A stretch of DNA of 54,820 nucleotides from positions 70,292 through 125,111 of the forward strand of contig CADAXW010000002.1 in the NCBI GenBank assembly GCA_902792005.1, given 5' to 3'. Position 1 is the stretch's first letter, and each line of letters opens with the position of its first letter. Under the pieces are notes generated by a model. It was not told the DNA's origin, did no database searches, and worked only from the letters and a program-made list of their open reading frames with translations. A program made the position numbers and the translations under genes. This document shows, one piece after another, positions 1-54,820 of this stretch. The DNA is from an uncultured Lachnospiraceae bacterium (GTDB lineage Bacteria > Bacillota > Clostridia > Lachnospirales > Lachnospiraceae).

Positions 1-933
1 CCGGTGGTGGACATCCTGATCCGTTACAATGAAACCCACGATACACCCATTCAGATCCTGGCAGCGGGACGATGGTTAAAGGAGATGACAGACCGCTTCG
101 GAGAATACTGCGATAAGCCCTATTTCCAATTTGTGGTTTATGATGCATCCCGGACGGACAATGAGATCGATGTCCGGGCAGACTATATGATCCATGGGGC
201 AAGCAACGCGTCTCCGGACATGATCGTAAAAGAACCGGTGGAGACCATGATGAGCAATTTCACCGGTATGAAATATCTTTTGGACGTGGCAAGAGAGAAG
301 GGAACCAAACGGCTTCTCTATATCAGCTCCAGTGAGATCTATGGAAAGAAGGAGGGAGATCAGCCCTATCGGGAAGGAGAGTATGGTTATATCGACCTGC
401 TTTCCGCCAGAAATTCCTATTCCGTCGGAAAAAGAGCGGCGGAGACCCTTTGTGCATCCTATGCGGCGGAGTATGGCGTGGAGTCGGTCATTGTACGGCC
501 GGGGCACATTTACGGGCCCACCGCATCTCCCATGGACAGCCGGGTAGCATCGGCCTGGTCCTATGCAGCTGCCAGAGGCGAGGACCTGGTCATGAAGAGC
601 GACGGAGCCCAGCTTCGAAGCTACTGTCACTGTCTGGACTGCGCATCCGCGATCCTCACAGTGCTGCTGAAAGGCGAAAATGTACATGCATATAACATAT
701 CCAATCCCGATGCCATCGTAAGCATCCGGGAGATGGCGGAGCTGCTCGCCGGTGCGGCAGGGGTTGAACTGAAGCTGGAGCTGCCCACAGAGGCAGAGAA
801 GAAGAGCTTCAATCCCATGAGCAATTCCTCCCTGGACAGCACCGGCCTGGAGGGCCTTGGCTGGAAAGGGATCTTCGATGCCCCCGCAGGCTTCGCAGAG
901 ACCGTAGAAGTACTGAAGGACATGGGCGTGTAA
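1..933 (+). CDS. NAD-dependent epimerase/dehydratase (extended SDR), 5' end missing
   Basis: The reading frame is open from the first base, so the gene starts before the window; the GTG codons at 4 and 7 are not convincing starts because the N-terminal NAD-binding glycine motif of the family is not seen. What remains shows the extended-SDR signature: a serine-rich strand ending ISSSEIYG, then Tyr (codon 418-420) and Lys (430-432) in the YxxxK catalytic spacing, and a GHIYGP loop typical of NDP-sugar epimerases and dehydratases. Such enzymes act in the cytoplasm on nucleotide sugars for surface polysaccharides. The phosphocholine genes downstream suggest a role in a decorated cell-wall or capsule polymer, which is inference. 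The exact substrate cannot be told. Confidence 0.85.
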   Translation, partial: PVVDILIRYNETHDTPIQILAAGRWLKEMTDRFGEYCDKPYFQFVVYDASRTDNEIDVRADYMIHGASNASPDMIVKEPVETMMSNFTGMKYLLDVAREKGTKRLLYISSSEIYGKKEGDQPYREGEYGYIDLLSARNSYSVGKRAAETLCASYAAEYGVESVIVRPGHIYGPTASPMDSRVASAWSYAAARGEDLVMKSDGAQLRSYCHCLDCASAILTVLLKGENVHAYNISNPDAIVSIREMAELLAGAAGVELKLELPTEAEKKSFNPMSNSSLDSTGLEGLGWKGIFDAPAGFAETVEVLKDMGV

Positions 934-941
934 CATGACAG

Positions 942-972
942 CGTGACAAAGGGGACAGTCCCCATTGTCACG
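942..972. repeat. REP-like 31-bp palindrome, copy A
   Basis: A near-perfect inverted repeat CGTGACAAAGGGGACAGT / mirror ending TTGTCACG, followed by TTTTT. Nearly identical 31-mers occur at 6311-6341, 6356-6386, 20442-20472, 20487-20517 and 33942-33972. Placed just after a stop codon it may also end transcription of the epimerase gene. Confidence 0.85.
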
Positions 973-986
973 TTTTTGCGCGTAAA

Positions 987-1122
987 ATGAGCCATGCATA
1001 ACAGCCTCGTTATTGCTTTGCGCAAGCTTGCTTGCAGACAAGGCAATGACGAGGCTGTTGTATATGGCGAATGCCGTGACATCGACGGGCGCGAAGCGGC
1101 CGGAGATGTCGGCATGGCTCAT
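987..1122. repeat. Large inverted repeat with three-way-junction folding
   Basis: The outer arms ATGAGCCATGC (987-997) and GCATGGCTCAT (1112-1122) are perfectly complementary. Inside lie a 17-bp stem with one G-T pair (1000-1016 with 1043-1059), extended inward by CTTTG/CAAGG, and a shorter stem GCCGtgACATC (1073-1083) with GATGTCGGC (1105-1113). No coding signal supports the overlapping minus-strand frames. It could be a small non-autonomous mobile element, a structured RNA at the end of the upstream transcript, or a cruciform; nothing in the sequence decides. Confidence 0.7.
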
Positions 1123-1124
1123 TA

Positions 1125-1197
1125 TGTTCACGAAAAATAATGCTTGACATTTTTGTGAACAAGTGTATAATATCAGACGATATTGTTGTTCACGAAA
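1125..1197. promoter_or_regulatory. Three operator-like sites around the phosphocholine promoter
   Basis: TGTTCACGAAA occurs at 1125-1135 and again at 1187-1197, and an inverted copy with one mismatch (TTTTGTGAACA) at 1151-1161 lies between the -35 and -10 boxes. Sites upstream, within and just downstream of a core promoter are what a repressor would use. The first gene product begins with a winged-helix DNA-binding domain, so autoregulation is plausible. Confidence 0.6.
1144..1171 (+). promoter_or_regulatory. Sigma-A promoter of the phosphocholine operon
   Basis: TTGACA (1144-1149), 16-bp spacer, TATAAT (1166-1171): both boxes match consensus. Start of transcription would fall near 1178, about 39 nt before the chosen ATG at 1217. 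Confidence 0.85.
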
Positions 1198-1216
1198 TTG
1201 CAGGAGTTATTTTCTT

Positions 1217-3067
1217 ATGAACAAACAGGAAGCAGACATCCTGAATATCCTGGCGGATCATCCCTTTCAGAATCAGCGTGTGCTGGCAGAACAGTCCGGC
1301 CGGTCCCTGGGGATCATCAATAAATCGCTGAAGAGCCTGAAGGACGAGGGATTTCTTACCGCAGATTACGCACTTACGGAAAAAAGCAGACAGCTGCTGA
1401 AGGAGCGAAGCCCGAAGCGGGCGGTGATCCTTGCCGCAGGCTTTGGCATGCGGATGGTTCCCATCAATCTCACAACGCCGAAGGCCATGCTGGAGGTAAA
1501 GGGAGAGCGGTTGATCGAGCGTCTGATCCGACAGCTGCATGAGGTAAATGTAACGGACATCACGGTGGTTGCGGGCTTCCTGAAGGATGAGTTTGAGTAT
1601 CTGATCGATGATTACGGTATAAAGCTTGTGATCAACAAGGAATATGCCGGTAAAAATAATCTGCATTCCATGGCATGTGTCACCGATCTGCCGGGAAATA
1701 TCTATATCGTTCCCTGTGATATCTGGTGTGAGGAAAACCCCTTCCGATGTCATGAGGCGGCATCCTGGTACATGATGGCGGATGCGGCAGATCCGGAAAC
1801 GGGCTTCCGTGTGAACCGGAAGGAAGAAGTGGTTCGGGTCGGCAGCAAGAGCCAGGGAAGAAAAGCCGAAAATGAAGTGGAAACACCGCATATGATCGCA
1901 GACCGGATCCCGGTGTCCGGAACGCCGGAGGATATGCTCCGGGGCCAGCGGATGGTGGGGATCACCTATCTGGTGGAGGAAGACTGGGACATCGTGAAAC
2001 ACCGGCTGGATGAGATGAGTCTGAATGCGAGATATGACAACCTCTTCTGGGAGGAATCTCTGTTTGAAGCAGGAAAGGATCGGATGATGATCCCGGCAAG
2101 AGTGGTTTCCTCCGACGGAGTGATCGAGATCAACACCTATGAACAGCTCCGGGACCTGGACTCCGGTTCAGGGCATCTTTCCTCGGATGCCATTGATACC
2201 ATAGCCGAGGTGTTCGGTATACAGCCGGGTGAGATCACCGACATTTCCATGTTGAAGAAGGGTATGACCAACCGGTCCTTCCTCTTCAGAGTAAAAGGAA
2301 AGAAATATATCATGCGGATCCCGGGTGAGGGAACAGACCAGCTGATCGATCGTCAGGAGGAAGCAGCGGTCTTCCGGGCGATCAGCGGTCTGGGCTTCTG
2401 TGATGATCCGGTTTACATAAACCCGGACACAGGCTTCAAGATCACCGCATTTCTGGAGGGAGTCAGATCCTGTGATCCCGAAAATGAGTCGGATCTCAGG
2501 CTTTGTATGAAGAAGCTTCGTACATTTCATGAAATGAACCTTCAGGTAGAGCATACATTTGATATCTATGGACAGATTGAGTTTTATGAGTCGCTCTGGA
2601 ACGGCGCATCTTCCATCTACAGAGATTATGCCACGACCAAGGCAAGAGTCATGGAGCTCAGGGAATATATCGAGAAGCAGCCGAAGCAATGGGGACTGAC
2701 ACATATCGATGCGGTTCCGGACAACTTCCTCTTCCATCAGAAGGATGGGAAGGAGGTGCTGCAGCTTACGGATTGGGAATATTCGGGGATGCAGGATCCC
2801 CATGTGGATCTGGCCATGTTTTCCATCTACAGTTTATATTCGAAGGCTGAGGTGGATCACCTGATCGACATTTACTTCGAAGGGGCCTGCGATGAGGAGG
2901 TTCGCACCAAGATCTACTGTTATGTGGCACTCTGCGGAATGCTTTGGAGCAACTGGTGTGAGTATAAAAGACAACTGGGTGTGGAATTTGGGGAGTACAG
3001 CTTACGACAGTACCGATATGCAAAGGATTTTTATCGGTATGCAAAGGAGCGTATGAAGAATGAATAG
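1217..3067 (+). CDS. HTH / phosphocholine cytidylyltransferase / choline kinase fusion (LicC-LicA type)
   Basis: 616 residues in three parts. Residues 1-65 form a MarR-like winged helix. Residues 68 to about 310 are a nucleotidyltransferase beginning RAVILAAGFGMRM with a TPKAML motif, as in CTP:phosphocholine cytidylyltransferases. Residues about 345-616 are a choline/ethanolamine kinase-type domain with H496-x-D498-x4-N503 and a DWEYSG motif near residue 519. The protein would phosphorylate choline and activate it as CDP-choline for transfer to surface polymers. The start is set at 1217 because AGGAGTTA lies 9 nt upstream; a longer frame from GTG 1163 overlaps the promoter. The gene overlaps the next cytidylyltransferase by 8 nt. 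The substrate could also be ethanolamine or another amino alcohol. Confidence 0.85.
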   Translation: MNKQEADILNILADHPFQNQRVLAEQSGRSLGIINKSLKSLKDEGFLTADYALTEKSRQLLKERSPKRAVILAAGFGMRMVPINLTTPKAMLEVKGERLIERLIRQLHEVNVTDITVVAGFLKDEFEYLIDDYGIKLVINKEYAGKNNLHSMACVTDLPGNIYIVPCDIWCEENPFRCHEAASWYMMADAADPETGFRVNRKEEVVRVGSKSQGRKAENEVETPHMIADRIPVSGTPEDMLRGQRMVGITYLVEEDWDIVKHRLDEMSLNARYDNLFWEESLFEAGKDRMMIPARVVSSDGVIEINTYEQLRDLDSGSGHLSSDAIDTIAEVFGIQPGEITDISMLKKGMTNRSFLFRVKGKKYIMRIPGEGTDQLIDRQEEAAVFRAISGLGFCDDPVYINPDTGFKITAFLEGVRSCDPENESDLRLCMKKLRTFHEMNLQVEHTFDIYGQIEFYESLWNGASSIYRDYATTKARVMELREYIEKQPKQWGLTHIDAVPDNFLFHQKDGKEVLQLTDWEYSGMQDPHVDLAMFSIYSLYSKAEVDHLIDIYFEGACDEEVRTKIYCYVALCGMLWSNWCEYKRQLGVEFGEYSLRQYRYAKDFYRYAKERMKNE

Positions 3068-3782
3068 AGTAAAAAGAGCCATTATCATGGCAGCGGGAAA
3101 AGGAGAGCGCATGTATCCTGTGACGCTCTACACCCCCAAACCACTGGTCCGCGTCAATGGAGTCCGGATGATCGACACAGTGATCGACGCACTGCATAAG
3201 AACGGGATCTATGAGATATACATTGTGGTTGGGTACAAGCAGGAACATTTCCTCTCGCTGACGCAGGAATATGAGGGAGTGGTGCTGATCCACAATCCGT
3301 ATTATGAGACCTGCAATAACATATCTTCTCTTTATATGGCAAGAGAGCATCTGGAGGACTGTATCATCCTGGACGGAGATCAGATCATTTATGATCCTGA
3401 GGTCCTCTCACCGGAGTTTGAACGCTCCGGCTACAATGCAGTCTGGACGGACCGTCCCACCGATGAATGGCTGATGACGGTGAATAAGGAAGGTATTGTG
3501 ACTGACTGTTCCAGAACCGGCGGAAGTCATGGCTGGCAGCTGTACAGCATCAGCCGCTGGAGCAAGGAGGATGGTGCCCGGCTCAGAAAGCATCTGGAGC
3601 TGGAATTCGAAGAGAAGGAAAACCGTAGTATTTATTGGGATGATGTGGCGATGTTCTGTCATCGGGATGAGTATCAGCTGGGGATCAGGGAAATGAAACC
3701 GGGTGAGATCGTCGAGATCGATGACATAGCAGAGCTTGCAGCTAAGGATCCGAAGTATCGGGTCATATCAAATGTAGTATAG
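3060..3782 (+). CDS. licC: LicC-like CTP:phosphocholine cytidylyltransferase
   Basis: 240-residue single-domain nucleotidyltransferase with N-terminal AIIMAAGKGERMYPVT, the nucleotide-binding loop of this family, followed by TPKPLVRV. The length fits stand-alone LicC enzymes that make CDP-choline from CTP and phosphocholine in the cytoplasm. It overlaps the end of the fusion gene by 8 nt, so translation is probably coupled. Having a second cytidylyltransferase directly after a fused one is unusual: one may be specific for a different phospho-alcohol, or one may be regulatory. The call rests on family motifs and on the choline-kinase and BCCT neighbours. Confidence 0.82.
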   Translation: MNRVKRAIIMAAGKGERMYPVTLYTPKPLVRVNGVRMIDTVIDALHKNGIYEIYIVVGYKQEHFLSLTQEYEGVVLIHNPYYETCNNISSLYMAREHLEDCIILDGDQIIYDPEVLSPEFERSGYNAVWTDRPTDEWLMTVNKEGIVTDCSRTGGSHGWQLYSISRWSKEDGARLRKHLELEFEEKENRSIYWDDVAMFCHRDEYQLGIREMKPGEIVEIDDIAELAAKDPKYRVISNVV

Positions 3783-3804
3783 AACCATGAAAGGAGTATG
3801 CTCT

Positions 3805-5442
3805 ATGAGCGCAAAGAAACAGGAAACTCAAAGCGAAATAAAGACAGTGATCAAGTCAGAGAACACCGGCAAAAGGAAGGTGAAGGACTCTGATGTTGAG
3901 AGAAACTTCAGGATTGTCGGAAAAGGTGCGATCAAGCGTGTGGATCCCTGGACCACCATCGTTCCCTTCATCGCCATTGCGGTCCTCTGTATTTTCTTCT
4001 TCACAGAGCCGGATGGTTCCACTGAGGTTATTGGAAATATCCGCAGCTTCCTGGGAGATTCCTTCGGTTCCTACTACCTGATCATCGGCCTCGGCGTGCT
4101 TCTGGTATCCCTCTGGATCTCCTATTCCCGGATCGGCAAGATCCGTCTGGGCGGACAGGATGCAAAGCCCAAGTATAAGTTCTGGAAATGGGGCGCCATG
4201 GTATTTACCTGTGGTCTGGCTGCAGATATCCTGTTCTACTCTCTGTGTGAGTGGATCTACTATTCTCAGGAGTCTCATGTACAGGCGCTGGGCGCCATGG
4301 AAGACTGGGCTCCTACATTTCCGCTGTTCCACTGGGGACCGATCCCGTGGGCGTTCTATGCGGTTCTGGCAGCAGCCTTCGGATTCATGCTTCATGTCCG
4401 TGGCAAGAAGAAACAGAAATTCTCTGAGGCCTGCCGTCCGATCCTTGGAAGCTATACTGACAAGGCACCCGGTAAGCTCATCGACGTTCTGGCCGTTGTT
4501 GCACTGATCGCCGGAACGGCAACCACATTCTCCGTAGCGACACCGCTGCTCACAGAGGCTCTTTCCGATCTGTTCGGAATCGAGAGCTCGAAGTACATCA
4601 CCATCGCTATCCTGCTGATCACCTGCTGCCTGTATACCTTCTCCGTAATGAAAGGTCTGAAGGGTATCTCCATGTCAGCGCAGCTCTGTATGTATTTCTT
4701 TATCTTCCTGCTCGCATACGTATTCCTGTTCGGAGGACAGGCACGGTTTATCGTTGAAACCGGACTGCAGTCCATGGGAAATATGGTTCAGAACTTCTTC
4801 GGACTGTCAACCTATGCGGATCCTATGAGGGAAAACAACTTCCCACAGAACTGGACCATTTTCTACTGGGCATACTGGATGGTATGGTGCGTAGCTTCCC
4901 CGTTCTTCATGGGTCAGATCAGCAAGGGAAGAACCGTAAAGCAGACCATCATGGGAACCTATGCATTCGGACTTTTGAGTACATTTGTATCCTTTATCAT
5001 TCTCGGAAACTTCGGCCTTGGACAGCAGCTGACAGGCAAGTTTGACGGAATCGGACTTTACAACACCTGCGAGAACCTGTATCAGACAGTTATCGGTATC
5101 ATTCATACACTGCCGGTACCGCAGCTGGTACTGATCGTGCTGATCGTATCCATGATCGCATTCTACTCAACCAGCTTCGACAGTATCACATTGGTTGCAT
5201 CACAGTACAGCTACAAGGAGTTTGAGGGCGACGAGGAGCCCAGCAAGAAGGCAAGACTGTTCTGGGCACTTCTTCTGATCCTCCTTCCCATCGGACTGAT
5301 CTTCAGTGACAGTTCCATGGCGAACATGCAGTCAGTAAGTATCATCGCGGCCTTCCCCATCGCGCTGGTCATTATCCTGATCATCGCGGCCTTCATCAAG
5401 GATGCGCGAAAGTACGCAAACGAAATACATTTACCGGAGTAA
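3805..5442 (+). CDS. BCCT-family choline/betaine transporter
   Basis: About 545 residues with some twelve hydrophobic segments and the family's aromatic signature region (CEWIYYSQES near residue 160, then FHWGPIPWAFYA). BCCT carriers import choline, betaine or carnitine using sodium or proton gradients. Its place after two phosphocholine-activating genes suggests choline uptake for surface decoration, the role a choline permease plays in Haemophilus lic1. The N-terminus (about 55 residues) is polar, charged and cytoplasmic. ATG 3805 is chosen because AAGGAG at 3791-3796 is well spaced for it; an ATG at 3787 precedes that ribosome site. A terminator follows directly. Confidence 0.9.
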   Translation: MSAKKQETQSEIKTVIKSENTGKRKVKDSDVERNFRIVGKGAIKRVDPWTTIVPFIAIAVLCIFFFTEPDGSTEVIGNIRSFLGDSFGSYYLIIGLGVLLVSLWISYSRIGKIRLGGQDAKPKYKFWKWGAMVFTCGLAADILFYSLCEWIYYSQESHVQALGAMEDWAPTFPLFHWGPIPWAFYAVLAAAFGFMLHVRGKKKQKFSEACRPILGSYTDKAPGKLIDVLAVVALIAGTATTFSVATPLLTEALSDLFGIESSKYITIAILLITCCLYTFSVMKGLKGISMSAQLCMYFFIFLLAYVFLFGGQARFIVETGLQSMGNMVQNFFGLSTYADPMRENNFPQNWTIFYWAYWMVWCVASPFFMGQISKGRTVKQTIMGTYAFGLLSTFVSFIILGNFGLGQQLTGKFDGIGLYNTCENLYQTVIGIIHTLPVPQLVLIVLIVSMIAFYSTSFDSITLVASQYSYKEFEGDEEPSKKARLFWALLLILLPIGLIFSDSSMANMQSVSIIAAFPIALVIILIIAAFIKDARKYANEIHLPE

Positions 5443-5457
5443 GCTGTCCGGTAAGAG

Positions 5458-5491
5458 AAAAGGGACGGTTCCTCGGGGGACCGTCCTTTTT
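5458..5491 (+). terminator. Intrinsic terminator after the phosphocholine operon
   Basis: AAAAGGGACGGT and ACCGTCCTTTTT form a 12-bp stem around a GC-rich loop, with a T run at the 3' side. The stem core resembles the GGGACAGTCCC core of the REP-like repeats. Confidence 0.85.
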
Positions 5492-5493
5492 GG

Positions 5494-5523
5494 TTGACAT
5501 GACTTTGCTCTGCGTCGTAAAAT
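5494..5523 (+). promoter_or_regulatory. Promoter for the small membrane protein genes
   Basis: TTGACA (5494-5499), 18-bp spacer, TAAAAT (5518-5523), 33 nt before the start at 5556. Confidence 0.7.
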
Positions 5524-5555
5524 AGGAGAGAATTTAAAGATAAGGAAGAAAACAG

Positions 5556-5960
5556 ATGAAGATCATCGCACCGATCATAATGATCATTATACTCTTGGTG
5601 GAGCTTTATTTTATGACGGCAGGAAGCCAGCATAGAAAGAAGAAGCTGCTGAAGGGCTGGAATAAGACCAAAGGGACCATCCGGAGTATCGAAAAGGTAC
5701 AGGACAATGTGGGCGCGAGTCATAAGACCTATATGGAGCTTACCATTGAGGCGGAAAGCGGTCAGACGGTTTATGCAAGGATCGGAACCATGTGCATTTA
5801 CGAGGTCGGCGAGGAAGTGGAACTGATGGAAAAGGATGGATATCATCGTTTTCTCGGAAATGACAGAGTGAACGCCAAGGGGAAGAAGGAGCTGCTGTGG
5901 GGGACCATTCCTCTGCTGGTGATCATCATCGGAGTTGCGGTGCTGAGCGCAGTGTTCTGA
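5556..5960 (+). CDS. Small membrane protein, DUF3592-like
   Basis: 134 residues with a hydrophobic helix at about 3-20, a soluble beta-rich middle (KGTIRSIEKV... VEVELM-type strands, 40-100) and a second helix at about 111-132. This two-helix layout with a short extracytoplasmic beta domain resembles DUF3592 proteins, whose function is not known. AAGGAAG lies 7 nt before ATG. It stands alone behind its own promoter and a terminator, and is followed after 103 nt by another small membrane gene. Confidence 0.7.
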   Translation: MKIIAPIIMIIILLVELYFMTAGSQHRKKKLLKGWNKTKGTIRSIEKVQDNVGASHKTYMELTIEAESGQTVYARIGTMCIYEVGEEVELMEKDGYHRFLGNDRVNAKGKKELLWGTIPLLVIIIGVAVLSAVF

Positions 5961-6063
5961 AACCACTACCACAGAATGAACCGGCGAAGATACGGGGCGG
6001 CTGCCTGGATGCAGGTATGCTGCCGGGCATAGAAGAAAGCGAAAAGAACAGAGAGGGAATATC

Positions 6064-6306
6064 ATGGAGAAGAATAAAGTAGTTACTGCAAAAAAAGCAA
6101 AGGACGCAAAGGGGATCAAGAAACCGAAGCCGCCGAAGCAGAAGCGGGAAAAGCGTTCTGCCAGAAAACAGCGTATCATGTATGAGAAGGCGCTGAAGAA
6201 GGCACGCCCGGAGAGAGCACTCTCTCTGATCGCCATCGGACTGGGAGTAGCCAGTGCGGTTCTGCAGGCAGTGATCGATCAGAAAAATCAGGACGAACAG
6301 AAATAA
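6064..6306 (+). CDS. Small basic protein with C-terminal membrane helix
   Basis: 80 residues. The first 45 are extremely rich in Lys, Arg and Pro (KKPKPPKQKREKRSARK), and residues about 53-70 are hydrophobic (LSLIAIGLGVASAVL). GAGGGAA lies just before the ATG. The charge distribution suggests a tail-anchored protein with a basic cytoplasmic domain that could touch nucleic acid or phospholipid, but I do not recognise a family. It sits between a DUF3592-like gene and a paired REP element. Confidence 0.6.
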   Translation: MEKNKVVTAKKAKDAKGIKKPKPPKQKREKRSARKQRIMYEKALKKARPERALSLIAIGLGVASAVLQAVIDQKNQDEQK

Positions 6307-6310
6307 ACTG

Positions 6311-6386
6311 CGTGACAACGGGGACAGTCCCCATTGTCACGTTTTCCTGGGAAAACGTGACAAGCGGGACTGTCCCCGTTGTCACG
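6311..6386. repeat. Paired REP-like element (copies B1 and B2)
   Basis: Two 31-bp palindromes (6311-6341 and 6356-6386) are separated by the 14-bp self-complementary spacer TTTTCCTGGGAAAA. The whole block can fold on itself. The same architecture recurs at 20442-20517. It lies between a convergent-free gene end and the ptb promoter, so it may also stop upstream transcription. Confidence 0.85.
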
Positions 6387-6395
6387 CTTTCTTTC

Positions 6396-6424
6396 TTGCA
6401 TCCGTCAGGTAAAAATGCTACAAT
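6396..6424 (+). promoter_or_regulatory. Promoter of ptb-buk
   Basis: TTGCAT (6396-6401), 17-bp spacer, TACAAT (6419-6424). The start of transcription would leave a leader of roughly 55 nt. Confidence 0.75.
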
Positions 6425-6485
6425 TACACTATCTATGGGCATCCATCAATCGGGATGCCAAAGTAAAAGAAAGGACAAAGAAAAA

Positions 6486-7412
6486 ATGAGCAAGAGTTTT
6501 GACGATCTTTTGGCTATGGTAAAGCAGTGCCCGAAGAAGAAGGTATCTGTAGCAGTTGCACAGGACAATGAGGTGCTTCAGGCAGTAAAGGAAGCAAAGG
6601 AGCAGGGGATTGCAGACAGCATCCTTGTAGGTGATCTGGATAAGATCAAACCCATTGCTGACGAGCTTTCCATGAATCTGGATGAATATGAGATCATTGA
6701 TGTGAAGGATCCCATCGAGGCAGCGCGTACCGCTGTTCAGCAGGTACATGACGGTAAGGCTGATATGTATATGAAGGGCCTGATCGATACGAAGGATTTC
6801 CTTCGCAGTGTATTGGATAAGGAGGTAGGCCTCCGTACCGGACGTCCCCTTTCTCATGTATGTGTATTTGAAACAGAGGGTGTGGACCATCTGCTGTTCC
6901 TGACGGACGTTGCATTTGTACCGTATCCGACACTGGAGGACAAGGCAAATATCATCCGAAACACAGTTGAGATCTGCAATGCATGCGGAATCGAGAACCC
7001 GAAGGTTGCTCCTCTTGCAGCAGTTGAGGTTGTAAATCCGAAAATGCCGGTAACGGTTGAGGCAGATCAGCTGACCAAGATGAACGAGGCCGGTGAGATC
7101 ACAGGCTGTATCGTGGACGGACCTCTGTCCATGGATCTGGCCACCTGCCCGGAGGCTGCACAGCATAAGGGTGCATCCGGACGTAAGATCGTGGGTGACG
7201 CAGACGTTCTGCTCTTCCCGGATATCCATGCAGGAAATATCCTGTACAAGGGACTCGTACACTTCTCAAAGAGCAAGAACGGAAATCTGATCACAGGTAC
7301 CGCAGCACCGGTTATCCTGACATCCAGATCCGACTCTTTCGAGGTTAAGGTAAACAGCCTTGCACTTGGAGCGCTGGTAGCAGACTCACTGAAGAAGAAC
7401 GCAGCGAAGTAA
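6486..7412 (+). CDS. ptb: Phosphate butyryltransferase
   Basis: 308 residues, normal for the phosphate acetyl/butyryltransferase family. Conserved stretches include YMKGLIDTKDFLRSVLDK, the catalytic-region segment VDGPLSMDLA, and the C-terminal GNLITGTAAPVILTSRSDS. The enzyme converts butyryl-CoA and phosphate to butyryl phosphate; the kinase gene directly downstream completes butyrate formation with ATP yield. The start at 6486 is set by AAGGAC at 6471-6476; the frame extends upstream to 6312 only through the REP element. A branched-chain acyl substrate is possible but the butyrate role is usual in Clostridia. Confidence 0.93.
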   Translation: MSKSFDDLLAMVKQCPKKKVSVAVAQDNEVLQAVKEAKEQGIADSILVGDLDKIKPIADELSMNLDEYEIIDVKDPIEAARTAVQQVHDGKADMYMKGLIDTKDFLRSVLDKEVGLRTGRPLSHVCVFETEGVDHLLFLTDVAFVPYPTLEDKANIIRNTVEICNACGIENPKVAPLAAVEVVNPKMPVTVEADQLTKMNEAGEITGCIVDGPLSMDLATCPEAAQHKGASGRKIVGDADVLLFPDIHAGNILYKGLVHFSKSKNGNLITGTAAPVILTSRSDSFEVKVNSLALGALVADSLKKNAAK

Positions 7413-7497
7413 GTGTCATAACTCGGCGATGCCTCGCTTGCGCAGCAGCGTAGCGATCCGTACTTCGCACATATCGTAAAGAAAAAGGAGAACAATC

Positions 7498-8562
7498 ATG
7501 GCAATCAAATCACTTATCATCAACCCGGGTTCCACCTCCACGAAGCTTGGTATCTTCGAGGATGAGACCCTGCTGTTTGAAGAAACCCTGCGCCACACCA
7601 CAGAGGAGATCGCGCAGTTTGACAAGATCGTAGATCAGAAGGATTTCCGGAAGAAGATGATCCTGGATTTCCTGGCTGCAAAGGATGTAGATGTTAAGAG
7701 CTTCAATGTGATCGTTGGTCGCGGCGGACTCTTAAAGCCCATCCCCAGCGGAACCTATGCAGTAACAGACGCACTGGTACATGACCTGGAGATCGCACTG
7801 GGCGGCGAGCATGCCTCCAACCTGGGCGGTATCCTGGCCCGTGAGATCGCAGATGAGATCGGCGTTCCCTCTTACATTGTTGACCCGGTAGTTGTTGACG
7901 AGCTGATGGATATCGCTCGTATCTCCGGTGTTCCGGAGCTTCCCCGTGTCAGCATCTTCCACGCGCTGAATCAGAAAGCGGTTGCAAAGCGCTATGCAAA
8001 GGAAGTTGGAAAGCCGTATGATCTGCTGAACCTCATTGTGGTTCACATGGGCGGCGGTGTTTCTGTCGGTGCTCATACCGGTGGAAAGGTTGTAGATGTG
8101 TTCAATGCACTGTCCGGCGACGGCGCATTTTCACCGGAGCGCGCTGGTGCAGTTCCTCCGGGAGCACTGGTTGATATGTGCTTCTCCGGCAAATATGAGA
8201 AGAAGGAAATCATGAAGATGCTCATCGGTAACGGTGGTTTCAATGCATATCTTCATACAAATGATGCGCGTGAGGTTGCCAAGATGGCAGAGACTGATGC
8301 GAATGCAAAGACCGTATTCGACGCATTTATCCTTCAGGTAGCAAAGGATATCGGTTCCATGGGCGCGGTTCTGTCAGGAAAGGTTGATCAGATCATTCTG
8401 ACAGGCGGTATTGCTTATGGAAAGTATGTAACCGAGGAGATCGCAAACAGAGTTAAGTTTATCGCTCCTGTTACCATCTATCCGGGTGAGGATGAGCTTC
8501 TTGCTCTGGCACAGGGTGCGCTTCGCGTTATGAATGGCGAAGAGAATGCTATGGTTTACTAA
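7498..8562 (+). CDS. buk: Butyrate kinase
   Basis: 354 residues with the acetokinase-family start (NPGSTSTK at residues 8-15), the glycine-rich phosphate-binding segment [14 protein letters not shown] and the ATP-site stretch ILTGGIAYG. The enzyme turns butyryl phosphate plus ADP into butyrate plus ATP in the cytoplasm. AAGGAG lies 9 nt upstream of ATG. The 85-nt gap from ptb contains no terminator that I can see, so the pair is probably one transcript. This is the kinase route to butyrate; no butyryl-CoA:acetate CoA-transferase is seen in the window. Confidence 0.94.
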
Positions 8563-8586
8563 ACTTGTTCAGTTAGGAGGTAATCT

Positions 8587-10479
8587 ATGGACGAGCAGAA
8601 CATTCCGCAGGGAAACGATCCATTTACCCAGCAGGCGGACGATCCGTTTGCACAGCGGCCGGATAATACTTATGGACAGCCGCAGGTGAACCCGTATGGA
8701 CAGCCGCAGGCGAACCCTTACGGACAGCCGCAGGCGAACCCGTATGGACAGCCGCAGGCGAACCCGTATGGACAGCCGCAGACGAACCCGTATGGACAGC
8801 CGCAGGCAAACCCGTATGGACAGCCGCAGGCGAACCCGTATGGACAGCCGCAGGCAGATCCATATGGACAGCAGGCAAACCCGTACGCAGAACAGCAGGC
8901 GGGCGGTTACCCTCAGCAGCCTGGTGCAAACCCTTACGCACCGGCAACATCCCTTAATCCATACGGCGCAGGAGCACCGGTTCCTCCGAAACCTCCGAAG
9001 AAGAAAATGTCTGGCAAGATGAAGGCCCTTATCTTTGGTGGTATCGGTCTGGTTGCTATCGGCGTGGGACTTTTCTTCCTGTTCACCATGGTGATCTTCC
9101 CGCCGAAGAAGACCCTGAAGGGTGCAGTGGAGAAGACCTTCGACGGTTCCGAGGGTATCATCAAGGATTCACCTCTGATCGATGAGATGGGCGGCGATGA
9201 TATCATGAAGAACCTGAGGAAGGGCGGAAGCATCGATGTCCAGATCAAGGGCAAGGATGGAGTCGCGAAGGATGTGACCATCGACCTTGGTGTGGCAAAG
9301 GATGACAGTGCAAAGCGCCTGTCCGGCAAGGCAGTGCTGTCCGGAAACGGAGAGTCTGTCGATGCAGAGCTTTTTGCAGATGAAAATCAGACCTATGTTA
9401 CAGTGAAGGATCTGATCAACGGATATATCTCGATCAATAACCAGAACGTGATATCTACTCTGGCAAATGCGCCGGTCCTGCAGGATCAGGATCTATCCTC
9501 TCTTCGGATGCTGAACGATTTCAGCCTGAATTATTTCGGCGACTTCGAGGGCGGAATGTTATCCAAATTCGTTCTGAATGAGGAGTTTTGGGATGCTGTA
9601 AGCGTAAGCAGTGACGGGAAAGACAAGATCAACATCGGAAGCGAGACGGTTACTGTCAATAAATACAAGGTGACTGTTCCGAAGTCAAAGATCGATGAGT
9701 GGGTTGATAAAGCCATCGATGCTGCTCTGAACTCCGCGAACAATTCTGCGATTACGAAATATCTGGAAAGAGCAGGTCTGGGTGACGTTTCTCAGATGAA
9801 GGATCAGATCAAGCCGATCCTGAAGAGCATGTTCCCGGATGATTTCCCCTTCTGGATCTATGTGGAAGACGGGCGGATGGTAGGTGCCAAGCTGAACGGA
9901 AAGCTTACCATTGCAGCATACAGCATCGACTATGATGTTGAGATCATTGCCTATGGGGATGATGATAAGTCTAAGTATGGAATTACAGGCTCCATCACTA
10001 TGATGGGCCAGAAGATCGGTCTTACTGCCACATGTACCACCACGAAGGAAGAAAATTCTGTGAAGACAAATGTGATCCTTTCCTTAGAGGCGGCAAATGT
10101 GAAGGCCATTGACGGTAATTACAATCAGACCTATGATACTTCAAGCAAGACCATCACAGGTTCCGGTTCACTCAGTGTTAGAAATGAAGAGGTGGCTCAG
10201 ATCTCCGTAAACGGAAAGGTGACCGAATCTACATCCGGAAAGTCCTTCTCCCTGGAACTGGACGATATAAAGCTCACCGCACAGGGAAAATCAATGTCCT
10301 TCAGCATGAAGGCGGATGTCAAAACACTGGAAGGCGGTGCGACGGTTGCATCCAAGGACGATTCCAAGAAGGTATGCAATATCGGCACATGCACAAAGGA
10401 AGAACTTAAGGCCATGAGCTCTGAGGAGCTTCTGGCGCAGCTCGGACAGAAGATACAAAAGATATTTGAACAGCACTGA
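8587..10479 (+). CDS. Membrane-anchored protein with N-terminal YGQPQANP repeats
   Basis: 630 residues. Residues about 29-100 are an octapeptide repeat (YGQPQANP, eight full copies and a shortened one), then a Pro-rich linker and the basic stretch PPKPPKKKMSGKMK. One membrane helix follows at about 146-170, and the remaining 460 residues lie outside the cell by the positive-inside rule. The outer part is rich in Ser, Lys and beta-strand pattern and resembles ligand-binding or lipoprotein-like domains, but I do not recognise it. TAGGAGGT precedes the ATG by 6 nt. It follows buk by only 24 nt, yet no functional link is evident. Confidence 0.75.
   Translation: MDEQNIPQGNDPFTQQADDPFAQRPDNTYGQPQVNPYGQPQANPYGQPQANPYGQPQANPYGQPQTNPYGQPQANPYGQPQANPYGQPQADPYGQQANPYAEQQAGGYPQQPGANPYAPATSLNPYGAGAPVPPKPPKKKMSGKMKALIFGGIGLVAIGVGLFFLFTMVIFPPKKTLKGAVEKTFDGSEGIIKDSPLIDEMGGDDIMKNLRKGGSIDVQIKGKDGVAKDVTIDLGVAKDDSAKRLSGKAVLSGNGESVDAELFADENQTYVTVKDLINGYISINNQNVISTLANAPVLQDQDLSSLRMLNDFSLNYFGDFEGGMLSKFVLNEEFWDAVSVSSDGKDKINIGSETVTVNKYKVTVPKSKIDEWVDKAIDAALNSANNSAITKYLERAGLGDVSQMKDQIKPILKSMFPDDFPFWIYVEDGRMVGAKLNGKLTIAAYSIDYDVEIIAYGDDDKSKYGITGSITMMGQKIGLTATCTTTKEENSVKTNVILSLEAANVKAIDGNYNQTYDTSSKTITGSGSLSVRNEEVAQISVNGKVTESTSGKSFSLELDDIKLTAQGKSMSFSMKADVKTLEGGATVASKDDSKKVCNIGTCTKEELKAMSSEELLAQLGQKIQKIFEQH
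8671..8883 (+). repeat. 24-bp in-frame tandem repeat
   Basis: Eight 24-bp units beginning TATGGACAGCCGCAGG run from 8671 to 8862, followed by a 21-bp variant. Copies differ by only a few bases (mostly the GCG/GTG/ACG/GCA codon and third positions). The low divergence suggests recent expansion, and copy number may vary among strains. Confidence 0.9.
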
Positions 10480-10513
10480 TCACCGGATCGGTTATTGTGA
10501 AAGAGATAAAGCT

Positions 10514-11311
10514 ATGGGGAGCGTGACATTTAACAATATCATATTGGGAGATGATACCCCGAAGATCTGTGTTCCCATCGTGGGACGGACAGAAGAGGAG
10601 ATCCTGACGCAGTCCGAGGCCATCGCAAAGGAGGCAGACCGTCTGGCTCAGCTGGGGATCCGAAAGGCTCCGGTGGTAGATCTGGTGGAGTTTCGTGCGG
10701 ATTACTATGATAACGTTTCGAACCAGACCATGCTGATAGAACTTCTCGGAAAACTGCGGGAGCAGCACAGGGATCGGATCCTTCTGTTCACCTTCCGAAG
10801 CGAAGAGGAGGGCGGAGAACTCCGGCATGACCGTGCCGGCAGTATGCTGGATGATATCTGCAGCTGGGTCATGGTCAGCGGATACATCGATCTTCTGGAT
10901 GTGGAATTTCTGTCCGGAAATTATCGTGTAGTACGTACTTCCACGAAGGCAAAGGATCTGGGAGTAGGAGTTGTTCTTTCCTATCATGATTTTGAGGAAA
11001 CACCGCACAACAGCACCATTGAAAATATCCTTTGGGATATGGAACAGCTGGGAGGCGATATCCTGAAGATCGCTGTGACGCCGAAGAACAGCGTGGATGT
11101 AAACAGGATCATGGATATCATTCAGGCGGCTAAGCAGGGAAAACTCAGTCAGCCGGTTTCCAAGCCGGTGGTGCTTATCTCCATGACAAAGCTGGGTGAG
11201 ATCTCAAGAACAAAAGGAGCAAAGCTGGGAAGTGCCTTCACCTTCGGTGTGGTAGGGGCCGGATCGGCTCCGGGACAGCTCACTCTGGAGGAGCTGGCAA
11301 AGGCATTATAA
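10514..11311 (+). CDS. aroD: Type I 3-dehydroquinate dehydratase
   Basis: 265 residues with all type I landmarks: VEFRADYY near residue 53, the His of SYHDFEETP and the Schiff-base Lys of DILKIAVTP. The enzyme dehydrates 3-dehydroquinate to 3-dehydroshikimate in the shikimate pathway. ATG 10514 is preferred because the longer frame from 10466 would overlap the previous gene and encodes a non-conserved extension; the ribosome site (AAAGAGAT) is weak. It is the last gene before a strong terminator shared with the opposite-strand oxidoreductase. Confidence 0.92.
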   Translation: MGSVTFNNIILGDDTPKICVPIVGRTEEEILTQSEAIAKEADRLAQLGIRKAPVVDLVEFRADYYDNVSNQTMLIELLGKLREQHRDRILLFTFRSEEEGGELRHDRAGSMLDDICSWVMVSGYIDLLDVEFLSGNYRVVRTSTKAKDLGVGVVLSYHDFEETPHNSTIENILWDMEQLGGDILKIAVTPKNSVDVNRIMDIIQAAKQGKLSQPVSKPVVLISMTKLGEISRTKGAKLGSAFTFGVVGAGSAPGQLTLEELAKAL

Positions 11312-11320
11312 ATCAAATCA

Positions 11321-11357
11321 AAAAACCTGACGGGATTGACCCTGTCAGGTTTTTTTA
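11321..11357. terminator. Bidirectional terminator between aroD and the oxidoreductase
   Basis: AACCTGAC-GGG ... CCC-T-GTCAGGTT forms a strong stem flanked by A5 on the left and T7 on the right, so it can serve both converging transcripts. Confidence 0.9.
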
Positions 11358-11456
11358 ATCCGGAAACCTTATTCAGTTTTTTTTACTGTGCATCGCCTGT
11401 GGGCTCTTCCGGAAGAGGGAAGGTGATCTTCCAGGTCTTTCGAAGAGTATCCATGA

Positions 11457-11498
11457 AGCGGAGCATGTCACGCTGCTAGCGGAGCATGTCACGCTGCT
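11457..11498. repeat. 21-bp perfect tandem duplication creating a stop codon
   Basis: AGCGGAGCATGTCACGCTGC plus T (21 bp) is repeated exactly at 11457-11477 and 11478-11498. On the minus strand the junction of the copies spells TAG in the oxidoreductase frame. Removing one copy restores an open frame down to TAA at 11383-11385. Confidence 0.95.
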
Positions 11499-12408
11499 CA
11501 ACATGTGTGATCTCAGGTGATTCGATCTTGTCCATGATGATGGCATTTCTTGCTGCCAGGAATTCGTATTCGTAACCGGAGATCTGGTTTTCGGGAGGCA
11601 TGGTCTCCTCCAGGATCTCATTTTTTTCACCGTAAATGCGCACACGTGTGGGAAGATTGGTTCCCTCCACCTCGATCCGTCCACGGGTTCCGTAGATCAC
11701 GGCACGATTGTCCAGCTCAGCCATCATGGAAACAAAGGCAGTGGCCATCTGTCCGTTCTGGAAGTTCATATGGATGGTTTCGATGGCGTCCACATTACTG
11801 GATACACGGTTCATGGAAGAAGCAACGGATACGGGAAGTCCGCCCATGACCATGAAGATCAGGGACAGGGGATAGATCCCGATGTCCAGAAGCGCACCGC
11901 CGGCGGTCTCCGGGAGGAGCAGACGGTCCTTGGAGGACAGATTGTATCCCAGAGATGCAGTCATAAAACGTACATCGCCGATTGCCTTCTGCATGATAAG
12001 CTCACGAAGATGAAGAGTCAGCGGCATGAACCGGGTCCACATGGCTTCGGAACAATAAATGTTTTTCTCACGGGCATAGCCAAGAACAGTTTCTGCGGTC
12101 TTGGCATTGTAGGAGATAGGCTTCTCGATCAGTACCGGTTTCCCTGCATCGATGGTACGGATGGCCAGATTTGCATGGGTGGGATGAATGGTTGCTATAT
12201 ACACCAGCTCGATGTCCGGGTCCTTCAGCAGCTCATCATAATCACCATACGCCTTCTCGATTCCGTACTTTCCGGCAAACTCCTCTGCGCGTTCCTTGCT
12301 TCTTGCAGCAACGGCTCCTACCTTGAAGCCGTCCAGCTTCTCTATCGTCTCGGCTATTTTCCCGGCGATATGTCCCGCGCCGAGAATTCCAATCGTAAAT
12401 TCAACCAT
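11476..12408 (-). CDS. Gfo/Idh/MocA-family oxidoreductase, C-terminus cut by a duplication
   Basis: The product has an N-terminal Rossmann fold (GILGAGHIAGKIAET) and the EKPIS motif of Gfo/Idh/MocA dehydrogenases, with the C-terminal beta-sheet substrate domain. It probably oxidises or reduces a sugar or cyclitol with NAD(P). The frame ends at TAG 11478-11476, which lies at the junction of a 21-bp tandem duplication. Past the stop, the same frame continues for 30 codons, repeating QRDMLR and adding FMDTLRKTWKITFPLPEE, which looks like a normal family C-terminus. The start at 12408 follows AAAGGAG by 8 nt; an upstream GTG at 12438 has no clear ribosome site. The truncated protein may still fold. 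Confidence 0.85.
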   Translation of the reverse strand: MVEFTIGILGAGHIAGKIAETIEKLDGFKVGAVAARSKERAEEFAGKYGIEKAYGDYDELLKDPDIELVYIATIHPTHANLAIRTIDAGKPVLIEKPISYNAKTAETVLGYAREKNIYCSEAMWTRFMPLTLHLRELIMQKAIGDVRFMTASLGYNLSSKDRLLLPETAGGALLDIGIYPLSLIFMVMGGLPVSVASSMNRVSSNVDAIETIHMNFQNGQMATAFVSMMAELDNRAVIYGTRGRIEVEGTNLPTRVRIYGEKNEILEETMPPENQISGYEYEFLAARNAIIMDKIESPEITHVEQRDMLR

Positions 12409-12541
12409 TGATCTCGCTCCTTTGTCTAAAAAACTCACTCCTTAGATTATACCGAAAGGAACGGTGGTTTGTAAACCGATAAATCGCTTTCTTTATCACG
12501 AAACCAGGGAGAGAGAAAGCGGTACCCACGGGAAAAATCTC

Positions 12542-12570
12542 TTGCAAGCCGCATGTTCAACGAGTATCAT
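12542..12570 (+). promoter_or_regulatory. Promoter of the ABC exporter operon
   Basis: TTGCAA (12542-12547), 17-bp spacer, TATCAT (12565-12570). It leaves a very short leader before ATG 12588. Confidence 0.6.
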
Positions 12571-12587
12571 AAGTAGAAAGTATTTTA

Positions 12588-14366
12588 ATGAAAAGAGCTG
12601 ATATCATGATCAAGACCTTAGGAAAAGAAATTAAGGAATACAAAAAGGATGCCATACTCACCCCCTGCTTCATGATCCTGGAGGTTATTTTTGATGTGCT
12701 GATCCCGAAGTACATGGGAAAGCTCATCGATCTGTCCGAGGGAGAAGAGGTGGATATGGGGCGTATCCTCACCTACGGCGGCATCATGCTGCTGTTGGCG
12801 GGAGGTGCACTCTGGGCAGGTATCATGGGAGGAAAGTACGGTGCACGGGCATCCACCGGTTTTGCCCGGAACCTCCGCCGTTCCATGTTCCGGAATATCC
12901 AGACCTATTCCTTTGCAAATATCGATCATTTCTCCACATCCAGTCTGGTGACCCGTCTTACCACGGATGTGACCAATCTGCAGAATGCATTTCAGATGAT
13001 CCTGCGCATGCTGACCCGTGCGCCGGCGAATCTGATCATCAGTATGACGGTGGCATTTACCATCAGTCCCCAGGTGGCGCTGGTTTATCTGGGCGCTGTC
13101 GTGTTCCTTGCACTTGTAGCCGGGCTTCTGGTGAGCCGGGTGACGAAATATTTCTCCGAGGCATTTCCGAGATATGACCGCATGAACGAAAGCGTTCAGG
13201 AGAACATAACCGGAATTCGTGTGGTAAAGGGCTTTGTCCGGGAAGAGCATGAAAAGAAGAAATTCAGCCGTACCAGCGAGATGATCTATAAGCTCTTCGT
13301 GAAAGCGGAGTCCATTATGGCGTTTGTCATGCCCATCATGCAGTCCACGGTTTATTTCTGCATCCTTATGGTCAGCTGGGTAGGAGCGAAGATCATCGTA
13401 AACTCCGGCCAGACAGAGCTTACCACCGGAAATCTGACCCAGCTCCTTACCTACTGCGTGCAGATCCTCATCAGTCTGATGATGCTCTCTGCTGTGGTAG
13501 TCATGATCACTCTGGCCCTTCCCAGTGCGCGGAGAATCGTTGAGGTCCTGAAGGAGGAGAGCGCGCTGTCCAATCCGGAGGAGCCTGACTTTGATGTGCC
13601 TGACGGAAGCATCCGGTTTGATGATGTGGACTTCCGTTATAATGACACCTCCGAACAGCCGGTGCTCCAGGATATCTCCCTGGAGATCGCATCCGGAGAG
13701 ACCATCGGTATCATCGGTGGTACCGGAAGCTCCAAGACATCACTTGTGAATCTCATCAGCCGTCTCTATGACGTGAGTCAGGGAACGGTTTATGTGGGCG
13801 GAAAGGATGTCAGAACCTATGATATGAAAACCCTGAGAGACCAGGTAGCAGTGGTGCTTCAGAAAAATGTACTCTTTTCCGGCACCATCCTGGAGAACCT
13901 TCGCTGGGGAAATCAAAACGCCACTCTGGAGGATTGTAAGGAAGCCTGCAGGCTCGCCTGTGCGGATGAGTTCATCGAGAGCTTCCCGGATAAGTACGAT
14001 ACCATGCTGGAGCAGGGCGGAACCAATTTGTCCGGCGGTCAGAAGCAGAGGATCTGTATCGCCCGGGCACTTCTGAAGCAGCCCAAGGTGCTGATACTGG
14101 ACGACAGTACCAGTGCGGTGGATACCACTACGGATGCCGCCATCCGTCGTTCCTTCCAGGAGTATATCCCGGAGACCACCAAGCTGATCATCGCACAGCG
14201 GATCTCCAGTGTGATGGATGCGGACCGCATTCTTGTTCTGGAGCAGGGAAGAGTCAGTGGCTTCGGAACCCACGAGGAGCTGATGAAGACCAACGCCATC
14301 TACCGGGATGTCTATGAGTCCCAGCAGGGCGGCTCTAAGGATTTTGACGAGGGAGGTGTTTTCTGA
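12588..14366 (+). CDS. ABC exporter half-transporter, degenerate-site subunit
   Basis: 592 residues: six membrane helices (about 20-310) and a nucleotide-binding domain. The P-loop reads GGTGSSKTS, with Ser in place of the usual Gly before Lys; the signature NLSGGQKQR is intact; Walker B ends ILDDSTSAVD, with Asp where the catalytic Glu normally stands. That pattern is typical of the non-catalytic partner in heterodimeric exporters (TM287/288 type). Its stop overlaps the start of the next subunit gene by one base (14366), supporting obligate pairing. Substrate is unknown; such pairs export drugs, peptides or lipids. An alternative start is ATG 12606. Confidence 0.9.
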   Translation: MKRADIMIKTLGKEIKEYKKDAILTPCFMILEVIFDVLIPKYMGKLIDLSEGEEVDMGRILTYGGIMLLLAGGALWAGIMGGKYGARASTGFARNLRRSMFRNIQTYSFANIDHFSTSSLVTRLTTDVTNLQNAFQMILRMLTRAPANLIISMTVAFTISPQVALVYLGAVVFLALVAGLLVSRVTKYFSEAFPRYDRMNESVQENITGIRVVKGFVREEHEKKKFSRTSEMIYKLFVKAESIMAFVMPIMQSTVYFCILMVSWVGAKIIVNSGQTELTTGNLTQLLTYCVQILISLMMLSAVVVMITLALPSARRIVEVLKEESALSNPEEPDFDVPDGSIRFDDVDFRYNDTSEQPVLQDISLEIASGETIGIIGGTGSSKTSLVNLISRLYDVSQGTVYVGGKDVRTYDMKTLRDQVAVVLQKNVLFSGTILENLRWGNQNATLEDCKEACRLACADEFIESFPDKYDTMLEQGGTNLSGGQKQRICIARALLKQPKVLILDDSTSAVDTTTDAAIRRSFQEYIPETTKLIIAQRISSVMDADRILVLEQGRVSGFGTHEELMKTNAIYRDVYESQQGGSKDFDEGGVF

Positions 14367-16903
14367 TGGCAGGACCGGGAAGAAGAGTGCCGAGAGGCAT
14401 GAAGCCAACCGTAGAAAATCCCGGCAGGATCCTGAAACGCCTGCTTGGATATGTCTTTCGTTTTTACAAGGTGCATATGATCATTGTATTCATCTGCATC
14501 CTTGTCAGTGTTGTTATGAACCTGCAGGGAACCATGTTCATGCAGGTGCTGATCGATGATTATATCTTACCCATGCTGGAGAGCGGAAGTAAGGACTTCG
14601 GCCCGCTGCTGGGCGCCATCCTTCGGACCGCCGGCTTCTACGCAGCGGGTGTGGCAGCGTCCTATACCTATAACCGGATCATGGTAAATGTGACCCAGGG
14701 CACCATGCGCCGCCTCAGGGATGAGATGTTCTATCATATGGAGTCTCTTCCCCTTTCCTACTTTGACAACCGTACCCGCGGCGATATCATGTCAGTTTAT
14801 ACCAATGATATCGATACCCTGCGGCAGATGATCAGCCAGAGTATCCCGCAGCTGTTTAACAGCGGGATCACCATCATCGGGATCACATTTTGCATGATCA
14901 TAAGCAATGTACCGCTGACCGTTGTTACGCTGCTCATGGTGGGCTTCATGCTGTTCTGTACCATGGGGATCACCAAGAAGAGCGGTTCCTACTTTGTGGC
15001 ACAGCAGAAGGATCTGGGCGCCGTGAACGGATACATCGAAGAGATGATGACCGGCCAGAAGGTGGTGAAGGTCTTCAGCCACGAGCAGGAGTGTATCGAG
15101 GAGTTTGACCAGCTGAATGACAGGCTGTTTGACAGTGCATATAATGCAAATAAATATGCGAATATCCTGATGCCCTCCATGGCGCAGATCGGAAACCTGA
15201 GCTATGTGCTCTGTGCAGTTGTCGGAGCCATCCTGATCCTCACCGGATTCGGATTCGAAGGCGCCGCATTTGCGGGAGTTGCACCTCTCACCGTGGGCGG
15301 ACTGTTCACCTTCCTGCAGCTGAACAAGGGCTTTAACATGCCCATCAATCAGGTGAGCATGCAGTTCAACTCCATCGTTATGGCCATGGCCGGAGCGGAC
15401 CGTGTATTCAAGCTTCTGGATGAGAAGCCGGAGACGGATGACGGTTATGTTATGCTGGTGAACGCCAAAGAGCAGGCAGACGGAACACTGACGGAGACAA
15501 CGGAGCATACCGGTGTCTGGGCATGGAAGCATCAGCATCAGGAGAGCGGTGAGATCGAGTATAAGCGGCTGGAGGGCGCCATTGTTATGGATGATGTGGA
15601 CTTCGGCTATATCCGTGACAAGCTGGTACTTCACAATGTATCCCTGCATGCCAAGCCGGGTCAGAAGATCGCCTTTGTCGGCTCCACCGGTGCCGGCAAG
15701 ACCACCATTACAAATCTGATCAACCGGTTCTATGATATTCAGGACGGAAAGATCCGTTTCGACGGGATCAATGTAAATAAGATCCGGAAGGGAGATCTGC
15801 GCCGTTCCCTGGGCCTCGTACTCCAGGACACGCATCTCTTTACGGCAACCGTGATGGAGAACATCCGGTACGGACGTCTGGATGCAACGGACGAGGAATG
15901 TATCGAGGCGGCGAAGCTTGCAAATGCGGATGGCTTCATCCGTCAGCTTCCGGAGGGCTATGATACTGTGCTGACGGGAGACGGCGGAAACCTGTCTCAG
16001 GGGCAGCGGCAGTTGCTGGCCATTGCCCGCGCGGCTGTGGCGGATCCGCCTGCCCTGATCCTGGATGAGGCGACCTCCTCCATCGATACCCGTACTGAGA
16101 AGATCGTACAGGAGGGAATGGACCGGCTGATGGCGGGAAGGACTACATTTGTCATAGCCCACAGGCTGTCCACGGTTAAGAACAGCGACTGCATCCTGGT
16201 TCTGGAAAAGGGCCGCGTGGTTGAACGCGGAAACCATGAGGAACTGCTGGAGCAGAAGGGAACCATTATCTTTGATCTGGACGGGACTCTGCTTTATACG
16301 CTGGAGGATCTGAAGGATGCAGTAAACTATGCCCTCCGTACCCTGGGGTATGCAGAGCATGATTTAGATGAAATGCGCCGCTACTTCGGCAACGGCATCC
16401 GCTATGCACTGGAGCAGGCGGAGCCGGCAGCGGGCGAAGAGGACCTGGACCGGCTGGTGGCGCTGTTTAAAGAGTATTACGGAGAGCACTGTATGGACCG
16501 GACCCGCCCCTATGACGGGATCATGCCTCTGCTTGCAGTCCTGAAGGAAGAGGGGTATCGCATGGCCATCGTTTCCAATAAGGTGGACGAGGCGGTGAAG
16601 GAGCTGGCAAAGCAGTTCTTTGGCGAGTACGTCACCGTAGCCATCGGCAACCGGGCGGACATCCGCAGGAAGCCTGCACCGGACTCTGTGCTGCAGGCCA
16701 TGAAGGAACTGGGGGCATCGAAGGAGGAGTCCGTCTATGTGGGAGATTCCGAGGTGGATCTTGCCACGGCAAGAGCAGCCGGGATCCCCTGTGTCACCGT
16801 ACTCTGGGGCTTCCGGGAAAAGGAATTCCTTGTGGAGCAGGGCGCGGAGATCTTCGCAGACAGACCGGAGGAGGTTCCGGGGATCATTATGGAGATGGAA
16901 TAA
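14366..16903 (+). CDS. ABC exporter catalytic subunit fused to a HAD phosphatase
   Basis: 845 residues. Residues 1-360 carry six membrane helices, and about 400-632 form a nucleotide-binding domain with canonical GSTGAGKTT (about 439), NLSQGQRQ and ILDEATSSID. The domain stops abruptly at NHEELLEQKG (632), without the tail of some 20 or more residues usual after this motif. From residue 633 the frame runs straight into a phosphoglycolate-phosphatase-like HAD domain: TIIFDLDGTLL (D637, D639), a cap region and the GDSEVDLATARAAG motif. HAD enzymes start a few residues before IIFDLDGT, so only its first residues are missing. This looks like an in-frame deletion joining two adjacent genes, or an assembly fault; a long-standing fusion is less likely. 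Confidence 0.85.
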   Translation: MAGPGRRVPRGMKPTVENPGRILKRLLGYVFRFYKVHMIIVFICILVSVVMNLQGTMFMQVLIDDYILPMLESGSKDFGPLLGAILRTAGFYAAGVAASYTYNRIMVNVTQGTMRRLRDEMFYHMESLPLSYFDNRTRGDIMSVYTNDIDTLRQMISQSIPQLFNSGITIIGITFCMIISNVPLTVVTLLMVGFMLFCTMGITKKSGSYFVAQQKDLGAVNGYIEEMMTGQKVVKVFSHEQECIEEFDQLNDRLFDSAYNANKYANILMPSMAQIGNLSYVLCAVVGAILILTGFGFEGAAFAGVAPLTVGGLFTFLQLNKGFNMPINQVSMQFNSIVMAMAGADRVFKLLDEKPETDDGYVMLVNAKEQADGTLTETTEHTGVWAWKHQHQESGEIEYKRLEGAIVMDDVDFGYIRDKLVLHNVSLHAKPGQKIAFVGSTGAGKTTITNLINRFYDIQDGKIRFDGINVNKIRKGDLRRSLGLVLQDTHLFTATVMENIRYGRLDATDEECIEAAKLANADGFIRQLPEGYDTVLTGDGGNLSQGQRQLLAIARAAVADPPALILDEATSSIDTRTEKIVQEGMDRLMAGRTTFVIAHRLSTVKNSDCILVLEKGRVVERGNHEELLEQKGTIIFDLDGTLLYTLEDLKDAVNYALRTLGYAEHDLDEMRRYFGNGIRYALEQAEPAAGEEDLDRLVALFKEYYGEHCMDRTRPYDGIMPLLAVLKEEGYRMAIVSNKVDEAVKELAKQFFGEYVTVAIGNRADIRRKPAPDSVLQAMKELGASKEESVYVGDSEVDLATARAAGIPCVTVLWGFREKEFLVEQGAEIFADRPEEVPGIIMEME

Positions 16904-17030
16904 CGCGATAAAAACAAGCGATAAATTGAAAGCGGCCCCGGACTGCGCCTGCCATGGTACAGTTAGGGGCCGCTAATCAATGTGCACGAATACACGGTTT
17001 AATTTTGGTACATTTTCGTCGAAATAGTAA
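16904..17030. other. Intergenic stretch before the feo promoter
   Basis: No gene is supported here. AGCGGCCCC (16931-16939) and GGGGCCGCT (16967-16975) form a 9-bp inverted repeat around CGGACTGCGCC and flanking bases, but no T run follows, so it is at best a weak terminator for the exporter transcript. Confidence 0.5.
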
Positions 17031-17059
17031 TTGACCTCTAATATTTGTTAGTATATACT
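17031..17059 (+). promoter_or_regulatory. feoA: Promoter of the feo operon
   Basis: TTGACC (17031-17036), 17-bp spacer, TATACT (17054-17059). The -10 box is inside the 16-bp palindrome at 17047-17062, so a bound repressor would block RNA polymerase. Confidence 0.75.
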
Positions 17060-17062
17060 AAC
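17047..17062. promoter_or_regulatory. Operator palindrome GTTAGTATATACTAAC
   Basis: A perfect 16-bp palindrome with TTAG half-sites separated by 6 bp, over the feo -10 box. The TTAG-N6-CTAA layout recurs before feoB at 17619-17632. An iron-dependent DtxR-family repressor is the likely reader; this is inference from iron-transport context. Confidence 0.65.
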
Positions 17063-17120
17063 AGATGAAATAGAAGGAATACCTGACGATAAATGGATCG
17101 AGAAATGGGAGGTGACCGTG

Positions 17121-17330
17121 ATGCCGCTTTGTATGGCTCCAAAAGGAGAGACAGCAGTTGTGAAAAAGGTGGGTGGAAATCCGGAGGTTCGGCAGCATCT
17201 GGAGAAGCTGGGGTTTGTTCCCGGCTCTGAAGTGACTGTCATGAATGAATCAAACGGAAGTCTGATCGTAAATGTCATGGAATCCCGTATCGCCATCGGC
17301 AAAGACATGGCCATGAAGATCATGGTCTAG
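17121..17330 (+). CDS. feoA: FeoA family protein, first copy
   Basis: 69 residues, a small SH3-like cytoplasmic protein of the ferrous iron transport system, with the family pattern VGGNPEVRQHLEKLGFVPGSEV and the closing strand RIAIGKDMAMKI. FeoA is thought to assist FeoB. ATG 17121 is set by TGGGAGGTG at 17107-17113; a GTG start at 17112 would lie inside that site. A second feoA follows after 49 nt. Confidence 0.9.
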   Translation: MPLCMAPKGETAVVKKVGGNPEVRQHLEKLGFVPGSEVTVMNESNGSLIVNVMESRIAIGKDMAMKIMV

Positions 17331-17379
17331 TTCTGTCGCTTGATCTTATGCTCAGGTACGAAGGAAAAGGAGTGACATT

Positions 17380-17598
17380 ATGACGTTAAAGGACGTGAAG
17401 GTCGGCAGCACCGTAACGGTGAAGAAGCTGACCGGTGAGGGTGCTGTGAAGCGCCGGATCATGGACATGGGGATCACGAAGGGCGTACAGGTTTACGTTC
17501 GAAAGGTTGCACCTCTGGGAGATCCGGTAGAGATTACAGTCAGAGGGTATGAGCTTTCCGTTCGAAAAGCGGATGCTGAGATGATCGCTGTAGAGTGA
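17380..17598 (+). CDS. feoA: FeoA family protein, second copy
   Basis: 72 residues with the FeoA pattern TGEGAVKRRIMDMGITKGVQVYV and GYELSVRKADAEMI at the end. AAAAGGAGTG lies 7 nt upstream of ATG. Two tandem FeoA proteins with clearly different sequences before FeoB are common in Clostridia, and they may bind FeoB as a pair. Confidence 0.92.
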   Translation: MTLKDVKVGSTVTVKKLTGEGAVKRRIMDMGITKGVQVYVRKVAPLGDPVEITVRGYELSVRKADAEMIAVE

Positions 17599-17618
17599 TT
17601 ATTTTTTTTGAGCAGAGG

Positions 17619-17642
17619 TTAGTTAAATCTAATCATAATTAG
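17619..17642. promoter_or_regulatory. Second TTAG-N6-CTAA operator-like site, before feoB
   Basis: TTAGTTAAATCTAA (17619-17632) matches the half-sites of the palindrome over the feo promoter. It overlaps CTAATCATAATTAG (17629-17642), an inverted arrangement of the same half-sites. A secondary regulated promoter or a cooperative operator is possible. Confidence 0.5.
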
Positions 17643-17708
17643 ATACGACTTGAACCGGCTGCAGATCAACAGTTCTGAACAGTTTTAAAAAAAGGAAGGA
17701 TTATAGAA

Positions 17709-20128
17709 ATGGCAATTCGTATTGCGCTCGCAGGAAACCCAAACTGCGGTAAAACGACACTGTTCAATGCGCTTACCGGTGCCAATCAGTACGTAGGTAA
17801 CTGGCCCGGTGTAACCGTTGAAAAAAAGGAAGGTAAGCTGAAGGGCAACAAGGAGGTCCGCATCGAGGATCTTCCGGGTATTTACTCGCTTTCTCCGTAC
17901 ACTCTGGAGGAGGTTGTTGCAAGAAACTATCTCATCGGTCAGAGACCGGATGCAATCATCAATATCGTTGACGGTACCAACCTGGAAAGAAACCTGTACC
18001 TTACAACACAGGTGCTGGAGCTTGGTATTCCGGTGGTGGTTGCGGTCAACATGATGGATCTGGTTCAGAAGAGCGGTGACAAGATCAACACCAAGGCTCT
18101 TTCCGAGAAGCTGGGAGTTCCGGTCATGGAGATCTCGGCCATGAAGGGGACAGGCATTCATGAAGTGGCTGACAAGGCGGTCGAACTGGCGAAGGCCGGT
18201 CAGACGCTTACAAATAAATGTGAGTTCTCGCAGGAGGCGGAGAGCTATATCAAGGCAGTGGAAGATAAGCTGCCGGGAGATATCGCAGCAGATGAGCAAA
18301 GATTCTTCGCCATCAAGCTTTTGGAGAAGGATGACAAGATCCGTGAGGCTGCGAAAAATCTGCCGGATGTTTCAGATGAGATCCGGGAAATGGAAAAGGC
18401 ATTTGACGACGATACGGAGAGTATCATCACAAATGAAAGATATAACTATATCACATCCATCATATCCGGTGTTCTGAAGAAGAAGCATTCCGGAACCAAG
18501 ATGACAACCTCGGATAAGGTGGACAAGATCGTGACCAACCGCTGGCTGGCACTGCCCATCTTCGCGCTGATCATGTTCATCGTTTACTACGTGTCCATTT
18601 CCACCGTTGGTGGCTGGGCGACAGATTGGGTGAATGACAATGCGTTTGGTGACGGTTTCCATCTCTTTGGCATGAACGGAAATCTGGATGAAGACACAGA
18701 CAAATGGGCTGAGGAGCATGTGTTTGTAGAACCGGTAAAGGCGGTCGTGGATGCTGCAGCTGCAGATGAAAGTGTTATTGGCGCCGGAGATCTGAAGGAT
18801 GCATTTGACGAAGGAGACCTCGATGGGTTTACCGAGACGTATGAGACCTATGCAGACGATCTGATCGAAAAGGGATATGCCATCGATGAGGCGCTTACGG
18901 AAACGGAAGCGTTGAATGAGGACGGGGAGTTTGATACTCCCGATCCATCGGAATACGGAACCTGGGTTCCCAGTATTCCGGTACTGGTTGAGAGGGGTCT
19001 CGACAACATCGGATGTGTGGACTGGCTGAAGAGCCTGATCCTGGACGGTATTATAGCCGGAGTCGGTGCGGTGCTTGGTTTCCTTCCGCAGATGCTGGTA
19101 CTGTTTATCTTCCTGGCAATCCTGGAGGAGTGCGGCTACATGGCCCGCGTGGCATTTATCATGGACCGTATCTTCCGGAAGTTCGGGCTTTCAGGTAAGT
19201 CCTTTATCCCGGTTCTGTTCTGATCGGAACCGGATGCGGTGTGCCGGGTGTCATGGCAAGCCGGACCATTGAAAATGAAAGAGATCGTCGTATGACGATC
19301 ATGACGACTACATTTATTCCCTGTGGGGCTAAGCTGCCCATCATTTCCCTGATCGCAGCAGCGCTGTTCCACGGCTCGGGGCTGATCGCATGGAGCGCAT
19401 ACTTCATCGGTATCGCGGCCATCATTCTCTCCGGTATCATTCTGAAGAAGACGAAAATGTTCGCCGGCGATCCTGCTCCCTTCGTTATGGAGCTTCCGGC
19501 ATACCATCTGCCGAAGGTTGGTGCTGTACTTCGCTCCATGTGGGAGCGTGGATGGTCCTTCATCAAGAAGGCCGGTACCATCATCCTGCTTTCCTCCATC
19601 GTGATCTGGGCAGGCAAGTCCTTCGGATGGGTGGACGGAGCCTTCGGATTCAATCCGGACGTTGCTTTGGAAGACAGTATCCTGGGCAAGATCGGCAGCG
19701 GTATCTGCTGGATCTTTGCTCCGCTCGGATTTGATAATATCCGTGCAACCGTTGCGACCGTTATGGGACTTGTTGCAAAGGAAGAAGTTGTTGGTGTATT
19801 CGGTGTCCTGGACTTCGAAGGCCTGACACAGCTGGCAGGTTATTCCTTCCTGCTGTTCAACCTGCTCTGCGCACCCTGCTTTGCAGCCATCGGTGCCATC
19901 AAGAGAGAGATGAACTCTGCAAAGTGGACATGGTTCGCCATCGGTTATCAGTGTGTTTTCGCGTACGTTGTATCGCTTTGTGTATACCAGATCGGAATGC
20001 TGATCTCGGGAACCTTCAGTGTATGGGCGATCGTAGCGATCCTTCTGGTGATCGGCTTCCTCTTCCTGCTGTTCCGTCCTTATAAGGAGAGCACGAAGTT
20101 GGATGTTAAGTTGAAGAAGATCGCATAA
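17709..20128 (+). pseudogene. feoB: FeoB ferrous iron transporter, frameshifted by a 5-bp duplication
   Basis: The N-terminal G domain is complete: GNPNCGKT (9-16), VGNWPGVTV, DLPGIYSL and NMMD. Membrane segments follow. An acidic loop of about 110 residues sits between the first membrane helix (near 18540-18620) and the segment LDGIIAGVGAVLGFLPQM, much longer than usual. At 19213-19222 TTCTG is repeated in tandem; the frame ends at TGA 19223. Removing one copy gives PVLIGTGCGVPGVMASRT, the expected FeoB continuation, which then runs intact to 20128 (about 805 residues in total). As written the protein loses half its membrane domain. The lesion may be recent, population-variable or a sequence error. 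Confidence 0.9.
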
Positions 20129-20190
20129 CGGATATCAGATAAAGGTGATTTAGAAGGGCGGCTTACCGTCGCAGAAAGGAGGCGCACAGA

Positions 20191-20403
20191 ATGGGCGGAA
20201 CGATACTTGCATTACTGATCGTAGCGGCACTTGTGGGACTTGCTATATTCAGCATGATCCGGGACAAGAAGAAAGGCCGATCCGTCATCTGCGGCGTCGA
20301 CTGTAAAAGCTGCGGCGGTGCCTGCCATGCCGGCGGGGGCGAGACCTGCCCGCATATGCAGAACGCACTAAAGCGGAACCCGGACCTGCGGCGCAACATG
20401 TGA
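20191..20403 (+). CDS. FeoB-associated Cys-rich membrane protein
   Basis: 70 residues: a membrane helix at about 4-22, then a short cytoplasmic tail with CGVDCKSCGGACHAGGGETC. This matches the small Cys-rich proteins often encoded directly after feoB in Firmicutes; a metal-handling role is suspected but unproven. AAAGGAGG lies 8 nt upstream of ATG. The gene ends the feo operon before a paired REP element. Confidence 0.85.
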   Translation: MGGTILALLIVAALVGLAIFSMIRDKKKGRSVICGVDCKSCGGACHAGGGETCPHMQNALKRNPDLRRNM

Positions 20404-20415
20404 TAAATAAGTTAT

Positions 20416-20517
20416 GCCGGCGTGACAAAAGGGCCTGCCGGCGTGACAAAAGGGACAGTCCCCTCTGTCACGTTTTCCCTGGAAAACGTGACAAGGGGGA
20501 CTGTCCCTTTTGTCACG
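20416..20517. repeat. Paired REP-like element (C1, C2) with a duplicated left edge
   Basis: Two 31-bp palindromes (20442-20472 and 20487-20517) flank the spacer TTTTCCCTGGAAAA. On the left, GCCGGCGTGACAAAAGGG occurs twice (20416-20433 and 20437-20454), 21 bp apart, so part of the left palindrome has been tandemly duplicated. Confidence 0.85.
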
Positions 20518-20534
20518 CCTTTACACTTTAGGAC

Positions 20535-20562
20535 TTGACAGATCCCGCGTTTTGTGTATAAT
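20535..20562 (+). promoter_or_regulatory. Promoter of the ohrR-trx cluster
   Basis: TTGACA (20535-20540), 16-bp spacer, TATAAT (20557-20562), about 63 nt before the ohrR start. Confidence 0.85.
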
Positions 20563-20571
20563 TGAATTGTA
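20557..20571. promoter_or_regulatory. OhrR-box-like operator overlapping the -10 box
   Basis: TATAATTGAATTGTA differs at only two positions from the known Bacillus OhrR half-operator TACAATTAAATTGTA. A second related element, AAGCAATTAAATATTGC, follows. The first gene of the transcript encodes an OhrR-like protein, which supports autoregulation by peroxide. Confidence 0.65.
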
Positions 20572-20624
20572 AGCAATTAAATATTGCATAAAGAAAAGCG
20601 CATTGACTGAACAGGAGGGACACC

Positions 20625-21065
20625 ATGGATTCATATGATTGCCTGAAACTGGAAAATCAGCTCTGCTTTCCGCTTTATGCGTGTTCGAAGGAGATCGTCC
20701 GCCGGTACAAGCCGTACCTGGATGAGCTGGATCTTACCTACACGCAGTATATAACCATGATGGTTCTCTGGGAGAAGAAGCAGACAAATGTGAAGGAGCT
20801 GGGAGAGTGCCTGTATCTGGACTCTGGGACCCTGACACCGGTGCTGAAGAAGATGGAGCAAAAGGGGTATCTCACACGGCATCGTTCGGAGGAGGATGAG
20901 AGGAATCTGGTGGTGACCATCACGGATGCGGGCGAGAAGCTGCGGGAGGAGGCAGTGACCATTCCTTCGCGTATGGGAAAATGTGTGAACCTGTCCCCGA
21001 AGGATGCGAAGGAACTGTACCGGCTGTTATACCTGGTTCTGGGAAATGTAGATGGAACAAAATAA
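20625..21065 (+). CDS. ohrR: OhrR-type MarR family peroxide sensor
   Basis: 146 residues, MarR fold. The N-terminus LENQLCFPLYACSKEI closely follows OhrR, placing the redox-active Cys at residue 14; a second Cys is at 20. The winged helix includes LYLDSGTLTPVLKKMEQKGYL and the wing RSEEDERN. OhrR proteins leave DNA when organic hydroperoxides oxidise the N-terminal Cys. AGGAGGGA lies 6 nt before ATG. The genes behind it encode thioredoxin and its reductase, not the usual OhrA peroxidase, so the regulon here seems to concern thiol reduction. Confidence 0.87.
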   Translation: MDSYDCLKLENQLCFPLYACSKEIVRRYKPYLDELDLTYTQYITMMVLWEKKQTNVKELGECLYLDSGTLTPVLKKMEQKGYLTRHRSEEDERNLVVTITDAGEKLREEAVTIPSRMGKCVNLSPKDAKELYRLLYLVLGNVDGTK

Positions 21066-21140
21066 AACAACCTGATAGGTAACGTTTGAACAAATTTTAG
21101 AAAATCATAGAGTGAATGATCAAGAAGGAGGTACGATCCT

Positions 21141-21449
21141 ATGGCAGTATTACAGATCAAAGAAGATCAGTTTGAAGCAGAAGTGGAAAAGGCAGAGGGC
21201 AAGGTGCTCGTTGATTTCTGGGCGGGCTGGTGCGGCCCCTGCAAGATGCTCTCACCGGTGGTTGAGCAGCTTTCGAATGAGATTCCGGACGTGAAGTTCG
21301 TGGGTGTGGACGTGGATGAAGCGGAGCGCCTGGCGGTGAAGTACGGGATCAGCTCCATTCCCTGTCTCATTCTTTTTGAGAACGGCGCAGAGGCGAAGCG
21401 CTCGGTTGGTTTCCAGCCGAAGCCGGCACTGGCAGAATTCCTGAAATAG
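21141..21449 (+). CDS. trxA: Thioredoxin
   Basis: 102 residues with the active site WCGPCK (C31, C34) and the cis-Pro loop ISSIPCLILFENG. It keeps cytoplasmic proteins reduced using electrons from thioredoxin reductase, whose gene begins 17 nt downstream. AAGGAGGT lies upstream of the ATG at the usual spacing. Confidence 0.96.
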   Translation: MAVLQIKEDQFEAEVEKAEGKVLVDFWAGWCGPCKMLSPVVEQLSNEIPDVKFVGVDVDEAERLAVKYGISSIPCLILFENGAEAKRSVGFQPKPALAEFLK

Positions 21450-21466
21450 GAAAGCAGAGGATAGCT

Positions 21467-22322
21467 ATGGCAGATGTGATCATTATCGGCGCCGGTCCGG
21501 CGGGACTCTCGGCAGCCATTTATGTACAGAGAGCCGGGAAGTCGGCTTTGGTCCTGGAGGCCATGACCTACGGAGGCCAGATCATCAATACACCGGAGGT
21601 GGAAAACTATCCGGGAATTCAGAAGATCTCAGGCTTCGATTTTGCAACCGCCCTCTATGAGCAGGCTGTATCGCTCGGCGCGGAGCTGGTTTTTGACCGG
21701 GCTGAGAAGATAGAAAAAAAGGAGGAGCTCCTTCAGGTGACCACCGCAGGCGGCTCGGTATATGAGGCAAAGGCCGTCATCCTGGCCACCGGAGCGAAGA
21801 ACCGGAAGCTGGGAATTGAGCGGGAGCAGGAGCTGACAGGCCGGGGCGTGTCCTACTGCGCGACATGCGATGGCGCATTTTACAAGGGAAAGCCGGTGGC
21901 GGTGAACGGCGGCGGCAATACGGCCCTTGAGGACGCCATGTTCCTGTCCAACTACTGCAGCAGGGTTTACGTGATCCACCGCAGAGAGGGCTTCCGAGGA
22001 GAACCGCAGGCACTGGAAGCGCTTCGGGCAAAGGACAATGTGGAATTCGTCCTGAATGCCACGGTCACAGGGCTTCTGGGAGAGCCGAAGCTCACCGGCG
22101 TGGAGGTTCGTGGCCATCGGTCAGGAGCCGGAGAATCATGGGTTTGAAAATGTAGTGGATCTGGATCCCCTGGGGTATATCTCCGCCGGGGAGGACTGCA
22201 CCACGGGAACGCCGGGTGTGTTCACGGCAGGAGACTGCAGGACCAAGGCGGTCCGTCAGCTGACCACGGCGGCATCGGACGGAGCAGTTGCGGCGCTTGC
22301 GGCATGCAGCTATATCGGGTAG
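21467..22322 (+). pseudogene. trxB: Thioredoxin reductase, frameshifted by an inferred short deletion
   Basis: The first part holds the FAD motif GAGPAGLSAA (8-17), the redox pair C131-ATC-C134 and the NAD(P)-site GGGNTALEDA (148 on). After GVEVR (codon ending 22111) the frame goes wrong and stops at 22147. Another frame resumes at 22107 with FVAIGQEPENHG and runs to the normal C-terminal GDCRTKAVRQLTTAASDGAVAA at 22322. The family has roughly 12-17 residues between these two points (a loop ending in DGVF), so a deletion of 3n+2 bases is inferred. The junction GTTCGTG would fit slippage between two such heptamers. Without repair the enzyme lacks its C-terminal FAD-binding part. Confidence 0.88.
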
Positions 22323-22360
22323 AATAGAGAAAAATAGTAAAAGAATATAAGGAGGAAACT

Positions 22361-22615
22361 ATGGACGAGATGAAGAAATGCTGCTGTGCAGTAGATGAAG
22401 ATGCTATCGTGGAAGAAGGCGTGGTTGATGAGAAGGCATGCTGCAAGAAGGATAAGTGCTGCAAGTGCTGTGTATGCTGCAAGCTCTGCAAGGCGCTGCT
22501 GCTGATCGGTGTGGGCTTCCTGGTGGGAGTACATTTCCGGGCTATCAAGGCGCTTATCAAGGGACAGCCTATGCCGAAGGCACCCGCATGGCATTGCTGG
22601 GTGAAAAAGAAGTAA
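22361..22615 (+). CDS. Cys-rich small membrane protein
   Basis: 84 residues with 13 cysteines, twelve of them in the first 43 residues as CCC, then four CC pairs and a single C (KACCKKDKCCKCCVCCKLC). A hydrophobic segment at about 44-60 follows, and the C-terminus is basic with one more Cys. AGGAGG lies 7 nt before ATG. It sits in the thiol-redox cluster behind trxB and ahead of a terminator. A metal-binding or thiol-buffering membrane protein is plausible; I do not recognise a family. Confidence 0.75.
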   Translation: MDEMKKCCCAVDEDAIVEEGVVDEKACCKKDKCCKCCVCCKLCKALLLIGVGFLVGVHFRAIKALIKGQPMPKAPAWHCWVKKK

Positions 22616-22639
22616 TATAAAAGACTTTTCAGAACTGTT

Positions 22640-22678
22640 GGAGATACGTCTGTTTTGGGTTGCAGGCGTATCTCCTTT
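22640..22678 (+). terminator. Terminator of the ohrR-trx cluster
   Basis: GGAGATACGTCTG (22640-22652) pairs with CAGGCGTATCTCC (22663-22675) with one G-T pair, followed by only a short T run. Confidence 0.7.
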
Positions 22679-22794
22679 CCATGTTCCCGAAAAGAAGGAC
22701 GGGAAGAAGGGCGGAACAGGCGGAAATGCTTGTGTCACGCGGCTTCGAGTGGTAAAATAAAACGGTGAATGCTATATCTAAGGAGGAACCGAGC

Positions 22795-23214
22795 ATGGTG
22801 AAAGACGACTGCATTTTCTGCAAACTGGCAAATGGGGTTTTTCCCACAAATATGATCTATGAGGATGAGGATTTTGCTGTGATCCTGGATGCTGCACCCG
22901 CGGCCCGGGGACATGCGCTGATCATTCCGAAACAGCATGCAGACAATCTGTATGAGCTGCCGGATGAGATCGGAGCAAAGGTAATGCCGCTGGCAAAGAA
23001 GATCGCCCTTGCCATGAAGGAGACATTTCAGTGTGACGGTGTAAATGTACAGCAGAACAACGAGCTTGCGGCCGGACAGTCAGTGTTCCATTTCCATACA
23101 CATGTCCTTCCCCGGTTTGAAAAGGACAAGATAAGTCTTCTCTGGAAGCCCCTGAAGCCTTCGGATGAAGAGCAGGCGGAAACCTGTCAGCTGCTGAAGA
23201 AAGCGCTGTCTTAG
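22795..23214 (+). CDS. HIT-family nucleotide hydrolase
   Basis: 139 residues with the histidine triad HFHTH at 99-103 and the N-terminal CIFCK motif. HIT proteins of this type (Hint branch) hydrolyse aminoacyl- or phosphoramidate-AMP compounds. ATG 22795 is chosen because AAGGAGGA at 22780-22787 is spaced correctly for it; an upstream ATG at 22765 lies before the ribosome site. Confidence 0.9.
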   Translation: MVKDDCIFCKLANGVFPTNMIYEDEDFAVILDAAPAARGHALIIPKQHADNLYELPDEIGAKVMPLAKKIALAMKETFQCDGVNVQQNNELAAGQSVFHFHTHVLPRFEKDKISLLWKPLKPSDEEQAETCQLLKKALS

Positions 23215-23219
23215 TTTCC

Positions 23220-23248
23220 TTGAGTTTATGCTGTGGATATGATAAACT
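23220..23248 (+). promoter_or_regulatory. Promoter TTGAGT-N17-TAAACT, copy 1
   Basis: TTGAGT (23220-23225) and TAAACT (23243-23248) are 17 bp apart, with the flanks TT and TGA before TAAACTTG. A near-identical arrangement sits at 25678-25706 before the carbamoyltransferase. Confidence 0.55.
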
Positions 23249-23322
23249 TGGAACGTTGTTAAAGACAGAAATAACTGTAAAACTGTGATATCGGTACATA
23301 CTGTATCGGGAGGATGGACGGA

Positions 23323-24342
23323 ATGAAAAAAGTCGGATACCTGTTCCGCGTGTTAAAGGGCGGAAGCTTTAAGCGCTTTAAGGATGTTGTGGACCGGACC
23401 CATGAGAAATGTGGTCAGAACCGTGTCAAGACCGTACTGGATATGCTCTGGTGCTTTGTAAGATACGGTGCCGGGGTGCATGATTATCTGATCTTTGCGT
23501 TTTATGATATGAACGGACGCCAGAGGGATACCTACATCACACGCCTTCGCAACAAGCGTATGCTTGAGATGGTGAATGATGAGTCCAAGTCCTATATCTT
23601 TAACCGGAAGGATGTCTTTAACAAGCTTTATAAGGATTTTCTCCACCGGGATTTCCTCTGTGTGGAGGATATGACGCCGGAGAACTTCGCAGAGTTCATG
23701 AAGGATAAGGAAGTGATCTTTGCAAAGCCTTCTACCAGCGAGAGCGGTAAGGGAATTGAAAAGCTGAAAAAGGCGGACTTCAAGTCCCTGGATGCCATGT
23801 ATGACTATATCCGGCTTCCGGAAAAGGATTTCGGTGTGCTGGAGCAGGAGATCAAGCAGCATCACGATCTGAATACCCTGTATCCGCATTCCATCAATAC
23901 CTATCGTATCGTCACCCTGCTGGTGGACGGAAAGGCACACTATGTATATGGTGTTGCGAAGATGGGAAATGACGGGAAGTTCGTGGATAATCTGGAGAAC
24001 GGAGGCCTTGGCTGTCCCATCGATCCGAAGACAGGGAAAATGTGCGGCGTAGCCCACACCTCACCGCTGATCAACTATGATACCCATCCCTACACCGGTG
24101 TGAAGCTCATCGGATTCCAGCTGCCCTATGTCAGAGAAGCCATCAAGCTGTGTCTGAAGGCGGCTCACGTGGTGCCTGAGGTTGGTTATGTGGGCTGGGA
24201 TGTGGCAGTGACCGAGGACGGACCGATCCTGGTTGAGGGCAACAATTATTCCGGATACGACTTCTGGCAGCTGCCGGAGTGGACCCCGAACAAGCGGGGG
24301 CTGTACCCATATTTCCGTAAGATGATCAAGGGGTACAAATAG
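23323..24342 (+). CDS. ATP-grasp protein of the sugar-transfer-associated type
   Basis: 339 residues. The sequence [14 protein letters not shown] looks like the ATP-binding lid of ATP-grasp enzymes, with [21 protein letters not shown] and the metal-binding end [19 protein letters not shown]. It fits the ATP-grasp group seen in surface-polysaccharide clusters, which forms amide or ester bonds using ATP; the substrates are unknown. ATG 23323 is 9 nt from GGGAGG (23308-23313); an ATG at 23314 abuts that site. The next gene, metK, follows after 53 nt and may share the transcript. Confidence 0.75.
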
Positions 24343-24395
24343 ATCAAAGGAAACTAAAGACATTTTTACTGGAAGGAAAGATAAAAGGAAAAGAA

Positions 24396-25589
24396 ATGGA
24401 AAGAAGATTTTTTACGTCAGAATCGGTAACCGAGGGACATCCTGATAAGATCTGCGATCAGATCTCGGATGCTATTCTGGATGAACTGATCCGTCAGGAT
24501 GTGAACAGCCGCGTGGCCTGTGAAACCTGCGCAACCACCGGACTGGTTCTGGTCATGGGAGAGATCACGACGCAGGCGTATGTTGATATTCAGAAGATCG
24601 CCCGGGAGACGATCCGTGAGATCGGATATGACCGAGCAAAATATGGTTTTGACTGTGATACCTGCGGTATCATCGTTGCCATCGACGAGCAGTCGGCAGA
24701 TATCGCCATGGGCGTTGATAAGGCTCTGGAAGCAAAAGAAAATCAGATGTCGGATGAGGAGCTGGAGGCCATCGGTGCCGGAGACCAGGGACTGATGTTC
24801 GGTTATGCTACTACGGAGACGCCGGAGCTGATGCCCTATCCCATCTCCATGGCGCATAAGCTGGCGCTGCAGCTGACAAAGGTTCGTAAGAACGGAACTC
24901 TTCCGTACCTTCGTCCGGATGGAAAGACCCAGGTGACGGTGGAGTATGATGAGGAAGGACATCCCTTCCGGATCGATGCGGTGGTGCTTTCCACGCAGCA
25001 CAGCGAGGATGTGTCACAGGAGCAGATCCACGAGGACATCCGCAAATATGTCTTCGATCCCATCCTGCCGGCGGAAATGCTGGATGAGAACACGAAGTAC
25101 TTCATCAACCCCACGGGTCGTTTCGTGATCGGCGGACCTCAGGGAGACTCGGGCCTGACCGGACGGAAGATCATCGTGGATACCTACGGCGGATATGCAC
25201 GTCACGGCGGCGGCGCATTTTCCGGAAAGGATCCCACCAAGGTGGACCGTTCCGCCAGCTATGCAGCCCGTTATGTGGCAAAAAATATTGTGGCAGCAGG
25301 GCTGGCTGAAAAATGTGAGATCCAGCTGTCCTACGCCATCGGTGTGGCACAGCCTACCTCCGTTATGGTGGATACCTTCGGAACAGGGAAGCTTTCGGAT
25401 GTGCGTCTGACAGAGATCGTGCGGGAGAACTTCGACCTCAGACCGGCAGGCATCATTAAGATGCTGGATCTGAGACGGCCGATCTACAGGCAGACCGCGG
25501 CTTACGGACACTTCGGACGTACCGATGTGGATCTCCCCTGGGAGAAGACCGATATGGTGGAGAAACTGAAGAGTTACCTGAACGACTAA
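24396..25589 (+). CDS. metK: S-adenosylmethionine synthetase
   Basis: 397 residues, the normal length. Signature motifs are GHPDKICDQ (14-22), [12 protein letters not shown] and [16 protein letters not shown]. The enzyme makes S-adenosylmethionine from methionine and ATP. No S-adenosylmethionine riboswitch can fit in the 53-nt gap upstream, which holds only a purine-rich ribosome site (AAAGGAAAAG). A strong terminator follows. Confidence 0.97.
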
Positions 25590-25594
25590 GGATG

Positions 25595-25642
25595 AAGGAG
25601 ACAGTATCACTGGCATGAACATGAGATGCTGTCTCCTTTTTT
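25595..25642 (+). terminator. metK: Terminator after metK
   Basis: A 14-bp stem (AAGGAGACAGTATC with GATGCTGTCTCCTT, one G-T pair) is followed by T6. Confidence 0.92.
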
Positions 25643-25677
25643 CACAGGAAACTTAAGATCCGGAAGTCCAACGGTTC

Positions 25678-25706
25678 TTGAGTTTCGATTTCAGATGTGA
25701 TAAACT
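25678..25706 (+). promoter_or_regulatory. Promoter TTGAGT-N17-TAAACT, copy 2
   Basis: TTGAGT (25678-25683), 17 bp, TAAACT (25701-25706). With copy 1 at 23220-23248 it shares TTGAGTTT and TGATAAACTTG in the same spacing. Confidence 0.55.
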
Positions 25707-25745
25707 TGTGAAGGTAATAAACATGTGGAAAGGAACAACCCTGCC

Positions 25746-26678
25746 ATGAAGAATATGTTGAATTTCAAGAATTTCACAGCCGATGAGCTGCAGGCGATCC
25801 TGGATCTTGCCATGGACATGAAGAAGGATCCCGGAAAGTACGCGCACGCGCTGGAGGGAAAGAAGCTTTATACACTGTTCGAGAAGACTTCCACCCGGAC
25901 ATTCCTGTCCTTCACGACAGGGATCACCGAGATGGGTGGTTCCTATTTCAATCAGCTCTGGCGTGATTCCAATTTCGTTTTGGGCGAGCCCGTATCTGAG
26001 ATCAAGTACGTATGCCGGAATGTGGACATCATCATGGCACGTCTGGTCAAGAACGAGACTGTTGAGCTCTTCGGTGAGAATGTCACGGTTCCTTTCATTA
26101 ACGGCTGTGACAATTCCTATCATCCCTGTCAGATTCTGGCGGATATGCTTACCGTGATCGAGAAGTTCGGTTCTCTGGATATTCGTCTTATGTACATTGG
26201 TGCGAAGAACAATGTGTTCAATTCATTGGTTGAATTCTTCGCGAAAATGGGACAGGGCACACTGTTTGGTCTGACACCGCTTGTAAACGACACTGTCTGC
26301 GGTACAGCGTTTTATGAGGAGGCTAAGGCAACAGGTCATTATGTGGAACTTGATCCATCTCTTCCCATTGAAGAGATTAAGCGTTATGTTGAGGATATGG
26401 ATGTCCTTTATACAGATACATGGCTGGATATGGAATTCTTCAACGACCCCGCATATCAGGATCGGAAGGCGGAGCTGATGAAGAAAATGATGCCGTATCA
26501 GCTGAATGCGGATTTCATCGGTGACAGTAAAGCCATCGTTTTTCACGACATGCCGATGCATGTTGGTTTTGAGATCTCTGATGAGATCGAGAAAAAGCAT
26601 ATGGTTCATATTCTGGACCAGGCTGAGAACCGCCGTCATGCAGAGAAGGCGGTCATGTATACTTTATTAAAATCGTAA
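25746..26678 (+). CDS. Ornithine carbamoyltransferase-family enzyme with altered substrate loop
   Basis: 310 residues. The carbamoyl-phosphate site is intact: STRT at 49-52 and HPCQ at 126-129. The second-substrate loop, which in ornithine carbamoyltransferase reads HCLP with the ornithine-contacting Cys, reads HDMPMH here (267-272). The region YTDTWLDMEFF (222-232) replaces the usual ornithine-binding DxWxSMG. The amino-acid substrate may therefore differ from ornithine, as in other carbamoyltransferase branches. ATG 25746 follows AAAGGAAC; a GTG at 25725 is an alternative. Being just upstream of pyrBI, it could be linked to carbamoyl phosphate supply, but it has its own promoter and a hairpin follows it. 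Confidence 0.8.
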   Translation: MKNMLNFKNFTADELQAILDLAMDMKKDPGKYAHALEGKKLYTLFEKTSTRTFLSFTTGITEMGGSYFNQLWRDSNFVLGEPVSEIKYVCRNVDIIMARLVKNETVELFGENVTVPFINGCDNSYHPCQILADMLTVIEKFGSLDIRLMYIGAKNNVFNSLVEFFAKMGQGTLFGLTPLVNDTVCGTAFYEEAKATGHYVELDPSLPIEEIKRYVEDMDVLYTDTWLDMEFFNDPAYQDRKAELMKKMMPYQLNADFIGDSKAIVFHDMPMHVGFEISDEIEKKHMVHILDQAENRRHAEKAVMYTLLKS

Positions 26679-26684
26679 TTTCAC

Positions 26685-26720
26685 ACAGGTTCATTGATTC
26701 ATTTCAATGAACCTGTTTCC
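26685..26720 (+). terminator. Hairpin between the carbamoyltransferase and pyrB
   Basis: ACAGGTTCATTGA (26685-26697) and TCAATGAACCTGT (26704-26716) are a perfect 13-bp inverted repeat with a 6-nt loop, but only TTTCC follows. It could be a weak terminator, an attenuator or an mRNA-stabilising hairpin. Confidence 0.6.
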
Positions 26721-26748
26721 ATGATATAGATTCTTTGGAGGTAGAAGT

Positions 26749-27660
26749 ATGAAACATTTGATCGATCCCATGGATTTATCAGAACAGGAGCTTCGTGACA
26801 TCCTGATCCGTGCTCAGGATATCATGGCACATCCGGATCAGTATTCGGAAAAATGTAAGGGCAAAAAGATCGCAACCCTGTTCTATGAACCTAGTACCAG
26901 GACACGGCTTTCCTTTGAGGCAGCCATGATCGAGCTGGGAGGACAGGTCCTTGGCTTCTCTGAAGCCTCATCTTCCTCGGTTTCCAAGGGAGAAAGCGTG
27001 GAGGATACGGTACGTGTGGTAGGCTGCTTTGCAGATGTCATCGCCATGCGGCATATGAATGAGGGAGCTCCCATGCTGGCCAGCCTCTATTCACCGGTCC
27101 CCATCATCAATGCGGGAGACGGTGGTCACAACCATCCGACCCAGACGCTGACGGATCTTCTTACCATTTTCAGCGAGAAGAAGAGATTGGATCATTTTAC
27201 CATCGGCCTCTGCGGAGACCTGAAGTTCGGCCGGACGGTACATTCCCTGATCAAAGCACTTTCACGCTATCCGGGTATCCGATTCGTGCTGATCTCTCCG
27301 GAGGAGCTGAAGGTTCCGGACTATATCATTTCTGAGGTGCTGGAGCCTGCAGGACTGGAGTATGTGGAGGTGACATCTCTGGAGGACTCCATGCCGGAGC
27401 TGGACATCCTTTATATGACCCGGGTTCAGAGAGAGAGATTCTTCAACGAGGCAGACTACGTACGTTTGAAGGATACCTACATCCTGGATACCCAGAAGAT
27501 GGAGCTGGCGAAGGATGATATGATCATCCTGCATCCGCTTCCCCGTGTAAATGAGATCGCAACCTCGGTTGACAAGGATCCGAGAGCGCTCTACTTCAAG
27601 CAGGTCCTTTATGGAAAATATGTCCGCATGTCGCTGATCCTGCATCTGCTGGGGCTGTAG
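26749..27660 (+). CDS. pyrB: Aspartate carbamoyltransferase catalytic subunit
   Basis: 303 residues with STRTR at 49-53, [12 protein letters not shown] and HPLPRVNEI. It joins carbamoyl phosphate and aspartate in the first committed step of pyrimidine synthesis. GGAGGTAG lies 5-6 nt upstream of ATG. The regulatory subunit gene follows after 60 nt, so a PyrB6-PyrI6 type holoenzyme is expected. Confidence 0.96.
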
Positions 27661-27673
27661 GACTGATAATAGC

Positions 27674-27700
27674 CATCCTGAGTACGAAGTGCGAAGGATC
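27674..27700. repeat. Imperfect palindrome between pyrB and pyrI
   Basis: CATCCTGAG ... GCGAAGGATC forms an imperfect inverted repeat (ATCCT/AGGAT with a partly paired centre). Sequences of this kind are scattered through clostridial genomes; only this copy is clear in the window. Confidence 0.4.
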
Positions 27701-27720
27701 TTGAAAGAGAGGATAATCAT

Positions 27721-28134
27721 ATGAAGATAGACAGTATACAGAACGGTATCGTGCTGGACCACATTTCCGAGGGAAAGGGAATGCAGATCTACTATGATCT
27801 GGGCCTCAACAAGCTGGACTGCAGCGTGGCCATCATCCAGCGGGTCAAGAGCGAGAAAATGGGCAAGAAGGATATCATCAAGGTTGACAAAGAAGGCTAT
27901 GACATCGACCTTGACGTGATCGGTTATATCGATCCGAACATCACTGTCAGCATCATCAAGGACGGAGAAACCGTGGAGAAGAAGAAGGTAGCTCTGCCCC
28001 GGAAGCTGATCAATATCAAAAAGTGCAAAAATCCCCGCTGTATCACGGCCATCGAACCCGGCGTAGATCACATATTCCGGCTGACGGATTCAGAAAAAAG
28101 GATTTATAGATGTATATACTGTGACGAAGCTTGA
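27721..28134 (+). CDS. pyrI: Aspartate carbamoyltransferase regulatory subunit
   Basis: 137 residues: an N-terminal nucleotide-binding domain and a C-terminal zinc site with CKNPRC and CIYC (Cys pairs in the family spacing). It binds nucleotides and transmits feedback to PyrB. The C-terminus is only three residues past the last Cys, within the usual range. Confidence 0.94.
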   Translation: MKIDSIQNGIVLDHISEGKGMQIYYDLGLNKLDCSVAIIQRVKSEKMGKKDIIKVDKEGYDIDLDVIGYIDPNITVSIIKDGETVEKKKVALPRKLINIKKCKNPRCITAIEPGVDHIFRLTDSEKRIYRCIYCDEA

Positions 28135-28155
28135 GGGCACGAAAGAAAGAAAATG

Positions 28156-28184
28156 TTTACAAATAGTTTACGAATTGATATAAT
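28156..28184 (+). promoter_or_regulatory. murA: Promoter of murA
   Basis: TTTACA (28156-28161), 17-bp spacer, TATAAT (28179-28184), about 50 nt before ATG 28235. Confidence 0.8.
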
Positions 28185-28234
28185 ACTTCCGATTATGTAT
28201 TATTGTAAACCAATACAGGGGAATTGACGAAACT

Positions 28235-29539
28235 ATGGAACAGTACGCAATCCGGGGCGGGACTCCGCTGGAAGGCGAAGTAGTCATCGCAGGTGCAAAG
28301 AACGCCGCGCTTGGTATTCTTGCCGGAGCGATCATGACGGACGAGGAGTGCATTATCGAGAATGTGCCCTTCGTAAGTGATACCCGTACCCTACTGAAAG
28401 CAATTGAAAATATCGGTGCAACCGTACGCTATATTGACCGCCATACCGTATCCATCTGCGGAAAAGGAATCGCGGGAGATCGCAGTCTGTCTGTAGATGA
28501 TGAATATATCCGGAAGATCCGTGCATCTTATTATCTGATCGGAGCACTTCTTGGTAAGTATAAGTATGCAAATGTAGCGCTTCCGGGAGGCTGTGATATC
28601 GGCTCCCGGCCCATCGACCTTCACATCAAGGGATTTGAAACCCTTGGCGCAACGGTGGATATCGTGTCCGGTGGTAAGGTTGTAGCTGAGGCGGATCAAC
28701 TGGTTGGTTCGCACATATATATGGATACCGTTTCTGTTGGTGCGACCATCAACATCATGCTTGCAGCAGCGCTGGCAGAAGGAAAGACAACGATAGAGAA
28801 CGCGGCAAAGGAGCCGCACATCGTAGATGTGGCAAACTTCCTGAATACCATGGGTGCCAATATCAAGGGTGCCGGTACGGATGTGATCCGTGTCCGGGGT
28901 GTTCAGAAGCTTCACGGCGCGGAATACTCCATTATTCCCGATCAGATCGAGGCCGGTACATTTATGACCATGGCCGTTGCGACCAGAGGAAATATCCTGA
29001 TCCGCAACGTCATCCCCAAGCATCTGGAGGCAATTTCCTCCAAGCTGATCGAGATGGGTGCCAAGGTTATGGAGTATGATGACGCGGTTCGCGTTATGGC
29101 GGACGGAAAGCTTCGTCCTACACAGGTGAAGACCCTGCCCTATCCCGGTTTCCCCACGGATATGCAGGCGCAGATCGCTGCAGCGCTCTGCCTTGCGGAG
29201 GGAACTAGCGTGGTGACGGAGAGTATCTTCGAGAATCGGTTCCGCTATGTAAATGATCTGATCCGCATGGGAGCAAAGGTGCGGGTGGAAGGCAATTCCG
29301 CCATCATCACCGGCGTAAAGCAGTTTACGGGAGCGAATCTTGTGGCCACCGACCTTCGTGCCGGGGCAGCACTGGTAATCGCAGCACTGGCGGCAGAGGG
29401 CGTCAGCGTTGTGGATGATATCCGATACGTAAAGCGTGGATATGAGGATTTCGATCTGAAGGTCCGTGCGTTAGGTGGAGATATGGAGCTCATCGATTCG
29501 GAAAGAGCTTTGCAGAAGTTTAAGCTGAGAGCGGTTTGA
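28235..29539 (+). CDS. murA: UDP-N-acetylglucosamine 1-carboxyvinyltransferase
   Basis: 434 residues, full length. K22-N23 and the active-site Cys at 120 ([15 protein letters not shown]) are present, so the enzyme should be of the fosfomycin-sensitive type. It transfers enolpyruvate to UDP-GlcNAc in the first committed step of peptidoglycan synthesis. It is a single-gene transcript with its own promoter and terminator. The nearby genes glmS, ddl and murG also serve wall synthesis. Confidence 0.97.
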
Positions 29540-29558
29540 TTTCTAATAAATAAGGAAC

Positions 29559-29597
29559 GTGGTCGGATTTTCAGTTGAAAATCCGACCGTTTTTTTG
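29559..29597 (+). terminator. murA: Terminator after murA
   Basis: A 13-bp perfect stem (GGTCGGATTTTCA with TGAAAATCCGACC) with a 2-nt spacer, then G and T7. Confidence 0.93.
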
Positions 29598-29612
29598 TAG
29601 AATGTTAAGGTA

Positions 29613-29637
29613 TGACGGGAGTGTCCCATTCGACACG
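29613..29637. repeat. Degenerate REP-like remnant
   Basis: ATGACGGGAGTGTCCCATTC followed by GACACG keeps the order of the REP-like repeat (GTGAC, GGGA.AGTCCC, GTCACG) with several changes. Confidence 0.4.
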
Positions 29638-29659
29638 TCTCGAAAAGGAGGTATTTATC

Positions 29660-31590
29660 ATGGCAAAAAAACCGTATTACATTACAACAGCCATCGCATA
29701 TGCATCAGGAAAGCCGCATATCGGCAACACCTATGAGATCGTACTGGCGGATGCCATCGCCAGATACAAGCGCTTTATCGGCTATGACGTGCGTTTCCAG
29801 ACAGGAACCGATGAGCATGGACAAAAGATCGAGACCAAGGCCTTTGAAAGTCTTTCCACACCGAAGGAATTCGTGGATGAGAAGGCAGGAGAGATAAGGC
29901 GGATCTGGGACCTGATGAACACATCATATGACAGATTCATCCGAACCACCGATGCGGATCACGAGCTTCAGGTTCAGAAGATCTTCAAGAAGCTTTATGA
30001 TCATCCTTCTGGACACCTGGCCAGTTAAAGGACGGAAAATGTCCCGACTGCGGTCGTGACGTTCATCCTGCAAAGGAAGAGGCTTATTTCTTCAAGATGA
30101 GCAAGTATGCTCCGCGGCTGATCGAGTATATCGAGAAGCATCCGGAGTTTATTCAGCCGGAGTCCCGGAAGAACGAGATGGTAAACACCTTCCTGAAGCC
30201 GGGTCTGCAGGACCTTTGCGTATCCAGAACCTCCTTTAAGTGGGGTATTCCGGTGGATTTCGATCCCAAGCACGTGGTTTATGTATGGATCGATGCACTG
30301 TCCAACTATATCACCGGACTTGGCTATGACGTAGACGGAAACAGCTCCGAGATGTTCAAGAAATACTGGCCGGCGGATCTTCACCTGATCGGCAAGGATA
30401 TCCTCCGGTTCCATACCATTTACTGGCCCATCATGCTGATGGCCCTTGATCTGCCCCTTCCGAAGCAGGTGTTCGGACATCCCTGGCTGATCCAGAGCGA
30501 CGGCAAGATGAGCAAGTCCCGCGGAAATGTACTTTATGCCGACGACATGGTAGATCTCTTCGGCGTAGATGCAGTCCGTTACTTTGTGCTGCATGAGATG
30601 CCCTACGAAAACGACGGTGTCGTTTCCTGGGAGCTGCTGATCGAGCGGATCAACTCCGATCTGGCCAACACACTGGGGAACCTGGTGAACCGTACCATCT
30701 CCATGGTCAACAAGTACTCCGGCGGCGTTGTAAACAATGCCGGTGTGGCAGAGGAAGTGGATGCGGAACTGAAGGACAGCATCCGTGCATACAGGATCCA
30801 TGTCAATGAGTGCATGGAGAAGCTGAAATGTGCCGACGCGCTCACCGAGATCTTCAACATTTTCAGAAGACTCAACAAATATATCGACGAGACCATGCCC
30901 TGGGTTCTGGGCAAGGACGAGACAAAGAAGGACCGTCTGGATACGGTGCTCTACAACCTGGTAGAAGGCATCACCATCGGCGCCAGCCTGCTGGCATCCT
31001 TCCTGCCGGAAACTGCAGACAAGATCGTAGCTCAGCTTTGCACCGAGAAGAGAAAGGTTACCGAGCTGGGAACCTTCGGACTATATCCTTCGGGCAACAG
31101 CGTGACGGCTTCTCCGGAGATCCTCTTCGCAAGGATCGATACCGAGAAGATGCTGGAGGAGATCGCAGTCCGCTTCCCGTCCAAGGAGCCTGAGGCACCA
31201 AAGCCGGAGAAACCGGCACAGCCCGAGAAGTCCGAGCCGGATCGCATCGCAGCAGTTGTTAAAGAACAGCTCACCATCGAGGAGTTTGATAAGATGCAGC
31301 TGCAGGTAGGTCAGATCCTTTCCTGTGAAGAGGTACCGAAGTCCAAGAAGCTTCTCTGCTCCCAGGTACAGGTAGAAGGACGTGTCCTGCAGATCGTATC
31401 CGGGATCAAGAACTACTATTCACCGGAGGATATGGTAGGAAGAAAGGTGGTTGTGATCACAAACCTGAAGCCGGCGAAGCTGGCAGGCATCGAGTCTCAG
31501 GGTATGCTGCTCTGTGCCGAGGATCCGGAAGGCAAGCTGTCACTGCTCACCACAGACCGCGACGTACCGGCTGGCTCAATGATCAGCTGA
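29660..31590 (+). pseudogene. metG: Methionyl-tRNA synthetase, disrupted by an inferred ~52-nt deletion
   Basis: The start at 29660 follows AAAGGAGG (29644-29651). The catalytic domain opens with KPHIGNTYE, and KMSKSRGNV, the anticodon domain and a C-terminal tRNA-binding domain (from about 31285) are all present. After KKLYD (GAT 29999-30001) the frame is wrong and stops at 30028. A second frame resumes at 30004 with SFWTPGQLKDGKCPDCGRD and stays open to 31590. Relative to the family, about 17 residues of the zinc-knuckle region are missing (around YKG...YEGWYC..CE), including the first CxxC. A 52-nt loss would explain both the frame and the gap. The gene is normally essential, so either another copy exists or the lesion is not real. 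Confidence 0.88.
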
Positions 31591-31618
31591 TGACAGACAG
31601 AAGAATATAACAATTCAT

Positions 31619-31656
31619 GTGCCGGAGGGCCTCGTGCCCTGCCGGCACTTTATTTG
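31619..31656 (+). terminator. metG: Terminator after metG
   Basis: GTGCCGG-A-GGGC pairs with GCCC-T-GCCGGCAC, followed by TTTATTT. The T run overlaps the -35 box of the glmS promoter. Confidence 0.8.
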
Positions 31657-31682
31657 CCAGATAGCAAAAAGTATGATATAAT
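31654..31682 (+). promoter_or_regulatory. glmS: Promoter of the glmS leader
   Basis: TTGCCA (31654-31659), 17-bp spacer, TATAAT (31677-31682). Transcription would start near 31689, about 49 nt upstream of the ribozyme cleavage site. Confidence 0.85.
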
Positions 31683-31736
31683 GCACATATCTGTGGAAAA
31701 AGGAGGATCACAGACTTCGAAAGGTTCAGAAACCTT

Positions 31737-31918
31737 AGCGCCATGTGGCTGCATTCGGCGATTCCCGCCAGCAGCCTGACGAGGTGAAGCGTTATCGAAA
31801 TCAGTAGGATGATGGAACAGACCTCATCCGAATTCGGCGGATGCGCTTCCGGACGGCAGTTCGTGAGTTCCGTGTCAAATACGGCTGGTAACAGCCGGGA
31901 CAAAGCACGGGATGATGC
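31737..31918 (+). ncRNA. glmS: glmS ribozyme (glucosamine-6-phosphate sensing)
   Basis: The conserved core is recognisable in order: A-GCGCC at 31737-31742 with the expected cleavage between A31737 and G31738, GACGAGGTGAAGCGTTATCG at 31778-31797, TTCGGCGGATGCGCTTCCGG at 31833-31852, and TGGTAACAGCCGGGACAAAG near 31886. The ribozyme uses glucosamine-6-phosphate as cofactor to cut the mRNA and lower GlmS synthesis. Compared with the Bacillus form, the short loop after TTATCGA is replaced by a 34-nt insertion containing the hairpin GGATGA/TCATCC (31807-31829). The gene it controls starts at 32110. The 3' boundary is approximate. Confidence 0.93.
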
Positions 31919-32109
31919 GGCCCGTTTTCTTAGGGGCATAAAAGAGGCATGGCGCCTCCTGATCTTAAAAATGTTATCGATGGAAGATGTCATTCTCTCG
32001 CGATGCGAAGAATCATTTTTTCGTGTGCAAAATTATGGAGAAAGCCGGAAAGGACAGATGGGTCCGCGGCGCATTTTCCTGTGTGACGAATTGAAAGGAG
32101 AACTATATT
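31919..32109 (+). other. Long glmS leader downstream of the ribozyme
   Basis: No gene is supported. It holds a GAGGC/GCCTC hairpin near 31945-31960, then ATTCT..TCGC-GAT-GCGA..AGAAT followed by CATTTTTT (about 31991-32022), which looks like a weak intrinsic terminator inside the leader. AAAGGAGAA before ATG 32110 is the ribosome site. Confidence 0.5.
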
Positions 32110-33927
32110 ATGTGTGGAATTATTGGATTTACAGGGGAACTCCCCGCAAAGGATATTTTGATCGGCGGTCTTGAGCAGCTTGAGTACCGTGGATATGACA
32201 GCGCAGGCATCGCCGTACTGGATGATGAGAAGGGTCTGCTTCTGAAGAAGAAGACCGGTAAGGTAGAAGAGCTGCGTGAGGCTGCTAAGGACATGGATAC
32301 TGCGGGAACCTGCGGCATCGGTCATACCCGCTGGGCAACCCACGGCGGTGTAACGGAGGCAAATGCGCATCCCCACAACTGTGGAACCGTTACCCTGATC
32401 CATAACGGTATCATCGAGAATTACAGGGAGCTGACCGTAGAGTACGGCCTCTCCGAGAAACTGAAGTCCGAGACGGACACCGAGGTTGTGGCAGCGCTGC
32501 TGGATAAGATCTACGAGGGCGACCCCATCGTGGCCATCCGCAAGACGGTGAAGCTGCTGGCCGGTACATTTGCACTCTGCATCATGTTCAGCGATCATCC
32601 GGACGTGATCTACTGTGTTCGAAATGTCAGCCCGCTGGTTGCAGCTGTGTTCGATCAGGGAACCATCATCGCATCGGACCTGACGGCTCTGATCCCGTAT
32701 TCCAGGAAGTATTTCGTAGTGCCTGAGTATCATATCCTGACTATGAACAAGGATTCCATCCGCGTTGAGGATATGAAGGGAAATAAGGTAACGCCGGAGA
32801 TCCTGACCGTTGACTGGGATATCAATTCGGCACAGAAGGGCGGATACCCGCATTTCATGCTGAAGGAGATCTATGAGCAGCCGGAGGCTCTGGAGCGGAC
32901 CATTATGCCGCGTGTTCAGAACGGCATGCCGGACTTCACAGAGGATGGTATCCCGGATGATGTGCTGAAGAACATCCAGCGCGTGGTTGTGGTAGCCTGC
33001 GGAACTGCCATGCATGCAGGCATGGTGGGAGCAAAGGTGATCGAGAGCCGGCTCCGCATTCCGGTACAGGTCGAGATCGCATCCGAGTTCCGTTACAAGA
33101 ACCCCATCATTGACGAGACAGCGCTGACCGTGATCCTGTCCCAGTCAGGAGAGACCACAGATACGCTGGAGGCCATGAAGATCGCAAAGAGCCGCGGCTC
33201 AAAGACCATCTCCATCGTAAATGTCAAGGGCTCCACCATTGCCCGGGAAAGTGATTATGTGCTTTATACCCATGCAGGACCGGAGATCGCTGTGGCAAGT
33301 ACCAAGGCGTACACCGTTCAGATCTCAGCTATGTATCTGCTTGCGGCACGGATGGGCTTTGTGAAGGGGATCTTCTCCGAGGAGGAGACGAAGGCGTTTA
33401 TCGAGCAGCTGACCGGGGCCGGTGCACTGATCGAAGAAACCTTAAAGAATGCCAATAATATCAAGCGGATCGCGAACCATATCAAGATGGCACAGGACGT
33501 ATTCTATATCGGTCGTGGCATCGACTACACCATGAGCATGGAGGCTTCCCTGAAGCTGAAGGAGATCTCCTACATTCACGCGGAGGCCTATGCTGCCGGA
33601 GAACTGAAGCATGGTACCATCGCTCTGATCTCCGAAAATGTACCGGTCATCGCCATTGCCACCGAGCCGTCCATCTATCCGAAGACCATCTCCAACATGA
33701 AGGAGGTGAAGAGCCGCGGGGCTTATGTGATCCTGATCAGCTCGGATGCCGAGAAGCCGGATGATTCCGTCTGCGACCGTCAGATCCGGATCCCAGAGGC
33801 AGAGCCGACCTTCGCGGTATTTGCAACCGCAGCGGTTCTGCAGCTCATCGCATACTACACCTCGGATGCCCGGGGCCTGGATGTGGACAAGCCGAGAAAC
33901 CTGGCGAAGTCCGTAACCGTAGAATAA
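32110..33927 (+). CDS. glmS: Glutamine-fructose-6-phosphate aminotransferase
   Basis: 605 residues: an N-terminal glutaminase domain with the catalytic Cys at residue 2 (MCGIIGFTG) and two sugar isomerase domains (SQSGETTDT in the first), ending LAKSVTVE as expected. It makes glucosamine-6-phosphate from fructose-6-phosphate and glutamine for wall precursors. Expression is controlled by the ribozyme in the leader. The gene ends just before a REP-like palindrome that also works as a terminator. Confidence 0.98.
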   Translation: MCGIIGFTGELPAKDILIGGLEQLEYRGYDSAGIAVLDDEKGLLLKKKTGKVEELREAAKDMDTAGTCGIGHTRWATHGGVTEANAHPHNCGTVTLIHNGIIENYRELTVEYGLSEKLKSETDTEVVAALLDKIYEGDPIVAIRKTVKLLAGTFALCIMFSDHPDVIYCVRNVSPLVAAVFDQGTIIASDLTALIPYSRKYFVVPEYHILTMNKDSIRVEDMKGNKVTPEILTVDWDINSAQKGGYPHFMLKEIYEQPEALERTIMPRVQNGMPDFTEDGIPDDVLKNIQRVVVVACGTAMHAGMVGAKVIESRLRIPVQVEIASEFRYKNPIIDETALTVILSQSGETTDTLEAMKIAKSRGSKTISIVNVKGSTIARESDYVLYTHAGPEIAVASTKAYTVQISAMYLLAARMGFVKGIFSEEETKAFIEQLTGAGALIEETLKNANNIKRIANHIKMAQDVFYIGRGIDYTMSMEASLKLKEISYIHAEAYAAGELKHGTIALISENVPVIAIATEPSIYPKTISNMKEVKSRGAYVILISSDAEKPDDSVCDRQIRIPEAEPTFAVFATAAVLQLIAYYTSDARGLDVDKPRNLAKSVTVE

Positions 33928-33935
33928 TAACCGTG

Positions 33936-33979
33936 AAAAAACGTGACAACGGGGACAGTCCCCGTTGTCACGTTTTTTT
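33936..33979. terminator. REP-like palindrome (copy D) acting as a bidirectional terminator
   Basis: AAAAAA, the 31-bp palindrome at 33942-33972 (perfectly self-complementary around one central base), then T7. It lies between the converging glmS and lipoprotein genes and would end both transcripts. Confidence 0.9.
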
Positions 33980-33980
33980 G

Positions 33981-34715
33981 TCAGCCGAAGGTTTCGACTT
34001 TCTTTTCTGTTGTTCCTTCCTCCGGCTGGTCGGAGCCGGGTTCGGTATTCTTCGGCTCGTCCTGGATGGTGGCGATCACCAGGGCATCCAGTGCCCGGAA
34101 ATCATCATCGGAGATATAGAAGGAGGTCTTTCCCTCGATGATCCGGACCGTTACGGTTTCCGGATCCCTGTAGGTCATTTCCTTTGCTCCGTTCTCCAGA
34201 ATGTCAATGATGCCGGAAGCCAGAGCTTTTTCGTATTCCTCTTTTGTTACGTCATTATACTCACCGGCCTTCACCTTCTTGTTGAATTCGCCGATGCAGG
34301 CAACCACCGCATCATGGGTATCGTTCAGGATGTTGATGGGGTGGATCGTAACGTCTACGTAGTAGATGCCGTTCTCCATCCGGGTGGGAGAAACCTCAAA
34401 CCGGATCTTACTGTAGATCAGCTTGGAAACCTCTGTCATACGGGCTCCGGTGTCTGCATTGCCGGAGAGGTCAAGGCCGTAATAGGACATCAGATTTTCC
34501 GAGAGACGGTTTACATTTTGCAGATACAGCGCTTCCGCGTCTGCTTCATTTACCCCGGTGGTCTTGATATATTCGTCTGATGTGCCGAGATAGTTCGCGG
34601 TGATCAGAGACTGTACGTAGCTTTGGAACTGGCTTTCCTTCTTGGCTCCGCAGCCGGTCATGAGACCGGTGATCAGAACGAGCATCAGAAAGCCGACCGT
34701 GACTTTTCGCTTCAT
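33981..34715 (-). CDS. Lipoprotein of unknown function
   Basis: 244 residues. A signal peptide (MKRKVTVGFLMLVLITGLM) ends at the lipobox LMTGC, so the mature protein is lipid-anchored outside the membrane. The mature part has an alternating helical and strand pattern with a central YYVDVTIHPIN region, and the last 30 residues are acidic and disordered (EPGSDQPEEGTTEKK). It resembles DUF5105-like extracellular lipoproteins, but I do not assign a family. ATG 34715 is chosen because AAGGAAAA lies 8 nt upstream and the signal peptide starts there; upstream ATGs at 34745 and 34763 add a charged extension. Confidence 0.8.
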   Translation of the reverse strand: MKRKVTVGFLMLVLITGLMTGCGAKKESQFQSYVQSLITANYLGTSDEYIKTTGVNEADAEALYLQNVNRLSENLMSYYGLDLSGNADTGARMTEVSKLIYSKIRFEVSPTRMENGIYYVDVTIHPINILNDTHDAVVACIGEFNKKVKAGEYNDVTKEEYEKALASGIIDILENGAKEMTYRDPETVTVRIIEGKTSFYISDDDFRALDALVIATIQDEPKNTEPGSDQPEEGTTEKKVETFG

Positions 34716-34779
34716 TTGTATTTTCCTTATTTCCTTTAATTTCATTAACTCCCTGAGTTTCATATACAGGGTCTAGGGT

Positions 34780-34808
34780 ATTCTAACATAAAAACGGTGA
34801 ATTCACAA
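34780..34808 (-). promoter_or_regulatory. Promoter of the lipoprotein gene
   Basis: On the minus strand TTGTGA (34808-34803), 17-bp spacer, TAGAAT (34785-34780). Confidence 0.6.
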
Positions 34809-34893
34809 GAGATTGCATGCCTCCGGAAATGCGCCGAAAAAAACCAGGAAAGAAACCCGGAGAGAAACCGTGAAAGAAACTGAAAAAAATGGG

Positions 34894-34922
34894 GTGCATA
34901 ACAGGAACGGATGTGATATACT
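34894..34922 (+). promoter_or_regulatory. Extended -10 promoter of the DivIVA-like gene
   Basis: TGTGATATACT: TATACT at 34917-34922 preceded by TG in the extended -10 position; the -35 match (GTGCAT, 34894-34899) is poor. Confidence 0.55.
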
Positions 34923-34973
34923 TTTTAGGCGAAGAGAATTTGTGACGGTTACAGGTCAGAAAGGGGATTTACA

Positions 34974-35822
34974 ATGGATTTGGAATTAAAAACAGTGTCC
35001 TTCGGTGGATATGATAAAAAGGCAGTAGAGACTTATATTTCCGAGATGCAGGAAGGCTATGAGAAGCAGATCGCTCAGTTGAAAGAGACAACCGTAAAGC
35101 TGGGGGAGACCGTGGACAGCCTTCGGAAGATGCGCGAAGTGAATATGAACGAGTCTAAGGCGAATGTAGATAACCTGAAGGATGCGAATACCAGTCTGAG
35201 AAGTGAGATCGAAGTGCTTCGTGAGAAGCTGGCTGATTATGAGGCCAACGAGCAGGAATACAAGGATAAGTATGAGTCTGTCAGCAAGGTCGCACTGGAT
35301 GCCCAGATGCGTGCAGACCGACTGGTAAGAGATACAGAGAATGAGTGCACCGCAAAGAGAAATGAGGTTGCTGCAGAACTGGAGAAGATGATGCAGGAGA
35401 CTCATGATCAGTGCGAAGAGCTTAAGAATACAACAACGGCAGAGTGCGACCGCCTGAGATCAGAGACGGAAGCATCCTGCAGCGAGCTGAAGGCAACAAC
35501 CGAGTCCGAGTGCGAGCGCCAGAGAGCATCCACCAGCTATGATTGTGCAAATCAGAAGCTGAACACAGAGACCTACTGTGAGAATCTGAAGTCCTCTACA
35601 GAGTCCGAGTGTGAGAAGATGAAGGCGGAAGCAGAAGCAGAGTGCGATGAGATGAAGCAGAAGACCAGAGAAGAGGTTTATACCACACGTTCTCAGGTGA
35701 AGCGCGAATGCGAGAGCATCAGCGAGTTTGTATCTCAGCTGCAGGAGTCTGTGGAGAATGTTGCCAGTGCTGTTAAGAAGACAAAGGAGCTGACAGACGG
35801 AGCCTTCGGTGATCTGAATTAG
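34974..35822 (+). CDS. DivIVA-like coiled-coil protein with a cysteine every eleventh residue
   Basis: 282 residues. The N-terminus (FGGYDKKAVETYISEMQEGYE) fits the membrane-binding head of DivIVA-like proteins. Most of the rest is a long coiled coil. From residue 125 to 246 it follows an 11-residue repeat, and cysteines occupy the same position at 125, 147, 158, 169, 180, 191, 202, 213, 224 and 246; only 136 (Leu) and 235 (Val) break the series. The repeats have the form ECxxLKxxTES. Hendecad repeats give an almost straight coiled coil, so the thiols would line one face. Cross-linking, metal binding or redox sensing are possible; nothing proves any. The ribosome site is AAAGGGG. A terminator separates it from the sensor gene. 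Confidence 0.85.
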   Translation: MDLELKTVSFGGYDKKAVETYISEMQEGYEKQIAQLKETTVKLGETVDSLRKMREVNMNESKANVDNLKDANTSLRSEIEVLREKLADYEANEQEYKDKYESVSKVALDAQMRADRLVRDTENECTAKRNEVAAELEKMMQETHDQCEELKNTTTAECDRLRSETEASCSELKATTESECERQRASTSYDCANQKLNTETYCENLKSSTESECEKMKAEAEAECDEMKQKTREEVYTTRSQVKRECESISEFVSQLQESVENVASAVKKTKELTDGAFGDLN

Positions 35823-35864
35823 TAAGAGATCGACGTAAGGGGTATACGAATCAAACACAGGACG

Positions 35865-35893
35865 AAAAGCAGGGATTGCGTCCCTGCTTTTTG
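35865..35893 (+). terminator. Terminator after the DivIVA-like gene
   Basis: AAAAGCAGGGA pairs with TCCCTGCTTTTT around the loop TTGCG. Confidence 0.88.
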
Positions 35894-35913
35894 GTCTAAA
35901 GGGGGTGGCCGGT

Positions 35914-37656
35914 TTGGATCGGATCAAAACATATCTGGGACGCGCGCTGGAAATGACAAACAGCTGTGTCGTAGTCATGAAATATACAAAGGATGAGCCG
36001 GTGACCCGGACGAAGCTGGAGTTTATTTCCGAAAATGTACAGCAGCTGGGAATGAACCTGGACAGCCTGAAGGGAGGCTTCCGGTTACCGAAGGATTATA
36101 TCCATCCGGAGGACCGGAATGGGTTCATTGATGCGGTAAGCATAGCAGCGGAGACACAGACGGATTTTACCTATCGGGTCCGTCTGGTGGGAGATGACGG
36201 GGTCATTCGGAATGTGGATGTATCCTCGCAGTATATGGATTTTGATGCGGATTATTATCTGATCGAGTATGTATTCCATGAGATCATCCTCCAGAAGGAG
36301 GATCTGACCGAGGGGCAGAAGAAGAAAAAGGATTCTGCAGGTGCGGTGATCACCAAGGATGTGTTTGGAAAGGATGATCTCAGTGAGATCTTCGGAATCT
36401 TTGCAAATTCATACGGCCTGTATTCTACAGTTGTGGATCAGGACGGACATTCCCTGCTGCCGCCGGTGGGACCGGAGGCGTATCTGGGACATTATTATGA
36501 TATGTTTGAGCGCCCTGAGAATCAGGAGCTTTTTGATACCATCAAGCGGTCTGCACTGATGCAGGATCAGGCAGTGTATATGGAATTGGAGAACGGGAAT
36601 CCGGACAGCCGGGTATCGGCAGTGCCCCTCATGGTAAACGGAGTGCATCTGGCAACCTGGATGCTCTGCGCTCATGATAAGTCCCAGTCAGCTGCCCTTA
36701 GGATCGCCTCCAGAGTGCAGTGTCGTCTGGCAGAGCTGGTAAGCGGTTATATTCAGAGGACCGTGATCAGCAGCAGACGAAATCAGCGGGAAAAAGAACT
36801 GGAGAAGCTTCTTGAATTTGAACAGCAGCAGAAGGCAGTGATCTCAAAGCTGAATCCGATGATCCATAGTGATGATACAAACTCGATTCATATGATCCTT
36901 CAGGAGGCGAAAAATGTACTGGATGTCGATTACGCCTTTCTGATGATGCGTAACGGCTCTACCGGAAGCTTTGGAACGATAGAGGACTATGTAAGCTTTG
37001 ATGGGACGAGACCGAAGGAGATCAATTTCGAGGCCTTTGCCGAGGATGAGAGGAAGAATATCGCAGAGGAAGGCTATGTGGTGGATCAAAAGTCCATGAC
37101 AAACCGCATCCGCGTAAGTGTGTTCCAGGGCTTTGCCCGGGCGGCGATCATCTACCCAATCCGTATAAATGAGAAGTCCATAGGAAAGATCGTGTTCCTT
37201 GAGACCAGAAGAGAGAGGATATGGACAAGATCGGAGATCGTCTTTGCAGAGATGATCGGACAGATCATGACAGAGCATATTTCCTACAAGAAGGGAATGA
37301 GGAACGGAACCGGTTCCGGCCGGGACCTGCTGGAGCTGTTCCACCAGCTGTCCATTCATATGTTTATTAAGGCAAAGGACAGCGGAAGAGTTCTCTTCTC
37401 GAATACTGCGCTGAATCGTCAGCTGGGCTTTGATTTTGTGGGACAGGATTCCCGCCGGATCGTTCCGGAGGGCAAGGAAGAGTTTGAAAGCTATCCCGGA
37501 ACCCTGCATGAAAAACCTGTGGAGAAGAAGGGTATCCGGAAATGGCGCAGATATATCAATGAGTTCAGCGGGATCTATGATGTGACGGAGATCCCGGTTG
37601 AATGGATCGACGGATCAGAGGCTGTGGCAGTCTTGCTCCGTATTGCACAGGATTAG
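35914..37656 (+). CDS. Multi-domain PAS/GAF sensor protein without an output domain
   Basis: 580 residues. Residues about 1-125 have a PAS pattern (FISENVQQLGM ... YIHPEDRNGF ... TYRVRLVGDDGVIRNVDV). Residues about 150-290 resemble a PocR-like ligand-binding domain (IFGIFANSYGLYSTVVDQDG). A coiled coil (about 292-320) leads into a GAF-like region (about 325-475), and the last 100 residues look PAS-like again. No kinase, cyclase, phosphodiesterase or DNA-binding domain follows. The start is taken as TTG 35914, spaced from AAAGGGGG; GTG 35905 abuts it. The gene is 20 nt from mreB and may feed a signal to cell-shape control. Domain calls are by pattern and need profile searches. Confidence 0.65.
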   Translation: MDRIKTYLGRALEMTNSCVVVMKYTKDEPVTRTKLEFISENVQQLGMNLDSLKGGFRLPKDYIHPEDRNGFIDAVSIAAETQTDFTYRVRLVGDDGVIRNVDVSSQYMDFDADYYLIEYVFHEIILQKEDLTEGQKKKKDSAGAVITKDVFGKDDLSEIFGIFANSYGLYSTVVDQDGHSLLPPVGPEAYLGHYYDMFERPENQELFDTIKRSALMQDQAVYMELENGNPDSRVSAVPLMVNGVHLATWMLCAHDKSQSAALRIASRVQCRLAELVSGYIQRTVISSRRNQREKELEKLLEFEQQQKAVISKLNPMIHSDDTNSIHMILQEAKNVLDVDYAFLMMRNGSTGSFGTIEDYVSFDGTRPKEINFEAFAEDERKNIAEEGYVVDQKSMTNRIRVSVFQGFARAAIIYPIRINEKSIGKIVFLETRRERIWTRSEIVFAEMIGQIMTEHISYKKGMRNGTGSGRDLLELFHQLSIHMFIKAKDSGRVLFSNTALNRQLGFDFVGQDSRRIVPEGKEEFESYPGTLHEKPVEKKGIRKWRRYINEFSGIYDVTEIPVEWIDGSEAVAVLLRIAQD

Positions 37657-37676
37657 AGGATTTAGGAGGATATACA

Positions 37677-38666
37677 ATGGCAAGCGCAGACATCGGTATC
37701 GATCTTGGTACCGCGAGTATTCTGGTATATGTGAAAGGTAAGGGCGTGGTTCTGAGGGAGCCTTCTATCGTAGCGTACGATAAGGACCTGGAGAAGATCG
37801 TTGAGATCGGTGAGGAAGCACGGCTCATGCTGGGACGTACACCCGGAAATATCATCGCGATCCGTCCCCTTCGTCATGGCGTGGTTTCGGATTATACAAC
37901 CACGGAGAAGATGTTGAAATACTTCATCCGGAAGGCAGTGGGACGTAATTTCTTCGGACGCCGTCCCCGGATCTGTGTTTGTGTTCCCTCCGGAGTTACT
38001 GAGGTAGAGAAAAGAGCCGTGGAAGAGGCAACCTACAATGCTGGAGCCAGAGATGTTACCATCATTGAGGAACCGATAGCAGCGGCCATCGGAGCAGGCA
38101 TCGACATTGTCCGCCCCATGGGTAATATGGTGGTGGATATCGGCGGAGGAACCACGGATATCGCCGTGATCTCCATGCGCGGGGCAGTGGTCAGCCAGTC
38201 CATCAAGGTTGCAGGCGAGGATTTTGATGAGGCCATCATGCGTTATGTGAGAAAGACGCATAAGCTTCTGATCGGTGAGCGTACCGCAGAGGAAGTGAAG
38301 ATAAATGTGGGGACCTGCTATAAGCGGCCGGAGAACATTTCCATGGATATCAGAGGACGGGATGTGGTAAGCGGTCTTCCTAAGACCGTTATGATCACCT
38401 CGGATGAGACGGAGGAAGCGCTGCGTGAGCCTACAAGCCAGATCGTTGAGGCGGTTCATGCCGTACTGGAGAAGACTCCGCCGGAGTTGGCAGCGGATAT
38501 CGCGGATCGAGGCATCGTCCTGACAGGAGGGGGCGCTCTCCTTCACGGACTGGAGCAGCTGATCGAAGAGAAGACGGGGATCACCACCATGACAGCGGAG
38601 GATCCGCTTTCTGCAGTCGCCATCGGCACCGGAAAATATGTAGAGTTTATTGACGATGAGAAATAA
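37677..38666 (+). CDS. mreB: MreB-family actin-like cell-shape protein
   Basis: 329 residues with the actin-fold motifs IGIDLGTASILVYV (phosphate 1), DIGGGTTDIAVIS (phosphate 2) and GIVLTGGGALLHGLE (adenosine). It forms membrane-associated filaments that guide elongation of the wall. The start at 37677 follows TTAGGAGGA. It could be the Mbl or MreBH paralogue; MreC and MreD are not adjacent here, while the sensor gene upstream and recD2 downstream are very close (20 nt each). Confidence 0.93.
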   Translation: MASADIGIDLGTASILVYVKGKGVVLREPSIVAYDKDLEKIVEIGEEARLMLGRTPGNIIAIRPLRHGVVSDYTTTEKMLKYFIRKAVGRNFFGRRPRICVCVPSGVTEVEKRAVEEATYNAGARDVTIIEEPIAAAIGAGIDIVRPMGNMVVDIGGGTTDIAVISMRGAVVSQSIKVAGEDFDEAIMRYVRKTHKLLIGERTAEEVKINVGTCYKRPENISMDIRGRDVVSGLPKTVMITSDETEEALREPTSQIVEAVHAVLEKTPPELAADIADRGIVLTGGGALLHGLEQLIEEKTGITTMTAEDPLSAVAIGTGKYVEFIDDEK

Positions 38667-38686
38667 CAGCTGGAGCCTGAAGTACA

Positions 38687-40963
38687 ATGGTGCGCGAAGG
38701 ATATATCGAAAGAATCATATACAGAAGCGAAGAGACCGGTTACACGGTCTTTTCCGTTGAGACTACGGAGGGGGACGAGGTCTTTGTTGGAACCCTGGCC
38801 GGGGTCTATGAGGGAATGTATATCCAGGCGGAGGGTGACTATGTGAATCACCCTCAGTATGATCTTCAGTTTCAGGTAAAAAGCTTTGAGCTCTCCATGC
38901 CCGCAGATCTTCTGGGGATCCAGAAGTATCTCTCCTCCGGAATGGTAAAGGGCGTCGGAGAGATCCGGGCAAAGAGCATAGTGAAAAAATTCGGCGAGGA
39001 TACGCTTCGGATCATCGAGGAGGAACCGGAGCGGCTGGCAGAGGTAAAGGGCATCAGCCCGAAGCTGGCACAGCAGATCGCCATATCCTATCAGGAAAAT
39101 CATGAATATCAAGAGGTGGTCATTTACCTCATAAAATACGGCATCCACGCAAATCTTGCGATGAAGATCTACGAAGTCTATGGTAAGGATGTCTACTCCG
39201 TGATCAAGGAAAATCCATATCGTCTGATCGAGGATGTTCCGGGAATCGGTTTCCGACGGGCAGATGAGATCGCAGCGGCTGTCGGCATTGATCCGGACAG
39301 TGTTTTTCGTCTGCAATCCGCCATCCTGTTTGTGCTGACACAGGCGATGAACGACGGACATATCTTCCTGCCCGAGGAAGAACTCCTGCGGGAGACCTAT
39401 CAGGCCATGAACATGGACTGCAACTGGGAGACCTTTCAGGAACGTGTCACGGATGAACTGCTGGACATGAGCATGAATCGGAAGCTTGTGTTAAAGCATG
39501 TATCTCCGGAGGGGGATCCGGAGAGTCCTTCCTTTACAGCAGTATATACCTGGTGGAATTATCATAATGAGCAGCAGAGCGCAAGGCTTCTGTCCGGTCT
39601 CTGCCTCACCCATGAAACGCCCCGGGACGAGCTGGATCGGGCCATCCGGGCAGTGGAGCAGGAGCTTTCCATCTCGCTGGATCCGGTGCAGAGACGTGCT
39701 GTGGAGAATTCGATCTGCTCCGGAGTTGCGGTGATCACAGGAGGACCGGGAACCGGTAAGACCACCATTATCAACGCTCTGATCCGATATTTTGAAAACA
39801 GTGGTATGGAGGTGGAGCTGGCAGCTCCCACGGGACGCGCCGCAAAAAGGATCACGGAATCCACCGGGAAAAAGGCCAGAACCATTCACCGGCTTCTGGA
39901 GTTCTCCGGGGAACCGGGGGGAGAAAGCCACCGGCCTTACTTCGCAAGAAATCAGGAGTGTCCGTTGGAGTGCGACGCCGTGATCATCGACGAGGCCTCC
40001 ATGCTGGATGCAAATCTGTTTCATGCCCTTCTTCTGGCAATCCCCTATGGGACCAGGCTGATCCTGGTGGGGGATATCGATCAGCTGCCTTCGGTGGGAG
40101 CCGGAAATGTACTGCATGACATTATTGCCAGTGACTGCTTCCCCGTAACGACGCTGACCACCATTTTCCGGCAGTCCGAGGAAAGCATGATCATCGAAAA
40201 TGCGCATAAGATCAAGAACGGAGAGCATATCACTCTGGATAACAAGAATAAGGATTTCTTCTTTATTCCCCGTTCCGGCTCCATAGCCACAGGAGCGGAG
40301 CTGGAGGTTCTGCTTACAAGAAACCTGCCCGGATATCTGGGGGTGGCTGCGGAAGAGATCCAGGTACTGACACCCATGCGGAAAACGGAGCTGGGTGTGG
40401 AGGCGCTGAATAAGAGGCTGCAGAGAACGCTGAATCCCAAGTCCAGAGGAAAAAGGGAGAAGGAGTTTGGCGACGTTATCTTCCGCGAGGGAGATAAGGT
40501 GATGCAGATCAGGAATAATTATAAGCTGGAATGGAAGATTCCGGCGTCAAAGGAGACATCCTATGTGGAAGAGGTCGGGGTCGGCGTTTTCAATGGTGAC
40601 ATGGGAAGGATCACAGAAGTAAATGAGTTTGATGAAGCGTTGGAGGTCAGATTTGATGATGGCCGTGTCGCCAGATATCCGTTCCAGATGGTGGACGAGC
40701 TGGAGCATGCCTTCGCCATTACCATCCATAAATCCCAGGGAAGCGAGTATCCTGCAGTGATCATTCCCCTTTTCTCTGGGCCGGATAAGCTGCTGAATCG
40801 GAACCTGCTGTATACGGCAGTGACCAGGGCGAAGGAAATGGTGGTAATGGTGGGTAATCTGAACATGATCAACCGCATGATCGACAATGAGAGCGAGCAG
40901 CGGCGGTATACCACACTTACGCTTCGGATCAAGGAGGAACATGAACCTGGCATCTGGTCTTGA
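38687..40963 (+). CDS. recD2: RecD2 ATP-dependent DNA helicase
   Basis: 758 residues. An N-terminal OB-like and helix-hairpin-helix region typical of RecD2 (LLGIQKYLSSGMVKGVGEIRA, then DVPGIGFRRADEIA) precedes the superfamily 1B motor: GGPGTGKTT near 352, VIIDEASM, GDIDQLPSVG and the C-terminal AITIHKSQGSEYP. RecD2 unwinds DNA 5' to 3' and helps in repair where RecBC is absent. The start of comF overlaps its end by 23 nt. Confidence 0.95.
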   Translation: MVREGYIERIIYRSEETGYTVFSVETTEGDEVFVGTLAGVYEGMYIQAEGDYVNHPQYDLQFQVKSFELSMPADLLGIQKYLSSGMVKGVGEIRAKSIVKKFGEDTLRIIEEEPERLAEVKGISPKLAQQIAISYQENHEYQEVVIYLIKYGIHANLAMKIYEVYGKDVYSVIKENPYRLIEDVPGIGFRRADEIAAAVGIDPDSVFRLQSAILFVLTQAMNDGHIFLPEEELLRETYQAMNMDCNWETFQERVTDELLDMSMNRKLVLKHVSPEGDPESPSFTAVYTWWNYHNEQQSARLLSGLCLTHETPRDELDRAIRAVEQELSISLDPVQRRAVENSICSGVAVITGGPGTGKTTIINALIRYFENSGMEVELAAPTGRAAKRITESTGKKARTIHRLLEFSGEPGGESHRPYFARNQECPLECDAVIIDEASMLDANLFHALLLAIPYGTRLILVGDIDQLPSVGAGNVLHDIIASDCFPVTTLTTIFRQSEESMIIENAHKIKNGEHITLDNKNKDFFFIPRSGSIATGAELEVLLTRNLPGYLGVAAEEIQVLTPMRKTELGVEALNKRLQRTLNPKSRGKREKEFGDVIFREGDKVMQIRNNYKLEWKIPASKETSYVEEVGVGVFNGDMGRITEVNEFDEALEVRFDDGRVARYPFQMVDELEHAFAITIHKSQGSEYPAVIIPLFSGPDKLLNRNLLYTAVTRAKEMVVMVGNLNMINRMIDNESEQRRYTTLTLRIKEEHEPGIWS

Positions 40964-41636
40964 TATTCTTTTTCCACCGCGGTGCAGCGTGTGCGACCGG
41001 GTCCTTCCCTTTGGTAGAAGGGGTGCGTGCCCGGAGTGTCTTAAGAGACTGCCGTGGATCACGGAACCGCGGTGCTTTTGCTGCGGGAAAACCGTGGAAC
41101 GGGAGGAAGCGGAGTACTGCGGGGACTGTGCAAGGAAGAAGCATCTCTTCCGGCGCGCATTTCCGCTGTTGCAGTATGTCCCGCCGGTGTCGGATGCTCT
41201 GACGGCATTAAAATATCACGGCCGGGCGGAGTACGCGGAGTTTTACGGAGGACTACTGGCAGAACATTTTCATGAGGAACTGAAGGCTCTGGACGCGGAC
41301 TGTCTCGTGCCTGTGCCTGTACATCCGCACAGACTGCGGAAAAGAGGATATAATCAGGCGGGACTCATAGCAAGGGCCATGTCAAAGAAGCTTGGAATTC
41401 CGGTGCGGGAGGATCTCCTGCTTCGGGCTGAAGATACGGTGGCACAGAAAAAACTGTCCCGTGAAGAACGTGCCCTAAACCTGAGAGCAGCTTTTCAGGC
41501 AGGAGGAGAAACACCTCCGCCCACGGTACTGCTGGTGGATGATATCCTTACTACGGGAGCCACGGCGGATGCATGCGCGGATGTGCTGCTCCGGGCAGGT
41601 GCGAAGCATATTTATCTTGTCACGGTCTCTGCATAG
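40941..41636 (+). CDS. comF: ComF-family phosphoribosyltransferase-like protein
   Basis: 231 residues. The N-terminal zinc-finger region has CSVC, CPEC, CFCC and CGDC pairs; the C-terminal phosphoribosyltransferase domain has VLLVDDILTTGATADAC. ComF proteins are needed for DNA uptake in transformable species and are widely kept elsewhere; an active phosphoribosyl transfer has not been settled. AAGGAGGA ends 3 nt before ATG 40941, inside recD2, so the two are translationally linked. A competence role here is only inference. Confidence 0.9.
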   Translation: MNLASGLDILFPPRCSVCDRVLPFGRRGACPECLKRLPWITEPRCFCCGKTVEREEAEYCGDCARKKHLFRRAFPLLQYVPPVSDALTALKYHGRAEYAEFYGGLLAEHFHEELKALDADCLVPVPVHPHRLRKRGYNQAGLIARAMSKKLGIPVREDLLLRAEDTVAQKKLSREERALNLRAAFQAGGETPPPTVLLVDDILTTGATADACADVLLRAGAKHIYLVTVSA

Positions 41637-41717
41637 ATGAATTATATAGCATAGGTGAAACATCTGGCTTGGATGAAATATACAACTTAGAGGAAGCATA
41701 GTTGGAGGATATTGGAA

Positions 41718-42770
41718 ATGAGAAAAACGGTAATGGTAGTTTTTGGAGGAAGATCTTCAGAGCATGACGTCTCTGTTGTTTCTGCGGCCACGGTTTCAAA
41801 GGCAATCCCGGAGGACCGGTATGAACAGATCCTGGTCGGGATCACGAAGGAGGGAGCATGGCTTCAGGCTCCGTCCCTGGAATCTCTGGAGGATGGGAGC
41901 TGGAGGAACAGTGAAACCCATGCGGTGCTTTCTCCGGAAACGGATCATACGCTGTACCTCGTCAGGGGAGACGAGATAAAGAAGGTTACGATTGATGTGG
42001 CATTTCCGGTGCTGCATGGACTCTGGGGAGAGGACGGAACGGTCCAGGGAATTTTTGAGACGGCGAATCTGCCTTATGTAGGCTGCGGTCCGCTGTCCGG
42101 TGCCATCACCATGGACAAGTTCTTCACGAAGGTGATCGCAGACAGTATTCATATCCCGCAGGCGGCCTATGTGCCGGTGCGCTCCTGGGAGCTGGAGGAT
42201 ATGGATGCGGTGGTGGAAAGGATCGAGAAGGAAAGAAAGTATCCGATGTTCATTAAGCCGTCAAATGCAGGTTCCTCCGTGGGAATCTCCAAGGCTCACA
42301 ACCGTCAGGAGCTGATCAGCGGCCTGAAGCTGGCTGCAGTGCATGACTCCAAGATCCTGGTGGAAGAAACCATAAACGGACGGGAGATCGAGTGTGCCGT
42401 ATTCGGATACAGAGGAAATACCTATGCAACCGGTGTGGGAGAGATCATAGCAGCAGCGGAGTTCTATGATTATGATGCGAAGTACAATAATGCCGACTCC
42501 AAGACCGTTGTAGATCCGGAGCTTCCGGAGGGGAAGGCGGATGAATTCCGTGAGGCGGCCCTTGCGATCTACAGAGCATGCGACTGCTTCGGGCTGGCCC
42601 GTGTGGATTTCTTCCTGGAAGAAGGAACAAATCGGGTGGTATTCAATGAGATCAACACGATCCCGGGACATACGTCCATCAGTATGTATCCCATGCTGAT
42701 GGAGCACGCAGGCCATCCCATGGCCGAGTATGTGCCGGAGCTGATCGAGATGGCATATAGAAGACATTAA
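41718..42770 (+). CDS. ddl: D-alanine--D-alanine ligase
   Basis: 350 residues, ATP-grasp. FGGRSSEHDVSVVSA opens the N-terminal domain; KPSNAGSSVGISKA is the ATP-binding loop; EINTIPGHTSISMYP is the metal and ligand site. It makes D-Ala-D-Ala for the peptidoglycan stem. The Phe usual after PG in the last motif is His here. ATG 41718 lies 9 nt from GGAGG (41704-41708); TTG 41712 would be too close. A terminator shared with the opposing CPBP gene follows. Confidence 0.94.
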   Translation: MRKTVMVVFGGRSSEHDVSVVSAATVSKAIPEDRYEQILVGITKEGAWLQAPSLESLEDGSWRNSETHAVLSPETDHTLYLVRGDEIKKVTIDVAFPVLHGLWGEDGTVQGIFETANLPYVGCGPLSGAITMDKFFTKVIADSIHIPQAAYVPVRSWELEDMDAVVERIEKERKYPMFIKPSNAGSSVGISKAHNRQELISGLKLAAVHDSKILVEETINGREIECAVFGYRGNTYATGVGEIIAAAEFYDYDAKYNNADSKTVVDPELPEGKADEFREAALAIYRACDCFGLARVDFFLEEGTNRVVFNEINTIPGHTSISMYPMLMEHAGHPMAEYVPELIEMAYRRH

Positions 42771-42774
42771 TCAG

Positions 42775-42812
42775 AAAAAAGGTGTGACAACGCGGTCACA
42801 CCTTTTCTTTTG
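42775..42812. terminator. Terminator between ddl and the CPBP protease gene
   Basis: AAAAGGTGTGAC and GTCACACCTTTT form a 12-bp stem with A-rich and T-rich flanks, suiting both converging transcripts. It overlaps the last codons of the CPBP gene. Confidence 0.88.
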
Positions 42813-43659
42813 GCTTTTCTTTTGTTTTTTTCTTCTTCGGTTTTTTGAACATGAGGATGCAGCAGGGGATCACGACTGCTGCGCCAAGGACCGCACTGAG
42901 AGAGGCCTTTGGTATATTGTCAATGAAGACAGACGGGAGAAAGTATGCACTGGCATTGATGATGACGTGCAGAACAATTCCCGGGATGATGCTTCCGGCC
43001 TGATGTGCCAGCATACCAAGGATGAGACCTGCCACTGTGGCATAGAAGAACTGGATCAGGTTCAGATGGTAGATGCCGAAGAGCACTGCCTGTAACAGGA
43101 TGGCTGTCTTGATCGGAAGCGCGTTCTTTGCGTAATTCAGGGAGACTCCTCGGAAAAGAAGCTCTTCAGCGATGGGCGCCAGAAGGCAGACAGACAGCTT
43201 TGTCATCCAGCTGACCTCGACTCCGGACATGGACTGGATCAGCTCCTTATAGGAGGAAAAGAAGTCCGGTGCTGCCGTGGACAGAATGGAAATGAGCGCG
43301 CTGAAAAAGACCTGCAGACCAAAGCCCAGAAGGAGCAGGATGGGAAGACGCGTCATCCAGTATTTAACCGGATTCCAGCGCTTTGGAGTGGAAGCCTTCA
43401 CATCCTCCACAGGAGCCCGGTTTTGCAGGATCATGGTGTACCAGAAGCCGAAGATCACGATCAGCATGGTATAGCTGATGAGATAGATCAGTCCGTCGTT
43501 TGAGGTGCTGTCTACGGAGAGCTCCTCACGGAAGAAGACACTGCGGATAAAAACGGCTGCAAAGTAGGATATGATGGATACTGCAAATGAGATAAGAAGA
43601 GGGACTGTTGCCAGTACCAGCTGCAGTCCCTTTCTGTTTGTCTGATCATTAGTCGACAA
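42796..43659 (-). CDS. CPBP-family intramembrane protease (CAAX-like)
   Basis: 287 residues with about eight membrane segments. The active-site motifs are EELLFRG, FGIYHLNLIQFFYATVAGLILG and HVIIN. These are the ABI/CPBP motifs of intramembrane metalloproteases linked to bacteriocin immunity and protein maturation; the substrate is unknown. The tail is highly basic (KKPKKKKTKEKPKEK). The apparent start is TTG at 43659, overlapping the upstream gene by 11 nt; there is no in-frame ATG nearby, so the start is uncertain. Confidence 0.85.
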   Translation of the reverse strand: MSTNDQTNRKGLQLVLATVPLLISFAVSIISYFAAVFIRSVFFREELSVDSTSNDGLIYLISYTMLIVIFGFWYTMILQNRAPVEDVKASTPKRWNPVKYWMTRLPILLLLGFGLQVFFSALISILSTAAPDFFSSYKELIQSMSGVEVSWMTKLSVCLLAPIAEELLFRGVSLNYAKNALPIKTAILLQAVLFGIYHLNLIQFFYATVAGLILGMLAHQAGSIIPGIVLHVIINASAYFLPSVFIDNIPKASLSAVLGAAVVIPCCILMFKKPKKKKTKEKPKEKV

Positions 43660-44239
43660 TTTTCTTTGCCCTCGCCTCGTCTGCTTTTCTCTTTGCCTTT
43701 TCGGCTTTTTCGGCTTCCTTTGTCTTCCGGTTCTCTAACTCGGCTGACAGAGATTTCTGATATTCCACCTGCTTCTTGGCCATACGTGAACGAAGGGAGC
43801 CTTTCTTTTTCTTGCCCTTCGCGTCCAGCTCTTCCTGCTGCTGCATTTTCCTTGTCTTGGAATGCAGGGTCTTTACACCGATCAGGTAGATACCGCTGAC
43901 CATGGCCTTTACCTCGCCGTGCTTCGGGATATCCTCATAGATCGCATCATCTGCGATGAGGGTTACCACCTGGGGGCCGACCTTGGCCTTTACGATGGGA
44001 ACCTTTGCCTTCTGATAACGCTTCGGAAGCTGATCCATGACCATCTTCGGAAGCTTGGCGTCCCGTATAGGCATTATCTTCTTGTCAATGATGAACATTG
44101 ATGTGGGCTGCGCAGCTGCATTGATCTGTTCCTTCTGATCCAGCTGCTTCTTCTGCATTTTGTTTCCTACAAAGTAGAGAACAACAATACCGGCGATCAC
44201 GACGCCGAGTATGATTAAAATGATGATCCATGGACTCAT
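43649..44239 (-). CDS. Membrane-anchored protein with a basic coiled-coil tail
   Basis: 196 residues. One N-terminal membrane helix (about 4-24), a compact cytoplasmic domain (about 45-125, with MFIIDKKIMPIRDAKLPKM) and a long Lys/Glu/Ala-rich helical tail (130-196). I do not recognise a named family. GGAGGAAC precedes ATG 44239. It overlaps the CPBP gene by 11 nt and follows plsC, so it is probably co-transcribed with both. Confidence 0.7.
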   Translation of the reverse strand: MSPWIIILIILGVVIAGIVVLYFVGNKMQKKQLDQKEQINAAAQPTSMFIIDKKIMPIRDAKLPKMVMDQLPKRYQKAKVPIVKAKVGPQVVTLIADDAIYEDIPKHGEVKAMVSGIYLIGVKTLHSKTRKMQQQEELDAKGKKKKGSLRSRMAKKQVEYQKSLSAELENRKTKEAEKAEKAKRKADEARAKKIVD

Positions 44240-44318
44240 GGGGTGTTCCTCCGATAAATTCTATTTCGTGTTTCTGTCATAGTTCATGATAATTCATGCT
44301 GTCTCATGCTGTTTCATG

Positions 44319-45047
44319 TTACTTTTTGTGGGAATCCAGCATTTCCTGGATCCGGTTGGGAATGCTGTCGTAGAAGGCCTTTCGTTCTTCTCTTTCCATT
44401 TTTGACGGATATACCGGCTTGTCAAACTCGATGATGACGTGTCTCCGGCGGAGCGCATGGAATTTGTTCTCCTCGAAGATCTTGCCGAAGTTCGTTGATG
44501 CCGTCAGGATGATGGGGCATCCGGACTTCTCCGCCATGCGGTATCCTCCCGGTTTGAAGGGAAGAAGCTGATCCGTGTGATTCCGGGTTCCTTCAGGGAA
44601 AAGCCCCAGGGAAAGCCCCTGTGACAATCGGTTGGTTCCCTCTGTGATGGTCTTCAGACTTTCACGTACATTTTCCCGATCCAGGAAGAGACTTCCGATG
44701 TCCTCCATGTAAAGAGGCAGGAGCGGGAAGGAACGGAATTCCTTCTTTGCCACAAACCCCATGGGAGTTTTGGACAGGGTCTGAAGGATGATGATATCAA
44801 AGTAGCTTCTGTGGTTTGCAACAAAGAGTGCTGCCTGATCTTCGGGAATGTTTTCCGCTCCCCGGACCTCGATCTTCGTGCCCGCGAAGAAGATGACTCC
44901 GCGAAAGAATCCGCGGACATATTTCCAGGATTTCTGCCAGCGCCTGGGGGGATCCTTCTTCTCGAAATGCTTCCAGTACAAATGTAACGGCAGAGAGAAG
45001 ATTAAGGCCAGGATCGTCCAAAGCATCGCAAAGAATAGACGAATCAT
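44319..45047 (-). CDS. plsC: 1-acyl-sn-glycerol-3-phosphate acyltransferase
   Basis: 242 residues with an N-terminal membrane helix, the catalytic NHRSYFD (H-x4-D) and the substrate motif FPEGTRNHTD. It adds the second acyl chain to lysophosphatidic acid at the inner face of the membrane. It starts 23 nt after malQ on the minus strand, though the two functions are unrelated. Confidence 0.93.
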   Translation of the reverse strand: MIRLFFAMLWTILALIFSLPLHLYWKHFEKKDPPRRWQKSWKYVRGFFRGVIFFAGTKIEVRGAENIPEDQAALFVANHRSYFDIIILQTLSKTPMGFVAKKEFRSFPLLPLYMEDIGSLFLDRENVRESLKTITEGTNRLSQGLSLGLFPEGTRNHTDQLLPFKPGGYRMAEKSGCPIILTASTNFGKIFEENKFHALRRRHVIIEFDKPVYPSKMEREERKAFYDSIPNRIQEMLDSHKK

Positions 45048-45070
45048 ATAGCACCACTTTCCTTTCCGGA

Positions 45071-46603
45071 TTAACGGCCGAACATTTTCGCAGTCTCAAA
45101 GAGCCGGCTGGCCAGATGTTCCGTCAAATCCTTCTGCTGATAACGCCAGGACCAGTTTCCGCTGCCTACGCCGGGGGTGTTGAAACGTGCCCAGGAATCC
45201 AGCTCCAGAATATCCTGCATGGGAACGATGGCCATGTTGGCAACGGAGCCAAAGCATGCGCGGATCATGATCCAGCAGATGTCCTTTCCGTCGGTGCTGT
45301 AGTACCGGCGCAGCTTGTCGCGGGATGCCTCGTAGGCATTCTTGTACCAGCCAAGTGTTGTGTCATTATCATGGGTTCCGGTGTAGCATACACAGTTTCT
45401 GATATGATTGTGGGGCAGGAAGAGGTTCTCGTTCGGATTCTCGAAGGCGAACTGCAGGATCTTCATACCCGGGAAGCCGAACCGGTCGCGGAGCTCGATC
45501 ACGGAATGATCGATCTCGCCAAGGTCTTCGGCGATGATGGGCATGTGATAACCAAGCGTTGCTTCCAGCATGGTGAAGAAATTCTCACCCGGAGCCTCAA
45601 CCCATTTTCCTTTGATGGCGGTCTGCTCACCGTAGGGAATAGCCCAGTATTTATCAAAGCCGCGGAAATGGTCAATGCGGAGGAAGTCGGTCAGTGTCAG
45701 TTGATGACGGATCCGCTTGAACCACCATTCGTACCGTGTCTTTGTATGCTCCTTCCAGTTGTAAAGGGGGTTGCCCCACAGCTGTCCGGTGGCTGAGAAA
45801 TAATCCGGCGGCACACCCGCTACCACGGTGGGATATCCATCGGAATCCAGGCAGAACAGCTTCTTGTGTACCCAGACATCAACGCTGTCCCAGGCAACAA
45901 AAATAGGGATGTCTCCGATGATGGAAATGCCCCGCTCGTTGGCGTAGCTCTTCACCTTCATCCATTCATAGTAAAACAGGAACTGGATGAACTTATAGTA
46001 TCCGATCTCAACCTCAAGCTTCTTTTCCCAGGCGGCCCGCTGTGCCTTGTTGGGATTCTTCAGATCGTCCTCCCACAGATACCAGGGCGCACCCTCGTGA
46101 TAATCCTTTCCGGCCATGAAAAGGGCGTAGTCGGAAAGCCATTCGTTGTTTGCGCAGAATACCTCGTATTGCTGCATAAGTGTTTCATTTTCCGAGAAGC
46201 CGTCATGGATCTCGGGATCACGAAAACGGTCATAGGCCTGCTGCAGAAGTCTTGTCTTAAATGCAATGGCGTCACCGTAGTCGATGTTTTCAGGGTTCCA
46301 GGCCGGCATGTCACTAAAGTCGCTGTCATAGAGAAGGTGCAGCTCCTTCAGATGGTCCGGGCTAATGATATAGGGCTGTCCGGCAAAAGAGGAGAAGGGC
46401 TGATACGGCGAATCTCCGAAACCGGTATGACCCAGGGGCAGAACCTGCCATGCAGTCATTCCTGACCGCTCCAGGAAGTCGATAAAGTCATAAGCGCCGC
46501 GTCCCAGATCACCGATGCCGTAGGGGCTGGGGAATGAGGTGGGGTGTACAAGAATGCCCGCGTAGCGCTTTGGAGCCTTCTCTGCCTCGTTTGTAATGTC
46601 CAT
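45071..46603 (-). CDS. malQ: 4-alpha-glucanotransferase (amylomaltase)
   Basis: 510 residues of family GH77. The catalytic-barrel motifs are present: RIDHFRGFD (nucleophile region), IIAEDLG (acid/base) and YTGTHDNDTTLGW. It rearranges alpha-1,4 glucans in maltodextrin or glycogen use. GGAGGTAAG lies 8-9 nt upstream of the ATG. No other glycogen genes are nearby. Confidence 0.96.
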   Translation of the reverse strand: MDITNEAEKAPKRYAGILVHPTSFPSPYGIGDLGRGAYDFIDFLERSGMTAWQVLPLGHTGFGDSPYQPFSSFAGQPYIISPDHLKELHLLYDSDFSDMPAWNPENIDYGDAIAFKTRLLQQAYDRFRDPEIHDGFSENETLMQQYEVFCANNEWLSDYALFMAGKDYHEGAPWYLWEDDLKNPNKAQRAAWEKKLEVEIGYYKFIQFLFYYEWMKVKSYANERGISIIGDIPIFVAWDSVDVWVHKKLFCLDSDGYPTVVAGVPPDYFSATGQLWGNPLYNWKEHTKTRYEWWFKRIRHQLTLTDFLRIDHFRGFDKYWAIPYGEQTAIKGKWVEAPGENFFTMLEATLGYHMPIIAEDLGEIDHSVIELRDRFGFPGMKILQFAFENPNENLFLPHNHIRNCVCYTGTHDNDTTLGWYKNAYEASRDKLRRYYSTDGKDICWIMIRACFGSVANMAIVPMQDILELDSWARFNTPGVGSGNWSWRYQQKDLTEHLASRLFETAKMFGR

Positions 46604-46687
46604 TGGTTACTTACCTCCAAAGTTGATCGTGCTAAAAACTTTCTTGATTATACCGAATTTAATGGGAAAATACAAGTTTTCTCATGC

Positions 46688-47875
46688 TTAACGGTATCGA
46701 TTAAATAATTCTTCGAACAGGGGGATCGCCCGCTGGATCTGCTCCGTGGGAACACAGTAGGAGATCCGGAAATGTCCCGGACACTCGAAGGAGTCTCCCG
46801 GAACGATGATCAGTCCCAGCTCCTTTGCGGCGGTCCAGCAGAATTCGTTGGCATCCGGAATGGGGGACTGCGGGAACATATAGAAGGTTCCGCCGGGGCG
46901 TACCACACTGTATCCGATCTTAACAAGTGCTTCATAGAGCAGCTTTGCATTGACCTCATAAATGGAAAGGTCGCTGGTCTCGTAGAGCACCGGCTCTATA
47001 GCCCTCTGCATCAGAGAAGAGGGACAGTTATGTCCGGTGAACCGGGAGATCTGTCCGCACATGGGAACCAGCTTGTCAGCGTCCACAGCCCTGGGGTTTA
47101 CGGCCAGATAACCGATACGCTCACCCGGAAGGGAAAGGGATTTGCTGAAGGAATAGCAGCAGATGGAATTATCATAGAAGCTGGATACGAAGGGGGAGTC
47201 GGTTCCTTCAAAGACGATCTCACGGTAGGGTTCGTCTGTGATCAGGAAGATCTCATGTCCGTATTCCTCCTGCTTCCTTTGCATCAGCTCCGCCAGTCGG
47301 GTGATGGTCTCCGTTGTATAGACGATACCCGACGGGTTGTTGGGTGAGTTGATCAGGACAGCCGCTACATTTTCGGTAAAGAGCTCCTCCAGCTTTTCGA
47401 AGTTGATCTGGAAGGAGGTGGTGTCTGCCGGTACGACAGCAAGCTTTGCGCCGGTGCCGGTCACATAGGGTATGTATTCCGGGAAGTAGGGCGCAAATGT
47501 AATGACGGTATCTCCAGCCTTTGTCACGGCGCGAAGTGCGTGGGAAAGTGCACCTGCCGCACCGGAGGTGGGGAAGATGTGTTCTGCCTTATAATTCATT
47601 CCGAACCGCTTGTTCAGGGACTCCGCGATGGCTGCCTTGGTGGAAGGCTGGCCCAGAGTGGGGCTGTAGCCATGGAGAGTTACCGGATCCTCTTCCCGAA
47701 GCAGTGTCTGCATGGCCTCGGTTGCACTGTCCGGTGCGGGTACGGATGGATTCCCGATGGAGAAGTTCAGGACACTGTCCGGTCCCAGCTCTGCTGCCCG
47801 CTTTCGGCTGTAATCAAAAAACTGACGGATGACAGATTCCTTTCCTGTCATTTCCTTGTAAAATGTATTGATCAT
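46688..47875 (-). CDS. PLP-dependent aminotransferase, class I
   Basis: 395 residues. The PLP lysine lies in SFSKSLSLPGERIGY; the SPNNPSG and FRISYC motifs are present. It fits the aspartate/aromatic aminotransferase fold type I; substrate preference is not clear from sequence. GGAGG lies just upstream of the ATG. It leads the minus-strand cluster, but an 84-nt gap separates it from malQ. Confidence 0.9.
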   Translation of the reverse strand: MINTFYKEMTGKESVIRQFFDYSRKRAAELGPDSVLNFSIGNPSVPAPDSATEAMQTLLREEDPVTLHGYSPTLGQPSTKAAIAESLNKRFGMNYKAEHIFPTSGAAGALSHALRAVTKAGDTVITFAPYFPEYIPYVTGTGAKLAVVPADTTSFQINFEKLEELFTENVAAVLINSPNNPSGIVYTTETITRLAELMQRKQEEYGHEIFLITDEPYREIVFEGTDSPFVSSFYDNSICCYSFSKSLSLPGERIGYLAVNPRAVDADKLVPMCGQISRFTGHNCPSSLMQRAIEPVLYETSDLSIYEVNAKLLYEALVKIGYSVVRPGGTFYMFPQSPIPDANEFCWTAAKELGLIIVPGDSFECPGHFRISYCVPTEQIQRAIPLFEELFNRYR

Positions 47876-47894
47876 TTGTTTTCCTCCGATTCCT

Positions 47895-47924
47895 TTGGTA
47901 AAACCGTCCGGTGTCTGTTATAAT
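47895..47924 (+). promoter_or_regulatory. Promoter of tatD-rsmA
   Basis: TTGGTA (47895-47900), 18-bp spacer, TATAAT (47919-47924). It faces the minus-strand promoter at 47953-47981. Confidence 0.65.
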
Positions 47925-47952
47925 GTACCTCGGGCGGTGAATCTATCTACCC

Positions 47953-47981
47953 ATTATAGTGGAGTCACCTTTAAAAAACAA
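47953..47981 (-). promoter_or_regulatory. Promoter of the aminotransferase cluster
   Basis: On the minus strand TTGTTT (47981-47976), 17-bp spacer, TATAAT (47958-47953). Its transcript runs left across the tatD promoter. Confidence 0.65.
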
Positions 47982-48010
47982 GAGAAGATTATGGGAATGG
48001 AGGTGTCAGG

Positions 48011-48850
48011 ATGCGGATCTATGACACACATACGCATTACAATTTCACGGATTTCTCAAAGGATCTTCCGGAGGTGATGGAGAAGATCACTGCGGCAGGC
48101 GTTCTGAGGGATGCCGTCATCGGCTGCGACTACCCTTCTTCGGTGGCTGCGGTGGAAATGGCCAGGCAGGACAGCCGTCATGTGGCGGTTGCCGGGATCC
48201 ATCCCTCCAATGTTCATAAGGCATCTCCCTGGGATCTGGAAAAGATCGCCATTATGGCAGGGCTGGACACCTGGATCAAGGGGAGCAGGCACAAGGGAAA
48301 AAAGGAGATCGCTGCGGTCGGCGAAATCGGACTGGACTATTACAAGATCCCTGCGGAGGTGGATCTTGACGAGGAGAAGGAGCGGCAGAAGGAATATTTC
48401 CGTAGACAGATCGCCATTGCGAGGGAAGCGGGCCTGCCCGTCGTGATCCATTCCAGGGACGCGGCGGAGGATACCTACAGGATCCTTGAAGAGGAAAAGG
48501 CCGGCGAGCTGGGAGGCGTGATCCACTGCTTCTCCTATAGCCGGGAAATGGCTGAGCGCTTTGTGAAGATGGGCTTCTTTTTAGGCATCGGAGGGGTTGT
48601 GACCCGTCCGGGCAGCAGAAAGCTTCCCGATGTGGTGGAAGCCATTCCTCTGACCCATCTGGTGCTGGAAACCGATTGCCCCTATCTGGCCCCGGAGGGA
48701 AGAAGAGGCGCCCGGAATGATTCCTCAAATCTGGATGTGGTTATTCAGAGGATCGCGGAGATCAAGGGGATCAGCGAAGAGGAAGTGGCGGAAACAACCT
48801 GGAACAACGCCTGCCGGCTGTACCGGGATGAGGCTGCCACTAACAGATAG
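48011..48850 (+). CDS. tatD: TatD-family metal-dependent deoxyribonuclease
   Basis: 279 residues with the metal ligands of the family: DTHTHYN at the N-terminus, GEIGLDYY, HSRDA, HCFSYS and ETDCPYLAPEG. TatD proteins are 3'-5' nucleases or D-aminoacyl-tRNA-like hydrolases; the exact role here is not certain. An rsmA gene follows, a common tatD neighbour. Confidence 0.93.
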   Translation: MRIYDTHTHYNFTDFSKDLPEVMEKITAAGVLRDAVIGCDYPSSVAAVEMARQDSRHVAVAGIHPSNVHKASPWDLEKIAIMAGLDTWIKGSRHKGKKEIAAVGEIGLDYYKIPAEVDLDEEKERQKEYFRRQIAIAREAGLPVVIHSRDAAEDTYRILEEEKAGELGGVIHCFSYSREMAERFVKMGFFLGIGGVVTRPGSRKLPDVVEAIPLTHLVLETDCPYLAPEGRRGARNDSSNLDVVIQRIAEIKGISEEEVAETTWNNACRLYRDEAATNR

Positions 48851-48868
48851 AACAGATAGAACAGATAA
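48842..48868. repeat. Short tandem repeat AACAGATAG before rsmA
   Basis: AACAGATAG occurs two and a half times in a row across the tatD stop and the rsmA leader. A purine-rich stretch without a strong AGGAGG then leads to ATG 48890. Confidence 0.6.
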
Positions 48869-48889
48869 GAAAGATTAAGAAAGAAAAAA

Positions 48890-49759
48890 ATGGACGATAA
48901 GGAAAAACTCAGTAACCCGAAGGTTACGATACAGACCATACAAAAGCATGATTTCCGGTTTCAGAAACGGTTTGGTCAGAACTTTCTGATCGACGACCAT
49001 GTGATCCGGAAGATCCTTCTCGCGGCTGATATTTCTAAAGAGGATACGGTGGTGGAAATCGGGCCGGGCATCGGAACCCTGACGCAGTATCTGGCGGAGG
49101 CAGCCGGACGGGTATATGCCGTGGAGATCGATGAGAAGCTTCTCCCGATCCTGGCAGAGACCCTTTCTTCGTATGAAAATGTTACCGTGATCAATCAGGA
49201 TATCCTGAAAACGGACATCCGGGAACTGATCGGCGATGCCGAAACCTGCAAGATCGTGGCAAATCTGCCTTACTATATCACCACCCCCATCATCATGGCA
49301 CTTCTGGAGGGCGGAGTTCCCGCCGAATCCATCACGGTCATGGTGCAGAAGGAGGTGGCGGACCGGATGGCAGCAGAACCGGGAAGCAAGATCTACGGGG
49401 CTCTGTCTCTTGCAGTGCAGTACTATGCGGATACCTATCTGGCCGCAAATGTACCGCCCAACTGCTTTATGCCCCGGCCGGCTGTGGGATCTGCCGTGAT
49501 CCGGCTGACCCGGAGAAAGGAAGCACCGGTACAGGTGAAGGATGACGGACAGATGTTCCGGATCATCCGGGCCTCCTTTAATGAAAGAAGAAAGACTCTG
49601 GTGAACGGACTGAGAAATGATCCCTCGCTTGGGATAAGCAAAGAGGAGGCGGAGGCAGCACTGACAAAGATGGGGCTTCCTCTGACCGTACGGGGAGAGA
49701 CCCTTTCCCTGGCGCAGTTTGCAGAACTGTCGGATCTTCTGCCGGAATCAGGGCAGTGA
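48890..49759 (+). CDS. rsmA: 16S rRNA dimethyladenosine transferase
   Basis: 289 residues. FGQNFLID opens the SAM fold, GPGIGTLTQYL is motif I and NLPYYITTPI is motif IV. It dimethylates two adjacent adenosines in helix 45 of 16S rRNA. No good ribosome site precedes ATG; the leader is AAGAAAG-rich, so initiation may be weak. Confidence 0.96.
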   Translation: MDDKEKLSNPKVTIQTIQKHDFRFQKRFGQNFLIDDHVIRKILLAADISKEDTVVEIGPGIGTLTQYLAEAAGRVYAVEIDEKLLPILAETLSSYENVTVINQDILKTDIRELIGDAETCKIVANLPYYITTPIIMALLEGGVPAESITVMVQKEVADRMAAEPGSKIYGALSLAVQYYADTYLAANVPPNCFMPRPAVGSAVIRLTRRKEAPVQVKDDGQMFRIIRASFNERRKTLVNGLRNDPSLGISKEEAEAALTKMGLPLTVRGETLSLAQFAELSDLLPESGQ

Positions 49760-49789
49760 AGAAACACATGCCGGAATGAAAGGGCTGAT

Positions 49790-49833
49790 GTGGAGATGAG
49801 AGGCAGATGCCGGGATGAGAGGCAGATGTCGGT
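49790..49833. repeat. Degenerate tandem repeat before tadA
   Basis: GATGAGAGGCAGATGCCGG is followed by GATGAGAGGCAGATGTCGG (one change, 19-20 bp period), with a weaker third copy before it. Confidence 0.6.
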
Positions 49834-49854
49834 TGAAAGGAGCAGGAATAAGAA

Positions 49855-50391
49855 ATGAGCCGTCTCTATTCGGAAACGGAAGAACTTTATACAGAAGAGG
49901 AGAGGGCAGAGGACCTTAAGTATATGGAACAGGCGCTGGAGCTGGCCCGGCGTGCGGCTGAAGGAGGCGATGTACCCATCGGCTGTGTTATCGTCCATGG
50001 GGGCCAGGTGATCGGAACCGGCTATAACCGAAGGAATCAGGATCACAGTGTGCTGGCGCATGCGGAGATCCTGGCCATCCGGGAGGCAACGGAGGCCATG
50101 GGAGACTGGCGGCTGGAGGAATGCACCATGTATGTTACTCTGGAGCCCTGCCAGATGTGTGCGGGAGCCATTGTTCAGGCACGGATCCCACGGGTGGTGA
50201 TGGGTGCCATGAACCCGAAGGCCGGCTGTGCCGGGTCGGTTTTGAACCTGCTTGAGATGTCTGAATTTAACCATCAGGTCCAGGTGGAAACCGGACTCCT
50301 GGAGGAAAGCGCCTCCAAAGAACTGAAGAATTTTTTTGCCCGGCTTCGGACGGAGAAGGGGAGCACGGGAAACAAGACCATACTGCCGTGA
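49855..50391 (+). CDS. tadA: tRNA-specific adenosine deaminase
   Basis: 178 residues. The zinc and catalytic motifs are HAEILAIREA and PCQMCAGAIVQ, as in TadA, which makes inosine at the wobble base of tRNA-Arg. The first 25 residues are an acidic extension not needed for the fold. AAAGGAGCAGG lies upstream. The SRP RNA gene follows, as in many Firmicutes. Confidence 0.93.
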   Translation: MSRLYSETEELYTEEERAEDLKYMEQALELARRAAEGGDVPIGCVIVHGGQVIGTGYNRRNQDHSVLAHAEILAIREATEAMGDWRLEECTMYVTLEPCQMCAGAIVQARIPRVVMGAMNPKAGCAGSVLNLLEMSEFNHQVQVETGLLEESASKELKNFFARLRTEKGSTGNKTILP

Positions 50392-50401
50392 GAAAACCTG
50401 C

Positions 50402-50430
50402 TTGACTTCACTGGTACATTTCTATATACT
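50402..50430 (+). promoter_or_regulatory. ffs: Promoter of the SRP RNA gene
   Basis: TTGACT (50402-50407), 17-bp spacer, TATACT (50425-50430). The RNA would begin about 50437. Confidence 0.85.
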
Positions 50431-50436
50431 AGAAGC

Positions 50437-50705
50437 ACCGCGCAGCCGGGGAGTTAGCGGTGCCCTGTACCTGCAATCCGCTATAGCAGGGGTGATGGCC
50501 GGCCCCGGATCGTATTCTGTGGGGCTGCCCAAGGTAAGCGGCGTTGATGTTTGGGTCTTACGCGACAGGAATCTGTGAACCGTGTCAGGTTGGGAACAAA
50601 GCAGCACTAAGCAGAACCTCCTTGTGTGCCGTGAGGGTGCCTGGACTGAGCTGGCTGCCATGGTAACGCTCATGGATGCGTTTCAAAGCTGGCCGCGCGG
50701 CATAA
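50437..50705 (+). ncRNA. ffs: Signal recognition particle RNA, large Firmicutes type
   Basis: About 270 nt. The conserved Ffh-binding hairpin is seen as GTGAACCGTGTCAGGTTGGG followed by AACAAAGCAGCACTAAG (50576-50612). The 5' part (GCACCGCGCAGCCGGGG) pairs with the 3' end (GGCCGCGCGG), and the CCTGTACCTGCAATCCGCTA region forms the Alu-like domain of Bacillus-type scRNA. It joins Ffh protein to target membrane proteins to the translocon. Ends are estimated from the promoter and pairing. Confidence 0.93.
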
Positions 50706-50717
50706 AAAAACGGATTG

Positions 50718-50752
50718 GATGACAGGGATCAGAACTGTCATCTTTTTTTCTT
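50718..50752 (+). terminator. ffs: Terminator of the SRP RNA
   Basis: GATGACAG (50718-50725) and CTGTCATC (50735-50742) form the stem, followed by T7. Confidence 0.92.
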
Positions 50753-50949
50753 TAGACACTCGTTGTGCATTGTAGAAAAAAACTGTGAAAAGTGCATAAA
50801 TGTTAAAATAGATGTGGTAATTAGTGCAAAAAAGTGATATTATATGACAGATAGATTATTGCACCCATTCTATGGGCGCTTAATCATTGCGCGTTTTTGA
50901 CGGATGGAGAAACCGGCGGAAATGTGGGATGATGAGGGGTTGGCAACAT
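50753..50949. other. Leader region before the HD-domain gene
   Basis: AT-rich at first, with a weak promoter candidate (TGGTAA, 17 bp, TATTAT near 50816-50844). Near 50862-50882 CCCAT-TCT-ATGGG forms a small hairpin, followed by GCGC..GCGCGTTTTT, a weak terminator-like element. No gene is supported. Confidence 0.45.
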
Positions 50950-51540
50950 ATGAATTATGCAGAAGTAATTGAATTTGTGAAACAGAAAACGGCTGAGAAT
51001 AACCGGCCGAATCTGTACCCGTTCAGAAACCGCTTTGAGCATATCATGCGTGTGTATCGGTGGGCAATCCGACTGCAGGCAAAGCTTGGGGGTAACCTGG
51101 ACGTTATTGTGCTGTCTGCACTGCTTCATGATGTGGGATGGGATGAGAATCGTCCCCATGAAGAGGTGAGTGCGGAGATCGCGGTGGAGTATCTGGATTC
51201 CATTGGCATCGATCCGGAGACCATCACCAGAGTCGGAGAGATCATTCTCCTGCACAATGACAAGGATACAGAGAAGGATCTGTCTCTGGAATGTAAGATC
51301 GTCATGGACGCAGACCTTTTGGATGAGGTAGGTGCCCTCGGAATCATGTGGGACTGCATGGCGACGGCGTTGGATGATGAGGCAAGTTACAAGCGTGCGT
51401 ACTACAGGATCAAGGAGTATTACAGGATCAACAAGCCGAAGATCCGTCGATGTAAGACAGATGCAGGACGTACGGAGTACACAAAGCGTATGCAGGCGAT
51501 AGAGGCATATATCTATCAGCTGGAAAAGGAACTGTTCTAA
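50950..51540 (+). CDS. HD-domain phosphohydrolase
   Basis: 196 residues. The metal-binding set is visible: H31 (FEHIMRV), H60-D61 (LLHDVGWDE) and an Asp in VMDADLLDEVG. HD proteins of this size hydrolyse nucleotides or other phosphate esters; the substrate is unknown. ATG 50950 follows GAGGGG; in-frame upstream ATGs at 50926 and 50929 give a non-conserved extension. Confidence 0.85.
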   Translation: MNYAEVIEFVKQKTAENNRPNLYPFRNRFEHIMRVYRWAIRLQAKLGGNLDVIVLSALLHDVGWDENRPHEEVSAEIAVEYLDSIGIDPETITRVGEIILLHNDKDTEKDLSLECKIVMDADLLDEVGALGIMWDCMATALDDEASYKRAYYRIKEYYRINKPKIRRCKTDAGRTEYTKRMQAIEAYIYQLEKELF

Positions 51541-51595
51541 ATTACATTTAGATAAAAACGAAAAAGCAAAGAAAAGAATAGTAAGGAGAGAGATT

Positions 51596-52105
51596 ATGGG
51601 AAATCGAATAATGCGTATCATTTTCGGTATCATCATTGCTATCGCTGCCCTGGTTGTGGTTTATCTCGTTCTTCCGGGTTCAATGAAGTACCCGCTGCAA
51701 GAGTGGTTCCAGTCCACCTTCCAGTCCAGTAAGCATGAGCTTGCAGAGACCTATAAGAAGGCGAAGGTGCCCGGTTATAACTGTACCTTCGGAACCATGA
51801 TGGAAAAGGCCGGTGACGGAAATGCATGGGTGGTAGAAACCATCGATGAGTCCGATGACGGTCAGTCAGGAACCTATGAGGTATTTGCCTATGCAATGGA
51901 TGTTGACCTGAAGCTGGAGCCGGAAAACGGACAGGATAATCAGATGAATTATTCCAAGATAACCCTGGAGATCAACTTTAAGGTAGAAAAAAAGGCCGGC
52001 AAGACGGTTACTACCAGTTATATCATTCGTATCGAGGATGTAGCACAGGATGATCATTACAAGAACGAGATCCTGAGGAATCTGGCACTCAGAGCCGGAG
52101 GCTGA
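51596..52105 (+). CDS. Membrane-anchored extracytoplasmic protein of unknown function
   Basis: 169 residues with one N-terminal membrane helix (about 6-26) and an outer domain with alternating strands (TYEVFAYAMDVDLKLEPE ... SKITLEINFKVEKKAG). There is a single Cys. AAGGAGAG precedes ATG. It follows the HD-domain gene by 55 nt and ends before a bidirectional terminator. I do not recognise the family. Confidence 0.7.
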   Translation: MGNRIMRIIFGIIIAIAALVVVYLVLPGSMKYPLQEWFQSTFQSSKHELAETYKKAKVPGYNCTFGTMMEKAGDGNAWVVETIDESDDGQSGTYEVFAYAMDVDLKLEPENGQDNQMNYSKITLEINFKVEKKAGKTVTTSYIIRIEDVAQDDHYKNEILRNLALRAGG

Positions 52106-52131
52106 TGTAAGGTCGAAATAATATGAAACAG

Positions 52132-52177
52132 AGAAAAGCGGAAGTATGAGTGATATCTTCATACTTCCGCTTTTCTT
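52132..52177. terminator. Bidirectional terminator before murG
   Basis: AGAAAAGCGGAAGTATGA and TCATACTTCCGCTTTTCT form a perfect 18-bp stem with A-rich and T-rich flanks between converging genes. Confidence 0.93.
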
Positions 52178-52223
52178 AGATTCCGACTTCGGTATTCCGG
52201 CGCGGTTTGTCCATGATCGCGAG

Positions 52224-53294
52224 TTACTTCTGTGGTACCAGGGAGTCGATCATTTCCGTGATGATGGTGATGGCGTCCTTCTCCTTGTTATGGGACATGG
52301 CTTCGATGTATTTATCCTTCTCCCGATTCACTTCATGCACCGCATTGATCAGTACCTCGGTCGTCAGCTCCTCTTCCTCGATCACCTTGCTGTAGCCGCT
52401 CTTTTCAAAGGAGCGGGCGTTCAGGATCTGGTCACCACGGCTCTGCGCCTTGGAGAGAGGGATCAGGATGTTGGGCTTCCGGAGTGCCAGCAGCTCACAG
52501 ATGGCATTGGCACCGGCACGGGATATGATCAGGTCAGCCAGCGCAAAGAGATCGGCCAGCTCCTGCTTCACATACTCGAACTGTGCATAGCCCGGGAGGC
52601 CGTTTTTGGAAGCATCCGTTTTATCCTTTCCGCAGATATGGATCACATTATATTCTGCGAGAAGCTGGTCCAGAGCGCTCCAGACTGCGCCGTTCACGGC
52701 TGCACTTCCGGTACTTCCTCCGATCACGAGGATGGTGGGACGCTTCTCTGCAAAACCACAGAACTTCATGGCCTTCTCCGGATCTCCGTGATAGAGTTCC
52801 TTCCGGATGGGAGTGCCGGTTACGGTGGCTCTGCCGTCAGGGAAGCTGTCTGCAGTTTCCGGGAAGTTGCAGCAGATCCGGGTTGCCTTGGGAAGCGCGA
52901 TCTTATTCGCAAGGCCGGGAGTCATATCCGACTCATGGATCACAATGGGGATCTTCTTTTTCCCGGCGGCAAGAACCACGGGAACGCTTACGAAGCCTCC
53001 CTTGGAGAAGACCACATCCGGGCGAAGTGTCTTCATCAGCTTCTTTGCCTGGCGAAAGCCCTTGATCACGCGGAAGGGATCGGAGAAATTACGCACGCTG
53101 AAATAGCGCCGCAGCTTGCCGGAGGATATACCGTAATAGGGAATCCCGGCCTCTTCGATCAGTTTCTTTTCGATTCCATCATAGGTTCCGATATATGAGA
53201 TTTCATACCCCATCTCCTTCAGTCTGGGAAGGAGGGCGATGTTCGGTGTGACATGTCCGGCAGTACCGCCGCCGGTCAGAACGATTTTCTTCAT
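52224..53294 (-). CDS. murG: UDP-GlcNAc:lipid I N-acetylglucosaminyltransferase
   Basis: 356 residues of GT28. GGGTAGHVTPNIAL is the N-terminal loop, GGFVSVPVVLAA and HESDMTPGLANK follow, and SRAGANAICELLALRKPNILIPL is the UDP-GlcNAc site. It converts lipid I to lipid II at the inner membrane face. The start at 53294 follows GAGGAAAA; a longer frame to 53471 has no ribosome site and runs through the pgi promoter. It is isolated from other division and wall genes. Confidence 0.95.
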   Translation of the reverse strand: MKKIVLTGGGTAGHVTPNIALLPRLKEMGYEISYIGTYDGIEKKLIEEAGIPYYGISSGKLRRYFSVRNFSDPFRVIKGFRQAKKLMKTLRPDVVFSKGGFVSVPVVLAAGKKKIPIVIHESDMTPGLANKIALPKATRICCNFPETADSFPDGRATVTGTPIRKELYHGDPEKAMKFCGFAEKRPTILVIGGSTGSAAVNGAVWSALDQLLAEYNVIHICGKDKTDASKNGLPGYAQFEYVKQELADLFALADLIISRAGANAICELLALRKPNILIPLSKAQSRGDQILNARSFEKSGYSKVIEEEELTTEVLINAVHEVNREKDKYIEAMSHNKEKDAITIITEMIDSLVPQK

Positions 53295-53403
53295 TTTGAT
53301 TTTCCTCTTCCGGCGGAGCAGGATAGGAAACAGGCTTGCTGCTCCGCGTCGCAAACCTGCGACTCTCATTCTAACATATATGGCATAAAATAGGAAGTTT
53401 TGA

Positions 53404-53432
53404 TTGAAAGAACACCTCTGAAATGGTATTAT
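53404..53432 (+). promoter_or_regulatory. pgi: Promoter of pgi
   Basis: TTGAAA (53404-53409), 17-bp spacer, TATTAT (53427-53432), about 40 nt before ATG. Confidence 0.7.
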
Positions 53433-53474
53433 AACAGGGAATGATTTTAACCAGAAACTGGAGGGATACATGAT

Positions 53475-54820
53475 ATGACACAGAAGATTTCATTTGATTT
53501 CAGTAACACGAAAGCACTTGCTGCAGATGCAGATGTCGCAGCAATGAAGGACCGCGTGATCGCGGCAAAGAAGACACTGGTTGAGAAGACCGGCGAGGGA
53601 AATGATTTCCTGGGCTGGATCGACCTCCCGGTAAATTATGACAAGGAAGAGTTTGACCGGATCAAGAAGGCAGCAGCCAAGATCCAGAGTGATTCCGATA
53701 TCCTTCTTGTGATCGGTATCGGCGGTTCCTATCTGGGAGCCCGTGCAGCCATCGAGGCACTGCGTCATGGCTTCTACAACATGGTAGACAAGTCCATCCG
53801 CAAGACACCGGAGATCTACTACTGTGGAAATAACATCAGCAGTACTTATATCAGCGAGCTCTGCGATGTGATCGGTGATCGTGATTTCTCCGTAAATGTA
53901 ATCTCCAAGTCCGGAACTACAACCGAGTGTTCCGTAGCATTCCGTCTGTTCAAGCATATGCTGGAGAAGAAGTACGGCAAGGAAGAGGCTGCAAAGCGTA
54001 TCTATGCAACCACCGATAAGGAGAAGGGAGCACTTAAGACACTGGCAAACTCCGAGGGCTATGAGACCTTCGTAGTACCGGATGATGTAGGAGGACGTTT
54101 CTCCGTACTCACCGCTGTAGGCCTTCTTCCCATCGCTGTATCCGGCGCTGATCTGGACAAGCTGATGGAGGGTGCTGCAAACGGACGGAAGTACTGTCTG
54201 GAGAATGACTTTGATGACAACGATGCCATGAAGTATGCAGCAGTCAGAAATGTACTGCATGAGAAAGGCCTTGGCATGGAGATCCTTGGTAACTTCGAGC
54301 CGGCACTGCACTATGTAACCGAGTGGTGGAAGCAGCTTTACGGCGAGAGCGAAGGCAAGGACGGCAAGGGTATCTTCCCGGCAGGCGTTGACTTCACAAC
54401 CGATCTTCACTCCCTGGGACAGTTCATCCAGGAAGGAACAAAGAATCACTTCGAGACATTTATCAATGTCCTGAATCCGAGAAAGACAGTTACCATGGAA
54501 CTGGAGGATACAGATCTGGACGGCCTGAACTATCTCGCCGGAAAGACCGTTGATTTCATCAACAAATGTGCCATGAACGGAACCATCCTGGCTCATGTGG
54601 ACGGCGGTGTTCCGAATATCCGTATCGATATGGATACCATCGATGAGCTTTCACTGGGCGAGCTGTTCTACAAGTTCGAGTTCGCATGCGGCGTAAGCGG
54701 TTATGTTCTGGGCGTGAACCCCTTCAACCAGCCGGGTGTTGAGAGCTACAAGAAGAACATGTTTGCACTTCTGGGACGCCCCGGTTATGAAGAGAAGACA
54801 GCAGAGCTTCGTGCAAGACT
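53475..54820 (+). CDS. pgi: Glucose-6-phosphate isomerase, 3' end outside the window
   Basis: The 448 codons seen include the phosphosugar-site motifs [27 protein letters not shown] and [15 protein letters not shown], and the frame is still open at the last base. It interconverts glucose-6-phosphate and fructose-6-phosphate, the latter also being the GlmS substrate. ATG 53475 lies 9 nt from GGAGGG; the ATG at 53470 is out of frame. Firmicutes enzymes are about 450 residues, so only a little is missing. Confidence 0.96.

Follow-up and report, generated by a model that had tools for sequence, protein, structure and literature searches.

A cysteine ladder in a DivIVA-like protein

The window, i.e., the whole stretch of 54,820 nucleotides analysed here, encodes a 282-residue protein in which cysteine recurs with a period of 11 residues over much of its length. 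Judging by the substitution pattern, this ladder forms part of the seam in a coiled coil of hendecads; it is conserved among relatives, and its gene keeps its place in front of a PAS/GAF gene and mreB. Tentatively, and with somewhat less than even confidence, the protein may be regarded as a scaffold rod whose seam thiols would staple it reversibly, through redox change or a soft metal. The features concerned are the following.

34974..35822, + strand: ladder protein gene, 282 aa (open frame without internal stops, translation, homologues)
34974..35141, + strand: N-terminal DivIVA-like part, residues 1-56, containing SFGGYDKKAVETYI (best PF05103 stretch at residues 9-56; F10-G11-G12-Y13-D14)
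35142..35345, + strand: coil before the ladder, residues 57-124, with the YES[IV]S anchor (Y100-E101-S102-S104)
35346..35711, + strand: cysteine ladder, residues 125-246, 12 hendecad rungs, ten of them Cys (translation, rung statistics of 82 proteins)
35712..35819, + strand: C-terminal segment, residues 247-282 (alignments A1 and A3)
35905..37656, + strand: PAS/GAF protein, 583 aa, conserved partner (PF08447 PAS_3 above cut-off, PF01590 GAF just below cut-off)
37674..38666, + strand: MreB/Mbl (PF06723, 468 bits)

All ten cysteines of the protein (residues 125, 147, 158, 169, 180, 191, 202, 213, 224, and 246) share one phase modulo 11, and the two rungs without cysteine hold Leu (136) and Val (235). 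The count of ten cysteines in twelve 11-residue rungs given in an earlier note on this DNA is therefore exact, with the cysteine codons (35346-35711) no more than 3 bases from the coordinates noted. When residues 115-257 were shuffled 20,000 times, the ten cysteines never fell into a single phase of 11, which rules out chance as the source of the ladder; the analytic chance of such an arrangement is (1/11)^9 = 4e-10. Self-matching of the same residues peaks at shifts of 11 (0.26) and 22 (0.29), with values of 0.02-0.14 at the remaining shifts from 3 to 29. The ladder does not constitute a recent DNA tandem array, since Tandem Repeats Finder (score 40) reports none there; together with the exclusively synonymous changes in the cysteine codons of six relatives (see below), this means that a recent tandem duplication of DNA cannot alone account for the ladder. 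Elsewhere in the window, a 24-base unit is present in 8.4 tandem copies (8671-8872).

The choice of period was controlled on 1143 distinct predicted proteins, a set enriched for ladders through the manner of locus retrieval, by requiring at least 5 of 8 cysteines in phase at periods 4-30. The proteins passing numbered 90 at 11, 82 at 22 (a multiple of 11), seven at 23, three at 13, and two at 26; at every other period in this range, none of the 1143 passed.

Conservation and growth of the ladder

A protein search covered 61 genomes, namely 37 of the genus (including that of the window) and 24 from other families of the order. The gene is present in 36 of the 37 genus genomes (none was found in G014, which is 80% complete), and marginal matches (E 8e-4) were obtained in two of the 24 others. 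Every one of the 36 genus proteins contains 7-12 in-phase cysteines, and every one of the best 80 of 127 relatives confirmed by a search of named genome records contains 8-13, so that the conservation which the earlier note proposed to check is borne out. The record names of these 80 are Lachnospiraceae, Eubacterium, Clostridium, Eubacteriales, Clostridiales, or Clostridia (Eubacterium ruminantium ATCC 17233 included). Many of their loci come from the same organisms as the genus genomes, and once identical proteins are dropped there are 83 ladder proteins; rung counts cover 82 of them, as L112 escaped the anchor pattern.

Cysteine occupies 811 of the 973 rungs in these 82 distinct proteins. 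The remaining 162 are filled by Thr (53), Ala (49), Val (36), Leu (13), Met (7), Ser (3), and Ile (1), and never by a charged residue. The distance from anchor to anchor equals 7 modulo 11 in all 82 proteins and takes five values between 128 and 172 residues, which indicates that hendecads are gained and lost as whole units with the phase preserved. An off-phase cysteine lies 28 residues past the C-terminal anchor in 34 of the 82 clade proteins and is absent from the window protein.

The cysteine codons of six close relatives of equal length are identical in 91 of 150 pairwise comparisons and synonymous in the other 59, with no amino-acid change, whereas the residues of the same units changed in 43 of 120 comparisons at position d, 15 of 120 at h, and 62 of 120 at f (positions of the hendecad are described below). 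This pattern indicates that purifying selection acts on the cysteine itself.

An alternative nearly as likely as the staple is that the ladder serves packing only. In a strict anaerobe, cysteine would be a safe small core residue (of Ala-Val size), and a Cys/Thr seam would have been spread by hendecad duplication, leaving thiols without any chemistry. The exceptions at the rungs are indeed packing residues (Thr, Ala, Val, Leu, and Met), several ladder coils share no partner gene, a recent duplication of a unit is visible in L030 and L159, and in one related protein (L121, see below) serine, another small residue, occupies six successive rungs. However, cysteine is kept better than the seam Leu or Thr (0/150 versus 43/120 and 15/120), and serine is nearly excluded within the clade (3 of 162 exceptions); cysteine is therefore no mere stand-in for serine there. 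The better retention of cysteine than of Leu or Thr agrees best with the staple, and the kind of exceptions and the serine version agree with packing. The share of cysteine rungs, the rarity of serine, and the growth in whole units are consistent with the staple as well, while the non-thiol residues at 162 of the 973 rungs weigh against it.

The hendecad coiled coil and its seam

In 891 units, lettered a to k with Cys at a, charged residues are absent from a and h (0% each) and account for 12% at d, 49-65% at b, c, e, g, i, and k, 36% at f, and 30% at j. Position h is 82% Thr, and d is 57% Leu and 16% Met; position e is 61% charged (K/R 60%), and E/D make up 54% at k. In the text of PMC6131620, the core positions of a hendecad are given as a, d, e, and h. 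From this definition and the charge pattern it follows that Cys and Thr take the two central seam positions. As expected for a hendecad coil, the periodicity is kept through insertions (82/82 anchor distances) and a, d, and h are mostly uncharged (fractions of 0.00, 0.12, and 0.00); the hydrophobic residue expected at e was not found, this position being mostly K/R.

The hendecad repeat with its thiols in line, as the earlier note described it, is thus upheld by the 11-residue periodicity and the rung statistics. Its placement of the thiols along one face was right as to their alignment. However, since rungs without cysteine hold nothing but Thr, Ala, Val, Leu, Met, Ser, or Ile, the thiols appear to sit in the seam and not on an exposed face. 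The lack of any charged rung and of any amino-acid change at the cysteine codons argues for thiols that lie in the coil seam and are under selection. This seam placement, together with the Thr-rich position h, favors the staple.

Pairs between k and e' (i to i+5), taken by reasoning as the hendecad equivalent of the heptad g-e' pairs, were counted in the 83 proteins. Among 896 pairs, 297 are of opposite charge, 37 are of like charge, and 562 hold a neutral residue. Ten proteins of another ladder family give 37 opposite and 5 like pairs in sum, with the charge signs swapped in some of them (opposite to like 7:0 in L159 and 3:0 in L199). The charges are read as favouring parallel, in-register strands, although a trimer is also possible, and such a register would suit the staple. 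Against it stand the many neutral pairs (562/896) and the misfits: in L157 the single opposite pair is outnumbered by two like ones, L158a has two of each kind, and L163 has no charged pairs at all. A rigid-helix model with a radius of 4.8 Å places facing Cb atoms 3.8 to 7.4 Å apart, depending on helix rotation, a range that does not decide for or against disulfides; that none closed at the nominal a setting is a point against the staple.

A helix with an 11-residue repeat might instead lie on a membrane, as an amphipathic helix in the style of synuclein or the apolipoproteins with Cys and Thr toward lipid. This is considered very improbable. The top-scoring Pfam match is indeed Apolipoprotein (28.3 bits, far under its cut-off of 90), accompanied by weak apolipoprotein matches in the PDB; on the other hand, the ladder coil (residues 115-257) has a net charge of -14, its non-polar face is narrow, and the charge pairing suits a coiled coil. 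The same net charge makes the carriage of lipid, which the earlier note had raised, unlikely.

Relation to DivIVA and other known coils

The GYD motif region is an N-terminal feature of DivIVA, and a region of this type is present in the ladder protein, where F10-G11-G12-Y13-D14 shows no variation in 49 aligned sequences; the same holds for Y100-E101-S102-S104. The likeness to DivIVA proposed in the earlier note thus stands for the N-terminal part. It is weaker for the protein as a whole, which scores 24.4 bits with PF05103, below the curated cut-off of 28. A six-frame search with PF05103 yields two pieces at the ladder gene (17.6 and 16.5 bits), and the genome has DivIVA matches above the cut-off at two other places, G000:C6:68081 (130 bits) and C6:108872 (53.6 bits), so the ladder gene is not the best DivIVA match of its genome. 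In the text of PMC8872289, DivIVA is described as binding curved membranes and forming tetramers, and in that of PMC7340271 the N-terminal domain of Wag31 is a parallel coiled-coil dimer. Like DivIVA, Wag31, and GpsB, the ladder protein combines an N-terminal part of GYD type with a long coiled coil behind it; it differs in its sub-cut-off score, and the word "cysteine" is absent from the main text of both papers.

Rotary ATPase stalks (b2 and EG) contain hendecads and form right-handed two-stranded rods, according to the text of PMC6131620. The 11-residue repeat is common to these stalks and the ladder, whereas the latter has a mostly charged position e (61% of units) and a seam of Cys and Thr. 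The ladder profile matches PDB ID: 6h9l, an uncharacterized protein with TKEDIEALRKA hendecads, at E 0.012; Thr aligns with Thr, but 6h9l carries Ile where the ladder has Cys. With 16.1 bits against a curated cut-off of 33.5, the protein scores too low for the CCDC90-like family PF07798. Among the literature matches listed (titles and abstract starts, mostly outside subscription journals), none concerned bacterial hendecads with cysteine at a regular period.

In Csp copper storage proteins and in designed Cys coiled coils, cysteines line the interior of a helix bundle; those of Csp are closely spaced in a four-helix bundle. The window protein differs from Csp, as its successive cysteines are 11 or 22 residues apart, with at most one seam cysteine per 11 residues. 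By analogy with the designed coils, two or three coils could join their thiols at each rung and bind Cu(I), Zn(II), Cd(II), or As(III), which would make the ladder a metal store or sensor. Thiols that face each other at a fixed spacing, as the rung statistics suggest, and a coil from another genome with 19 cysteines at period 11 (L122) would suit such a role. Nevertheless, it seems improbable: rungs about 16 Å apart provide two thiols per site in a dimer, no metal transporter is found among the genes read beside the ladder gene in the window, and the sole ABC-3 transporter nearby belongs to L121, whose protein has few cysteines. That the rungs are too widely spaced for a four-thiol metal site in one dimer also counts against the soft-metal form of the staple.

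The PAS/GAF gene and mreB

The ladder gene of the window is surrounded by glmS, a lipoprotein-like gene, the PAS/GAF gene, mreB, recD2 (directly after mreB), and comF (with a zinc-ribbon domain). Its neighborhood was counted in 85 loci (L037-L121), some of which represent the same organism twice. All 85 loci have a PAS/GAF match downstream in the same orientation, and mreB follows it in 79, the other six ending within about 2.6 kb of the ladder gene start; recD2 is present in 71. The sensor gene and mreB that the earlier note had remarked nearby are thus regular companions of the ladder gene. MreB is matched strongly at two places in the genome (468 and 381 bits). In L110 (9816-11458) and L121 (10863-12534), two flagellar genes of FlgE/F/G type (rod or hook) directly follow mreB (assigned by Pfam for both genes in L110 and by likeness in L121), and L121 contains a flagellin gene upstream. 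Because the gene order is kept, the scaffold, the PAS/GAF protein, and MreB are regarded as a stable unit, whether flagellar genes are present or not.

Such constant partners speak for the staple. The PAS/GAF protein, however, lacks any well-conserved cysteine (the best column holds it in 39 of 85), which weighs against the staple and rules out a thiol relay into this partner. Apart from these genes, metG in the window apparently falls into one frame at 29612-30028 and another at 30097-31590, through a real break or a sequence error.

Cysteine-poor orthologues

In a family sample of 299 genomes (298 genera), a profile of the clade matched 17 (E 1e-5). Six of them encode the ladder protein (G000, G023, G100, G130, G189, and G239), two encode cysteine-poor relatives (G247 with L121 and G166 with L124), and nine match other coil-type proteins, of which all but G088 and a place in G307 were read. 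Both L121 and L124 have a PAS-domain gene (832 and 797 aa, respectively) and mreB as neighbors. The L121 protein (6345-7268) has three in-phase cysteines, and its rungs from the first to the last cysteine read C-S-S-S-S-S-S-R-Y-C-K-V-C; the three in-phase cysteines of L124 are close to the C-terminus. A serine version of the ladder therefore exists in a related lineage. Upstream of the cysteine-poor gene, L121 encodes an ABC transporter pair (L121:3938-5427), the membrane part of which belongs to the ABC-3 family, presumably of the zinc/manganese type.

The earlier note had held that homologues without the periodic cysteines would speak against its reading. Such homologues were encountered in part, in that L121 and L124 retain three in-phase cysteines each. 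Both count against the staple: the six successive serines of L121 are incapable of the chemistry it demands, and L124 retains no more than its three cysteines in phase. Gain and loss of the ladder are indistinguishable, because the tree of N-terminal parts, with its long branches, leaves the root and the placement of L121 and L124 unsettled.

Ladders in other coils of the family

A ladder profile, A2 (66 columns, 16 proteins), matched 14 of the 299 family genomes at E 1e-6. It matched two of 299 genomes in a sample of the phylum, both from the family, and three of 196 in a sample of the order, one of which (G734) is from another family and has no ladder frame of coil type; a ladder outside the family is thus rejected for the samples searched. 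The only clear match in the genome of the window is the ladder gene itself (next match E 0.1). A phage or plasmid trait is likewise rejected, as tblastn of the ladder protein against phage and plasmid collections (E 1e-3) gave no match in either. A search of six genomes with a poorly chosen 63-residue fragment returned nothing.

A second ladder family has the consensus LxRxELLExLL...AGxIAEA...GVFxAAQxAAQQYL and up to 19 cysteines at period 11 (L122). This longest ladder seen belongs to a 533-residue coil (L122, at L162:7802-9403 on the - strand), part of which is withheld in the record. Members in L157, L158, L160, and L164 adjoin genes of signal-peptidase type (Peptidase_S26 by Pfam in all three tested, L158, L160, and L164). 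The ladder genes of these four loci also lie beside very large surface-type proteins, protein starts in L157 and L160 show a C..EEH.H motif, and four of the seven proteins with cysteine at period 23 come from loci of this kind. A third setting is a second DivIVA-like protein at a separate locus (L163), the best match of which among five proteins compared is the cysteine-free L129.

The N-terminal part was surveyed as well: 39 of 299 genomes match, with both laddered and cysteine-free members. From these genomes, 30 loci were taken, of which 26 could be read and four were without the motif; at least three ladder cysteines were found in eight of the 26, two in three, and none or one in 15. Within this one bacterial family, ladders apparently originated at least twice, though the N-terminal tree does not prove so. 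Their recurrence in other coils of the same family is in keeping with the staple.

A possible mechanism and its meaning

According to the proposed mechanism, the product of the ladder gene would be a DivIVA-like scaffold, probably seated at the membrane, with a hendecad coiled coil as its long rod; contacts with the membrane and MreB are presumed. The rod is predicted to be parallel, in-register, and two-stranded, with Cys at seam position a, Leu or Met at d, and Thr at h, so that thiols might face each other about every 16 Å. Along with its PAS/GAF and MreB neighbors, the scaffold would probably position or regulate the cell-shape machinery. In the reducing cytoplasm of an anaerobe, the Cys/Thr seam might stay dynamic, whereas an oxidant (through interchain disulfides) or a soft metal ion could lock and stiffen it as a reversible staple. 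In its widest form, the proposal is of a natural thiol zipper beside MreB, in which rod stiffness would be switched by reversible oxidation or soft metal at the kept seam cysteines, a device repeatedly evolved in the coils of one anaerobic family; this wider form is rather unlikely.

Coiled-coil seams usually consist of Ala or aliphatic residues. A seam of Cys and Thr that is long, conserved, and encoded with MreB would, if true, mean that cytoskeletal rods can be constructed or adjusted by a novel means. The recurrence of ladders in one oxygen-sensitive family, together with the serine version, raises the question of whether proteins in an anoxic cytoplasm can employ thiols for structure or switching in ways that are avoided by aerobes. 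A selected ladder in a rod-like scaffold encoded beside MreB is suggestive of a staple or sensor based on thiols in the bacterial cytoskeleton of some gut and rumen anaerobes.
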